Assembly (NCBI GenBank): GCA_031291715.1
Contig: JARLIN010000448.1
Location: forward strand, 1-51,651
Length of the DNA: 51,651 nucleotides
Direction of reading: 5' to 3'
Source: Rhodopila sp.
GTDB taxonomy: Bacteria > Pseudomonadota > Alphaproteobacteria > Acetobacterales > Acetobacteraceae
Each line of letters begins with the position of its first letter. Within the stretch, counting starts at the first letter, position 1. This document shows positions 1 through 51,651 of the stretch, piece by piece. The position numbers were made by a program, and so were the translations under genes. The notes beneath the pieces were generated by a model. The model did no database searches and was not told the origin of the DNA. It worked only from the letters and a program-made list of their open reading frames with translations.

Positions 1-417
1 CCGGCGCACCCGCGGCCGCAGCAGCGGCCCGCGCAGCCGGCGGCCGCGGTTCCGGCATCGGTCCCGCAGACGCAGGTGCCGGTGGTCGCATCGCCGCCCG
101 CTCCGCCGCCGTCCGGCACGATCGAGTCCGCGTTTGTCGGCAAGCTTCGGGCCTATATTCGAAGCATTACCAACTACCCGACCTCGACGGCGGCCCGGCT
201 TCTGCGGCCGACTGGCTCGGTTGAGGTGCGCTTTACGCTCACCCGCTCTGGTGAGGTGCGCGATGTCGATCTGGCCAAGCCCTCGGGATACGCGGTGCTG
301 GACAAGCAGGCACTCTCGATAGTGCGGGGGGGAGCTTATCCACCCTTTCCGGACGACGCATGGGCTGGATCGGCCGAACACCGGTTCACCGTCGTTATCG
401 AGTTTTGGCCAACATGA
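1..417 (+). CDS. TonB family protein, C-terminal part (5' end outside window)
   Basis: The frame is open from the first base, so the start lies upstream; 138 residues are visible. The first part is rich in Pro, Ala and Gln, as in the periplasm-spanning stretch of TonB. The remainder fits a TonB C-terminal domain: a YPxxTAARLLRPTGSVEVRF segment, then LTRSGEVRDVDLAKPSG and a closing FTVVIEF strand. TonB passes inner-membrane proton-motive energy from ExbB/ExbD to outer-membrane receptors. The neighbours agree: exbB follows 75 bp downstream and a TonB-dependent receptor ends the cluster. exbD is not between tonB and exbB, so it is either upstream of the window or elsewhere. A GTG at 76 could be misread as a start, but the Pro-rich reading frame before it argues for a longer protein. 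Confidence 0.85.
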   Translation, partial: PAHPRPQQRPAQPAAAVPASVPQTQVPVVASPPAPPPSGTIESAFVGKLRAYIRSITNYPTSTAARLLRPTGSVEVRFTLTRSGEVRDVDLAKPSGYAVLDKQALSIVRGGAYPPFPDDAWAGSAEHRFTVVIEFWPT

Positions 418-492
418 GATGCCGGGAAAAAGCAGAATGACCGTATTGTCGACGAGCCTTTCGTATAGATCGACGTATGGGCGAGCCGGTCG

Positions 493-1080
493 ATGACGTT
501 CGATCGAGCCTGGCTGCACAGTGCCAGCTTTGACCTGCTTTATGCATCCCTGGTGATTGCGACGTTCGTGATCCTGGAACGTGGCATTTACTTTTGCTGG
601 CTTGGTATCTGCCGGCGGCGGGTGGCTCGGGCGGTTCGGGAAAACGGGGCGGTCGCCGCAGCGGCGATTCAGTCGCGCGATGCTGTTACGCGGACGATCC
701 GGGATTATGTCACAGCACAAAAGGCGGAAGCCTTGTCGCGCGGACAGATCGACGATCTTTCCGCCGCGTTGTTCCTGGAAATCGATGGTCGGGTCCAGGC
801 GCGCCTGTGGCTGCTCGACACCATCGTCACCGCGGCCCCTTTGCTCGGCCTGCTCGGCACGATTCTAGGAATCATGGATACGTTTGAGGCGCTGTCGTCG
901 GGCGGCATCTCCGATCCCGCCGCGGTCAGCCGGGGCATCGCCATGGCGCTGCTGGCAACCGCGATCGGTATCGGCACCGCACTTTACGGATTGCTCGGGC
1001 ATAACTTGTTGCACCGTCTGGCCGATGACCTGACGGAGAGCGTGAAGGGCCTGTTGCTGCGGACGACATTGGTTCCCTGA
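493..1080 (+). CDS. exbB: ExbB/TolQ/MotA-type proton channel protein
   Basis: A 195-residue inner-membrane protein with three hydrophobic segments at about residues 12-37, 108-132 and 148-173, the ExbB/TolQ/MotA arrangement. The segment around residues 114-127 (APLLGLLGTILGIM) is the family signature in the second membrane helix. ExbB forms the channel that, with ExbD, powers TonB. It lies just after a tonB-like gene and before a phosphatase and a TonB-dependent receptor on the same strand. The choice of ExbB over TolQ rests on this context. No exbD is visible next to it, which is unusual because exbB and exbD are normally adjacent. Confidence 0.87.
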   Translation: MTFDRAWLHSASFDLLYASLVIATFVILERGIYFCWLGICRRRVARAVRENGAVAAAAIQSRDAVTRTIRDYVTAQKAEALSRGQIDDLSAALFLEIDGRVQARLWLLDTIVTAAPLLGLLGTILGIMDTFEALSSGGISDPAAVSRGIAMALLATAIGIGTALYGLLGHNLLHRLADDLTESVKGLLLRTTLVP

Positions 1081-1106
1081 ACCGGTTTATCGATACAAGA
1101 ATATGG

Positions 1107-1817
1107 ATGATACCAATGAAGCTCCGAATCTATTTGTTTACGGCGAGCTGTTTCCTTGTTGCCGGCGGTACGGCGCCGGCCAAGGAGCCCCTCCTGGTGC
1201 CGGCCTCTCAGTTCGATGCGCGCACGATCCTGCATACGCCACCCGCTAACGATTCCGAGATAACGGCGGGTGAACTGGCTGAGTTGCACCGGATCGAGGC
1301 GGGGCGGACCAAGGCTGAATTCGACAAGGCGGCGGCGGATGGCAAGGACGAAAGCGTCTTCCTGTTCCGCAACGTTTTCGGCGACGGCTTCTCAGCTGAC
1401 AGGTTGCCAGCGACGGCGGCGTTCTTTGCCAAGGTCGGCAACGACGAAGGGTTTCATGCCGCGATCGCCAAAAACCAATGGCGCCGGCCGCGGCCGATAG
1501 CGGTCGATGCGAACATCCATCCCTGTGGGCCGGGGAAGAGCTTTTCCTATCCAAGCGGGCACGCGACCCGGGCGTACGTGCTTGGGATCGTTCTGGCGTC
1601 AGTCGTGCCGGCAAAGCGCGATGCCATCCTGGAACGCGCCGCCGATTACGCGCGAAGCCGCCTGATCTGTGGCGTGCATTACCCAAGCGATGTCGAGGCT
1701 GGACGTCTCGTCGGCACCGCTTTGGCCGCGGTGATGCTGTCATCGCCGCGGGTTCAGCGGGAGTTGGAACCTGTGCGAACCGAGCTGAAAGCGGCGGGGT
1801 ACGTATCTAATCCGTAA
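1107..1817 (+). CDS. Class A non-specific acid phosphatase (PAP2 superfamily), secreted
   Basis: A 236-residue protein with a signal peptide ending near residue 25 (APA-KE). All three PAP2 phosphatase motifs are present: KX6RP at residues 122-130, PSGH at 149-152, and SRX5HX3D at 184-195 with the catalytic His191 and Asp195. This set defines periplasmic class A acid phosphatases (PhoN/PhoC type), which release phosphate from a broad range of phosphomonoesters. A second ATG at 1116 is better spaced from a GGATGA sequence and may be the true start. The gene lies 26 bp after exbB and about 130 bp before a TonB-dependent receptor, which suggests, but does not prove, that the receptor imports a phosphorylated compound or its product. 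Confidence 0.9.
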   Translation: MIPMKLRIYLFTASCFLVAGGTAPAKEPLLVPASQFDARTILHTPPANDSEITAGELAELHRIEAGRTKAEFDKAAADGKDESVFLFRNVFGDGFSADRLPATAAFFAKVGNDEGFHAAIAKNQWRRPRPIAVDANIHPCGPGKSFSYPSGHATRAYVLGIVLASVVPAKRDAILERAADYARSRLICGVHYPSDVEAGRLVGTALAAVMLSSPRVQRELEPVRTELKAAGYVSNP

Positions 1818-1917
1818 CCGATGGAGACGGCAGCCTGCGGGCTGTCGTCAAACCAAAATTCTCGATGCGTTTATCCAACATTTAACACAACTTCGACGGC
1901 CCTGCTGTTAGACGCGG

Positions 1918-1938
1918 CGTCCGTAACCGCAACGGACG
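1918..1938 (+). promoter_or_regulatory. Hairpin just upstream of the receptor start codon
   Basis: CGTCCGT (1918-1924) and ACGGACG (1932-1938) form a perfect 7-bp stem with a 7-nt loop, 11 nt before the chosen ATG at 1950. The 3' arm holds the only GGA-type Shine-Dalgarno-like sequence near that start, so folding could limit translation. A role in regulation is inference; it could also be chance in GC-rich DNA. Confidence 0.35.
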
Positions 1939-1949
1939 TCAAGTTAAAA

Positions 1950-4208
1950 ATGTTTCACTCGCACAGAGTTTATCGGCGGGCCGCAATTCTGCTGGCCGGA
2001 ACAAGTTCGCTCGCGATCGCCCTCGCGGCACAGGCTCAGGACGCGACGTCCATCGGCAAGGTCACGGCCACCGGGCAGGGCATGACCCAGCAGCAGATAG
2101 AGCAGACCGCGCCCTACCAGGCCCCGACGACCCAGCCGCTGGATGCGACGCAGCCGACGTCGGTCTTCAGCCAGCACTTCATCGAGAACAACCTCGCACA
2201 GACCGGCAGCTATGCCGACGTGGTGAAGTTCGCACCATCGGTTTGGACGACGGCCGAAAATGGCCCCGGCCTTTCCGAAGCCAACGTGTTCATGCGCGGC
2301 TTCGTGGATGGTCAGTACAATGTCACGTTCGACGGCATCCCCTGGGGCGATTCGAACGACTTCACGCACCACTCCAACATCTATTTCATGGCCCACAACA
2401 TCGGCTCGATCAATGTCGACCGCGGTCCGGGGACCGCATCGACCATCGGCAATGCGACGTTTGGCGGCACCATCGGCATTGAATCGAAAGAGCCGTCGGA
2501 TTCTCTCTCGATCAATCCATTCAGCAGCTTTGGCAGCTTCGGCACGCGCTTGTTCGGGATCGAGGCCGATACGGGCCGTATCGAGCTGACCGACGGAACG
2601 CGGGCATTCTTTACCTACCAGAACAACCACTCCGACGGGTTCCTGCAATACGCCGGTCAGGACCGCGCCAATTACTTCGGCAAGATCGAGCAGCCGCTCG
2701 GACGCGACTCCGTCCTGACGATCGTCTCGACGACGGGGTATACCGATCAGAGCTACCTGAACGGCGCGACCAAGAGCGATATGGCCAAGTACGGCTACAA
2801 TTACACAGGCCTGAATGGGACGCCCGGGACACAGGGATACTACCCATACAACAAGGACTGGTATAACGTCGACTTCAGCTATATCGGCCTGAAATCGGCG
2901 GCGCTGCCGTACGATATCGTGGTGGACAGCAAGATCTACACCTATGGCTACTACCACCTTTCAAACAACGGCTATGGCACCTCACCCGCGACCAATACCA
3001 ACGGCAATGCGCTCGGGCTATTTAAGCGCAACGAGTACCGCTCGTTCGGTGAGACACTCCGCCTGAGCCGAACGTTCGATAATCTCGAGATTCGGGTGGG
3101 CAACTGGTTCGACCATCAGAGCAACGAACGGACGCAGAACTACATCGATGTGGTGACGGACCAGGCGCTGGTGTACTCGCTGTCGCCAGCCAAAGTGAAG
3201 TCCAAGTCCGCTCCGATTAACGGGCTGGCGTTCACCCGCCAGATGAACGACAGCCTGGATACCCTGCAGCCGTATGTCGAGGCGGAACTGAAGGTCACAC
3301 CGGCCTTCTCCGTGACGGCGGGCGTGAAGTACAATTACTTCAATCGTCAGGAAACCGCGCCGGTGCAGCAAAGCACATTGAAGCCGTTCGACGGTGGCAA
3401 GACCTGGACGCAGGCGGTCCCCTCGCTCGTGGCACGTTATGAGATCGAGAAGAACTGGTCGGTCTATGCGCAGGTCGCGCAAGGCTTCCTGGCGCCGAAT
3501 CTGAACACGCTTTACACCACGAACCAGGCTAACGCGGGCAGCGCCTCGCCTCAGACCACCTGGAACTATCAGGCCGGCACGTCGTTCCAGAGCGGCCGGT
3601 TCGCGCTGGCAGCCGATGTGTACTACATCGACTTCCACAACCTGATCAACTCGGCCACGGCGACCGACGGCAGCACATTTACCTACAACGCCGGAGGGGC
3701 ACGTTACAGCGGGTTCGAGGCGGAAGGGACCGTCTATATCGGTTCCGGTTTCAGCACCTACGGTAACCTCTCGCTAAATCAGGCGGTGGATAAGGCGACC
3801 GGACAGCGGGAACCCAACGCACCGGATGCGACGGCCGTGGGTGGCGTGATCTACAACAAGGACGGTGTCTATGCTTCGCTGATGGAGAAGTGGGTCGGTT
3901 CCCGCTATGGCGCCCAGGTGGCGGCGGCCTGCCCGGCCGGGCAGTCGTTCTGTGGTTACAACGTGGCGCCCGGGTCGGGACTGGATCCTTTCGGCGTGCT
4001 GAATGCGTCGGTGTCGGTCGATCTCCGTCGCCTGGAGATCCCCGGCATGGACAAGCTGCCGGGTGCTGTGCTGAAGCTCAACGCCAACAACCTGCTCGAC
4101 ACCCACGTGATCAACGGGCTTGCCGCCGCTGGCAGCACGCCGGCTCAAAACCTGTGGTACGTCCTGCCGGGCCGATCGGTGTTCGCGACGGTCGAATTGA
4201 AGTTCTGA
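1950..4208 (+). CDS. TonB-dependent outer-membrane receptor
   Basis: A 752-residue protein. The ATG at 1950 gives a clean signal peptide (charged start, hydrophobic core, cleavage near AQAQD), whereas upstream in-frame codons would add an unlikely leader. The N-terminal part (about residues 60-220) reads as a plug domain, including the segments NVFMRGFVDGQYNVTFDGIP and INVDRGPGTASTIGNATFGG. The rest is a barrel of alternating aromatic strands ending in FATVELKF, with the C-terminal Phe typical of outer-membrane barrels. Such receptors import siderophores, vitamins, sugars or metal complexes using TonB/ExbB energy. The substrate cannot be read from sequence; the adjacent acid phosphatase hints at a phosphorylated ligand. 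A hairpin precedes the start and a strong inverted repeat follows the stop. Confidence 0.92.
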   Translation: MFHSHRVYRRAAILLAGTSSLAIALAAQAQDATSIGKVTATGQGMTQQQIEQTAPYQAPTTQPLDATQPTSVFSQHFIENNLAQTGSYADVVKFAPSVWTTAENGPGLSEANVFMRGFVDGQYNVTFDGIPWGDSNDFTHHSNIYFMAHNIGSINVDRGPGTASTIGNATFGGTIGIESKEPSDSLSINPFSSFGSFGTRLFGIEADTGRIELTDGTRAFFTYQNNHSDGFLQYAGQDRANYFGKIEQPLGRDSVLTIVSTTGYTDQSYLNGATKSDMAKYGYNYTGLNGTPGTQGYYPYNKDWYNVDFSYIGLKSAALPYDIVVDSKIYTYGYYHLSNNGYGTSPATNTNGNALGLFKRNEYRSFGETLRLSRTFDNLEIRVGNWFDHQSNERTQNYIDVVTDQALVYSLSPAKVKSKSAPINGLAFTRQMNDSLDTLQPYVEAELKVTPAFSVTAGVKYNYFNRQETAPVQQSTLKPFDGGKTWTQAVPSLVARYEIEKNWSVYAQVAQGFLAPNLNTLYTTNQANAGSASPQTTWNYQAGTSFQSGRFALAADVYYIDFHNLINSATATDGSTFTYNAGGARYSGFEAEGTVYIGSGFSTYGNLSLNQAVDKATGQREPNAPDATAVGGVIYNKDGVYASLMEKWVGSRYGAQVAAACPAGQSFCGYNVAPGSGLDPFGVLNASVSVDLRRLEIPGMDKLPGAVLKLNANNLLDTHVINGLAAAGSTPAQNLWYVLPGRSVFATVELKF

Positions 4209-4217
4209 TCCTGACGG

Positions 4218-4247
4218 CATGCCCGGCTTTCCTCAAAGCCGGGCATG
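4218..4247 (+). terminator. Inverted repeat after the TonB-dependent receptor
   Basis: CATGCCCGGCTTT (4218-4230) and AAAGCCGGGCATG (4235-4247) are perfect 13-bp arms around a 4-nt loop, 10 bp after the receptor stop codon. No clear T-run follows, so it may end transcription weakly, stabilise the mRNA 3' end, or be a member of the GC-rich palindrome family scattered through this window. Confidence 0.5.
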
Positions 4248-4340
4248 GATCTCCCCCGGGCGTGCGCCGGGAGCCGCAATTGACTTGCCGCGGCTCCGCT
4301 TTCCGGGCATCACATCCGCGATGACGTCTGCTTACACTGG

Positions 4341-4823
4341 ATGAGTCCGCTTGCGTGGCTGATCGGACTGGCTCTTCCCGCCTGCGGTTTTCCCGCGGCG
4401 CAAGGGTTGCCGACGCCGCCACTGATGGACGTGGCGCACATCGTCCGTCCTGCCAGCCCGAACACCGCGCTGGCCGCGCCAGCCGGATTCAGCCCGGCCC
4501 CCGACATCGTCATCCCGCACTTCAATGTCCCCGCCGCCCGCCTGTTCGCCACCGTGCGAGAACTAGCCGCCAGCGAGCCAAGAACCTACCAGGCCGCGGT
4601 CTATCCGGATCAGCTTCAGGCTCATTACGTCGCGCGCAGTGCGGTGCTGAACTTCCCTGACCTCATTATGGTACAGGTGCAGCCGGATGGCCCGGATGCC
4701 AGCAACGTGATACTGTATTCGCGCAGCGTGTACGGCTATTCCGACTTCGGCGTGAACCGCAGGCGCGTCGAAGCCTGGTTTACTGCACTACAGATGAAAT
4801 TTCCTTCACTCAGCGAGAGATAA
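4341..4823 (+). CDS. DUF1499 family protein, probably exported
   Basis: A 160-residue protein with a hydrophobic N-terminus containing LPAC near residues 12-15, which may be a degenerate lipobox or simply the end of a signal peptide. The body matches DUF1499 by memory: a central RTYQAAVYPDQLQAHYVARS stretch and a C-terminal SRSVYGYSDFGVNRRRVEAW motif. The function of the family is unknown. It ends 7 bp before the ABC transporter gene and is probably co-transcribed with it, which may tie it to envelope work. Confidence 0.75.
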   Translation: MSPLAWLIGLALPACGFPAAQGLPTPPLMDVAHIVRPASPNTALAAPAGFSPAPDIVIPHFNVPAARLFATVRELAASEPRTYQAAVYPDQLQAHYVARSAVLNFPDLIMVQVQPDGPDASNVILYSRSVYGYSDFGVNRRRVEAWFTALQMKFPSLSER

Positions 4824-4830
4824 GCCGTTC

Positions 4831-6609
4831 ATGCGTGGTATCGGTCCCTTCCTCAAAGACGCTTGGCGACTCACCCGCCCTTACTTCATGACGTCGGAGG
4901 AGCGCTGGTCCGCCCGCGGCCTGCTGGTGGCGATTATCGCCATGAACCTGACACTGGTCGGGCTGAGCGTCGTCCTGAGTTTCTGGCGCCGCGAATTCTA
5001 CAACGCGCTGCAAGACAAGGACTGGAAAGCGTTCCTGCAACTGCTGTTCCTGTATCGCAACACGCCCAGCGGTCTGCTGCCCGGTTTCTGCGAGGTCGCT
5101 GCGGTCCATATCGGCCTCGCGGTTTACTCGGTTTACGTGAACCAGCTGCTGCAGATCCGCTGGCGCCGTTGGATGACCCGCCGCTATCTGTCTGAATGGC
5201 TGGCGGATCGGGCCTACTACCATATCAGCCTGACCGCTGACCGCGCCGCGATCGGCACCGACAACCCGGATCAGCGCATCGCCGAGGATTTGCGCGATTT
5301 CACCGACAACACCCTGGGCCTCAGCCTAGGCCTGTTGTCCAACCTCGTCTCGCTGGGCAGCTTTGTCACCATTCTCTGGGGCCTGTCCGGCGCCATCGAG
5401 GTGTTCGGCATCCCGATCCCCGGCTACATGGTCTGGGTGGCGCTGGCATACGCCGTCGTCGGAACCTGGCTGACGCATCTGGTCGGCCGCCCCCTGGCGA
5501 TCCTGAGTTTCAAGCAGCAGCGGGTGGAGGCGGATTTCCGCTACGCCCTGGTCCGCATCCGTGAAAACATGGAGAGCATCGCGCTGTATCGCGGCGAACG
5601 GGAGGAAATCGTCACCCTGCGTGACAGGTTTGGTGCGGTCATCGCCAACTGGCGGCAGATCATGACCCGGACGAAGATGCTGAACTCGCTGGTCGTGGGC
5701 TACGACCAGGTCGCCGTCGTCTTCCCGATCGTCGTCGCCGCCCCACGGTATTTCGCCGGAGTCATGCAGCTGGGCGGGCTGATGCAGACTGTCGGCTCCT
5801 TCGGATCGGTCCAGGGATCGATGTCCTGGTTCGTCGAGGCTTATGCCCAGCTCGCCCAATGGCGCGCCATCGTGGAACGTCTGGCCACCTTCCATCGCGC
5901 CATTGTCGCGGCGCGGGCCGAATCAACCGGCGGCTTCATCACGGCGGAGTCGCCGGACGACACGGTGCACGTGCATGACGTGACAATGAGCCTGCCGGAC
6001 GGCACGAAATTGCTGGAGGGCGCCGATTTGACGCTGACGGCCGGTCATTCGGTCGTCATCTCCGGCCGCTCCGGGTCCGGGAAATCGACGCTGTTCCGCG
6101 TGCTGGCGGGAATCTGGCCGTTCGGTAAGGGGCGGATCGAGGTTCCGCCGAATTCCTTCTTCCTGCCGCAGCGACCCTACATCCCGCTGGGCACCCTGCG
6201 GCATGTGATCACTTACCCCAACGCGGTGGACTCATTCAGTCAGCCGGATATCGCTCAGGCATTGATCGATGCCGGACTGCCGCAACTGGTTCAGCGGCTG
6301 GACGATGAAGACAACTGGCCGATGCGCCTGTCCGGCGGCGAGCAGCAACGGGTCGCTCTCGCCAGGGCACTGCTGGCGAAACCCGCATGGATCTTCCTGG
6401 ATGAGGCGACCGCGAGCCTTGATCCGGAAGCCGAGGCGGCTCTGTACACCACGCTGAAGGCGCGGCTGCCGGATGCGACCCTGGTGTCGATCGCGCACCG
6501 CCCGTCCGTCGCAGCGTTCCACGAACGGAAGCTGGTTTTCACCCGCAAGGATGGTGCCTCCGGGATCGTGGCGCCGGCCGCGATCCTGCCCGAGGCGGCT
6601 GGAGACTGA
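4831..6609 (+). CDS. ABC transporter, fused permease and ATPase, SbmA/BacA-like (YddA type)
   Basis: A 592-residue fusion of a membrane domain (about residues 1-330) and an ATPase domain. The membrane part carries the SbmA/BacA-like FWRREFYNALQDKDW segment near residue 50 and a LSFKQQRVEADFRYALVRIREN segment after the helices. The ATPase has Walker A GRSGSGKST at 412-420, the signature LSGGEQQR at about 500-507, and Walker B IFLDEA at about 521-526, so it looks active. Relatives move peptides, very-long-chain fatty acids or cobalamin across the inner membrane; the substrate here is not known. It lies between a DUF1499 gene and an M3 peptidase gene 1 bp downstream. That pairing would fit import of peptides followed by their breakdown. 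Confidence 0.9.
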   Translation: MRGIGPFLKDAWRLTRPYFMTSEERWSARGLLVAIIAMNLTLVGLSVVLSFWRREFYNALQDKDWKAFLQLLFLYRNTPSGLLPGFCEVAAVHIGLAVYSVYVNQLLQIRWRRWMTRRYLSEWLADRAYYHISLTADRAAIGTDNPDQRIAEDLRDFTDNTLGLSLGLLSNLVSLGSFVTILWGLSGAIEVFGIPIPGYMVWVALAYAVVGTWLTHLVGRPLAILSFKQQRVEADFRYALVRIRENMESIALYRGEREEIVTLRDRFGAVIANWRQIMTRTKMLNSLVVGYDQVAVVFPIVVAAPRYFAGVMQLGGLMQTVGSFGSVQGSMSWFVEAYAQLAQWRAIVERLATFHRAIVAARAESTGGFITAESPDDTVHVHDVTMSLPDGTKLLEGADLTLTAGHSVVISGRSGSGKSTLFRVLAGIWPFGKGRIEVPPNSFFLPQRPYIPLGTLRHVITYPNAVDSFSQPDIAQALIDAGLPQLVQRLDDEDNWPMRLSGGEQQRVALARALLAKPAWIFLDEATASLDPEAEAALYTTLKARLPDATLVSIAHRPSVAAFHERKLVFTRKDGASGIVAPAAILPEAAGD

Positions 6610-6610
6610 C

Positions 6611-8284
6611 ATGATTCCGCGCTTCGACAGCATTCAGGAACCGACGCCAACGCAAGCTGGCCTGACCGAGGCCTATGCCGCGATCGAGACCGCCCTGGAT
6701 CGCGGCGACCGCCCGGCGGCATTGGCCGATTGGGATGGATTGCGCCGGCGCTACGAGACGTGGTCCGCACTCGTGCATCTGCGCTTCGCTCAGGACACCG
6801 CGGACGCCACGGCCCGGGCAGACCGCGACTACGCCGACGCACTGTCGCCCGAGGCGGCTGACCTGGAAGTCGCGCTGAAACGCCGGTTGCTGTCGGACGG
6901 CGACCGAACCGGCCTTGCTGCCCTTACGGGCGAGCACGCGCTGCGCCTGTGGGACACCGACGTCACCACCTTCGATCCCGCGATCAAGCCGGATCTGGAA
7001 GAGGAAGCGCGGCTCTGCGCGCGCTATACCGAGCTGCTTGCCTCGGCGAAGCTGACGATTGGCGGCCAGACGGTGAATCTCGCCGGACTCGGCCCCTATG
7101 CCGAGGATCCCGACCGCGAAATCCAGCACGAGGCCGAATGCGTGCGGTGGGGCTTCTTCGCCGCCAATGCGGGCGCGCTGGACGATCTGTACGACCAGCT
7201 TGTCAAACTGCGTCACCGGATGGCCCGAAAGCTGGGGTTCGAGACGTACACGCCGCTCGGCTACCGGCGGCTGCGGCGCGTGGACTACGGCGCGGACGAT
7301 GTGGCTCGGTACCGGGAACAGGTCGCCCGACATGTCGTACCCCTCGTCGGCCGCCTTCTGGAAGCCCGACGTGCGGCGAACGGCTGGGATCGGCTGCGGT
7401 TCTGGGATGAGGCGCTGGTCGATCCCGCCGGCAACCCAAAGCCGATCGGCGACCATGATGTGCTGGTGGCCCAGGCGCAGGCCATGTTCGATGACATGGA
7501 CCCCAGGCTGGCGTCGTTCTACCGCCTCATGGTCCAGGGCGGCTTCATGGACCTGAAGAACCGCCCCGGCAAAGCAGGAGGCGGGTTCTGCACCTCATTT
7601 CCGACCGTCGGGGTGCCGTTCATCTTCGCCAATTTCAACGGCACGCATCACGACATCGGCGTGTTCACGCACGAGATGGGCCATGCGTTCCAGAACTGGG
7701 AAAGCCGCGGGCTGCCCGGAATTGATTACCTCTGGCCGACGATGGAGGCCGCAGAGATCAACTCGATGGGGCTGGAATTCCTGTCCCATCCACAGATCGG
7801 CCTGCTGGTCGGCGAGGATGCCGCGGATCGCTTCCGCCGCATGCATCTGATTGGGGCATTGGCGTTCCTGCCCTACGGCGTCTGCGTCGATCACTTCCAG
7901 CACGAGGTTTACGCCAATCCGGATGCCTCACCGGCCGAGCGGCACGCGATGTGGCAGCGGCTGGAGGCGATCTACATGCCGTGGTCGGATTACGGCGACC
8001 TCGATTTTCTGACGAAGGGAGGCCGGTGGCAGGCGAAGCCGCACATCTACGGCTCGCCATTTTACTACATCGACTACGCACTGGCGCAGTGCTGCGCGAT
8101 GCAGTTCTGGGTGAAGTCGCGGCGGGACTATGCGTCGGCGATGGAGGCGTATGTCGCGCTGTGCGCGCGCGGCGGATCAGCGCCGTTCCAGGACCTGGTC
8201 CGGTCGGCTGGGCTGGTGTCACCGTTCGCCGATGGGGCATTGGCGGACGTGGTGCGCGAGGCCGAGGTCGTGCTCGGGGTTTAG
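6611..8284 (+). CDS. M3 family oligoendopeptidase (thimet/PepF type)
   Basis: A 557-residue zinc metallopeptidase. The zinc-binding HEMGH motif is at residues 354-358 inside the segment HDIGVFTHEMGHAFQNWE, and the third ligand Glu lies in the following MEAAEINSMGLEFL helix, as in M3 enzymes. The protein probably cuts short peptides in the cytoplasm. The ATG at 6611 is chosen because it follows the ABC transporter stop by 1 bp; in-frame codons upstream overlap that gene. The tight spacing implies one transcript with the SbmA/BacA-like transporter. Confidence 0.92.
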   Translation: MIPRFDSIQEPTPTQAGLTEAYAAIETALDRGDRPAALADWDGLRRRYETWSALVHLRFAQDTADATARADRDYADALSPEAADLEVALKRRLLSDGDRTGLAALTGEHALRLWDTDVTTFDPAIKPDLEEEARLCARYTELLASAKLTIGGQTVNLAGLGPYAEDPDREIQHEAECVRWGFFAANAGALDDLYDQLVKLRHRMARKLGFETYTPLGYRRLRRVDYGADDVARYREQVARHVVPLVGRLLEARRAANGWDRLRFWDEALVDPAGNPKPIGDHDVLVAQAQAMFDDMDPRLASFYRLMVQGGFMDLKNRPGKAGGGFCTSFPTVGVPFIFANFNGTHHDIGVFTHEMGHAFQNWESRGLPGIDYLWPTMEAAEINSMGLEFLSHPQIGLLVGEDAADRFRRMHLIGALAFLPYGVCVDHFQHEVYANPDASPAERHAMWQRLEAIYMPWSDYGDLDFLTKGGRWQAKPHIYGSPFYYIDYALAQCCAMQFWVKSRRDYASAMEAYVALCARGGSAPFQDLVRSAGLVSPFADGALADVVREAEVVLGV

Positions 8285-8508
8285 CAGCCCCGAGGCATGG
8301 CTGGGTTCAGCGCCAAATGCGCGCGGCCACCCCGCCAACCCCGCGCACATGCCACCCCCTTCGGGCCGCTGGTATTACCTGGGGAACGAGCATGGCACCT
8401 ACTTTTGTGTCATGGCCGGGCTTGGCCCGGCCACCCACGTCTCGCGGTGCCAATACATGCAAAGTCGTGGGTAGCCGGGTGAAGTCCCGCTATGGCACGG
8501 GCGGTTAA
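8285..8508. other. Intergenic gap with a REP-like palindrome
   Basis: This 224-bp gap separates the converging M3 peptidase and SMP-30 genes. It contains TGGCCGGGC (8413-8421) and GCCCGGCCA (8425-8433) around a TTG loop, the clearest copy of a palindrome family seen elsewhere in the window. I see no gene in the gap. Confidence 0.6.
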
Positions 8509-9420
8509 TTACCCGTAATTCAGCTTCAACCCCGGCGTGGCCCACTGCACCGTGCCCAAACGTCCGCTGTCAGACAGCGTGATGTACGCCGTCCGCATAT
8601 CCGCCCCGCCGAAGCAGATGTTCGTTGGGTAGATATCCGGCATCTTCACCGCCCGCACGATGTCGCCGCCGGGGGAAATCTCCGTGATGTAGCCGGTGTT
8701 CAGCGTCGCCACGGCGATGTTGCCGTTGGCCAGCACCGCCAGACTGTCGAAGCGGGCATTGCCCGGCAGACCGGCGATGATCCGGCCGCTGTGGTGTGCG
8801 TGCGGTGCGGGCTTGCGCAGCACGCCGGGTGCCTCGATGTCGAATGCCCAGAGGCGCGCGCCCTCGGTGTCCGCGGCATAGAGCGTCTTGCCGTCCGGCG
8901 ACAGGCCGCAGCCGTTGGGGCTGAGGATCGGAAAGGCGATTTCCGTCACCTTCGAGCCGTCCGGCATCGCGTAGTAGATCCCGCCGTGGTCGCGATGGCG
9001 GGCGTAACGCTTGCCGAGGTCGGTGAAATAGAAGCCACCGTGCACATCGAACACGATGTCGTTCGGCGCCGACAGCTTGTTGCCGTTGACCTCGGCGTAG
9101 AGCGTCTTCGCTTCACCAGTTTTCGCGTCGATCCGCTGGATGTAGCCGAACCTGTAGTCCGGATGCGGGGCGACGCCCATCGAGTAGCCCTCGACATACT
9201 TGCTGCCGCCGTTGTTGCAGAGGTACAGCGCGCCGTCCGGGCCGAACGCCAGCCCGTTCGGACCGCCGCCGCAGCGGGAGAACACGCTGGTGGTGCCATC
9301 CGGTACTACGCGGGACAGCTGGTTGTTGCGGATTTCGGTCAGGATGATGGAGCCATCCGGGCAGACGACGGGGCCTTCCGGAAAGCCGAAGCCGGTGGCC
9401 AGGATCTTGACGTCACTCAT
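8509..9420 (-). CDS. SMP-30/gluconolactonase/LRE family protein
   Basis: A 303-residue six-bladed beta-propeller of the SMP-30/gluconolactonase family. The metal-binding positions fit: Glu in GFPEGPV near residue 15, Asn in APNDIVFD near residue 118, and Asp in ARFDSLAV near residue 225. Family members hydrolyse lactones such as gluconolactone or act on organophosphates. It is divergently arranged to a quinone oxidoreductase gene, with about 87 bp between the two starts. The true substrate is unknown. Confidence 0.87.
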   Translation of the reverse strand: MSDVKILATGFGFPEGPVVCPDGSIILTEIRNNQLSRVVPDGTTSVFSRCGGGPNGLAFGPDGALYLCNNGGSKYVEGYSMGVAPHPDYRFGYIQRIDAKTGEAKTLYAEVNGNKLSAPNDIVFDVHGGFYFTDLGKRYARHRDHGGIYYAMPDGSKVTEIAFPILSPNGCGLSPDGKTLYAADTEGARLWAFDIEAPGVLRKPAPHAHHSGRIIAGLPGNARFDSLAVLANGNIAVATLNTGYITEISPGGDIVRAVKMPDIYPTNICFGGADMRTAYITLSDSGRLGTVQWATPGLKLNYG

Positions 9421-9507
9421 TTGGTGTTTCCCCCTTTTCGCGGTTGAGGCAGTGTCGCCCGAATGATCGTCGCGTCAAGCGACGCTGGCTCGCCACGGAG
9501 AGACTTC

Positions 9508-10479
9508 ATGAAGGCCGTCCGATTCACCCACCATGGCACGGCCGATGTGCTGACCGTGGAAGATATTCCGGACCTGTCACCGGGTGAAGGCGAAGCACTC
9601 ATTCGGATCGAGGCTGCATCGATCAATCCGAGCGATGTGAAGAACGTTCAAGGACTGATGGAGCAGACCACGCTGCCGCGGACCCCCGGCCGCGACTTCG
9701 CCGGGGTGGTGGAGGCGGGGCCGGCGGCCTGGATCGGCGCCGAGGTTTGGGGCTCGGGTGGGGATGCGGGGTTCACGCGCGACGGCTCTCACGCCGAGTA
9801 TATCGTGGTTCCGGTCGCCAGCCTGCGGCGCAAGCCGTCGGTGTTGGACTTCGAGCAGGCCGCGTCCGTCGGGGTGAATTTTATCACTGCCTGGAAGGGG
9901 TTGGTGGATGCCGCCGATCTGCATGCCGGCGAAACGGTTCTGATCATTGCCGCCAGCGGTGGTGTCGGTAACGCCGGCGTCCAGATCGCGAAACGAATCG
10001 GCGCGCGGATTATCGGGGTGGATCGTCGCGGCCCCCGCCCGGGGGCGGCGATCTCCGGTGCCGGTGTGTCGCTTGTGGCCGACGGAGCGGCCATTCCGGT
10101 CGCGGTGCGTCAGGCGACGGATGGGCGCGGGGCTGACGTCGTGCTGGATTGTGTCGGCGGCGTGATGTTCCGCCACGCCCTGGATTGCCTCGCATTACGC
10201 GGCCGGCTGGTGGAAATGAGCGCGACCGGAGCCAGGGAGGTTACGTTCAACCTGGCGGACTTCTATCACAACGAAAACCGCCTGATCGGGATCGATACAC
10301 TGAAGCTGGATCTGACCGCCTCGGCCGAGGTGCTGGAGAAACTGCGGCCTGGGTTCGAGGCCGGCGACTACCGGCCCGCACCGATCGCACGGCGGTTCCC
10401 GTTGGCCGATGCCGTGGCAGCGTACCAGGCTGTCGCAGCCGGGGAACCCGGGCGGGTGGTACTGCGGCCGCGGGGATAG
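9508..10479 (+). CDS. Zinc-free medium-chain dehydrogenase (quinone oxidoreductase type)
   Basis: A 323-residue NAD(P)-dependent oxidoreductase of the medium-chain family. The start at 9508 (MKAVRF) is chosen over an in-frame ATG at 9463 because it is preceded by GGAGAG and matches the family N-terminus. The GroES-like domain comes first, then a Rossmann domain with the nucleotide-binding ASGGVGNAGVQIAK segment near residue 150. The structural zinc cysteines are absent, as in quinone oxidoreductases. The specific substrate is not known. Confidence 0.88.
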   Translation: MKAVRFTHHGTADVLTVEDIPDLSPGEGEALIRIEAASINPSDVKNVQGLMEQTTLPRTPGRDFAGVVEAGPAAWIGAEVWGSGGDAGFTRDGSHAEYIVVPVASLRRKPSVLDFEQAASVGVNFITAWKGLVDAADLHAGETVLIIAASGGVGNAGVQIAKRIGARIIGVDRRGPRPGAAISGAGVSLVADGAAIPVAVRQATDGRGADVVLDCVGGVMFRHALDCLALRGRLVEMSATGAREVTFNLADFYHNENRLIGIDTLKLDLTASAEVLEKLRPGFEAGDYRPAPIARRFPLADAVAAYQAVAAGEPGRVVLRPRG

Positions 10480-10617
10480 CGGGAGGTATCGCGGCCGTCG
10501 GGAGAAGGGTTCAAGGTGAAGATCCCCGGAGCGCCATTTGCCCATGTGTCATGGCCGGGCTTCACCCGCCCCCCCCAAACACCGGCGTCTGCGGGGATCG
10601 CCGGGTCAAGCCCGGCG

Positions 10618-10694
10618 ATGACGGTGGGAGAACGATTGGGCCGCCCAAACCATTCTCCCGTGGCCGCCCTATCCTGACGCGCATGGGGCCAAGC
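10618..10694 (+). repeat. 77-bp direct repeat, copy 1
   Basis: Matches 10815-10891 at 73 of 77 positions by hand alignment. It contains the small palindrome TTGGGC-C-GCCCAA nested inside GAGAA/TTCTC arms. The second copy starts 197 bp downstream. Confidence 0.85.
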
Positions 10695-10814
10695 CTCACC
10701 GGCATCAGGATAAGGACGTAGATGGAACAGGGCGTTCTCTCTGACCGTCATGGCCGGGCGTGTCCCGGCCATCCGCTCCCCGGCCGTGCGCAGATGGCTG
10801 GGACACCCCCACCC

Positions 10815-10891
10815 ATGACGGCGAGAGAACGATTGGGCCGCCCAAACCATTCTCCCGTGGCCGCCCTATCCTGATGCGCGTGGGGCCAAGC
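10815..10891 (+). repeat. 77-bp direct repeat, copy 2
   Basis: Second copy of the repeat at 10618-10694, differing at four positions. The two copies flank a REP-like palindrome at 10750-10772, so the whole block could have arisen by duplication of a palindrome-plus-spacer unit. Confidence 0.85.
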
Positions 10892-10925
10892 TCGCTCATG
10901 CCATATAGCGAAACGTTTCCAGTCG

Positions 10926-11828
10926 CTACCCGGCCGCCGTCTTCGCCGCCGCCTCCTTCGCCCGCGCGACCCGCGCGAGCACTTTCTCGCGCACCGTCTC
11001 GGGCAAGCCGTTCGGGTCCATCGGCATTCCGTAAACCATCTCGTTATGCGAGTGCAGCAGTTGGTGCAGGCTGAACACGTGCATCTGCGCGTTCCGCCGT
11101 CCCTGCACGTCCTGCACGTGATTCACGGCCTGCTTGCTGGCCTTGAGGGCAAACGCGGGTTTCGTCGCGATCTTTTCCGCGAGAGCCAGCGTCACGGCGG
11201 CGAGTTCTTCACGCGGAACGACCCGGTTCACCATGCCATGCGCAGCGGCCTCCCGCGCGCTGATCTCATCGGCGGTGAACAGGAACTCTTTCGCCTTGCG
11301 GATGCCGAGTTCCCATGGATGGTTAAAGAACTCGACGCCGCAAATGCCGAAGTCGATCACGGGATCCTTAAACGAGGCGTCCTCGCTGGCGATGATCAGG
11401 TCGCACAGCCAGGCGAGCATCAACCCGCCGGCGATGCATTTTCCCTGCACCTGGGCGATGGTGGGCTTCGGAAGGTTGCGCCAGCGCTCACACATTTCGA
11501 GGTATATTTCCATTTCGCGCCCGTAGCGCGCCTCCGCGCCTTTGGCATCGAAGCCGGCCCAGGTGCCGACGGTCTCGAAGTCACGCCAGGTCTTGGCGCC
11601 GTCGCCGTTCAGGTCGTGCCCGGCGGAGAAGTTGCGCCCGTCGCCCGCTAGGATGATCACCTTGATGGCGTCGTCGTGCGCCGCGCGGTCGAAGGCTGCA
11701 TTGAGTTCGTAGGTCATCTGCAGACCCTGCGCGTTGTGCGCTTCGGGCCGCGCCATCACGATACGAGCCACATGCGGCGCCGGTGTCTCATAGCGCACCT
11801 GCGCGGACGTGCGAGTTGCGTCCGTCAT
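10926..11828 (-). CDS. Enoyl-CoA hydratase/isomerase family protein
   Basis: A 300-residue crotonase-fold protein. The NFSAGHDLNG segment near residue 66 is the first oxyanion-hole region. The second is around IAGGLMLAWLCDLIIASEDASF near residue 133. Catalytic Glu positions vary within the superfamily, so hydratase, isomerase or hydrolase activity cannot be fixed by reading. It acts on acyl-CoA thioesters in the cytoplasm. It is a single gene, separated by about 240 bp from the next gene upstream. Confidence 0.85.
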   Translation of the reverse strand: MTDATRTSAQVRYETPAPHVARIVMARPEAHNAQGLQMTYELNAAFDRAAHDDAIKVIILAGDGRNFSAGHDLNGDGAKTWRDFETVGTWAGFDAKGAEARYGREMEIYLEMCERWRNLPKPTIAQVQGKCIAGGLMLAWLCDLIIASEDASFKDPVIDFGICGVEFFNHPWELGIRKAKEFLFTADEISAREAAAHGMVNRVVPREELAAVTLALAEKIATKPAFALKASKQAVNHVQDVQGRRNAQMHVFSLHQLLHSHNEMVYGMPMDPNGLPETVREKVLARVARAKEAAAKTAAG

Positions 11829-12066
11829 CTTCGGGTGTCCTCCTTTTTCACGCGCGGGATTTTCCGAGCGACCAAGGGTAACACTCTATGACGGCGTGCC
11901 AAAACCGGCGGAGGGATGGGAATGGACGCGTGGGGTGCCTGACCCTTGCCCCGCACCGCCCAGCGGTGATCGCGCGCCCGTTCCCATTGAGCGAGGCTGT
12001 CGCGGCATGTCACGCCGTTGTTGGTGGAGAACCGGGTCGGGTCGTACCGCGGCCAGGAGAGTGAGC

Positions 12067-13047
12067 TTACCAGACCGTAGCTCGTAACGGTTCCTGTCTC
12101 ATTCTGATATCGTTCACCGACCATTCCTGAAACGACATATATCGTGGGGCCAGGAAAAGGTAGGTCCGTTCCACGACTTTCCACAGGAAGTCATCATAAT
12201 GGTTCGGCGCGCCCGCCCAGTCGGCGAAGACAGGCCCCCATGCGTGGTTGGTACGGAACAGCCAGTCTCGCTGGCGTCGCAACCAGGCGACCGCGGCGGG
12301 CGTGTCCCGCAACATCGCCAGAATGTCGTCGAGGCGGATATCCACATCGTCAAACCGGCTCATGATCTCCGTCAGGCCGCGGCGCGCCAATGCCTGAACC
12401 TGCTTGACCGTTTCCTGGCGGCTGACCGGCACCTGGTCGGCTTTGATACGCAGGAGTTTCTCCCGCGGACCGCTGATACCGCGCGCCAAGGTGCGGCGCA
12501 TGCTCTCGACATAGGCCAGCTCATCGCTGATCAACGCGGCTCGGGCGACGATTTCGGCGGCGTTTGTCCCATCGATCTGGGCGGTGGCGCCGGTGATCGC
12601 CTGATTCAGAAGCTCTCGATTTTCTGGCTCTTCTTCCCAGCCAGGCACGCCGCCGTTGCTGATCGTGACGCTCTTGCCCATGAGGGCAAACACGCAACGG
12701 ACCAGGTTGTGCCGCACCCGGCTGATTGCGATTTTACGGTCCTGCTCGTTGGGCTTCCAGCTCGCCTCGCCTCCATTGAGTTCGGACGGCAGCTTGTCGC
12801 CGAGCCGGACGGCGACAACGAAATCCAGCGCCTGTTCGATCAGGTTCAGCATCTGTCCATCGGCGCTTTCCGGCGCCACCCCGAACTCGCGTGCCACGGA
12901 TCGAAGCGGCAGCACCGCTTCCTGACTCTCAAGCTGGATAACCATCGAGGGAACCTGCGTTCCTTCACTGAGGCGAAAGACCGGTTCACCCAGCATACGG
13001 AACCCCGCATGGGATAACTGGCAAACTTGAGGACCTGGGATGGTCAT
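12067..13047 (-). CDS. Conserved-looking protein of unknown function (326 aa)
   Basis: I do not recognise this protein. The start at 13047 (MTIPGPQ) is preferred over a more distal in-frame ATG at 13113 because a GGACGAG sequence lies 5 nt before it. The protein is soluble with no signal peptide or membrane segment. It is mostly helical and charged, with a C-terminal region rich in aromatic residues (about residues 255-310, including WLRRQRDWLFRTNHAWGPVF). The pattern of hydrophobic and charged residues and good codon use support a real gene. The flanking enoyl-CoA hydratase and HisD-family genes give no clear functional hint. Confidence 0.72.
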   Translation of the reverse strand: MTIPGPQVCQLSHAGFRMLGEPVFRLSEGTQVPSMVIQLESQEAVLPLRSVAREFGVAPESADGQMLNLIEQALDFVVAVRLGDKLPSELNGGEASWKPNEQDRKIAISRVRHNLVRCVFALMGKSVTISNGGVPGWEEEPENRELLNQAITGATAQIDGTNAAEIVARAALISDELAYVESMRRTLARGISGPREKLLRIKADQVPVSRQETVKQVQALARRGLTEIMSRFDDVDIRLDDILAMLRDTPAAVAWLRRQRDWLFRTNHAWGPVFADWAGAPNHYDDFLWKVVERTYLFLAPRYMSFQEWSVNDIRMRQEPLRATVW

Positions 13048-13157
13048 GGAAACTCGTCCGGCGTTGCAGCCCGCCGAACAAATCATAGAAGGCTTAACGA
13101 AACATGAATCCACCCACGTGATCGGCCTTTGTCGCCACTGCCCAGCGCGATCATACG

Positions 13158-14441
13158 CTATGCGTTTTTTCCGCCATAGCGCCGCACGCGAAGATCCGCC
13201 TGCTCCTTATGGCCAGCGAAATTCTCGATCGCACACAGGCGAGAGCAGTATTCGCCGATCATCGCTGTCGCCTCGGGACTGACCTGCTGATACGTCACGG
13301 TCTTCAGGAACTTCCCGACCCAGAGTCCACCTGTGTAACGAGCGGCCTTCTTTGTCGGCAGCGTGTGGTTGGTGCCGATCACCTTGTCGCCGTAAGCGAC
13401 GTTGGTCTCCTTGCCCAGGAACAGAGCGCCGTAGTTGGTCATCCGGTCGAGGAACCAGCGCGGGTCGCGCGTCAGCACCTGCACATGCTCCGAGGCGATC
13501 CGATCAGCTTCCGAAACCAGTTCTTCGTCCGTGTCGCACAGGATCACTTGTCCATAGTCACGCCACGCGACAGAGGCGATGTCGGCGGTGGGCAGCACGG
13601 CAAGCTGGCGTTCGATCTCGGCCTGGATGCCCTCGGCGATCTTCTTCGACGTCGTCAGCAGCACCGCAGGCGACGTCGGCCCATGCTCCGCCTGCCCCAG
13701 AAGATCGGTGGCGCACATTTCGACGTCTGCGGTGTCGTCGGCGATGATCAGGGTTTCTGTTGGGCCGGCCAAAAGATCGATGCCGACGCGGCCGAACAGT
13801 TGCCGCTTCGCCTCGGCCACGAAGGCGTTGCCCGGACCGACCAGCATATCGACCGGTGCGATCGTTTCTGTGCCAAGACCCATCGCCGCGACCGCCTGGA
13901 TGCCGCCGAGCAGGTAAATCTCGTCCGCGCCGGCCAGTGCCATCGCGGCGACTGTGGCGGCGGGGGGCACGCCGTTGAGCGGCGGCGTGCAGGCGGCGAC
14001 TCGTTTCACCCCTGCGACCTTGGCGCTCAGCACCGACATATGCGCCGACGCGACCATCGGGTAGCGCCCGCCCGGCACGTAACAGCCGACACTGTTGACC
14101 GGGATGTTCTTGTGACCCAGCCGGATGCCCGGAAGGGTTTCGACCTCGATATCGCGCAGGGCCTCTTTCTGCGCCTGCGCGAAGCGGCGGATCTGCGCCT
14201 GGGCGAACTTGATGTCCTCGATCACCTGAGCGGGCAGGCTGTTCATCAGGGATTCAATTTCATCCGACCGCAGGCGGAAGGCGGCCGGCTCCCACTTGTC
14301 GAACTTTGCCGACAGCTCGCGCACCGCCACGTCGCCGCGTGCGGAGATGTCCTCCAGGATGGATTCGACCGTTTGACGGACTTTCCGGTCCGCCTCGGTC
14401 TTCTCGGCCTCGGTCGCGCCCTGCTTCAGTATCCGGATCAT
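13158..14441 (-). CDS. HisD-family dehydrogenase (histidinol or sulfopropanediol dehydrogenase-like)
   Basis: A 427-residue zinc- and NAD-dependent dehydrogenase of the HisD family. The start at 14441 follows GGAGGGC. Expected zinc and catalytic residues are present: Gln and His in [12 protein letters not shown], the Glu-His pair in ASEHVQVLT, Asp in [11 protein letters not shown], and the C-terminal His in [11 protein letters not shown]. The gene is not in a histidine operon but lies 16 bp after a flavin reductase gene. The C-terminal FAGHKxQADLR motif replaces the GLTAHA-type ending I recall for biosynthetic HisD. I therefore infer a catabolic paralogue, for example HpsN-like oxidation of a diol to an acid, rather than histidine synthesis. 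Confidence 0.82.
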
Positions 14442-14457
14442 TTGCTTGCCCTCCGCT

Positions 14458-15099
14458 TCAGGCGCGATAGGCGGCCTCCGGTATTTTCGCAAGTTCGGAG
14501 CCGTGCACGCGTCCGGGAGCGAGGCCGTAGAAGTGCTGGAAGCTCATGATGAGCGGACGCCATTTGTCGGGGTCGATGCGGTCGGACACGCCGTCCATCA
14601 GGATTTCGGTCGCGGCGTGGACCTTCCTGATTTTGACATGCAGTGCGACGCTGCGGCCGCGCCAGGCAGTGTCCTTGTCGGCGATCGGGTGGACCTCTTC
14701 CAGTTCGGCTTCCAACTGGACGGGGCATTCCATGGCGCGAGGCGCTTGAACGGTCAGCGACGGGATCGGGGTCAGGCCGGCGGTTTCGAACTTGTCCGCC
14801 ACGAAGCGGTAGCCTCGGCGGGCTTTGCCTTCCGGCACCGGGTCGCTGCCGGTCGTGCGGGCGATGCGGTCCACTTGCTCGGCCATCGCGTCGGAGGGCA
14901 GGTTCAGCACGCATTGACCCGTACGGATCAGGTTCTGCGTGGTCTTGGAAACGACTGCCAATCCCAGCACGCAACGCTGGCCGAGCCACCAGGCGGAGGA
15001 CATGGGGGCGAGGTTGAAGGAGGCATCCTCGTTGACCGTGCTGATCAGCACGACGGGGGTGCCGAAATACAGGATAGCGGGTTGGGTGACCTGGTGCAT
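14458..15099 (-). CDS. Flavin reductase-like FMN-binding split-barrel protein
   Basis: A 213-residue protein of the flavin reductase / FMN-binding split-barrel family. Typical features are the early [20 protein letters not shown] segment, which contacts flavin, and the following [18 protein letters not shown] strand-helix. It could reduce free flavin for a partner oxygenase or bind flavin itself. It lies directly upstream of the HisD-family gene (16-bp gap) and is surely co-transcribed with it, so the pair may act on one substrate. Confidence 0.83.
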
Positions 15100-15222
15100 G
15101 TGTGTCTCTCCCTTCGATCCGAGGGAGATAGGCGGCCTGGGAGTGGGGCGCCTGCCGGTTGTTGCTCTATGTCGTCATGCGCCGCGTGACCCGCCCATAG
15201 GTTCGGACTCGCGCGGCGCGAC

Positions 15223-15251
15223 GGATTACCGGGTCAAGCCCGATGACGACG
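15223..15251. repeat. REP-like half element inside the 3' end of the EamA gene
   Basis: The 14-bp core CCGGGTCAAGCCCG at 15229-15242 is identical to the core of the palindrome at 10597-10619, and both continue into GATGACG. It overlaps the stop codon and last codons of the EamA transporter gene. Confidence 0.6.
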
Positions 15252-16191
15252 ACAGCGAAGCGACACGGGCAGGCTCGGGCGCGACGCGGAGGGCGAAGGA
15301 ACGGAGGGCCAGGCCCGCGGCACTCAACATCAGGACCATGCCGACCGCTTCGCCCCAGTCGAGTTTCTCGCCGAAGAAGCTGCAGCCGATAACGACGGCG
15401 ATGACCGGGGAGATGAAGGCGTAGGTGCCCGGCCGGCTGGCGCCCCAGTCGCGGACCAGCAGGAAATACATGGTGGTCGATATCAGCGCGCCGGGGATCA
15501 GCAGATACAGCCAGGCCAGGAAGGCCGGCCATCCCCAGTGAAAGTGCATCGACTCCCAGGCGCCCGGCTCGATCGCGAGCGACGAGAACAGCAGCACCAG
15601 GCCGCCGATGAGATCGGTCAGGCCAGCGAGCTGCACCGGCTCCAGCGTGCGCATGATCGGGCGGGTCATGACGGAGCCGGCGGTGTAGCAGAGGCAGCCG
15701 ACGGTGACGCCCGCGGCGCCGATCATCTCCCACACGTCCAATGTGCCGGCCACGGCGCTGGGGCCGAACAGCATCAGGACGCCGATGACGCCGACACCGA
15801 TGGCGCCGGCTTGGCGTGGACTGAACCGCTCCTGCCCCGCGGCGACAGAAAAGACCACCAGGGAGATTGGCGTCAAAGCCGAGCTGATGACGGCGGCGAG
15901 GCCGGCGGTGATGTATTTCAGGCCGTAAAGCTGAATGATCTGGTTCAGCGTGATCAGCACGACCGAGACGAACACTAGGCGCGGGACCAAACGGGGTGGC
16001 GGCATGACCCGTTCGCCGCGGAACCCGCGGAAGCCCAGCAGGATGATACCGGCGATGGTCCAACGCAGGCCCGCAAAGATTCCGGGGGCGACGGTGCCGA
16101 TGCCGATCTTCATCGCCAGCCAGGTAGTACCCCAGACGAAGCAGATGAAAACGAACATCGCGCGCTGCGATGTGGTCGAAGTTGTGTTCAT
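15226..16191 (-). CDS. EamA/DMT family transporter
   Basis: A 321-residue inner-membrane protein with about ten hydrophobic helices in two EamA repeats, typical of drug/metabolite transporters that export amino acids, metabolites or drugs. The first repeat starts at FVFICFVWGTTWLAMKIGIG. It lies 126 bp upstream of the flavin reductase gene on the same strand and may share its transcript. The last dozen codons and the stop read through a REP-like core, CCGGGTCAAGCCCG (15229-15242), also present at 10601-10614, so the C-terminal tail was probably supplied by a repeat insertion. Confidence 0.87.
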   Translation of the reverse strand: MNTTSTTSQRAMFVFICFVWGTTWLAMKIGIGTVAPGIFAGLRWTIAGIILLGFRGFRGERVMPPPRLVPRLVFVSVVLITLNQIIQLYGLKYITAGLAAVISSALTPISLVVFSVAAGQERFSPRQAGAIGVGVIGVLMLFGPSAVAGTLDVWEMIGAAGVTVGCLCYTAGSVMTRPIMRTLEPVQLAGLTDLIGGLVLLFSSLAIEPGAWESMHFHWGWPAFLAWLYLLIPGALISTTMYFLLVRDWGASRPGTYAFISPVIAVVIGCSFFGEKLDWGEAVGMVLMLSAAGLALRSFALRVAPEPARVASLSSSSGLTR

Positions 16192-16256
16192 AAGGCTCGC
16201 GGACGTGCTCCTGCCGGACCGGAACGGTAGCGTATCCCGGTGGGCGGTTGCCGCGC

Positions 16257-17573
16257 CTAAGCGGAATGGCGCGTATGCGTTCGGGTAAAGCGGTTAAGGC
16301 GGAAGGGTGTCGGATCGACCACAGGTCGGTCGCCGGCCACGAGGTCCGCCATCAGGCGGCCGGCGCCGGGGCCGATGCCAAAGCCGTGGCCGGAGAAGCC
16401 GGTGGCGATGAAGAATCCGGGCATGTGGCTGACCTGGTCGATGACCGGGACGGCGTCGGGGGTGACATCCATCAGTCCAGCCCAGCTTTCGACGACCTGC
16501 ATGCCGGCGAAGGCGGGAAAGGCTTTCGAGAGGACGGTGCGGGCTTCCGTGAGGATGCCTTGCTTGGGTTTGGGGTCGAGGATGCGGACGGCCTCGAACG
16601 GGGTCGGCTGGTCCAGGGACCAGCGACGGGCGGTGCGGAGTTCTTCCCAGGAACGGGTGCCGACCCGCAGGCGGATTTCATTGCGGTTATTGATCAGACG
16701 GGGAAGGAAGTCGGACAGCAGGCGGAAATGGTCGGGAGTGATCTCTGCCGTGTTGGCGTTGCGGCGGGCGATGGAATAGCCGCCGTCGAGGCGTTTCCGG
16801 AACGCGAAAACGGAGCCGGCGGCGGTGATCTCGGGTCCGCCGAGCGGCTTCGTGCGGAAGACGGAGCCCAGCACCTTCAGTTGCGGCAGGTCCAGGCCAG
16901 CGTTGCCGGCGAACAGGCGGGACCAGACGCCTCCGGCCAGGACGACGGACTGGCAGGCGATGCGGCCGCGTTCGGTGACGACGCCGGAAAGACGGCCGGC
17001 GGTCTGCTCGATGCCTCGGACGGCGGTATTGGTGAAGATCTGGGCGCCGTGGTCGCGGGCGGCTTCCGCGATGGCGGGGGCGGCCAGGGCGGGTTCGGCG
17101 CGGCCGTCAGTGGGGGTATGCAGGCCGGCGATGAAGCCATTTGTCGCATCGGGCATGGCGGCTTCCAGAGCAGGGCCGCGCAGAAGGCGGGCGTCCACCT
17201 GGTATTGTCTGGCTTGCCCGAGCCAGGATGCCTGGGCGGCGATTTCCGCTTCGGTCTGGCAGAGATACATGATGCCGGGTTGGCGGAAGCCGGTTTCGCG
17301 GCTGGTGCGGCGGTTCATGTCGCGCCAGAGCCTCAGGCTTTCCATCGCCAAAGGGATTTCGCCTTCGTCGCGGCCCATGGTTCGGCACCAGCCCCAGTTG
17401 CGGGACGATTGTTCGCCGCCGATGCGGCCTTTCTCGCACAGGACGACGGCGATGCCTTTCTCTGCGAGGAACAGGGCCGTGGAGACGCCGATGATGCCGC
17501 CGCCGATGATGACCACGTCGGTCCGTTCGGGGACGGTGGGGTCGGACGCGACCGGTTCGACGGGCGGTGACAT
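16257..17573 (-). CDS. FAD-dependent oxidoreductase, DAO family (amino-acid or amine oxidase-like)
   Basis: A 438-residue flavoprotein. The FAD dinucleotide-binding motif DVVIIGGGIIGVSTALFLAE is at about residues 19-38, followed by EKGRIGGEQSSRNWGWCR, typical of the D-amino acid dehydrogenase / glycine oxidase branch. The C-terminal segment FIATGFSGHGFGIGPGAGRL contacts FAD in this family. It likely oxidises a secondary amine or amino acid in the cytoplasm. The upstream neighbour on the same strand is unrelated, so it appears to be its own unit. The substrate is unknown. Confidence 0.88.
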   Translation of the reverse strand: MSPPVEPVASDPTVPERTDVVIIGGGIIGVSTALFLAEKGIAVVLCEKGRIGGEQSSRNWGWCRTMGRDEGEIPLAMESLRLWRDMNRRTSRETGFRQPGIMYLCQTEAEIAAQASWLGQARQYQVDARLLRGPALEAAMPDATNGFIAGLHTPTDGRAEPALAAPAIAEAARDHGAQIFTNTAVRGIEQTAGRLSGVVTERGRIACQSVVLAGGVWSRLFAGNAGLDLPQLKVLGSVFRTKPLGGPEITAAGSVFAFRKRLDGGYSIARRNANTAEITPDHFRLLSDFLPRLINNRNEIRLRVGTRSWEELRTARRWSLDQPTPFEAVRILDPKPKQGILTEARTVLSKAFPAFAGMQVVESWAGLMDVTPDAVPVIDQVSHMPGFFIATGFSGHGFGIGPGAGRLMADLVAGDRPVVDPTPFRLNRFTRTHTRHSA

Positions 17574-17641
17574 GCGCGGCCTTGGTCTGTTGGCTTTTGC
17601 GAGCTTAGGATGATGGGGAAGCGGCTGGCTACGGGGGGCGT

Positions 17642-17755
17642 ATGTCCTGGCTTATCGGCGTCGATCACCGCGTCCCGCGGGATCTGGCCGAGGGGCGGAT
17701 CGATCCGCCCGTGGCGCGCGGAACGTATGGACTGGTAAAAAAGGAGGGGCATTGA
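17642..17755 (+). CDS. Possible small ORF, 37 aa
   Basis: ATG at 17642 follows a GGGGGG run and opens a 37-codon frame (begins MSWLIGVDHRVPRDL) ending at a TGA that overlaps the next ATG (TGATG). I recognise no family. It sits in a 285-bp gap between two genes on the opposite strand. It may be a real small gene or a remnant. Confidence 0.25.
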   Translation: MSWLIGVDHRVPRDLAEGRIDPPVARGTYGLVKKEGH

Positions 17756-17922
17756 TGTTGCCACCGCCCCTTGAGAGACGATGTTGGGATAGGCGTGCGA
17801 CATTCCCCGGGTTTCCTGCTGCGACAAATGGGGAAAGCTCGAGACGAATGCGCAAGCATCATGTGCGAAACAACCATCGCGCGATCGGCTTCGCCCACGG
17901 CATCCGGCTAGCGCTGCGTTGA
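17755..17922 (+). CDS. Possible small ORF, 55 aa, with a strong ribosome-binding site
   Basis: An AAGGAGG sequence at 17741-17747 lies 7 nt before ATG 17755, an ideal spacing, and the ATG overlaps the stop of the preceding small ORF. The 55-residue product is very basic (many Arg and His) and its end overlaps the 3' end of the opposite-strand gene at 17859. The basic composition could also result from reading the antisense of unrelated DNA, so support rests mainly on the ribosome-binding site. Confidence 0.22.
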   Translation: MLPPPLERRCWDRRATFPGFPAATNGESSRRMRKHHVRNNHRAIGFAHGIRLALR

Positions 17923-19097
17923 AGCAGTTGTGCCGCGCGCCAGGTTGTCGCGCTTTCGATGCAAGTGAGTCGTTCCTGCAGGCGTGCGATGACCGACGAT
18001 GCTGCACCGAGTCCGGACTGTGCCTCATCGCGCTCCGTCGTCACAGCCGCCAGCGCCTGCTCGGCCGCCTGAAGTTCGCTACTTCGGCGATCGCGCTCTT
18101 CCGTCGCGATGCCAAGCGCTTGCTCGGCTGACCGGCGCAGGCCTTCCTGATGGTTCCTCTCCTCGGTCATTTCGGCAAGCGCTTGCTCGGCTGACCGACG
18201 CAGGGCTTCCTGATGGTTTCTCTCCTCGGTCATGTCAGCAAGTGCCTGCTCCGTGGCGCGCAGGAGGCTCATATCGCCGTCTCTCGCCGCCTGTATCGAC
18301 TGGACCGTTGTAGTGGCATCCGCCAGTTGGGCTCTCACATCCACGAGTTCCTGCCGGGCTTCGGCCAATATTCTGGTCAGCGCCACTCGCTCCAGTGAGC
18401 CACGCCCCGGCCCAGTAAGCGTGAATCCCTGAGCGGATCCGTCAGCTTTGCCCCGGATCTCTGTCCCGACGCGCACCTTGGATGGATCGGCGACTTCAGC
18501 ATGAGCCAGGCGGGCCTGATCGACCGAGATCGCTTCCGGTAGAACAGATGCCAGCTTTCGATAGAGATATTCTCCATCCTCGATCAAACGAGGGAACGAT
18601 AACAGGATTACCGGAATATCCGCTTTGACCAATTGATCCAGCAGTTGGTGGAAGCCGACAGCCAGCAGGCGCGCCTGATCGATTGGGCTGGTCGAATAAA
18701 CGATTCCGCCCCAGGTATGCCCGATATGCTCCCAGGTTTGTTCGAGGTCAGCCATCCATGGATTTGATCGGTGCAGCGCTTGTATTTCGATAATCGAACG
18801 GCTCGCCGCCGCCTCGGACAGGTCGCGCATCGGGATCACGACCGCATCGAACTGCAAGTTTCCGCGCGCGATCACATCGTGAATTATCTGATAGGTAAAG
18901 GGTGATTTAATGACGTACGGCAGGTCGCCAGCATTAGGCAACGGCATGTCTTCCAAGCCGGCATGCGCCCAGTCATCCCATCCCGCCGCCGAACCCGCGC
19001 GAGCAAGATGCGTATCCAATCCGAGTTCTGTCAGATAGCGGACCAGGAAGCTCGTTCCGGCCCGACCGGTTCCAGCTATCAGGAGATGTCTCGGCAA
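17859..19097 (-). CDS. P-loop sulfotransferase-like protein with C-terminal coiled coil
   Basis: A 412-residue protein. The N-terminus has a phosphate-binding loop, LLIAGTGRAGTSFLVRYL at about residues 5-22, of the sulfotransferase type (PAPS 5'-phosphosulfate loop), followed by a fold extending to about residue 215. The C-terminal part (about 235-385) is a long coiled coil rich in Glu, Gln and Arg, with two near-perfect copies of a 21-residue unit that includes EQALAEMTEERNHQE. Similar sulfotransferase-plus-coiled-coil proteins occur near surface-polysaccharide genes, and polysaccharide genes lie 2-4 kb away. Catalysis is not assured, since other key residues cannot be placed by eye. Confidence 0.7.
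   Translation of the reverse strand: MPRHLLIAGTGRAGTSFLVRYLTELGLDTHLARAGSAAGWDDWAHAGLEDMPLPNAGDLPYVIKSPFTYQIIHDVIARGNLQFDAVVIPMRDLSEAAASRSIIEIQALHRSNPWMADLEQTWEHIGHTWGGIVYSTSPIDQARLLAVGFHQLLDQLVKADIPVILLSFPRLIEDGEYLYRKLASVLPEAISVDQARLAHAEVADPSKVRVGTEIRGKADGSAQGFTLTGPGRGSLERVALTRILAEARQELVDVRAQLADATTTVQSIQAARDGDMSLLRATEQALADMTEERNHQEALRRSAEQALAEMTEERNHQEGLRRSAEQALGIATEERDRRSSELQAAEQALAAVTTERDEAQSGLGAASSVIARLQERLTCIESATTWRAAQLLQRSASRMPWAKPIARWLFRT
18131..18256 (-). repeat. 63-bp in-gene tandem repeat (two copies)
   Basis: Two tandem 63-bp units, offset from 18131 to 18194, encode the 21-residue coiled-coil unit twice. The copies differ at only a few bases, implying a recent duplication and a region prone to length change by slippage or recombination. 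Confidence 0.8.
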
Positions 19098-19149
19098 AGG
19101 TCAATCCTCCCGCTAACATCGCCTTTCTGTGGGCGAACGATTGAAGTGA

Positions 19150-19190
19150 GGCAGCGTCGCGCATCCGAACTCTGCGTGGGCGACGCTGCC
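19150..19190. repeat. Perfect 11-bp inverted repeat
   Basis: GGCAGCGTCGC (19150-19160) and GCGACGCTGCC (19180-19190) flank a 19-nt spacer, about 50-90 bp upstream of the start at 19097. It could be a leader-RNA hairpin of that gene or a protein-binding dyad. Confidence 0.6.
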
Positions 19191-19293
19191 TGCTCTGATC
19201 AACCTATATGGATCGAACGGCCTTTATGTGGAGGTGCATGGCTGTGACCCTTTGTTGCTTCGCTACGTTTCAGGGGAGGCGTCCGTTCGCGAA

Positions 19294-19310
19294 GTTACAA
19301 TCGTTACAAT
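19294..19310. promoter_or_regulatory. Tandem GTTACAAT direct repeat, possible regulator site
   Basis: GTTACAAT occurs twice with 9-bp periodicity (19294-19301 and 19303-19310), in an AT-richer patch about 200 bp upstream of the opposite-strand gene at 19097. Direct repeats of this kind can bind a regulator on successive turns of the helix. No cognate regulator is visible nearby. Confidence 0.3.
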
Positions 19311-19400
19311 TCTACCATGACCGGCGAGCCTCGCCCGAAGCACGCACGGATCAATGATACAATTCGTGACATCCGCGCAGACAACGCCGGCGGATGACAT

Positions 19401-20264
19401 TCATGCGATGGTCTTGCTCACCACCCCCAACCGCCCCGCCATCTCCTGGATGAACTGCCACGCCACGCGGCCCGACCGGGCACCGCGTGTCACCGACCAT
19501 TCCACCGCCTCAGCATGCAGTTCCTCGGTCGTGATCGGCAACCCGATATCCGCGGCGTATCCGTCGATCATCGCGAGGAAGGTCGGCTGATCACAGTTAT
19601 GGAATCCCAACCACAGACCGAACCTGTCGGACAAAGACACCTTTTCCTCGATCGACTCGTTCGGATTGATCGCGGTGGAACGCTCGTTCTCAATCATGTC
19701 GCGCGGCATCAAATGCCGGCGGTTGGACGTGGCGTAGAACAGCACGTTGTCCGGCCGGCCCTCGATGCCGCCGTCCAGCACCGACTTCAGCGCCTTGTAG
19801 TCCGCGTCCTCTTTCTCGAACGACAGGTCGTCGCACAGGATCAGGCAACGCCGAGCCTCCGGACGGAGCAGGTTCAGCAGCTCGGGCAGCGTGCGGATAT
19901 CCTCCCGGTGGATTTCGATCAGCACCAGACAGCCCGGGTTTTCCTGGTTTGCCACAGCGTGGGTCGCCTTCACCAGCGACGACTTCCCCATCCCGCGTGC
20001 ACCCCACAGCATGGCATTGTTGGCCGGCAGGCCGCGGGCGAAGCGCAGTGTGTTCTCCACCAGGATGGTCTTCTGCCGGTCCACGCCCTTCAGCAGGCCG
20101 ATGTCAACGCGGGAGATTTTACGCACCGGCGCCAGGCGGGCGGGCGACGGGTGCCACACGAAGGCATCCGCAGAACCCAGGTCCAAAGCCGCGGGCGGCG
20201 GGGGCGCCAGGCGCTCCAACGCGTCCGCGATGCGGGTTATCAGGTCGATCGAAGTCTGTTCCAT
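19401..20264 (-). CDS. DUF815 family AAA+ ATPase
   Basis: A 287-residue P-loop ATPase. Walker A is GARGMGKSS at residues 88-96 and Walker B lies in CLILCDDLSFE near residues 140-150. The segment LKGVDRQKTILVENTLRFARGLPANN before Walker A and the later ATSNRRHLMPRDM (sensor-type) are typical of the DUF815 family. The role is unproven. The gene is placed divergently to yajC, an arrangement I recall from many alphaproteobacteria, which hints at a link to envelope or secretion functions. Confidence 0.88.
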   Translation of the reverse strand: MEQTSIDLITRIADALERLAPPPPAALDLGSADAFVWHPSPARLAPVRKISRVDIGLLKGVDRQKTILVENTLRFARGLPANNAMLWGARGMGKSSLVKATHAVANQENPGCLVLIEIHREDIRTLPELLNLLRPEARRCLILCDDLSFEKEDADYKALKSVLDGGIEGRPDNVLFYATSNRRHLMPRDMIENERSTAINPNESIEEKVSLSDRFGLWLGFHNCDQPTFLAMIDGYAADIGLPITTEELHAEAVEWSVTRGARSGRVAWQFIQEMAGRLGVVSKTIA

Positions 20265-20347
20265 ACGGGCGGGATTCCACGGCGGCTTGACGAAAGAAGG
20301 GCGGAAACTATGGTCCGGCCTCGCTCATCGCAAGGACCCGCGCACCC

Positions 20348-20737
20348 ATGAACCCGTTTACCCTGATTTCCCCGGCCTATGCGCAGGACGCCGCGGGCAT
20401 CCTGGGGAGTGCGACACAGTTCGCCCCACTGGTCCTGATCTTCGCCGTCTTCTATTTCATGCTGATCCGTCCTCAGCAGCAGAAGCAGAAGGAAATGCGC
20501 GCCATGATCGGCGCCCTGAAGCGCGGCGACAAAGTCGTCACCGGCGGTGGCATCCTCGGTGTGGTGCAGAAAGTGCCAATGGTGCAGGACAAGGACGGCA
20601 AGCAGGTCGCCTCCAGCGAGATCGAGGTGGAAATCGCCCCGAACCTGCGCGTGACCGTGCTACGGGAAACGATCACCAGCGTGATCAAGCCGGTCGTGGC
20701 GAACGACACCAAGCCGGTGAAGGACAAGGCATCCTAG
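20348..20737 (+). CDS. yajC: Preprotein translocase accessory subunit YajC
   Basis: A 129-residue protein with one membrane helix (about residues 24-42) followed by the YajC hallmark YFMLIRPQQQKQKEMRAMI and the beta domain LKRGDKVVTGGGILGVVQKV. YajC associates with SecDF and SecYEG in the inner membrane. The usual downstream secD and secF genes are absent here: the next gene is a glycosyltransferase on the opposite strand. Confidence 0.94.
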   Translation: MNPFTLISPAYAQDAAGILGSATQFAPLVLIFAVFYFMLIRPQQQKQKEMRAMIGALKRGDKVVTGGGILGVVQKVPMVQDKDGKQVASSEIEVEIAPNLRVTVLRETITSVIKPVVANDTKPVKDKAS

Positions 20738-20765
20738 ACGGCGGGCTCCGCGCCGCGCCCACCGG

Positions 20766-21992
20766 TCAAGCCACGCCCTGACGTTGGGCGAGGGCCCTCA
20801 GACAGATCGCCTCGAACTGCCGCGCCACGCGGGACCACGAAAACCGCTCCTCCATCAGTGCTCGCGCCGCCCCGGCGATGCGGGCACGGAGCGATGCGTC
20901 GTCCATCAACCTCAGGATTGAACGCGCGAAAGCCTCCGCATCGTCGGCACGGAGGAAATTTTCCCCGTCGGTGACGTCAAGGCCCTCGATCCCCAGGGTG
21001 GTGGAGACCACCGGCCGCCCCATCGCCATCGCCTCGAACGCCTTGATTCGGGTGCCGCTGCCGACAAACAGCGGGATGACGTAGACGTTGGCCTGCGCGA
21101 CGTAGGGGCGGATGTCCTCAACGAAGCCGGTCAGCGTCACGTTCAGCCCGCGTTCCCTGATCTTGTCGGACAGTGCGGCGGGCGGGTTGCGACCGATGAT
21201 CACCGCCCGGATCCGCGGTCGGGCGCGCACCAGCAGGGGAAACACCTCGTCCAGCAGAAAATGAATGCCGTCGACATTGGCCGCCCAGCTCATGGTGGCG
21301 GTGAAGACCAGGGTGCCGCCGTCGGGAGGCGGGTCGACGTCCGGTGGGTTCATGGCGAAGAACGCGAGATCGACGCCGGTGTCGATCGCCTCCACCACCG
21401 GCAGGCGATAGCGTTTCGCCAGGGCGTCCCGGTCGCGCTCTGACACCGCGACCACCGAGTCGTAGCGGGCGAGGCTTTCTTGTTCGAGCCGTGCCATCTT
21501 CCGGCTTTGTTCGGCCCAGACCATGCGCCAGATGCCGGTGGCACGCTTGGCGTGCCGCTCGAAGATTTCGGCTTCGACGTTGTGGGTGAACATCACCGAG
21601 GCGGCGTCGATCCGCGGCGGCATCAGCACGTCGGCATGCGGAAAATCCGCCACGACCACGTCCGGCCGATCGGCCAGCGCGCCGCGGATGACGGCGCTGC
21701 CGGCGGCGGAGCGGTCGGTAGCAGCCGCGACCGGCAACCGGCTGGCCAGCGCCACCATCCGGCGCACCCGAGACGCCGGCTGCTCGGGCCACGACAGGAA
21801 CCGGTCGCAGGCGGCATCGATGTCGGCCGCGTACCGGGCATAATCCGCGGGCGCCGGGGAGGCGAGCGTCACATCGAACGCGCCGCCTTTCATCCCGCGC
21901 AGGATGTTGCCGGTGCGGATCTTGCCGCCCTGGTCCATCGGGAACAGAAAGCGTGGGCTGACGAACAGCAGCCTTGGGCGACTCACCAGCAC
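20766..21992 (-). CDS. Glycosyltransferase family 4 protein
   Basis: A 408-residue GT-B glycosyltransferase. The N-terminal domain starts LLFVSPRFLFPMDQGGKIR, with the Gly-rich loop that binds near the acceptor. The C-terminal domain holds LVFTATMSWAANVDG and the GTRIKAFEAMAMGRPVVST segment, with the family's sugar-nucleotide-binding Glu residues. It likely adds a sugar to a polysaccharide or lipid carrier on the cytoplasmic side. Its start overlaps the end of the sugar-nucleotide dehydrogenase gene by 10 bp, so the two are co-translated and probably work in one exopolysaccharide or glycan pathway. Confidence 0.9.
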   Translation of the reverse strand: MLVSRPRLLFVSPRFLFPMDQGGKIRTGNILRGMKGGAFDVTLASPAPADYARYAADIDAACDRFLSWPEQPASRVRRMVALASRLPVAAATDRSAAGSAVIRGALADRPDVVVADFPHADVLMPPRIDAASVMFTHNVEAEIFERHAKRATGIWRMVWAEQSRKMARLEQESLARYDSVVAVSERDRDALAKRYRLPVVEAIDTGVDLAFFAMNPPDVDPPPDGGTLVFTATMSWAANVDGIHFLLDEVFPLLVRARPRIRAVIIGRNPPAALSDKIRERGLNVTLTGFVEDIRPYVAQANVYVIPLFVGSGTRIKAFEAMAMGRPVVSTTLGIEGLDVTDGENFLRADDAEAFARSILRLMDDASLRARIAGAARALMEERFSWSRVARQFEAICLRALAQRQGVA

Positions 21993-23299
21993 AGGCCCTC
22001 ATAGACGATGCCGGGATGCGCGCGCAGGTCCGCCAGGCCGGCGAGGTCGATCACGACATGGCCGTTCAATGAGGCCAGCAAGGCCGGCCGATCCTCGGGG
22101 GCGACATGGCCGATGATGGCGACCTTGGCGCTGGACAGGGCGGCTTCCGGGCTGACGACCATCAGCCGCTCCAGATGCGGGATTTCCCGGTCGATATAGG
22201 CGCGGTTGGAGCCCATCAGGGTCGCGACCTGCACGAAACGGTCATAGATGCGCAAGTCGTAGCCCTTGCCAAGCAGCTTCTCGGCCAGCAGCACGAACGG
22301 GGATTCGCGCAGGTCATCGGTCCCCTGCTTGAACGCCAGGCCGAACAGCGCGACCGGCTGCCTGCCGTGGCGGGCGACGGACTCGAACGTCCGGTCGATG
22401 ATCGCCTGGTTCGCCGGCAGCAAGTGTTTCAGCATCGGCGCGGCGAGGCCCTTCTGGTCCGCCAGCGACAGGAAGCTGCGCACGTCCTTGGGCAGGCACG
22501 AACCGCCGAAGGCGAATCCCGGCCGCAGGTAAGCGGGGGAGATGTTCAGCACACGGTCCTCGCACAGCAGCCGCAGCGCGTCCCGCGCATCGACGCCGTG
22601 GGCGGCGAGGATCGCCCCAACCTCGTTCGCGAAGGTCAGCTTCACGGCATGGAAGACGTTGGAGATGTGTTTGACGCTCTCGGCTACGCGGATGGGGGCG
22701 ACATGGACGGGCGCGTCGATCGCGCCATAGATCTCGCGCAGGATGGTGGCATCGTCGCCGGCTGGCGCACCGATCAGGGTGAAGGGCGGGGCACGGAAGT
22801 CGCGGACGGATGAGCCTTCGCGCAGGAATTCCGGGTTGCTGTAGTAGAACAGGCCTTCACCCAGGCGGCGTCCGCTGGCCTCCTCCAACAAGGGGATGAC
22901 GCGGTCCTCGGCGGTGCCGGGTGGGACGGTGGAGCGCATGACGACGGCATGCGGGCCGGGTTTTTCCCGAACCGCGGCGCCAATGGCCCTGATGACCCCG
23001 TCCACCGCGCCAAGGGCCACGCTGCCGTTGGCGGCGCTTGGGGTGCCGACGGAGATGAACGACACCTCGGTCCCGTGGACCGCCGCCGCCACGTCGTCCG
23101 TCGCGGTCAGACGGCCCTGCTGCACGGCACCGGCGATCAGCGTGTCGATCGCTTCCTCGACGATCGGGGAGCGGCCGGACGCCAGCATCGCGATCTTGCT
23201 GGGGGAGACATCGACACCAACGACCTCATGCCCCAGCTCCGCCAGGCAGCCGCAGGAAACGACGCCGACATAGCCGATACCGAAGACCGAAATACGCAT
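21983..23299 (-). CDS. Nucleotide-sugar 6-dehydrogenase (UDP-glucose/GDP-mannose dehydrogenase family)
   Basis: A 438-residue four-electron dehydrogenase that oxidises the C6 hydroxyl of UDP-glucose or GDP-mannose to a uronic acid. The NAD motif GIGYVG is at residues 7-12. The catalytic Cys268 lies in FAFGGSCLPKDVRS, and the C-terminal NAD-linked domain is complete. The overall sequence (for example MRISVFGIGYVGVVSCGCLA) resembles AlgD-type GDP-mannose dehydrogenases, but the nucleotide specificity cannot be settled by reading. It supplies an acidic sugar precursor and overlaps the GT4 gene. Confidence 0.9.
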   Translation of the reverse strand: MRISVFGIGYVGVVSCGCLAELGHEVVGVDVSPSKIAMLASGRSPIVEEAIDTLIAGAVQQGRLTATDDVAAAVHGTEVSFISVGTPSAANGSVALGAVDGVIRAIGAAVREKPGPHAVVMRSTVPPGTAEDRVIPLLEEASGRRLGEGLFYYSNPEFLREGSSVRDFRAPPFTLIGAPAGDDATILREIYGAIDAPVHVAPIRVAESVKHISNVFHAVKLTFANEVGAILAAHGVDARDALRLLCEDRVLNISPAYLRPGFAFGGSCLPKDVRSFLSLADQKGLAAPMLKHLLPANQAIIDRTFESVARHGRQPVALFGLAFKQGTDDLRESPFVLLAEKLLGKGYDLRIYDRFVQVATLMGSNRAYIDREIPHLERLMVVSPEAALSSAKVAIIGHVAPEDRPALLASLNGHVVIDLAGLADLRAHPGIVYEGLCW

Positions 23300-23521
23300 G
23301 CGCAGGCAACCTTCGCCGTTGAGACGGGGCCCTTATTGCACGGAATCATGACGGTTGGGGATTGCTTCGGATGCGAGGTGATTTACTCTCGGAGTCGACA
23401 GGGAGGTACGGGTACAAAATCATGCGCCGCAGCTTCTTTTGCCTGGAGGGCCCTAAAGGCGACAGCGATGGGGGCACGCGGCTCGACCTCCAATGGCCGC
23501 GAACAAAAAAGGAAATCCGTG

Positions 23522-23812
23522 ATGCTATTCGCCGTGATTCGCCACGACAAACCGAACAGCCTTGATCTGAGATTGTCAGAAAGACCCAAGCACCTCGAAT
23601 ATCTCAAGACCGTTCTCGACAAGATCATGTACGGCGGCGCGCTTCTTGATGACGACGGCAAACAGGTTGGGTCCGTGCTGATGATCGACGTGGCGGACAA
23701 GGCCGCCGCTGAAGCATTTGCCGATGCGGACCCCTTTGTCGATGCCGGGCTGTTTGCCAGCACCGCGATCCGGGGATTCCGGCCGGTATTCAAAGACGGC
23801 GATTGGCTTTGA
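23522..23812 (+). CDS. YciI family protein
   Basis: A 96-residue protein with the YciI-like dimeric alpha/beta barrel. It begins MLFAVIRHDKPNSLDLR, and the SERPKHLEYL segment carries the His expected near the active site. An AAGGAAA ribosome-binding sequence precedes the ATG at 23522; the same frame is open further upstream but overlaps the opposite-strand dehydrogenase. The function of the family is poorly defined. It stands alone, followed by a MITE-like element. Confidence 0.85.
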   Translation: MLFAVIRHDKPNSLDLRLSERPKHLEYLKTVLDKIMYGGALLDDDGKQVGSVLMIDVADKAAAEAFADADPFVDAGLFASTAIRGFRPVFKDGDWL

Positions 23813-23818
23813 GTTGAA

Positions 23819-23903
23819 TTATACCAACTCGCGCAAAGACTGACACGCCGGGCCATGACAAGGGGGGCTGCCCGTGGGTTAATCTTTACGGCGCTCGGTA
23901 TTA
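23819..23903. repeat. MITE-like element, short copy (about 85 bp)
   Basis: Begins TTATACCAACTCGCG and ends CGGCGCTCGGTATTA, so its ends are imperfect inverted repeats of a TATACCAA-type sequence. Its last 35 bp closely match the right end of the larger element at 37569-37821 (GCCCGTGnGTTAATCTTTnC shared), and its first 30 bp match 51184-51217. The right end provides the stop codon of the GGDEF-EAL gene. No coding capacity. Confidence 0.65.
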
Positions 23904-26900
23904 GATGGCGCTCTGCGCTTCGACCACGGAGCCTGACGATTCCGCGAAGTAATCGAGCGCATCCTGCAGTGTCCGAGGCACGCTGAACAAATAGCCCTGC
24001 GCCTCGGTACACCCGGTTTCGCGGATTAGGTTGAGTTGATCGAGCGTCTCGATGCCTTCCGCGGTCGTCGTGATGTTGAGTTTGTTGGCAAGCATCACGA
24101 TCGAACTGACGATCGCGGCGCAGTCCGCCCGCGTCGCCATTTCCCGCACGAAAGACTGGTCGATCTTGATCTTGTCGAACGGGAAGCTGCGGAGGTAGCT
24201 CAGCGAGGAGTAGCCCGTGCCGAAATCGTCGAGGGCTATGCGCAGGCCGAGCGCATGCAGCCGGCGCAACAACGCGATCGTCGCTTCGTTGTTTTTCAGC
24301 AGCGTTGTTTCGGTGATTTCCAGCTCCAGCCGGCTTGCCGGCAGGCCGGAGGCACCGAGAGCGGCGGCAACGATATCGACGATGTTGCTGCTATCGAGCT
24401 GCGTTCCCGACAGGTTTATCGCCACCTTGACCTCGTCAGGTAGTTGCATGGCATCGGAGCAGGCTTTGTTTAAAACCCATGCTCCGATGCCATGAATCAA
24501 TCCCGTCTCCTCCGCGATCTGAATGAACTGTCCAGGAGAGACGGTCCCGCGGACGGGGTGATTCCAGCGGATCAGGGCTTCGAAACCAGCAATGCGGTCA
24601 CTGCTGAGGTCCCATAAAGGCTGATAGAGAAGCTCGAACTCCTGTCGTTCCAGCGCGGTGCTCAGGTCCTCCTCGATCGCGAGGCGTGACAGCAACTGCC
24701 GTTCCATGTCCGCCTCGAACAGGCTGCAAACGCCACGCCCTTTGGCTTTGGCCTGATAGAGTGCCATATCCGCGTTCTTGAGCAGCGTATCCGCGTCCAT
24801 CTTATCACTGCCGGCGAGGGCGATGCCGATGCTGACGCCAACGATGACGGTGTGTCCCGCAAGCTGATAAGGTGCGCTCAGGGCGCTGATGATTCGCTGG
24901 CCGAGTTGCCCCGCGGCGGCCGTCAGGTCGGACGCTACGTAGGCGATCGCGAATTCATCCCCGCCAAGGCGCGCGACGATGTCGCTGTCCCGCAGGCAGC
25001 TCCGCAGCCTTCGGCCGGCAGCTTCGAGCAGGGCGTCGCCAATCGGGTGACCTAGCGTATCGTTGACGTGCTTGAACCTGTCCAGATCGAGATAAAGCAG
25101 AGCCAGGCCGGTGTCTCGATAGGTCAGGGTGCTGATGATTTCGTCCAGGCGGATCCGGAACAGGACACGATTCGGCAGTTTCGTCAGAGCATCGTGATGC
25201 GCGGCGAAGCGGATATGCTCCTCGGCGCGCCGCTGCTCCGACACGTCCTCGTAGGTCGCGACCCAGCCACCGTCCGCGATCGGCCGTTGCGAGATGGCGA
25301 TAGACTTCCCCTGTTCGCAGGTCATGAGGATCATGCCGGATTGGCGGGCATCCGCGAGACCACGTTGTTTCAGATAAGTGTTCTCTACGACGTCCGCCGG
25401 CAAACTGCTGGATGCCTTCATGATCGCGAATACGTCGGCCGTCGGCAAACCCGCGGAGAACAAGGCCGGATCGATAGCGAACAGGTCCAGGAATCGCTTG
25501 TTGTGAACAATCAGCCTTTGGTTGCGGTCGGTCATCAGCAACCCCTGGGACATGTTGTTCAGGGCTGCATCGAAAAGCACGTTCTGGATATGCAGCGCCC
25601 GGTCACGCTCCCGCAGGGCCACGTTCTGCAGTTGCACCTCCTCCATCGCGTGGCGGGCGCGCTCATTCGCCGCGGCCAGATTGGACAAGGCCCGCTTCAG
25701 GTCGGTGATGTCGGTGCGGATACCGACGATGCCGCCGTCGGGTGTCCTTCGTTCTGTGATCAGAGCCCAGCGTTCGTTCGGCAGCTCGCGCTCCATCGGC
25801 CCCTGATTGTGGAGATGCCAGTCAACCGTCTTTCTAACAAATGCCTCGATATCACCTGTCGCCTCGGGATATTGGCCGAGTTGAGCGCCGCCGCGGATAA
25901 TGTCCTCGAACCTGGCTCCGGGACGGATGAAGTCCGAGCTAACGTGGTACATCTGGCGATATTGCTCGTTGCAGGTGACCAGCCGATCGTCGGCATCCCA
26001 CATGACAAAGCCGTCCGACATCGACTCGATGGCGCTATCAAGCATGGCGCGCGCCCTGTTGCGTTCGGCATCGGCACGTTCACGCTGGCGGCGCGCAACA
26101 TCGAGCGTCAGCGCCAGGGCGAACAGGAGCACGACGGCAATGCCGACCAGAGCGATCATGCGGTTCCGGTCGCGCACCCAGTCCGCCATCGTGGTCTTCA
26201 GATCGAGCGTCAAAGCAATCATGACGTCCGGATACAGACTTGCCCGTGCGACACCGATCGTGGGCGCCGGAACCAGATCGTGGGGCACCATGAATGCGAT
26301 GCCATTCGCCTGGACCTTGCTGATGGCGGCTCGCTGCAGCTTGCCGATCTGCATTTCATCATAAGGTTGGCTCACGAGAAGCTGGCCGTTTCGGCGCTCA
26401 AGCGAGATCCGCAGGCCGGGTATTTCGCCAACCGCGGAAAACAGGACGGAAACCAAGGGCAAAGGCACCTCGGCGATCGCGTCCAGGACCCCGACACCTG
26501 GCACGGATACCGGTCGCACGACGAGCAACACCCAATCCCCCGTTACGGGATTGCGGAGAGGCCCAGCGACGATCGCCGTGCCGCCGGAACCAGCGGATTT
26601 CAGGTCGAGCAGTTCAGCCGGAAAGTTGCCGTTCCAGGGATTAGGCCGGGCGGAGGCCCAGACCCTGCCATCGGGGCGCAGCATGATGATATCCCGGAAG
26701 GCGAAGGTCTGGAAGTTGAACCCGCGGAGCAGATGTCCGGCGGATTGGGCGTTGATCTCCTGCCCATCTCTGGCAACCGTGGCAAACAACACCGGTAAGC
26801 TGACCAGTGCGCCGTCAACCTGGAGTAACTGGCGATTTACGACGCTTTCAACGATCAGTGCGGCATTTTGAAGAGTTGTCTCCGCGGCATTCAGTGCGGT

Positions 26901-27005
26901 CTGTCGCGTACGTTCGAGCAGAAACCAGGAGCCGCAGATCAAAGTCACGAGGACGAGACCGATACAGAAAGCGATGGTCCCACCGAGGAAGTGCCGTTTG
27001 GTCAT
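23901..27005 (-). CDS. Membrane-bound GGDEF-EAL c-di-GMP protein with periplasmic sensor and PAS domains
   Basis: A 1034-residue protein. Order: a membrane helix (about 7-30), a periplasmic Cache-like sensor (about 35-280), a second helix (about 283-305), two PAS-like domains (about 325-440 and 470-590), a GGDEF domain and an EAL domain. GGDEF is intact (RLGGDEFAI, core at 681-685). EAL is intact (FEALIRWNHP, core at 809-811, with DDFGTGYSS and TTAEGIET). Both cyclase and phosphodiesterase activities are therefore possible, and the net direction cannot be predicted. It likely links an external signal to biofilm or motility. The stop codon lies inside a MITE-like repeat end. Confidence 0.93.
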   Translation of the reverse strand: MTKRHFLGGTIAFCIGLVLVTLICGSWFLLERTRQTALNAAETTLQNAALIVESVVNRQLLQVDGALVSLPVLFATVARDGQEINAQSAGHLLRGFNFQTFAFRDIIMLRPDGRVWASARPNPWNGNFPAELLDLKSAGSGGTAIVAGPLRNPVTGDWVLLVVRPVSVPGVGVLDAIAEVPLPLVSVLFSAVGEIPGLRISLERRNGQLLVSQPYDEMQIGKLQRAAISKVQANGIAFMVPHDLVPAPTIGVARASLYPDVMIALTLDLKTTMADWVRDRNRMIALVGIAVVLLFALALTLDVARRQRERADAERNRARAMLDSAIESMSDGFVMWDADDRLVTCNEQYRQMYHVSSDFIRPGARFEDIIRGGAQLGQYPEATGDIEAFVRKTVDWHLHNQGPMERELPNERWALITERRTPDGGIVGIRTDITDLKRALSNLAAANERARHAMEEVQLQNVALRERDRALHIQNVLFDAALNNMSQGLLMTDRNQRLIVHNKRFLDLFAIDPALFSAGLPTADVFAIMKASSSLPADVVENTYLKQRGLADARQSGMILMTCEQGKSIAISQRPIADGGWVATYEDVSEQRRAEEHIRFAAHHDALTKLPNRVLFRIRLDEIISTLTYRDTGLALLYLDLDRFKHVNDTLGHPIGDALLEAAGRRLRSCLRDSDIVARLGGDEFAIAYVASDLTAAAGQLGQRIISALSAPYQLAGHTVIVGVSIGIALAGSDKMDADTLLKNADMALYQAKAKGRGVCSLFEADMERQLLSRLAIEEDLSTALERQEFELLYQPLWDLSSDRIAGFEALIRWNHPVRGTVSPGQFIQIAEETGLIHGIGAWVLNKACSDAMQLPDEVKVAINLSGTQLDSSNIVDIVAAALGASGLPASRLELEITETTLLKNNEATIALLRRLHALGLRIALDDFGTGYSSLSYLRSFPFDKIKIDQSFVREMATRADCAAIVSSIVMLANKLNITTTAEGIETLDQLNLIRETGCTEAQGYLFSVPRTLQDALDYFAESSGSVVEAQSAI

Positions 27006-27512
27006 CCGCGCGAATATCGCCTGTCTCAGGATCCGGGTCGATCGAAATGTCTAATAAATGCCGCCGCATCAACCATTAGTACACGCGCACTGTAGGCCGA
27101 ACGGCGGAGCGATATTCTAGCCGACTAGGAAAGCGACGGCCATGAAAATAAGGATCTGCGGTACGCCTGTCCAACATAGTCGATAGAGAGTGCGCGTCGC
27201 GTGGATTATACAGCTGATTTTCTTGCAAAATGGTATCACCGATCTCCGGCCGGTCCGGCTGTTAGACTTGGCCGGGCGCCGTGTTGCTTGCCGAATGTGT
27301 CATATTAGCATCGGTTCGAATCCAGGGCTTCGCCCCTCATTTTTCGGTTGATTTGAAGCCCCGAACCTATTGCATATATAACGGACGCAACGTAATCCTG
27401 CATCAGGGATAGGAACGTAAGATGTATGCAGCATCGGGCGCCGGTTATCTTGGCCGTAAGATATCATCCGAAACGGCAATAGGGCGGCATCGCCGCGAAC
27501 TGGTTCTGTAAC
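27006..27512. other. 507-bp intergenic gap without a recognisable gene
   Basis: This gap separates the divergent GGDEF-EAL and GNAT genes and must hold both promoters. It is less GC-rich than the coding DNA. A short GGGC-TTC-GCCC hairpin followed by T-rich sequence lies near 27324-27343. GGTTCGAATCC at 27313-27323 resembles a tRNA T-loop, but no tRNA can be folded around it. No protein frame with normal codon use is seen. Confidence 0.5.
27353..27382 (+). promoter_or_regulatory. Possible sigma-70-type promoter for the GNAT gene
   Basis: TTGAAG (27353-27358) is followed after 16 bp by TATATA (27375-27380), or after 18 bp by TATAAC. It sits in an AT-rich patch about 130 bp upstream of the GNAT start. 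The match is moderate and untested. Confidence 0.3.
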
Positions 27513-28040
27513 ATGACGAGCTTGGCCGCCCGGGATATCCCATACCCCTCAGTAGCGGAAAGACCGGACATCGCTGTCCGTGGTCCGACCCACCTCGATA
27601 TTTCTGGCCTTGCAGCTTTGTTTGCTGAGATGCAGCGCCATTATCGGCGCCCCGTCACGGATGAGCAGGCTGTCGAAGCCGCGACGCTGGCCTGCCGGCC
27701 CGTCAGCGCGACGTTCGATCCCAGGGTCCTCATTGCTACGATGGACGACACGATCGCTGGGTCGATCGTACTGAACGTAACCTTTCCGGCGTTTGAACTC
27801 AGCCGCTCGCTCTATATCCGCGATCTTTATGTCGCACGAGCGATGCGACGGTTCGGCGTCGGGCAGGCGCTGGTGAAGGCCGCCGCGAAATTGACTTATG
27901 CACAAGGGTTTTCCGCGCTGGACTGGACGACGGAGACCGGCAATACCGCCGCCCGACAGATGTACGAGTCATGCGGGGCCCGGGTGCTGCCGCGCACTTA
28001 TTACAGGCTGGCGCGGGAGAATATGGACGCCGATTGGTGA
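27513..28040 (+). CDS. GNAT family N-acetyltransferase
   Basis: A 175-residue acetyl-CoA-dependent acyltransferase. The fold is seen in LYIRDLYVARAMRRFGVGQALVKAAAK (about residues 105-131), where RRFGVGQAL is the acetyl-CoA pyrophosphate-binding motif (usual form R/QxxGxG/A), and in the later LDWTTETGNTAARQMYESCGA helix. The substrate, an amine on a small molecule or protein, is unknown. The ribosome-binding site is weak, so the exact start is uncertain. Confidence 0.85.
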   Translation: MTSLAARDIPYPSVAERPDIAVRGPTHLDISGLAALFAEMQRHYRRPVTDEQAVEAATLACRPVSATFDPRVLIATMDDTIAGSIVLNVTFPAFELSRSLYIRDLYVARAMRRFGVGQALVKAAAKLTYAQGFSALDWTTETGNTAARQMYESCGARVLPRTYYRLARENMDADW

Positions 28041-28079
28041 ACCCGCCGGTCTGACCGCTGCTTCTACCCCTCCTTCGGG

Positions 28080-29021
28080 TCAATCCCTGATCGCGAATAC
28101 GATTCCCGCGACGACCAGGCCAAGCGAAACAACCTGACTGAGCGTGAGTGGATCGCCGAGCGCGAGCGACGAGGACGCGACGCCGACGACTGGCGTAAGA
28201 AGGGTCCCGATCGCCGCGCTGGATGCCTTGAGGCGCCTCACGGCCGCGAACCACAAAAGGTAGCACATCCCCATCGAGATGAAGGCCGTGTAGGCCAGGG
28301 CGACCCAGCCGATCGGCGGCAGCGCATCAAAGTGCGCCTTTTCAAACAGCAAGCCGCCACCGAGCAACGGGATGCAACCGAGGGCGACTTGCCAGGCCGT
28401 CAGCGCGATACGCGGCAGCGGGATCGGCATTCGTTTCGAGAGAACCGTGCCGAAGGCAAACAGGGCGGCCGCGGAAAGTGCCAGCGCGATACCGGGAAGT
28501 TTGGTTGCGTCCAGGCTAAGGCTCGTCCCACCTACCAGGATGACCACGCCACAGATGCCTAGGACAATCGCACCGATCTGCCGCGGTCCCGGCCGCTCGC
28601 CCAGCATTGGCCACGCCAGCAGCGCGGCCCAGACCGGCATCGTGTAAGCAAGCGTCGCGGCCTGTCCGGCGGGAAGCCAAAGCAGAGAGGCGGTCGTGAA
28701 ACCCATCCACGCACTGACATTCAACAGCGCCGCCACTGTCAGCCGCCCCCACAGATGCCGTGGCACAACGAGGGTTTCACCGCGGGACGCCGCGACCCCG
28801 AACAACACAAGGCCGGCGACCAGGCCGGACACACCGCGGGCTGACAACGGCGGACATTCCGTCAACAGGAACTTCGTGGCAGGCCAATTAAGCCCCCAGC
28901 CCAGTGCTGTGAAAACAACGCAGGCAAGGCCGGCAAGCCGAGCGCTGGAGGCACCTGCCACCCCAGGGTTTCTTGCCCCTTCGCCGGGTGCGTTCGCCTT
29001 TGAAAGCGGCACGGTTTGCAT
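28080..29021 (-). CDS. EamA/DMT family transporter
   Basis: A 313-residue membrane protein of about ten helices in two EamA repeats, for example GLACVVFTALGWGLNWPATKFL at the start of the first and LPGIALALSAAALFAFGTVLSKR at the start of the second. It probably exports a metabolite or drug. It converges with the GNAT gene (39-bp gap) and is not closely related in sequence to the other EamA protein in this window. Confidence 0.88.
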   Translation of the reverse strand: MQTVPLSKANAPGEGARNPGVAGASSARLAGLACVVFTALGWGLNWPATKFLLTECPPLSARGVSGLVAGLVLFGVAASRGETLVVPRHLWGRLTVAALLNVSAWMGFTTASLLWLPAGQAATLAYTMPVWAALLAWPMLGERPGPRQIGAIVLGICGVVILVGGTSLSLDATKLPGIALALSAAALFAFGTVLSKRMPIPLPRIALTAWQVALGCIPLLGGGLLFEKAHFDALPPIGWVALAYTAFISMGMCYLLWFAAVRRLKASSAAIGTLLTPVVGVASSSLALGDPLTLSQVVSLGLVVAGIVFAIRD

Positions 29022-29307
29022 GAACTCTCCTGCACGTGACAGGGCAACAATGTCAGACTTCTATCGTCCCGGCAATGAACTGTAACGAAAGCGGCGCGGA
29101 CCCCGACGGAAACGGCAGGCGCCCCCATCGTCACCAGAGCGTCCTCGATCCAGGTAATGCCGTTCCAACGATTGCAGTCGCGGCATGATCATCGACCAGA
29201 CATCAGGTTTCAATTGCCCCGGAAAAGGAAATTCGCTACCAGCATTTTACTGTAACGAGATGGGCAGGCGAGCAAAGCCGCTGCACCACCTGGGGTTTGC
29301 GAACGCC

Positions 29308-30396
29308 ATGCATAGATCTGATAGCCGAATTATCAAAGCGCTTGGTTGGGTCGCCCGGGCAGGGGCCGCCTTGGGGATGCTGGTCGGTTCCTTCGCGGCC
29401 TCTACCGCTCGCGCCGAAGACGCACCGATCCAGCTCAAGATCGTCGGCGGCTTGGCCGGGGTCAGCCAGTATGCCAAGTTTGAAGAACCATTCTGGATGC
29501 ACGAGGTTCCACGTCTGACGAATGGGCGCGTCCAGGCGGAAATCCACCCGTTCGACCGCAGCGGATTACCTGGCCAGGAGATGCTGCAATTGATGCGCCT
29601 GGGCGTTGTGCCGTTCGGTACGGCGCTGCTGGCCGTAGTGTCGGGCGACGAGCCGGAGCTGAATGCGGTCGATTTGCCGATCCTCAATCCGGATATGGCG
29701 TCTCTTCGCAGGACGGTGGACCTGTACCGCGACCACCTGCATGAAACCCTTCTGCAGAAATATGGCATCGAACTGCTCGGCATCTATGCCTACCCAGCTC
29801 AGGTCCTGTATTGTACGAAGCGCTTCACCAACTTGCAGGATCTCGCCGGACGCAAAGTGCGCACCTCTTCGGTGGGCCAGTCGGAGATGATGTCGGCTCT
29901 GGGGGCAATCCCCATTGTGACGCCGTTTTCAGAAACCGTAAATGCGGTCAAGACCGGTGTGGTCGATTGCGCGATTACTGGCACCATGAGCGGCGGGGAG
30001 ATCGGGCTGCCGGATGTGACGTCGTATATTTCTCCGATGGCGATCAGCTGGGGATTGTCGTTTTTCGGCGCAAACAGACTGGCCTGGGATCAACTGCCCC
30101 CCGACATACGCAGCACGCTGCGAAGCGGAATTCATCAGCTCGAACGCTCGATTTGGGATGCCGCCGATCGGGAGACCGCCACCGGCCTGGCCTGCGATGT
30201 CGGTTCCGGCACATGCGGCGACGGGAAGGTCTTCCATATGAATCTCGTGCGGATAACGGCCGAGGACGAAGCGCTCCGCAAACAGCTATTGACGAAGAGC
30301 ATCTTGCCGAAATGGATCGCACGTTGTGGCAGCGATTGTGTCGCCGCCTGGAATGGGACCTTGGGAACCGAGGTGGGCATCCAGGCTGTTCAATGA
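29308..30396 (+). CDS. TRAP-type C4-dicarboxylate transporter substrate-binding protein (DctP family)
   Basis: A 362-residue periplasmic binding protein. I choose ATG 29308 because it gives a proper signal peptide ending STARA-ED; in-frame starts at 29260 and 29185 would give long, unlikely leaders. The core reads as DctP: QEMLQLMRLGVVPFGT, then the conserved DLAGRKVRTSSVGQSEMMSALGA region containing the substrate-binding Arg. The C-terminus has four Cys (LACDVGSGTCG and ARCGSDCVAAW) that may form disulfides, which is not typical. No dctQ or dctM membrane genes are adjacent, so it must use a distant permease or act alone as a sensor or scavenger. Confidence 0.85.
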   Translation: MHRSDSRIIKALGWVARAGAALGMLVGSFAASTARAEDAPIQLKIVGGLAGVSQYAKFEEPFWMHEVPRLTNGRVQAEIHPFDRSGLPGQEMLQLMRLGVVPFGTALLAVVSGDEPELNAVDLPILNPDMASLRRTVDLYRDHLHETLLQKYGIELLGIYAYPAQVLYCTKRFTNLQDLAGRKVRTSSVGQSEMMSALGAIPIVTPFSETVNAVKTGVVDCAITGTMSGGEIGLPDVTSYISPMAISWGLSFFGANRLAWDQLPPDIRSTLRSGIHQLERSIWDAADRETATGLACDVGSGTCGDGKVFHMNLVRITAEDEALRKQLLTKSILPKWIARCGSDCVAAWNGTLGTEVGIQAVQ

Positions 30397-30473
30397 ACAG
30401 GCTGACTGTGGATGTAACGGGTCTCCAGGCGTGAATGTGTCTCACCGACGCAAATGCGGGCCCGGCTAAAATC

Positions 30474-31880
30474 TCATCGTCTGGCGGACCACGATCCACC
30501 GGCGATCGAGGCCGCAACCGTCAGCCCGAACGCCGCCAGGGCGAGTCCGATCATCAGGAACACCGCCGGCAGTCCTCCACCCAGGCGCAAGGCGATCGCG
30601 CTGCCCGCGCCAGCCACCAATAGCCGGATGAACTGTGCGGCTACCGGCCAGATGAGCCGTCCGGCTCCCTGGGACGCAAAATACAGCACCAGCCCCAGCC
30701 CGAAGAACCCATAGAACGGGCCGACGATATGCAAATACAGGCTGCCCGTCTGGAGCATCCCCGGATCGGTATCGAACAGCGACAGCCAGGCAACCGGCCA
30801 GATCGCCGCGGCGATGCCGACTGCCTCGGTCAGGCTGAACCCGACCGCGGCTCCGATCCACGCCGCTTTCAGCGCCCGTGCCCGCTGCCCCGCCCCGATA
30901 TTCGTGCCGACGATGGCCACCAGTGGCCCGCCGACACCGAACGCAATCGGGACCATCAGATACTCCAGCCGGGACCCCGTGCCGAACCCGGCCAACGCCG
31001 CCGGGCCGAATGCGCCGACCATGCCGGTGGTCAGCATGATTGTCAGGTTGGTCTGGATCGAGGTCGTCGAGGCCAGCGCACCGATCTTCAGGATCGCGCC
31101 GAACAGTCGCTTTTGCAGCCGCACCCGCATTCCGGGCCGGATGACCGCTCGGCCACCCCACAGATACGCGGCTTGCAGCACGATCCCCAGCACGTAGTAG
31201 CCGACGAGCGCTACCGCGCCGCCCGCGACGCCCAGGCGCGGGAACGGCCCCCAACCGAAGATCAGTGCCGGTGAGACCGGAATCAGCAGCAACGCGCCGC
31301 CGCAGATCACCATGCCGGGAACGAGCATGTTGCCGGTGCCGCGGATCACACTGGCCAGCGCGTTCATCAGCCACAGCAGGATTGCCCCGGTATAGATGAT
31401 GTTGGAGTAGGCCAGTGCTGCGCGCAGCGATCCGCCGGTGCCCCCGAGCGCGCGGTACAGTGGCTCTCCGAACGTCAGCACGCTGGCGGAGCAGATGAGC
31501 CCTAGCACGCCATTGATGACCAGCGCGTGCCAGACCAGGGCGGACGCGTCATCCCGCCGGCCGCTGCCTAGCGCACGGGCGACCGACGATGAAATCCCGC
31601 CGCCCATCGACCCGGCCGAAATCATCTGCATCAGCATCACGCCGGGGAAGACGATGGACACGCCGGCCAGGGCGTCGGTGCCGAGTTTGCCGACGAAATA
31701 GGTTTCGATCAGGCCGGTGGCGGATTGGGCAAGCATGAGCAGGATGTTCGGCGCGGCCAGCCGCAACAGCAGCGGCAGCAATGGGGAGTCGAGCAGCGCG
31801 CGGGTGCGTCGGTCCATGGTTGGGTGCGATAGCCCGTCCGACCGGTCAGTCATCTCAACGCTGGCGGTGGTGACGCTCAT
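30474..31880 (-). CDS. MATE family multidrug efflux transporter
   Basis: A 468-residue membrane protein with about 12 helices in two similar halves, typical of MATE cation/drug antiporters. The first half shows APNILLMLAQSATGLIETYF and GGGISSSVARALGSGRRDDA. The second half starts near ALASTTSIQTNLTIMLTTG. It probably expels drugs or metabolites using Na+ or H+. The TetR gene lies directly upstream on the same strand (9-bp gap), so the repressor and pump form an operon, with control likely at the palindrome at 32483-32496. Confidence 0.92.
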   Translation of the reverse strand: MSVTTASVEMTDRSDGLSHPTMDRRTRALLDSPLLPLLLRLAAPNILLMLAQSATGLIETYFVGKLGTDALAGVSIVFPGVMLMQMISAGSMGGGISSSVARALGSGRRDDASALVWHALVINGVLGLICSASVLTFGEPLYRALGGTGGSLRAALAYSNIIYTGAILLWLMNALASVIRGTGNMLVPGMVICGGALLLIPVSPALIFGWGPFPRLGVAGGAVALVGYYVLGIVLQAAYLWGGRAVIRPGMRVRLQKRLFGAILKIGALASTTSIQTNLTIMLTTGMVGAFGPAALAGFGTGSRLEYLMVPIAFGVGGPLVAIVGTNIGAGQRARALKAAWIGAAVGFSLTEAVGIAAAIWPVAWLSLFDTDPGMLQTGSLYLHIVGPFYGFFGLGLVLYFASQGAGRLIWPVAAQFIRLLVAGAGSAIALRLGGGLPAVFLMIGLALAAFGLTVAASIAGGSWSARR

Positions 31881-31889
31881 GGCGGGGCC

Positions 31890-32471
31890 TCAGGTCAGGA
31901 TTGTGGAGAAGACGATGCTCTCGAACCGGAGCAGCGCGGCGGCGTCGCGATCGACCTTGGACCGCAGGATCGCGCCTTCGTACGCATCGATCAGGAACGC
32001 GGCGATGGTGTCGGGATCAAGGCTGGCGCGCAGCTCTCCCGCCGCCTGCGCTTCGCGGATGCAACCTGCCAGCATCTGGGTCCAGGCCGCGAACACCGCT
32101 GCCAGGCGGTCACGCACCAGTCGGCTTTCGCCGGCCATCTCGGCCGAAAAATTGCCGATCAGACAGCCTTTGTCGAATGGGCCGCCAACGCGGGCGCGCG
32201 TCTTGCTCTCGAAATAGGCTTTCAGCCGTTCCAGCGGCGAACGGGATTCGTCGCTCAGGATCGCAATCGCCTCACCGGCGCGGCGTTCCCAGTAGCGGCC
32301 CAGGACCTCGGCCCCGAAGCGTTCCTTGCTGTCGAAATGGGTGTAGAAGGAGCCTTTCGGCACCTCCGCCGCTGCCGTGATGTCCTGGACACCGCAGGCA
32401 TGGAAGCCGCGGGCGTGCAAGACCTTCAAGCCGGTGGAAAGCAGATGGTCGCGCGTGCGGGTCTGTCGCAT
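31890..32471 (-). CDS. TetR/AcrR family transcriptional regulator
   Basis: A 193-residue regulator with the N-terminal TetR helix-turn-helix (about residues 20-50), seen in VQDITAAAEVPKGSFYTHFDSKERF. The C-terminal part is the ligand-binding domain and contains the ...GCLIGNF... helix common to a branch of the family. It likely represses itself and the MATE pump until an effector binds. A palindromic site lies just before its start codon. Confidence 0.92.
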   Translation of the reverse strand: MRQTRTRDHLLSTGLKVLHARGFHACGVQDITAAAEVPKGSFYTHFDSKERFGAEVLGRYWERRAGEAIAILSDESRSPLERLKAYFESKTRARVGGPFDKGCLIGNFSAEMAGESRLVRDRLAAVFAAWTQMLAGCIREAQAAGELRASLDPDTIAAFLIDAYEGAILRSKVDRDAAALLRFESIVFSTILT

Positions 32472-32482
32472 GATGTTAAAGA

Positions 32483-32496
32483 TGACCGGTCGGTCA
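32483..32496. promoter_or_regulatory. Candidate TetR operator
   Basis: TGACCGGTCGGTCA lies 11 bp upstream of the TetR start codon at 32471. TGACC and GGTCA arms surround GGTC, and the inner GACCGGTC is a perfect palindrome. GACCGGTC-like sites are common for TetR family repressors. Binding there would fit autorepression of the TetR-MATE operon. Confidence 0.6.
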
Positions 32497-32641
32497 GATT
32501 TTGCAAGAGGGGCCGGTAATGGGGTTTACCAGCCGGAAAGCCTGCGCCATGTGTCGCCCGCGATTGCTCGACACTCAGGTTGGAAGGCGACATGGCGGCA
32601 CGGCGGATTTCAGCGTCTCAGGGAAGGCTGCCGGCGGACCC

Positions 32642-33538
32642 GTGACGCTGCCCCCCATTCCCCCGAGAACTGTCCTCAGCCGGCGGGGCCGGACGCCTCG
32701 CGGCCGGTGGCTGCTGGCTTTTGGCGCCGCGATCCTGCTTCACCTGGCGGTGCTGGGGGTGATCCTTGTCGTGCCTTATCCGGCGCCGGAAACTGATGAC
32801 ACTTCGGCCCCGCAGGCGGTGACCCTGGTGATGGAGCTGCCGGCCGCCGAAGCGTCAGCGGATGCCGCGGCGGAACCTCCATCCAACCCGGTGTCCCCAC
32901 CACCAGCCCCCGAAATCCCGCCGGCTGAGCCGCCTCCGCCAGAACCCGCGCCGGCCCCGCCGCTGGAGAACCCGCCTCCGCCTGAGGTCCCGCCAGTCCA
33001 GCGGCCGGAGAACCCGCCTCCGCCGGAACCCGCGCCGGTTCCGCTGCCGGAGAACCCGCCGCTTCCCCCGCCGCCCCCGCCTCCTCCGCCCCAACCGGCA
33101 CCGCCGCCAAAGGTAAGGCCCGCACAAGCCCGGCCGCGCCCGGTCGCGCCGGCGCACCAAGCCGTGCCGTCTTCAACCGCGGCGGTCGCGGAATCTCAGC
33201 CGGCCGCGCCTGCGGCGGCCGCACCGGCAGCAACCGCACCGGTAGCGGACGTGCTCGGCCCCTATCGGAACAGCCTGGCCGCTCATGTGAAGGCCTATCA
33301 GCGCTATCCAGCGCTGGCCCGCGCCCGCCGCGAGGAGGGGCTGGTCGTCGTCCACGTCACGATCCAGCGAGACGGCCGGATCACCGCCATGTCGATCGAG
33401 CGCGGATCGGGATCGGAATCGCTCGACGGCGAGGCTTTGGCGACGTTGAAACGGGCCGATCCGCTGCCCGCGATCCCCAGCAGCGTCCCCGGCGCCACGA
33501 TGGAACTGGTGTTTCCGCTCCGCTTTCACCTCGAATAG
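32642..33538 (+). CDS. tonB: TonB family energy-transducing protein
   Basis: About 298 residues from a GTG at 32642. The order is an N-terminal membrane anchor (WLLAFGAAILLHLAVLGVIL), a long Pro/Glu/Ala-rich periplasmic arm with ENPPPPEPAP-type repeats, and a C-terminal TonB domain (KAYQRYPALARARREEGLVV to MELVFPLRFHLE) carrying the YP motif. An in-frame ATG at 32519 would extend the N-terminus, but that stretch has visibly lower third-position GC than the rest, so the GTG is preferred; the start is uncertain. No exbB/exbD is adjacent, unlike the first TonB at the left edge. Confidence 0.85.
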   Translation: MTLPPIPPRTVLSRRGRTPRGRWLLAFGAAILLHLAVLGVILVVPYPAPETDDTSAPQAVTLVMELPAAEASADAAAEPPSNPVSPPPAPEIPPAEPPPPEPAPAPPLENPPPPEVPPVQRPENPPPPEPAPVPLPENPPLPPPPPPPPPQPAPPPKVRPAQARPRPVAPAHQAVPSSTAAVAESQPAAPAAAAPAATAPVADVLGPYRNSLAAHVKAYQRYPALARARREEGLVVVHVTIQRDGRITAMSIERGSGSESLDGEALATLKRADPLPAIPSSVPGATMELVFPLRFHLE

Positions 33539-33596
33539 ACCACAGCCGTTCCTCGGCCTGGGATACGCTGCCGCCAGCAACCGATGGAGCCCAGCA

Positions 33597-34517
33597 ATGG
33601 ATTTCCTGTGCTATTTACATGAGGGTTGGCAGCCGCTGATCCGCCCGGCGGAACCCACCCGCGCCTGGATGGACGCCACGCCCGAGGCCTTCGCGTACCG
33701 CTGCCTGCCGTTGAACATCGCCAACGCGCATGGATGGGAGATCCTGACGCCCGCCGGGTTCTCGGCCTATTGGCGCGGCGGAGCGACGACCGCTGACGTG
33801 ATCATCCGGTCGGACAAGGGCATGCCGGCGGCGTCAGCGCCCGTCTCGCTGTTCGGCCAGGGGACGTTCACCATCCACATCATGGGTCTTTTCCGCACGC
33901 CCCCTGGCTGGAACGTCATGGCCGGCGGGTCGCCCAACAGCGCCAAGGAAGGAGTCGCGCCGCTGTCGGGCGTCATCGAGACCGACTGGTCGCCTTACAC
34001 CTTTACTATGAACTGGCGCTTCCTCCGGCGAAACCACTGGGTCCGGTTCGAGGCCGGTGAGCCGATCTGCTTCATCCAGCCGACCCAGCGCGACGCGCTG
34101 GAACGCATGGAGCCCAAATTCGTCCCGCTGAAAGACAATCCCGAGGCAGCCCGACAGTTCGCCGAATGGAGCCAGTCCCGCAACGCGTTCCAGGCCAAGG
34201 TCGCGGAGAAGGCGCCATCGTCCGGCGCGGACCAGTGGCAGAAGCGCTACTACCGGGGCTTGGACATGGACGACAAACAAGGCGTGCCGGATCACCGCGC
34301 CAAGCTGCGTCTGAAGCCGTTCGTGACCGGCACACCCTCGGCCGACGCCACCCTGCCACTGGATATCGATCCGGATCGGCTGGAGCAGGCGATCGCGGCG
34401 CTGACGGTATCGGTCCGCGATGGCACAGGTTTCGATGCCGGGTTGCTGACGGAAGCCGGGCTCCCCGAAGCGCTCGCCGAACGGATCGTGCGAGCTGCCC
34501 GGCCGGTTGCCACCTGA
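33597..34517 (+). CDS. DUF6065 family protein
   Basis: A 306-residue cytoplasmic-looking protein that I recall as the DUF6065 family, from segments such as LHEGWQPLIRPAEPTRAWMD and YRCLPLNIANAHGWEILTPA, followed by HIMGLFRTPPGWNVMAGGSPN. There is no signal peptide or membrane helix, and no known function. It follows the tonB gene by about 58 bp and precedes the luciferase-like gene by about 45 bp on the same strand, so it may be in a loose operon. Confidence 0.75.
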   Translation: MDFLCYLHEGWQPLIRPAEPTRAWMDATPEAFAYRCLPLNIANAHGWEILTPAGFSAYWRGGATTADVIIRSDKGMPAASAPVSLFGQGTFTIHIMGLFRTPPGWNVMAGGSPNSAKEGVAPLSGVIETDWSPYTFTMNWRFLRRNHWVRFEAGEPICFIQPTQRDALERMEPKFVPLKDNPEAARQFAEWSQSRNAFQAKVAEKAPSSGADQWQKRYYRGLDMDDKQGVPDHRAKLRLKPFVTGTPSADATLPLDIDPDRLEQAIAALTVSVRDGTGFDAGLLTEAGLPEALAERIVRAARPVAT

Positions 34518-34562
34518 CGCAAAAAGCCGCATCCAGAAAACTGGCAGTTGGCAGGAAGTCAC

Positions 34563-35633
34563 ATGCAAGTCTGGATCACGGGTGTCGCATCGCCCCGCGG
34601 CACCGCCCGGGTTGCGGCGGAAGTCGAGGCGGCTGGTTGGGATGGCCTGCTGGTGGTCGACTCACAGAACCTGTCCGGCGATCCGTATGTCGCCCTGGCC
34701 ATGGCGGCGACCGCGACCACCCGTCTCGGGCTCGGCACCGGTGTCACCAACTGCGTCACCCGCCATGCCGCCGCGACCGCCTGTTCGATCGCCAGCGTGG
34801 ATCGCATTTCCGGCGGTCGGGCGGTGCTGGGAATTGGGCGAGGAGATTCGGCCCTGGCCCATCTGGGGCGGGCGCCGGCGCGACCAAAAGTATTCGAGCG
34901 CTATCTGCGGCAATTGCAGACCTACCTTCGTGGGGAGTCGGTGCCGTTCGAGGACATCGACATTCCCGCCGATGTGGCGCCTCCGCTGTCCGGCCTGGCT
35001 TTGGCCGACGCGCCGCCGGCCAGCCGCATCGACTGGATCGCCGGCCGAGGCGCCAAGGTTCCCGTCGAGGCCGCCGCCAGTGGCCCGACCGTGATCGCCC
35101 TGGCCGCCCGGGACGCGGACCGGGTGATGTTCGCCCTCGGCGCCGATGAAGAACGGATCGCCTGGGGCATGGGCGTGGCGCGGAAGGCCAGGGAAGCCGC
35201 GGGGCTCGATCCTGCCGGCATCACGTTCGGCGCCTACCTGAATTGCGGCTGCAGCCCGGATATCGATGTCGCACGTGGCCTGGTCAAAGGTGGATTGACA
35301 ACCTTCGCGCGTTTCTCGGTGATGCATGGCACGGCCAGCGGCCCCGTTTCGGAGCAGGACCGCGCGGTCCTCCACAAACTGCACGACGCCTACGACATGA
35401 AGGCGCACACGCGTGGGGACTCGGCCCAGGCCGGCACGCTGACACCCGACTTCATCGACCGTTTCGCCGTCGTCGGTTCCCCGGATCGCTGCATCGAACG
35501 GCTGAAGCGGCTGGCCGCGTTAGGGCTGGACAAGATCGCCATCACCGGCGCGCTGCGCGGCGTGTCGGAGACGGAAGCCGCCGCGTCCCGGGCGCTGCTG
35601 GAACGGGAGGTGCTGCCAGCGGTCCGTTCGTGA
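34563..35633 (+). CDS. LLM class flavin-dependent oxidoreductase (luciferase-like)
   Basis: A 356-residue TIM-barrel monooxygenase or reductase of the bacterial luciferase-like superfamily, using FMN or F420. The start at 34563 follows CAGGAAG. Typical stretches are GWDGLLVVDSQNLSGDPYVALAMAA near residues 28-52 and SVDRISGGRAVLGIGRGDSA near residues 83-102. The C-terminal VVGSPDRCIERLKRLAALGLDKI is also characteristic. The substrate is not known. Confidence 0.88.
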   Translation: MQVWITGVASPRGTARVAAEVEAAGWDGLLVVDSQNLSGDPYVALAMAATATTRLGLGTGVTNCVTRHAAATACSIASVDRISGGRAVLGIGRGDSALAHLGRAPARPKVFERYLRQLQTYLRGESVPFEDIDIPADVAPPLSGLALADAPPASRIDWIAGRGAKVPVEAAASGPTVIALAARDADRVMFALGADEERIAWGMGVARKAREAAGLDPAGITFGAYLNCGCSPDIDVARGLVKGGLTTFARFSVMHGTASGPVSEQDRAVLHKLHDAYDMKAHTRGDSAQAGTLTPDFIDRFAVVGSPDRCIERLKRLAALGLDKIAITGALRGVSETEAAASRALLEREVLPAVRS

Positions 35634-35705
35634 CAACCTGTTTGCGGCGCGGCACGCATTCGCGCTAGACGACCGTAGGCCAACCCGACCGGAGATCATC
35701 CCCCC

Positions 35706-36260
35706 ATGCCCGTCCTCTCCGACCGCTGGATCCGCCAGATGGCGCAGGAGCGCGGCATGATCGAGCCGTTCGTCGAAGCCCAGCAGCGCGACGGCGTCAT
35801 CAGCTACGGCCTGTCCAGCTATGGCTACGACGCCCGCATCGCCGACGAGTTCAAGATCTTCACCAATATCGACTCGGCGGTGGTCGATCCGAAAGCGTTC
35901 TCTCCGACCAGCTTCGTGGACCGCAAGGCGGATGTCTGCATCATCCCGCCCAACAGCTTCGCCCTCGGTCATACGGTGGAATATTTCCGCATCCCGCGCG
36001 ATGTCCTGGTCATCTGCCTGGGCAAATCGACCTACGCCCGCTGCGGCATCATCGTGAACGTCACCCCGCTGGAACCCGAATGGGAAGGCCAGGTAACGAT
36101 CGAGATCAGCAACACGACTCCCCTGCCGGCGAAGATCCACGCGCACGAAGGCATCTGCCAGTTCCTGTTCCTGCAAGGAAACGAGGCGTGCGAGACCAGC
36201 TACGCCGACAAGGCCGGAAAATACATGGGTCAGCGGGGCACCGCCCTGCCTAGGATGTAA
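35706..36260 (+). CDS. dcd: dCTP deaminase
   Basis: A 184-residue homotrimeric nucleotide enzyme that deaminates dCTP to dUTP, feeding thymidylate synthesis. Family motifs are present: SSYGYDARI, the substrate-binding [24 protein letters not shown] with conserved Ser and Arg, and VTIEISNT with the catalytic Glu. Its length fits. It stands 8 bp before murA on the same strand, so the two are probably co-expressed as housekeeping genes. Confidence 0.95.
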
Positions 36261-36268
36261 GAGTTTCG

Positions 36269-37531
36269 ATGGATCGTATTCGTATTCGCGGCGGCCGCCC
36301 CCTCTCTGGCGAAATCAGGATCGGGGGGGCCAAGAACGCCGCCCTGCCGCTGATGGTCGCCGGCCTGCTGACCGACCAGCGGCTGGTGCTTTCGAACGTG
36401 CCGCGCCTGGCCGACATCCAGACCATGAGCCTGCTGCTGGAACAGCACGGTATCGCGGTCGAACCCGTTACCATGGACGGCCGCGTTCTGTCCCTGGGCG
36501 GTGCGATCACCAATACCGAGGCGCCCTATGACATCGTACGCAAGATGCGCGCCTCCGTCCTCGTGCTTGGGCCGTTGCTGGCGCGCGTGGGGGAAGCCCG
36601 TGTCTCTCTGCCCGGCGGTTGCGCCATCGGCACAAGGCCCGTCGATCTGCACCTGAAGGGGCTGGAGCAGATGGGCGCGCGCTTCAACCTCGACAGCGGC
36701 TACATCGATGGCTCGGTCGAGGGACGGCTGCGAGGCGCGACGATTGTGTTCCCGTTCGTCTCCGTCGGCGCGACAGAAAACCTGTTGATGGCAGCGGCTC
36801 TGGCCGACGGCCGCACCGTCCTCGTCAATGCGGCGCGCGAACCGGAAATCGGCGACCTCGCCGCCTGCCTCGTGGCGATGGGTGCCCGGATCGAAGGCAT
36901 CGGCAGCGACAAGCTGACGATCGAGGGCGTCGATCAGTTGCACGGCGCCGACCACGCCATCATCCCCGACCGGATCGAGACCGGCAGTTACGCCTGTGCC
37001 GCCGCCATCTCCGGCGGGTCGGTGTTCCTGCGCGACGCCCGGCTGGAACACCTCGGCGCCACGGTGCGCATTCTGCGCGAAGCCGGCGTCGATATCATCG
37101 AGGAACGAGACGGGCTGATGGTCAAGCGGCTGAACGGGCTGCACGGCGTCGACGTGATGACCGAGCCTTATCCCGGCTTCCCGACCGATATGCAGGCGCA
37201 GTTCATGGCACTGATGTCGGTGGCCGACGGTGCCTCGATGGTTACCGAAACGATCTTCGAAAATCGCTTCATGCATGTGCCGGAGCTGAACCGCATGGGG
37301 GCTCGGGTCAACGTGCATGGCGCCTCGGCCATCGTGCGCGGGGTGCCGTCGCTGTCCGGCGCGCCGGTGATGGCGACCGATCTGCGCGCATCGCTGTCGC
37401 TGATCCTGGCCGGGCTGGCGGCACAAGGCGAAACCGTGGTCAACCGGGTCTATCACCTGGACCGGGGTTACGAGGCGGTGGAGCAGAAGCTGGCCGCCTG
37501 CGGCGCCGATATCGAACGAATTCCTGGTTAA
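36269..37531 (+). CDS. murA: UDP-N-acetylglucosamine 1-carboxyvinyltransferase
   Basis: A 420-residue enzyme that adds enolpyruvate from PEP to UDP-GlcNAc, the first committed step of peptidoglycan synthesis. Lys22 lies in [10 protein letters not shown]. The catalytic Cys is at about 118 in [14 protein letters not shown], the loop where fosfomycin binds, and a Cys there implies fosfomycin sensitivity rather than intrinsic resistance. [15 protein letters not shown] and the C-terminal HLDRGYE region are also conserved. It follows dcd by 8 bp. Confidence 0.96.
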
Positions 37532-37567
37532 ACCATCTTCGGGCTGACCGTGCATCCTGAAGATGGT
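37532..37567 (+). terminator. Inverted repeat after murA
   Basis: ACCATCTTC (37532-37540) and GAAGATGGT (37559-37567) form a 9-bp stem with an 18-nt loop immediately after the murA stop codon. No T-run follows, so termination strength is uncertain. Confidence 0.45.
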
Positions 37568-37568
37568 C

Positions 37569-37821
37569 TAATACCAACCCGCGTTGGCGGCGGCCCTGTA
37601 TCCTCGCCACGGCCCAGCGGCACGCGGGGGCACTTGCCGCGCCTCTCACCGCCACGGCCCGGCGACACTCGGGGTCACTTGCCGCGCCTCTCACCGACAT
37701 GGCCCGGCGACAGTCCGGGCCATCTGCCGCGGCACGGTGCTGGATCAGATGGCCGTAACTGTCGCCAGGCCATGTCGGATGGGGAATGCCCGTGAGTTAA
37801 TCTTTCCGCCGCTTGGTATAA
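37569..37821. repeat. MITE-like element, long copy (about 250 bp)
   Basis: Starts TAATACCAACCCGCG and ends CGCTTGGTATAA, inverted TATACCAA-type ends like the element at 23819-23903. The last 35 bp match that copy closely. The middle holds a 45-bp tandem repeat and has no coding function. It fills most of the gap between murA and ppa and could influence ppa expression, since it ends about 75 bp before that start codon. Confidence 0.65.
37608..37742. repeat. 45-bp tandem repeat, about three units
   Basis: Units begin at 37608, 37653 and 37698 (CACGGCCC, CACGGCCC, CATGGCCC), exactly 45 bp apart. The first two share CACTTGCCGCGCCTCTCACC; the third is more diverged in its second half. This is a minisatellite-like block inside the MITE-like element. 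Confidence 0.85.
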
Positions 37822-37896
37822 CTCTTTGTTTGATCACATGATTCGCGCGCTTCGGACGTTCCGCCCAGCGCGGTCATGCTCTAAGGGAAAAGTCTC

Positions 37897-38430
37897 ATGC
37901 GTATTGATGCCATCGCCATCGGCAAGAACCCGCCCGAAGACCTGAACGTCATTATCGAGGTCGCAATCGGCGGCGAGCCGATCAAATACGAACTGGACAA
38001 GGAATCCGGCACGCTCGTGGTGGATCGGTTCCTCTACACGCCGATGCGCTACCCCGGGAATTACGGGTTCGTCCCGCACACCCTGTCGGATGACGGTGAC
38101 CCGATCGACGTGCTGGTGGCGAACACGCGGCCCATCGTGCCGGGTGCGGTGATCAACGTTCGCCCAGTGGGCGTCCTGAAGATGATGGATGAGAGCGGTG
38201 GCGACGAAAAAATCATCGCCGTACCCTCACCGAAGCTGACGCAGCGCTACGTCAACGTTCACAACTACACCGATCTGCCGGCGATCACGCTGGAGCAGAT
38301 CCAGCATTTCTTCGAGCACTACAAGGACCTGGAACCCGGCAAATGGGTGAAGGTCCAAGGGTGGGGCGACGCAGCCGAGGCGAAGGCGCTGGTCGTCGAT
38401 GCCATCGCGCGGGCGAAGGCGAAGGGCTGA
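37897..38430 (+). CDS. ppa: Inorganic pyrophosphatase
   Basis: A 177-residue soluble family I pyrophosphatase that hydrolyses PPi to two phosphates, driving biosynthetic reactions. The signature DGDPIDV is at residues 66-72, and metal-binding Asp and Glu residues are present ([19 protein letters not shown]). It is a single gene ending in GC-rich hairpins shared with the converging dehydrogenase gene. Confidence 0.96.
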
Positions 38431-38463
38431 CGGGACGCGTTCGCGTCGTTGTCCCGCCCCGCC

Positions 38464-38507
38464 GTCATGGTCCTCCCCCGATCAACCCGGGGGAGGGTCC
38501 CCATGAC
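38464..38507. terminator. GC-rich hairpin between converging genes
   Basis: GTCATGG plus CCTCCCCCG (38464-38480) pair with CGGGGGAGG plus CCATGAC (38488-38507), interrupted by a small bulge. It lies between the stops of ppa (+) and the dehydrogenase gene (-), so it could end both transcripts. A smaller GACGCG/CGCGTC hairpin lies just before it. Confidence 0.5.
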
Positions 38508-38519
38508 GAAATGGGGAAT

Positions 38520-39371
38520 TCACCCTGCCGTTGCTTTCTCGCAGAATGTGTCCAACGCGCCGGTTTGGGCGCGTGGTCCGTTATAATCGGCGGCGATCTC
38601 TTCGTACAGGCGGGCAGCGGCCTGGTAGAACCCGGCACCCGGCTGGTCCTCGCCGACGAACGCGGCGATTTCTTCCATCTCGGCGACCCAGCGATAGGCC
38701 TTGCTGTGCATCTTCGGCATCTGGGTCGTCAGCCATTTCAGCAGCGCCGGCTGGCTGACCTTCATCTCTGCCACCAGCGCGTCCGCGGTGCCGGCCCGTG
38801 TCGCGGCCAGCATCATGGCGGCCCCCAGCGCGGTGAACCCCTTGGTGATGCCCGCATAGGACATCTTCATGGCCGAGGCGGCCCCGACTGGCCCCGGCTG
38901 TACCGGCGTCGATAGCCCATACTGCTGCAACACCGTGACTTTCGCGGCGTCCGGGCCGGACAGGTAGATCCGGGTCTTGCTTGAATCTTGCTCTGGAGGC
39001 GGCCCGATGATGCCGCCATCGACGAAGGACGCGCCACTCTCCCGCACCACGCGGTCGATCCGCAGGACGGTGTCGGGACTGACCGCGTTACAGTCTACGT
39101 AGATTGGCTTGCGCGCCGCCTTCCGCATTGCCGGCGCCAGTCGCTCCGCCAAGGCCAGCGCCTGGCCGGGCGGAACGATCGAGAGGATAAAGTCTGCTTC
39201 AGCGATCTGGTCGTCTGTGGCGCCAGTCATCCCGGCAGCCTTGGCGCGCGCGACGGTGGCGGCGGAGCGGCCGTTCAGGAGCGTCCGCACCTGAACTCCG
39301 CTCGTGGTCAGCCGTTTGGCGACGGCACTTCCCATCATGCCGGGTGCGATTACCGCGACGATCGGTGGCAT
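38520..39371 (-). CDS. NAD(P)-dependent oxidoreductase, 6-phosphogluconate/3-hydroxyisobutyrate dehydrogenase-like
   Basis: A 283-residue protein with an N-terminal NAD(P)-binding Rossmann domain (VAVIAPGMMGSAVAKRL at residues 4-20) and a helical C-terminal domain of the DUF1932 type (AAAMKMSYAGITKGFTAL-like region, catalytic Lys in SAMKMSYAGITKG near residue 165). It probably oxidises a beta-hydroxy acid or a related substrate, which is unknown. Confidence 0.84.
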   Translation of the reverse strand: MPPIVAVIAPGMMGSAVAKRLTTSGVQVRTLLNGRSAATVARAKAAGMTGATDDQIAEADFILSIVPPGQALALAERLAPAMRKAARKPIYVDCNAVSPDTVLRIDRVVRESGASFVDGGIIGPPPEQDSSKTRIYLSGPDAAKVTVLQQYGLSTPVQPGPVGAASAMKMSYAGITKGFTALGAAMMLAATRAGTADALVAEMKVSQPALLKWLTTQMPKMHSKAYRWVAEMEEIAAFVGEDQPGAGFYQAAARLYEEIAADYNGPRAQTGALDTFCEKATAG

Positions 39372-39491
39372 CTGTCATCCTCCTTGCTGTTTGGTCCAAG
39401 AGAGGATGCAGCAGCGGGCCCCCCAACGAAAGGGGCGTAGGCTTGGAGGGCGCAACGCGTACTCGCGGTCTCAGGCGGTCGCAATCCAACG

Positions 39492-39528
39492 AAAAAGGAC
39501 CCGAGCGCGCCGGGCGCGTCGGGTCCTT
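39492..39528 (-). terminator. Strong intrinsic terminator of the cold-shock gene
   Basis: Read on the minus strand, GGACCCGA pairs with TCGGGTCC around a GC-rich loop, followed by a run of five T (complement of GAAAAAGG at 39491-39498). It lies 24 bp after the cold-shock stop codon, the classic form of a rho-independent terminator. Confidence 0.85.
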
Positions 39529-39551
39529 CCAATCGCTCAATCCGAACGAGA

Positions 39552-40226
39552 TCAGCTAATGCGAATGGAAGCCGCTTCCGGCCCCTTGGCACCCTGAACA
39601 ACATCCATCCAGATGGTCTGGCCTTCGGCGAGTTGCATAACGCCGGCGCGCTGGAGGGCGGAGGCGTGAACGAACACATCCTTCCCACCTTCGGACGGTG
39701 CCACGAAGCCGAAGCCCTTGGTTGCGTTATACCACTTCACGGTACCCTGCATTTCCACGGACGGGCCGGTCGGCGCGCCACGGCGCGGGGCGCCCCCACG
39801 ATCGCCACCGCGATCGCCGAAACCGCCGGGGGCCGGACCGCGCGCCGGACCACCAGCACCACGGCCAGCCGACGGGGTCGCGGTGCTTTCGTCAACCGAA
39901 AGCACTTCGGAGACCTGGCGGCCTTTCTGGCCCTGGCCGATGCGCACCCGCAGGGTTGCCCCTGGGCTGACGGCATTGTGACCCGACTGATTGAGGGTGT
40001 TGGCATGCAGGAACGCATCGCCCGAACCATCGGACAGTGCCACGAAGCCGAACCCCTTCTCGGAGTTGAACCACTTCACGGTCGCGTCATGCTCGGGGCC
40101 AAAACCGGCCGAGGAGGGCCATGACGGTGCGGCCCGCGGCATGTCGCCTGGCGGAGCACGATCAAAGCTGAAGTCATCGTCGAAGCCGCGGCGCCGGCTT
40201 GGGCGTCCGCGGCCGCGGTTGGTCAT
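39552..40226 (-). CDS. Cold-shock protein with two CSD domains
   Basis: About 224 residues with two cold-shock domains. The first (about residues 47-115) has VKWFNSEKGFGFVAL and DAFLHANTL. The second (about residues 155-224) has VKWYNATKGFGFVAP and DVFVHASAL. Each contains RNP1 (KGFGF) and RNP2 (V/AFLH-type) motifs for single-stranded nucleic acid binding. An Arg/Gly-rich linker and N-terminus (RGRGRPSRRRG) probably bind RNA nonspecifically. ATG 40226 is the preferred start, but 40268 is possible. Double-CSD proteins in alphaproteobacteria act as RNA chaperones. The long upstream gap to rmuC may hold a cold-responsive leader. Confidence 0.88.
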   Translation of the reverse strand: MTNRGRGRPSRRRGFDDDFSFDRAPPGDMPRAAPSWPSSAGFGPEHDATVKWFNSEKGFGFVALSDGSGDAFLHANTLNQSGHNAVSPGATLRVRIGQGQKGRQVSEVLSVDESTATPSAGRGAGGPARGPAPGGFGDRGGDRGGAPRRGAPTGPSVEMQGTVKWYNATKGFGFVAPSEGGKDVFVHASALQRAGVMQLAEGQTIWMDVVQGAKGPEAASIRIS

Positions 40227-40518
40227 GTTCAAGAGAAAATCGTCCCTATTATCATACGCGTTGTTCATGGCGACCGGTGCCGGTAGTGGCATGATCGCCG
40301 GTTTGCTCCCGTTCAGATGCGCGAACCTGGGTAAGGATAGCAACTTTCCCGAGCACTGCATACCGTACATAAATCGTCACGACAGGCCCCTCACTATACC
40401 GGCTGGTGAGGGTTTCGCCCATAGCGAATCGGCGAGAATCGAACCAAAGATTAAAGTTCCTGATACTTTTGTCGTCCATAGCTTCGCCGATCGCTCCGCC
40501 GGCAGGCAAAACCAGGCA

Positions 40519-41847
40519 TCAGAGACCTGATTCTGCTTCGATTTCCTCCAGGTCCGCGGTCGACGTCACGTCGCCGAGTTCCAGCAAGGTTTCCGCCTGG
40601 AGCGCCTCGATCTGCTCCACGCTGCGAAGTTTCCGGCCGACCGCGCGGGTGCGGACGCGGGCTTTGTCGATCGTGGCGGTGAAGGTGCCGGCCTGCTTGG
40701 CTAGCCGTTCCAGCACATCGTCCATCTTCAGCATTTCGGTCTTTGTGGCACCGAGCAGGTCGCGGATCTGATCCGCCTTGTGCTCCAGCGCCAGGGTCAC
40801 GAAGCCGAGATGGATCGTCCGCAACAGCGCCGGAAACAGAGTCGGCCCCATCAGCAAGACCCGGCATTCGCGTCCGATCTCGTCCACCAGCCCGGGAATG
40901 CGCGCGACCTCGGCATACAGAGCGTCCGTCGGCAGATAGAGGATGGCGAACTCCACCGTTACCGGCGGGGCGATGTATTTGGCCGCGATCTTGCGCGCCT
41001 CGTCCCGCACCCGCCGTTCGAGTTGGCGGGTGGCGGCGCGTTCGGCCTCGATATCGCCGGCTTCGGACGCAGCCAGAAGACGCTCGTAATCCTCCACCGG
41101 GAATTTCGCGTCGATCGGCAGCACCGGCCGGTTCTCGCCGCGTATCGGCATGATGACGGCGAACTCGACGACGTCGTCGCTGTCCGGCCGGACCTTCTTG
41201 TTGAGTTCGTACGCGCCGGGCGGAAGGATATCGTCGAGCATCGCCCGCACCTGCGCCTCGCCCCAGCCGCCGCGGGTCTTCACATTGCTGAACAGCCGCT
41301 TGATGTCGCCGATCTGCGCGGTGACGGCCTGCACGTCGCTCATCGCCTTTTGCACCGCGGTGAACTGGTCGATCACCCGGTTGAAGCTCTCGCCCATTTG
41401 CTTCTCGACCGCGGCATGAAGCTGTTCGTTCACCGTCTTGTGGATTTCGGCGAGTTTAGCCTCGTTGCCTTCGCGCAGTTCCCGCAGCTTCAGGTCCAGC
41501 AACTGGCGGACCGTCTCGAACTGGGCTCCGGTTTGTCCGGTCGCTTTCGCCTGCCCTTCGGCCAGCGCCAACCGCAACTCGCCCTGGTCGCGCGACAGGG
41601 CTGTGCGGATCTGTTCGGCCGCGACGTCCAGCGCGCCGCGCAGTCCGGCCAGCCGCTCGGCGCCGCTGGTCTCCGCCGCCCGTATGGCGGAGCGCGTGGT
41701 TTCGTTCTCCGCTCGCAGGCCCGCCTGGGTTTGTTCGACGAGCAGGCGCAGCGCCTGAAGCGCGTTGGCCTGACGGAGGATAATGATCCCGCCGCCCACA
41801 CTGGCCAGCAGGATCAGGACCAGTAGAAGGAGGATCGGGTATTCCAT
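40519..41847 (-). CDS. rmuC: DNA recombination protein RmuC
   Basis: A 442-residue protein. An N-terminal membrane helix (about residues 3-25) is followed by a long coiled coil (about 30-160) and a nuclease-like core of the RmuC family. The core includes IKRLFSNVKTRGGWGEAQVRAMLDDILPP and NRPVLPIDAKFPVEDYERLL, with the conserved acidic residues. RmuC limits inversions at short inverted repeats in E. coli. The mprF-like gene ends 3 bp upstream, so they may share a transcript with lysK. Confidence 0.92.
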   Translation of the reverse strand: MEYPILLLLVLILLASVGGGIIILRQANALQALRLLVEQTQAGLRAENETTRSAIRAAETSGAERLAGLRGALDVAAEQIRTALSRDQGELRLALAEGQAKATGQTGAQFETVRQLLDLKLRELREGNEAKLAEIHKTVNEQLHAAVEKQMGESFNRVIDQFTAVQKAMSDVQAVTAQIGDIKRLFSNVKTRGGWGEAQVRAMLDDILPPGAYELNKKVRPDSDDVVEFAVIMPIRGENRPVLPIDAKFPVEDYERLLAASEAGDIEAERAATRQLERRVRDEARKIAAKYIAPPVTVEFAILYLPTDALYAEVARIPGLVDEIGRECRVLLMGPTLFPALLRTIHLGFVTLALEHKADQIRDLLGATKTEMLKMDDVLERLAKQAGTFTATIDKARVRTRAVGRKLRSVEQIEALQAETLLELGDVTSTADLEEIEAESGL

Positions 41848-41850
41848 GCC

Positions 41851-43908
41851 TCAGGCTGGAACCCGAACGCCGGGTCGCAGGCCCTGTGCGAGTTTTGGCA
41901 GCACCGGCAGCAGACGGTCCAGGTCTCGTTCCGCCACGCAAACCAGGTATTGGTCAGCGGCGGGTGTATCGCCTTCGGATTCAGGCATCGGCAGGCCGTC
42001 CGGTCCGAGCGGCAGGGCGGTCAGGCCGAGGTCGCCATAGACTTTCAGCAACTCGGGTCCCGCGCACCACACGGCGGCATCCAATCCTTCCTGCTGCGCC
42101 AGGTCGCGCAGGCGCCAGATGGCGGAGACGCGATCGGTTTCATCGCCCGCCGGATCGCCCAGGCCCAGCAGCACGGGTCCGCAGCGACGGAACGGGATCG
42201 CGGCCCGCGCCGACTCGCCCATGAGCAAACCATCGGCTTCGTTTGGTGCCGAGAGGCCGGGGCGCGCGCTCAGGCCGAGCAGGAGCTGGCGGGCATTGCT
42301 ATCCCAGGGGAGGTAGTGGACACGGCCCGGCCGCAGCAGCAGCCAGATCGCGATCAGGCCGAGGAACACCGCGATACCGACCGCCAGCCGGACACTGTTC
42401 GGCAATTCCCGGGATATGACGACCGCCCAAAAAGCATTGTTGTGCAGCAGGTGCGTTTGCGAGCGGCTGGCCGCCAGCGACAGCAGGCACACAGCAAGGA
42501 CGGCCAATGTCAACACGCTGCCGGGTTGCAGCGGCCCCGTCATCAAATGCGCGTGGCGGTAGAAGCAGGCCCGGAACGGCGCGAGCAACAGGGTCGTGAG
42601 GACAAGGACGCCGACCACCCACAGCCGGTTGTCCTGCGTCGCGGCGAAGGCGGCGCCCATGACCAGCAGCAGGATGGTCAATCCCCAGGCGAGATTGACC
42701 CGGTGCGACAGGCCGATCGCCATCACCACCAGACCGGCGCCGATCAGCGAAGGCACGAACTGGCCCGCCTGACTGGCCAATGCGCCATAGTCCGGATCGA
42801 TCCAGGAAAAATCCGCCTGCGGGGCCAGCACGCCGAGGCACAGCATCAGCACGCCGCACAGGCCGACGGCCCCGGTCGCCGCGGTGACGGCGAAGTCCGG
42901 CTCGCTCCAGCGGCCGATCGCCTGCACGGGGGGCAGGCGTCCGACATGGCGCAGCAGGCCGCCGCCGCGCAGCAGGATCTCGTTGCCGGCGAACAGGGAG
43001 CCGGCGAGAAACAGCGGGATCACATAATAATACAGGCGGAAGACGACGATCGCGCCAACGATATGCGGGGCGCTGATATAGGGTTCCAGCCCGAACAGCA
43101 TCGCGGTGTCGAACACGCCGATACCGCCGGGCAGGTTGGCGGCCAGGCCGGCGGTGTAGGAAGCGACGTAGACGCCGAGGAAGATCAGCCAGGTCAGGCC
43201 GGGCGCGTGCGGCAGCAGGGCGTAGAAGATGGTGGCGGTGACAGCGACATCAACCGTGGCCAGCAGCACCTGGACGATCGCCATACGCCAGCCGGGCAGC
43301 TCGATATCATGGCCGAAGACCTTCATCCGGCCGAAGACCCTCGACAGCGTCACGTAGCCCAGGACGATGGCCCAGAGCAGTGCGCCGGCGCCGTACAGCG
43401 CGATCTTCGGCAGGTGCTGGCCGAAGAACGGTATCGACCGCGGCTCCACGAACAGGATGGCGCCGCCCAGAACCATGCCTCCCAGGCCGAAGGTCAGGCT
43501 GCAGAACGCCACGGTCTTGCCGATCTGTAACGGCGTCAGGCCCCAGTGCGCGTATAGCCGGTAGCGCACCGCGGCACCGGACACCGCGGCGAAGCCCAGG
43601 TTGTGCGACAGCGAGAAGGCGCAGAACGACGCGAAAGCGACCCGGCCGTAGGACACTTTATGGCCGGCGTAGATCGTCCCGAGGCGGTCGTAGAAGGTCA
43701 GGATGAAGTAGGACAGGATTGTCCAAACGAACGAGAAGACCAGCGAGTGCACTGGGATCGCCTCCAGCGCCTCGCCGATATCCTGTAGCCGCAGATGGCG
43801 GAATTCCCGCTGCACAACATAGATCGCGCCGATCAGGAGTGCCACGCCCAGCACGGCCGGCAGATGGCGGGCCCAGCTTTTCAAAGCGTTTTGCGTTCCG
43901 GAAGCCAT
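41851..43908 (-). CDS. MprF-like membrane protein: lysyl-phosphatidylglycerol synthase flippase domain with short C-terminal domain
   Basis: A 685-residue membrane protein. About residues 1-540 hold 12-14 helices of the LPG synthase transmembrane (UPF0104) type, with landmarks SLSHNLGFAAVSGAAVRYRLY and LAANLPGGIGVFDTAMLFGL. The remaining 145 residues resemble only the start of the DUF2156 aminoacyl-transfer domain (HYLPWDSNARQLL onwards), whereas full MprF proteins have about 300 residues there. Full MprF uses Lys-tRNA to add lysine to phosphatidylglycerol and flips the lipid outwards. The short version may only move lipid, or may be truncated. It lies 3 bp after the lysK region. Confidence 0.78.
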   Translation of the reverse strand: MASGTQNALKSWARHLPAVLGVALLIGAIYVVQREFRHLRLQDIGEALEAIPVHSLVFSFVWTILSYFILTFYDRLGTIYAGHKVSYGRVAFASFCAFSLSHNLGFAAVSGAAVRYRLYAHWGLTPLQIGKTVAFCSLTFGLGGMVLGGAILFVEPRSIPFFGQHLPKIALYGAGALLWAIVLGYVTLSRVFGRMKVFGHDIELPGWRMAIVQVLLATVDVAVTATIFYALLPHAPGLTWLIFLGVYVASYTAGLAANLPGGIGVFDTAMLFGLEPYISAPHIVGAIVVFRLYYYVIPLFLAGSLFAGNEILLRGGGLLRHVGRLPPVQAIGRWSEPDFAVTAATGAVGLCGVLMLCLGVLAPQADFSWIDPDYGALASQAGQFVPSLIGAGLVVMAIGLSHRVNLAWGLTILLLVMGAAFAATQDNRLWVVGVLVLTTLLLAPFRACFYRHAHLMTGPLQPGSVLTLAVLAVCLLSLAASRSQTHLLHNNAFWAVVISRELPNSVRLAVGIAVFLGLIAIWLLLRPGRVHYLPWDSNARQLLLGLSARPGLSAPNEADGLLMGESARAAIPFRRCGPVLLGLGDPAGDETDRVSAIWRLRDLAQQEGLDAAVWCAGPELLKVYGDLGLTALPLGPDGLPMPESEGDTPAADQYLVCVAERDLDRLLPVLPKLAQGLRPGVRVPA

Positions 43909-43911
43909 GCT

Positions 43912-45501
43912 TCAGGCCGCATCCGCCCTACGCGCCAGCGCCGATTGGATCAGCGCGATCGTCTCGGGGATGCCGTAGAGGGCGACGAAACCGCCGAAGC
44001 GGGGACCTTCCTGCTGGCCGAGCAGAACTTGATAGAGGCAGCCGAAGAAGCTCCGCAGGTCCGGGAACGGGTGGCGCTTGCCGACCTCGAACACCACGTT
44101 CTGGATCGCCTCGGACGTGGCGTCGGCGGGAAGGGCCGCCAGCGACGCGGCCAGATCTTCCAGTGCGGCGCGTTCCATTGCGTCGGGCTGCCGATAGCGC
44201 TTTCCGGGGCGGACGAGGTCCTGGTAGTAGGCGATGGCGTGGTTCACCAGGCGGGCGAGCAGTGGCTGGGTTGCCGGACTGGCGCCGGTGACGTAGCGGC
44301 GGATGAAGCCCCACAGGATGTCGGGCGAGTCCGCGTTCACCACGCTGGCCAGGTTCAGCAGCATGCCAAAGGAGATCGGGCTTCCGGCGTGGTTGGGCAG
44401 GCTTCCGGCGTGTATGTGCCAGGCTGGGTTGATGCGTTGCTCCGGTTCCGGCTGGATCCGCATCTTTTCCAGGTTGCCGACGTATTCGTCCACCGCGCGG
44501 GGGATGACGTCAAAATACAACCGCTTGGCGCGCTGCGGCTGGTTGTACATGAACTGAGACAGGGATTCAGGCGGAGCGTAGGTCAGCCATTCATCTACCG
44601 ACAGGCCGTTGCCCTTGGACTTGCTGATCTTCTGGCCGTGCTGGTCGAGGAACAGCTCGTAGGTCATGCCTTCCGGCGGCAGGCCGCCCAGGATGCGGCA
44701 GATGCGGCTGGACAGTTTCACGGAGTCGATCAGGTCCTTGCCGGACATCTCGTAGTCCACGCCCAGCGCATACCAGCGCATGGCCCAGTCGGCCTTCCAT
44801 TGCAGCTTGCAGGCGCCGCCCTTGACGGATGTCTCGAAGGTTTCGCCGGTCGCGGGGTCGATCCAGGTCACGGTGCCCGCGGCGGGATCGATTCGCTCCA
44901 TCGGCACCTGCATGACGATCCCGGTATGTGGATGGATCGGCAGGATCGGCGAGTAGGTTGCCTGCCGTTCCGCCCGAAGCGTCGGCAGGGTCACGGCCAT
45001 GACGGCCTCGTAGCGTTCCAGGACCCGGACCAGCGCGGCGTCGAAACGGCCGGACCTGTAGTATTCCGTCGAGGAGGCGAATTCGTATTAGAAGCCGAAA
45101 GAATCCAGGAACGCGCGCAGCCGGGCGTTGTTGTGGGCGCCGAAGCTGTCGTGAGTGCCGAACGGGTCGGGGATCTGGGTTAGCGGCTTGCCGAGATACG
45201 GCGTCAGCATGTCCCGGTTGGGGATGTTGTCCGGTACCTTGCGCAGCCCGTCCATGTCGTCGCTGAACGCCAGCAGCTTCGACGGCATCCCCGTGAGTTC
45301 GGTGAAGGCCCGGCGCACCCAGGTTGTCCGCGCGACTTCCCCGAACGTGCCGATATGCGGCAGGCCGGAGGGGCCGTAGCCGGTCTCGAACAGCGCGTGG
45401 TCCTTGCCGGACGCAGCGAGGCGATGGGCGACTTTCCGCGCTTCCTCGAATGGCCATGCCTTCGGAATATCGGAAAGGTTGTTGCGGACTGTATCGGACA
45501 T
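43912..45501 (-). pseudogene. lysK: Class I lysine-tRNA ligase gene interrupted by an in-frame TAA
   Basis: Class I LysRS homology runs over the whole span in one frame, about 529 codons, the normal size. The N-terminal 137 residues include the HIGH-type motif PSGLPHIG at 44-51. The frame then meets TAA at 45088-45090 (after AFLDSFGF) and continues without shift as [20 protein letters not shown] to the KMSKS-type KISKSKGN at about 291-298 and the normal C-terminus. A single base change from a Glu or Gln codon would explain it. Options: a true nonsense mutation with another LysRS elsewhere, readthrough, reinitiation (ATG 45000 has GAGG upstream) or a sequence error. UAA is not known to encode selenocysteine or pyrrolysine, so special-amino-acid recoding is unlikely. 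Confidence 0.85.
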
Positions 45502-45621
45502 GGCCCGGAAGCTAGGTACCGGGCTGCGTCAGGTCAATCGGAACCATTGGGAACGGCGGCGATGGACAGAAATTCATCCCGGCGGGATCATGCTTGGCAA
45601 AACCAATCGGAGGAACGCACG

Positions 45622-46371
45622 ATGACAACAATTCCCTTGCCCGCCGCACTTTCGATGCAAGGCAAGCGTGCCCTGGTGACCGGTGCGGCCAGCGGTATCG
45701 GCAAGGCCACCGCCCTGGTGCTGGCGCAGCTTGGCGCCGATCTGCTGATCAGCGACAGGGCACCACTCAATGAGACGCGCGATGAAATCCGGGCCAGCGG
45801 CGGCGCTTGCACCGTCGTACAAGGCGACCTGACCAATGATGCGTTCATCGCCTCGCTGTTCGCGGGTGGACGGATTCATGCGGTGGCGCATTGCGCTGGC
45901 ATCCTGGAGGGAAGGCCGTGGAATGAGGACAAGGCCTGGCACGAGCGGTTCCACCGGGTGATGGACATCAACGTGCGGGTGCCCTTGCAGCTCGCGGCGG
46001 CGGCGACCGATCACATGGCGGCGCACGGCGGCGGGAATATCGCCCTGGTCGGCTCGGTCGCGGGCAAGACCGGGGGCACGTCATTGACCACCCCACCGGA
46101 TTACGCGGCGTCGAAAGGCGCGGTGCATGCCTTGGTGAAGTGGCTGTCGCGGAACGCGGTTGGGCGCGGCGTGCTGGTGAACGCGGTGGCGCCGGGGCCG
46201 GTGGAGACGCCGATGACCCGCGGCTTCAACCTGGGGCCGACCTTGCCGATGGGGCGGATTGGGCGGCCGGAGGAACTGGCCTGGCCGATCGCGTTCCTAT
46301 GCACCTCGGCGGCGAGCTACCTGTCGGGGGCGATCCTGGATGTGAACGGCGGGGCGTTCGTCGGGCCGTAG
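45622..46371 (+). CDS. Short-chain dehydrogenase/reductase (SDR)
   Basis: A 249-residue classical SDR. Start at 45622 is supported by CGGAGGA before it. The cofactor motif TGAASGIG lies near residues 20-27, and the catalytic YxxxK is Tyr161-Lys165 in PDYAASKGAVHAL, with the conserved Ser in VGSVAGKTG. The C-terminal GAILDVNGG is typical. It is an NAD(P)-dependent oxidoreductase of unknown substrate. Confidence 0.92.
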   Translation: MTTIPLPAALSMQGKRALVTGAASGIGKATALVLAQLGADLLISDRAPLNETRDEIRASGGACTVVQGDLTNDAFIASLFAGGRIHAVAHCAGILEGRPWNEDKAWHERFHRVMDINVRVPLQLAAAATDHMAAHGGGNIALVGSVAGKTGGTSLTTPPDYAASKGAVHALVKWLSRNAVGRGVLVNAVAPGPVETPMTRGFNLGPTLPMGRIGRPEELAWPIAFLCTSAASYLSGAILDVNGGAFVGP

Positions 46372-46394
46372 GAGGCCCCGTCGCTGGCCAAAGC

Positions 46395-46411
46395 GTCGGA
46401 ATTTTTTACAC
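46395..46411. promoter_or_regulatory. Upstream activator-like site, copy 1 (GTCGnAAnnnTTTACAC)
   Basis: GTCGGAATTTTTTACAC is the distal copy of a 17-bp site; the second copy starts 102 bp downstream. The two ends (GTCGGAA and TTTACAC) are an imperfect dyad. It is placed well upstream of a sigma-54 promoter, the usual position for an enhancer-binding-protein site. Confidence 0.5.
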
Positions 46412-46496
46412 TTTCGTCAGGCGGCCTGCGTTGACGGTCCAGGCCGGTTTTCCCGGGGGCTCAGGCGGTGATCATCGGGGACCGCAGGGGAGCCTT

Positions 46497-46513
46497 GTCG
46501 AAAAACTTTACAC
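46497..46513. promoter_or_regulatory. Upstream activator-like site, copy 2 (GTCGnAAnnnTTTACAC)
   Basis: GTCGAAAAACTTTACAC shares GTCG, AA and TTTACAC at the same spacing with the copy at 46395-46411. It lies about 78 bp before the -24 element of the sigma-54 promoter. Confidence 0.5.
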
Positions 46514-46588
46514 CTATCTTTTGGCAAATAAGCAGAGGCGACAATCCATTGAAAATACGGAATTACTTATCTTTGTAATACCGCCTGT

Positions 46589-46604
46589 CTGGCACGGTAA
46601 TTGC
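46589..46604 (+). promoter_or_regulatory. Sigma-54 (RpoN) promoter of the PEP-CTERM gene
   Basis: CTGGCACGGTAATTGC matches the consensus TGGCACG-N4-TTGC exactly at the key positions: GG at 46591-46592 (-24) and GC at 46603-46604 (-12), 12 bp apart. Transcription would start near 46615, giving a leader of about 45 nt before GTG 46661. The match is too complete to be likely by chance in this short gap. Confidence 0.8.
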
Positions 46605-46660
46605 CTGAACGGTTCCAGAATTTTCGCAGGATAACCGGGACATCCGGTTGAGGAGAGGCT

Positions 46661-47203
46661 GTGTCCATCAAGAAATTACTATTGAGCGCCGCGGTCGTCT
46701 TCTCCGCTGTGATAGGTGGCGCGAATGCGGAAACCATTAACCTCCGCTATGTGGGGGCGGTAACGGAGCGGGCACAGAATGATTTCGGTATTTCCGATAT
46801 ATCAGGCTCAGGCGTCGTCACCTTTGCGGATGGCCTGACCTCGGTCAGTCTTTCTGATCTGACCAACTTCTCGTTTAATCTGACAATGGATGGCAGCGGC
46901 GGCACTGACGTCGATAGCTATGGGCTTGGCGACATCGTCGACCCGCCCGGTTTCTCAGCAACGCTCGACGAGACCGGCAACGTCACCTCCCTAACCTTCA
47001 CCACCGGCTTCGGGTCCGGTGGTTGGTTTTACCCGGGCCAGCAACTCAGCATGGACCTGGTTAACGGATCGAATACGGGCAACTTCGATGTGGGAGGATT
47101 CTCAATCGGCACGCTGACCGCCGATGTTCCCGAGCCCGCGACTCTGACACTCATGGCGACCGGGTTGCTCGGCATGCTTCGCATCCGCCGCAAGCGGAGA
47201 TGA
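46661..47203 (+). CDS. PEP-CTERM sorting-domain protein
   Basis: A 180-residue exported protein. Start is GTG at 46661, preceded by GAGGAGAG. The signal peptide (MSIKKLLLSAAVVFSAVIGG...ANA-ET) is followed by a Gly/Ser/Thr/Asp-rich, low-Lys body and the C-terminal PEP-CTERM tripartite tail VPEPATLTLMATGLLGMLRIRRKRR-like: PEP motif, hydrophobic helix and Arg-rich end. Such proteins are cut by exosortase and delivered to the cell surface, often with exopolysaccharide. No exosortase gene is in the window. A sigma-54 promoter lies upstream. Confidence 0.92.
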   Translation: MSIKKLLLSAAVVFSAVIGGANAETINLRYVGAVTERAQNDFGISDISGSGVVTFADGLTSVSLSDLTNFSFNLTMDGSGGTDVDSYGLGDIVDPPGFSATLDETGNVTSLTFTTGFGSGGWFYPGQQLSMDLVNGSNTGNFDVGGFSIGTLTADVPEPATLTLMATGLLGMLRIRRKRR

Positions 47204-47286
47204 CTGGGTACGCGGGCCGTCCGGGGTTCGTTGGTCAATAATATCAATCCTGGGTGACGCCGACCCTCCGTAGATGCACGAAGGTT

Positions 47287-47383
47287 GTGCCCGGACATGA
47301 ACCGGGCACCCGTTGCATCACCGCGAGTGATGAATATTTCAAAAGACCTGATCCGGCACGGATGGCCGGGTCAGGCCCGGCCA
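47287..47383. repeat. REP-like repeat block downstream of the PEP-CTERM gene
   Basis: Contains the hairpin GTGCCCGG/CCGGGCAC (47287-47309), the block CACCCGTTGCA (47307-47317) and the palindrome TGGCCGGG-TCAGG-CCCGGCCA (47363-47383). The second and third parts recur, in inverted orientation, at 51235-51325. Confidence 0.6.
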
Positions 47384-47433
47384 CGACGACTACGCGGGGG
47401 CTATCAGCGTGTCACTCACGATGCGGGCTTGTA

Positions 47434-48375
47434 TTAGCCGGACGCCCTGATAGCCAATATCGCCTTCACCCATGCGCACGCCTCATCGATCGCGGCGCTG
47501 GCCTTGTCCACCACGCCCGGCCAGAAGAAAAACCCGTGGTTCACGCCGTCCCAGCGCTTCATCTCGGTCGGCACGCCGGCCTGACGAAGCCGTTCGGCGT
47601 AGAACTCGCCTTCATCGCGTAGCGGGTCGTATTGCGCCGTCACGACCAGAGCCGGCGGCAACCCGCTCAGGTCGGCGGCACGCAGCGGGCTGGCGTACGG
47701 ATGCGCCCCATCCCGCGTATCGGCCAGATAATGGTTCCAGAACCAGATCATCCCGTCGCGGCCCAGGCCGTAGCCTTCTGCATTTTCCGTCATCGATGGC
47801 GTATTGGAGTCGTAATAATCGGTGACCGGGTAGATCAGGAGCTGGCCGAGCAGCCTGGGGCCGCCTTCATCGCGGATGCGCAACGCGGTGACGGTGGCGA
47901 GATTGCCCCCCGCGCTGTCGCCGGCGACGAACACGCGGCTGGGGTCAGCGCCCAGGGCGGCCGCATTCGCCACCGCCCAACGAGTCGCCGCCAGACAGTC
48001 GTCCGGCGCGGCGGGGAATTTTGCCTCGGGCGCCAAACGGTAATCCACCGAAACCACCACGCAGCCGGTGCCTGCACACAGGTTGCGGCAGATGCCGTCA
48101 TGCGTATCCAGGCTGCACAACACGAAGCCGCTGCCGTGGAAGAAGACCATCAGCGGGAACGGTCCCTCACCCAATGGCGTATAGATACGCAACGCCAGCG
48201 ACCCGCCCGGGCCTTGCATATCCCGGTTGACGACCGTCGCGATCTCCGGCCTGCGCAGGCCGGGAAAGTCGCGGGCGGCGTATTGCGCCCGCGCGTCCGC
48301 CACCGAAAGCGTGTGGAGCGGCGGCAACGCCGCGCCCAGGTTCAGCAGCATCTGGATCTGTGGATCAACCGTCAT
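47434..48375 (-). CDS. Alpha/beta hydrolase, hormone-sensitive-lipase-like esterase
   Basis: A 313-residue esterase. The oxyanion motif is HGSGF at about residues 80-84 (usual HGGG variant), the nucleophile Ser lies in GDSAGG near 154, and the likely acid and base are in YDPLRDEG and NHGFFFW. It acts on short acyl esters in the cytoplasm. ATG 48375 is chosen because it overlaps the thiolase stop codon region, implying translational coupling; an upstream in-frame ATG at 48441 lies inside the thiolase gene. Confidence 0.9.
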   Translation of the reverse strand: MTVDPQIQMLLNLGAALPPLHTLSVADARAQYAARDFPGLRRPEIATVVNRDMQGPGGSLALRIYTPLGEGPFPLMVFFHGSGFVLCSLDTHDGICRNLCAGTGCVVVSVDYRLAPEAKFPAAPDDCLAATRWAVANAAALGADPSRVFVAGDSAGGNLATVTALRIRDEGGPRLLGQLLIYPVTDYYDSNTPSMTENAEGYGLGRDGMIWFWNHYLADTRDGAHPYASPLRAADLSGLPPALVVTAQYDPLRDEGEFYAERLRQAGVPTEMKRWDGVNHGFFFWPGVVDKASAAIDEACAWVKAILAIRASG

Positions 48376-48376
48376 C

Positions 48377-49579
48377 TCACGCCACCTCGAACAGGCCGGC
48401 CGCACCCATGCCGCCGCCAACACACATGGTAACGACGACAAACTGCGCCTCGCGCCGCCTGCCTTCGATCAGGGCATGGCCGACCATTCGCGCGCCGGAC
48501 ATGCCGTAGGGATGGCCGATGGAGATGGCGCCGCCATTTACGTTCAGCTTGTCCGGATCGATGCCGAGGCGGTCGCGGCAATAAAGCACCTGACAGGCGA
48601 ACGCCTCGTTCAGCTCCCACAAGCCGATGTCGTCCACCGTCAGTGCGTGCTTCGCCAGCAGCTTGGGCACGGCGAACACTGGCCCAATGCCCATCTCGTC
48701 CGGCGCGCAGCCGGCGACGGCCATGCCGCGATAGATCCCAAGCGGTTGCAGGCCGCGGCGGGACGCCTCGGCTTCCTCCATCAGCACCGCGGCCGACGCG
48801 CCGTCGGACAGCTGAGACGCATTGCCGGCGGTGATGAATTTGCCCTGCTTCACCACCTGCCCGTTGGCGAAGACCGGCTTCAGGCTGGCCAACCCTTCCA
48901 GCGACGTTTCCGGCCGGTTGCCCTCGTCCTTGCCGAGGCTGATTTTCTTGTGGCTGGTTTCGCCGGTCGCCTTGTCGGTGACCAGCATCTGCGTCGGCAT
49001 CGCCACGATCTCGTCATCGAAGCGCCCGGCCTGTTGCGCGGCGGCGGTGCGCTGTTGCGACCGTAGCGCATATTCGTCCTGTGCTTCCCGCGACACGCCG
49101 TAGCGATCCGCGACCAGTTCGGCGGTTTCGATCATCGTCATGTAAAGGCCGGGCACGCGAGCGACCAGTTCCGGGTCCTGTGCGCGGCTGCGGTTGACCG
49201 CCTCGGTCTGCACCAGCGAGATCGACTCCAGACCGCCGCCAACGGTGATCTGCATGTCGTCCTGGATGATCTGTTTCGCCGCGGTGGCGATCGCCATCAG
49301 GCCGGAGGCGCATTGCCGGTCCACCGACATGCCGGCGACCGACTCCGGCAGACCCGCGCGCAAGGCGGCCTGACGCGCGATGTTGAAGCCCTGCGCACCC
49401 TGCTGGAGGGCGGCACCCATGACCACGTCCTCGACCTCCGCCGGGTCGATGCCGGCCCGTGCCACCGCCTGCGCGATGACATGTCCCCCCAGCGCCTGGC
49501 TCTGCGTATCGTTGAACGCCCCCCGATATGCCCGGCCAATCGGCGTGCGGGCGGTGGAGACGATGACGGCACTGCGCAT
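48377..49579 (-). CDS. Acetyl-CoA acyltransferase (thiolase)
   Basis: A 400-residue thiolase. The nucleophilic Cys90 is in DRQCASG, the NEAFA motif follows, [10 protein letters not shown] holds the catalytic His, and the C-terminal CVGGGMG holds the second catalytic Cys, so all active-site residues are present. It cleaves or forms 3-ketoacyl-CoA in beta-oxidation or related pathways. It is followed directly by the esterase gene, suggesting a shared lipid or ester catabolic route. Confidence 0.94.
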
Positions 49580-49667
49580 TGGCGTGTTTCCTTTTGGACG
49601 TTTGAAACAGTATGCGCGGGCGGCTGGGGGATTTGAAGACCGGCCCGGATGCTTCTAGCCTGGGGAG

Positions 49668-51176
49668 ATGCCGTCCGAGACAACCAGCCAGGCCCCACAC
49701 CTGGGGCCACACGTCGTACCCGCGTCACCCAATCTCTTCCTGACCGTCTTTCCCTCCATCATGCTGCCGATGTTCCTGGCGGCCGTGGACCAGACGATCG
49801 TTGCCACGGCCCTGCCGGCGATCGCAGGCTCGCTGGGCGACGTGGAAAGAGTGTCCTGGGTCGTCGTGTCATATCTGGTGGCGAACACCATCGCCGCCCC
49901 GGTCTATGGCAGGCTGGGTGACGCCATCGGCCGCAAGCAGATGATGCTCGTGGCGCTCGCGGTGTTCGTCGGCGCCTCGGTGCTGTGCGCATTGTCGGGA
50001 TCGATCCTGATGCTGACGGCGGCTCGGCTGCTGCAAGGCGCGGGAGGCGGCGGCCTGATGACTCTGTCGCAGGCGCTGATCGCCGAGTCCGTGCCGCCGC
50101 GCCAGCGTGGCAAATATCAGGGCTATTTGTCGGGGATGTACGCCTCCGCCGCCACCTTCGGCCCCGTCGCCGGTGGCTATCTCACCCAGCATTTCGGCTG
50201 GCCGTCGGTGTTCCTGGTAAACCTGCCGCTTGGCCTGCTGGCCGCGATCCTGGTCATGCGCCTACCCGCGCATCCCAGCCGGGGCGGATCGGTCCAGTTC
50301 GACGTCTGGGGTACGGTGCTCTTTGCCGGGTTCATCGCCCCCGTGCTGCTGGCGATGGAGCGCGCACAGCACATCGACCTCGCTGCCGCGCCGGCGGTTG
50401 TGGGATTGCTTGCTTTGGCGATCGTTTCTCTGGTGCTGCTGATCCGGCAGGAGAAGCGAGCCTCGGCGCCGCTGCTGCCAATCCAGTTGTTCCGCCAGGC
50501 GGGGATCTGGCGAACCGACACGCTGGCCGCCTGCGTGGCGGGACAGACCGTTTCGCTGGTGTCGTTTTTGCCGATGTATCTGCAGGTGGTGCGGGGGGCC
50601 AGCACAGCCCATTCCGGTGTGCTGCTGCTGCCGCTGACGGTGGGGATCGCCGCTGGCTCGTTCTTCTGCGGCAGGTTGATCGCGACGACGGGGCGGACGG
50701 CGATCTTGCCCTCGGTCGGGCTGGCGGTGAGTGCGACCATGCTGCTGTCGCTGGCGGCATTCGCCCCGCACCTGGGGAACGGCACGATCATCGGGATGCT
50801 GGCGGTTGCCTCGGCCTGCACGGGGACGGCGATGCCGGTCGTGCAGATGACGGTGCAGACCGTGGCTGGGCCTCGGTTTCTGGGGGCGGCGGCGGCGTCG
50901 GTGCAGTTCTCGCGGTCGGTCGGGGCGTCGTTCGGGACGGCGCTGGTTGGGGCGGTGCTGTTCGCCGTGCTGGCGGCGCACGACGCGCGGACCGCGGCGA
51001 TGTTCGCGAGCCTGGTGCAGGAGGGGCCACGGGCGCTGGATGTGCTGCCGGTCGCGCAACAGTTGGCGGTGCGGGGGGAAATCGCCGATGCGTTTCGCGC
51101 GGCGTTCCTGACGATCGGTTGTTTCACGACGACGGGGATGCTGTTCGCGTGGTGGCTACCGGTGCGGCGGATTTGA
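49668..51176 (+). CDS. MFS transporter, DHA2 drug:H+ antiporter family (EmrB/QacA type)
   Basis: A 502-residue protein with about 14 membrane helices. Family motifs include LAAVDQTIVATALPAIAGSL in helix 1, motif A-like GRLGDAIGRKQMM after helix 2, and the AGGYLTQHFGWPSVFLVNLP segment in helices 5-6. It probably exports drugs or metabolites using the proton gradient. No regulator gene is adjacent. Confidence 0.92.
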   Translation: MPSETTSQAPHLGPHVVPASPNLFLTVFPSIMLPMFLAAVDQTIVATALPAIAGSLGDVERVSWVVVSYLVANTIAAPVYGRLGDAIGRKQMMLVALAVFVGASVLCALSGSILMLTAARLLQGAGGGGLMTLSQALIAESVPPRQRGKYQGYLSGMYASAATFGPVAGGYLTQHFGWPSVFLVNLPLGLLAAILVMRLPAHPSRGGSVQFDVWGTVLFAGFIAPVLLAMERAQHIDLAAAPAVVGLLALAIVSLVLLIRQEKRASAPLLPIQLFRQAGIWRTDTLAACVAGQTVSLVSFLPMYLQVVRGASTAHSGVLLLPLTVGIAAGSFFCGRLIATTGRTAILPSVGLAVSATMLLSLAAFAPHLGNGTIIGMLAVASACTGTAMPVVQMTVQTVAGPRFLGAAAASVQFSRSVGASFGTALVGAVLFAVLAAHDARTAAMFASLVQEGPRALDVLPVAQQLAVRGEIADAFRAAFLTIGCFTTTGMLFAWWLPVRRI

Positions 51177-51183
51177 AAACGCG

Positions 51184-51217
51184 TTGTGCCAACGCGCGCA
51201 AAGGCTGACACACCGGC
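51184..51217. repeat. Fragment of the MITE-like element (left end only)
   Basis: Matches the first 30 bp of the element at 23819-23903 (CGCGCAAAGnCTGACAC shared), but the right end is missing, so it is a decayed or truncated copy. Confidence 0.5.
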
Positions 51218-51234
51218 GCTCTCCCACAGTCGTC

Positions 51235-51325
51235 ATGGCCGGACGTGATCCGGCCATCCGTGCCGGACCAAATCATTGATGAACAACCACTTACTGAAGT
51301 GCAACGGGTGGCCGGATCGAGTCGG
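51235..51325. repeat. REP-like repeat block, inverted relative to the one at 47287-47383
   Basis: Begins with the palindrome ATGGCCGGA-CGTGA-TCCGGCCAT (51235-51257). Its complement shares TCCGGCACGGATGGCCGG and CACCCGTTGCA with the block near 47300-47380, with a similar but diverged middle. Confidence 0.6.
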
Positions 51326-51428
51326 GGCATGACGTGGAAGCAACCGGCGGAGAGTCGGTGTCACGTGACCCGATATTACAGCGTCATTACTTCGAACTGT
51401 AGCAATCACGCTCTAGAGCGGGATGACA

Positions 51429-51651
51429 TTAGGTTGCCGGATACCCGGCTTTGACGAGGTAGTTCTGGCATTCTGTGGCGGTTACGTTCGGTAGAATTGC
51501 CGCAAGCGCCTCGCAGAGCCCGTCGACGCTTCTGGCCCTCGCCTGGCGTAGCCAGTGTTTGATCTTGGCGAACAGCATTTCGATCGGGTTCAGGTCGGGT
51601 GTGTACTTCGGCAACAGAAAGAGCTTGGCACCGGCGGCGCGGATGGCCGCC
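51429..51651 (-). mobile_element. IS630-family transposase, C-terminal part, cut by the window edge
   Basis: On the minus strand the frame is open from the window edge to a stop at 51429, giving about 73 residues. The segment FLLPKYTPDLNPIEMLFAKI is the conserved IS630/Tc1 DDE block around the final catalytic Glu, followed by the typical helical tail. The 5' end is outside the window, so intactness cannot be judged. The element end is probably near 51413-51430, but I could not confirm an inverted repeat or TA duplication. Confidence 0.85.

Follow-up and report, generated by a model that had tools for sequence, protein, structure and literature searches.

Class I lysyl-tRNA synthetases (LysRS; LysK/LysRS1, families NF001968 and PF01921) are exemplified by 1IRX of Pyrococcus horikoshii, and most of the alpha-proteobacteria examined by Shaul et al. 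(PMC1475646) code for LysRS1. The lysK gene of the Rhodopila genome studied here is like these enzymes over its whole length, in both signature motifs and in its pattern of selection, and it is 85-87% identical to its counterparts in the three nearest same-genus genomes; it differs by one in-frame TAA, at codon 138. Genes with interruptions have been described before in draft and finished genomes. By resequencing interrupted genes of M. smegmatis, Deshayes et al. (2007, PMC1852416) traced 28 of 73, a large share of the cases tested, to sequencing errors; their results concern an older genome and include frameshifts. Our gene is alike in having a single interruption in an otherwise intact frame, but differs in being the sole LysRS found. 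In the argument of Belinky et al. (2021, PMC7918605), selection as strong after a stop as before it was used to infer readthrough. Low dN/dS on both sides is common to their in-frame stops and ours, but their argument draws largely on stops at the same position of orthologues, and the lysK stop is present in one genome only. We regard the TAA as most likely an error or rare variant of the draft sequence, not a novel mode of producing the enzyme.

The window (the whole stretch of DNA analyzed, 51,651 nucleotides) is contig C228 of a 6.24 Mb draft assembly comprising 545 contigs, with 91.13% completeness and 4.29% contamination. The nearest named relative is Rhodopila globiformis (Acetobacteraceae), whose lysK product shares 87.1% identity over residues 1-518. 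The features of the locus are as follows.

41851 to 43908, minus strand: MprF-like gene, unbroken, 3 bases downstream of lysK (NF033480, 321 bits, below the 600-bit cut-off)
43912 to 45087, minus strand: downstream piece of lysK, residues 139-529 plus TGA, with KISKSKGN (NF001968 positions 141-526; 1IRX match; dN/dS)
44998 to 45009, minus strand: candidate restart read from the sequence, GAGG, a 5-base spacer and ATG 45000 (Met168)
45088 to 45090, minus strand: in-frame TAA, codon 138, next base T (sequence; column stop-free in 104 distinct relatives)
45091 to 45501, minus strand: upstream piece of lysK, residues 1-137, with PSGLPHIG (NF001968 positions 10-139; 1IRX match)

Translation of the minus strand from 45501 to 43912 gives 529 residues with one internal stop, so that lysK is not one uninterrupted reading frame. 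When the two pieces were searched apart, they matched adjoining parts of NF001968 (lysine--tRNA ligase, 528 positions) with 221 bits upstream and 602 bits downstream, each singly below the 648-bit cut-off; since these positions adjoin, frame and order are intact. PF01921 scored 424.8 bits against the gene, with the stop read through in the search. In addition, a profile built from ten intact relatives matched 1IRX at 3.1e-49; the residue of that protein opposite the stop column is Glu121. An earlier note on this DNA had described a class I LysRS gene broken by a single in-frame TAA, with the frame unchanged across it and both class I signatures surviving; it left out the strand, which is minus. 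Translation and family profiles bear this out, and PSGLPHIG (HIGH-like) and KISKSKGN (KMSKS-like) are both intact.

The lysK-mprF neighborhood is kept in all five same-genus genomes searched, which supports the place of the contig in the genus. Positions 41851-45501 set a maker of Lys-tRNA beside its likely user, the MprF-like protein (lysylphosphatidylglycerol synthetase family). Elsewhere in the window, short repeats at about 8404-8504, 10686-10915, and 37690-37754 have many scattered copies in relatives G006, G008, and G029.

We compared selection on either side of the stop using dN/dS (NG86). For the three nearest relatives, the part before the stop gave 0.107, 0.109, and 0.144, and the part after it 0.108, 0.104, and 0.110. 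Over the full set of eight relatives, the ratios ranged from 0.096 to 0.245 before the stop and from 0.086 to 0.185 after; high dS values in many pairs (up to 1.53) make all these ratios rough. These values fall within those of intact relative pairs, 0.074-0.290 for the upstream part and 0.065-0.246 for the downstream part. No sign of a decayed pseudogene was found in lysK, either as relaxed selection or as a further stop in frame, and the low dN/dS and absence of further stops confirm the earlier observation that the downstream half shows no decay. The measure averages over the time since divergence, so a very recent mutation and an error are indistinguishable by it. Overall, lysK has the anatomy of a working, essential gene, single-copy and under selection, in which a single letter is wrong.

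None of the relatives examined shares the stop. The codon-138 column is variable among 104 distinct relatives (E in 57, D in 39, Q, S, and T in 2 each, A and H in 1 each), and a stop occurs there in none of them. An internal stop was seen in our lysK alone among 51 lysK matches from 59 genomes, and again in ours alone among 141 matches from 150 family genomes, the two sets having four genomes in common. The 141 are matches of 1.5e-35 or better, six of them fragments; a tally of 144 over the cut-off in the 150 genomes takes in weak matches to other proteins. The aligned sequence of relative L022 shows two stops, which sit just before and just after its conserved frame and were discarded. Nine of the 150 family genomes have no strong lysK match (G060, G063, G075, G087, G146, G147, G169, G175, and G194), two of which, G087 and G146, are listed as 100% complete. 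Among the entries listed in our literature search, we found no report of an interrupted lysK.

With respect to other in-frame stops, the window was divided into 30 homology tiles covering 11,053 codons (non-overlapping best matches, each 60% or more identical to a frame from a same-genus genome), and an in-frame stop was present in 5 of the 30. The lysK tile is the one with a genuine stop, its flanks matching at 100% and 88% over 25 residues each, and the other four match poorly on at least one side of the stop. The lysK stop is thus more than chance. Apparent frameshifts near 20270, 43899, 45622, and 48375 look like shadow frames of neighboring genes or extensions upstream of starts, and they arose because an earlier frame listing ran from stop to stop.

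Further analysis covered the rest of the assembly. A codon-usage scan of 838,755 bases, taking in the window and 58 other stretches, yielded two candidates, lysK alone being convincing; the same scan over 400,000 bases of relative G008 gave two shadow-like frames. The scan recovered both known cases, and its sensitivity was gauged by those two alone; the C539 stretch, picked for its hit, was scanned separately. Judged by eye, candidates L251 (own genome), L292, and L303 (both G008) look like antisense shadow frames. Stops were present in 3 of 129 matches to MFS transporters, all weak (at most 66 bits). Among ABC-ATPase matches, 1 of the 150 scored (from 242 candidates) contained a stop, a single TAA, as against 0 of 116 in G008. 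That match is a YbbA-like ABC ATPase, otherwise intact, with a lone TAA directly after LLLAD of the Walker B motif (L232, G000:C539, 7497-7499, minus strand). In ABC ATPases the residue after LLLAD is the Walker B glutamate; by eye, an FtsX-like permease frame seems to come after the gene. Collectively, lone in-frame stops are rare in this assembly, yet lysK is not the sole case.

We consider it probable that the lysK TAA reflects either a single wrong base in the draft consensus or a rare variant taken up by the assembler. On this account, lysK would be an ordinary, essential, single-copy class I LysRS gene, and the TAA would most likely be missing from the working gene of the living population; the base is taken to be wrong or rare because a cell whose sole LysRS gene holds this stop should be unable to grow. 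The single stop in an otherwise intact and selected frame points this way, as do the lack of any other LysRS in the assembly, the fragmented and partly contaminated draft, and the second otherwise intact gene, the YbbA-like ABC ATPase, that also carries a lone TAA. Against it, such stops are not widespread in the assembly, as seen in the codon-usage scan, the window tiles, and the MFS transporters, and it is a coincidence that an essential gene was struck, though the finding was picked for that. Among the explanations that the earlier note had offered, sequencing error fits best, while cover by another LysRS is unsupported and no finding favors readthrough or reinitiation.

PF01921 has one match over its cut-off in the whole assembly (91% complete), and PF00152 is found in two proteins, EpmA (TIGR00462, 381 bits against a cut-off of 287) and AspRS (NF001750, 803 bits against a cut-off of 443). 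A second complete LysRS, be it a class II LysS or a second LysK, was not found in the assembly at this completeness. Class II lysS (TIGR00499) exceeds the cut-off in 4 of 59 genomes, our own not among them, and in none of the 32 same-genus genomes. Of these 32, 30 have lysK, and the two in which neither LysRS was seen are 80% and 64% complete. The four lysS genomes fall within the 8 of 59 that have no strong lysK match, which suggests that a genome carries one or the other LysRS, not both, and the relatives have no second full-length lysK among the matches listed. Ranking next after a consensus error or rare variant is a real, very recent nonsense mutation, with an intact LysRS encoded in the unassembled or unbinned part of the genome, or with the sequence coming from a mixed or dying lineage. 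The undecayed downstream half is what a very recent change would leave, and the assembly may lack about 9% of the genome. We nevertheless regard this as unlikely, given that the assembly has no second LysRS, that the same-genus genomes lack lysS, that no relative has a second full-length lysK among the listed matches, and that the four lysS genomes sit where strong lysK matches do not.

If the stop is real, it might instead be read through at codon 138 by near-cognate tRNAs or an unseen suppressor tRNA, with enough full-length LysRS produced. Selection after the stop equals that before it, the sign used by Belinky et al. (PMC7918605), yet the same dN/dS results from a very recent change or an error. 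Relatives carry E, D, Q, S, T, A, or H in this column, so the enzyme would probably accept Gln there. In one E. coli sample, Tyr, Gln, Lys, or Ala replaced TAA (PMC11126739). The reporter results of that E. coli study count against the reading: TAA was the least leaky stop, with a mean of medians of 0.01-0.05% of wild type, and termination was more accurate when the next base was T; the context in lysK is TAA-T. A tRNA with anticodon TTA, which would read UAA, is absent from the 42 typed of 44 tRNA matches, a set that is incomplete and contains no tRNA-His; tRNA-Lys with ttt and with ctt were both found. The RNA after the stop is likewise unremarkable, folding no better than shuffled sequences (z 0.50), and the stop is common to none of the relatives examined. 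We therefore hold readthrough to be improbable.

Alternatively, termination at the TAA could be followed by a new start at ATG 45000, the enzyme being made as two chains of residues 1-137 and 168-529. The start is as the earlier note had described it, preceded by GAGG and omitting about 30 residues; counted exactly, a restart at residue 168 would lose 29 residues and the stop position. In its favor, the spacing between GAGG and ATG is good, selection acts on both pieces, and laboratory work has yielded split synthetases that function as two chains. Against this, the dropped segment, residues 139-167, holds seven columns that are at least 97% conserved (Y139, F141, S143, Y148, G151, F153, and D154) and shows no sign of release from constraint, and none of the relatives examined has an interrupted lysK. 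Two chains are accordingly a very unlikely form of this enzyme.

More doubtful again is the reading in which the sole LysRS gene truly carries a fixed TAA and near-cognate tRNAs at UAA give just enough enzyme. Since Lys is among the residues found at read-through UAA in the E. coli sample (PMC11126739), LysRS output could, in such a cell, follow the level of charged tRNA-Lys.

Genome-wide reassignment of TAA to an amino acid, to which the lone TAAs of two otherwise intact genes (lysK, where the column is mostly acidic in relatives, and the ABC ATPase, after LLLAD) might seem to point, can be dismissed almost entirely, because in-frame TAAs are far too rare and the terminator counts contradict it: 7 of 30 window frames stop at a TAA, in 4 cases at precisely the point where the relative's frame closes, which marks the codon as a terminator here, and it also ends 28 of 189 coding-like frames in the codon-usage scan sample.

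If the TAA is an error, as the favored explanation has it, the finding would be of little importance beyond this assembly, where automatic annotation would mark the sole LysRS gene as a pseudogene or as two fragments. A stop that proved real and fixed would make lysK a rare example of an essential single-copy synthetase that works behind a UAA, and, should output indeed follow charged tRNA-Lys, the stop codon would act as a self-regulator of an essential synthetase.
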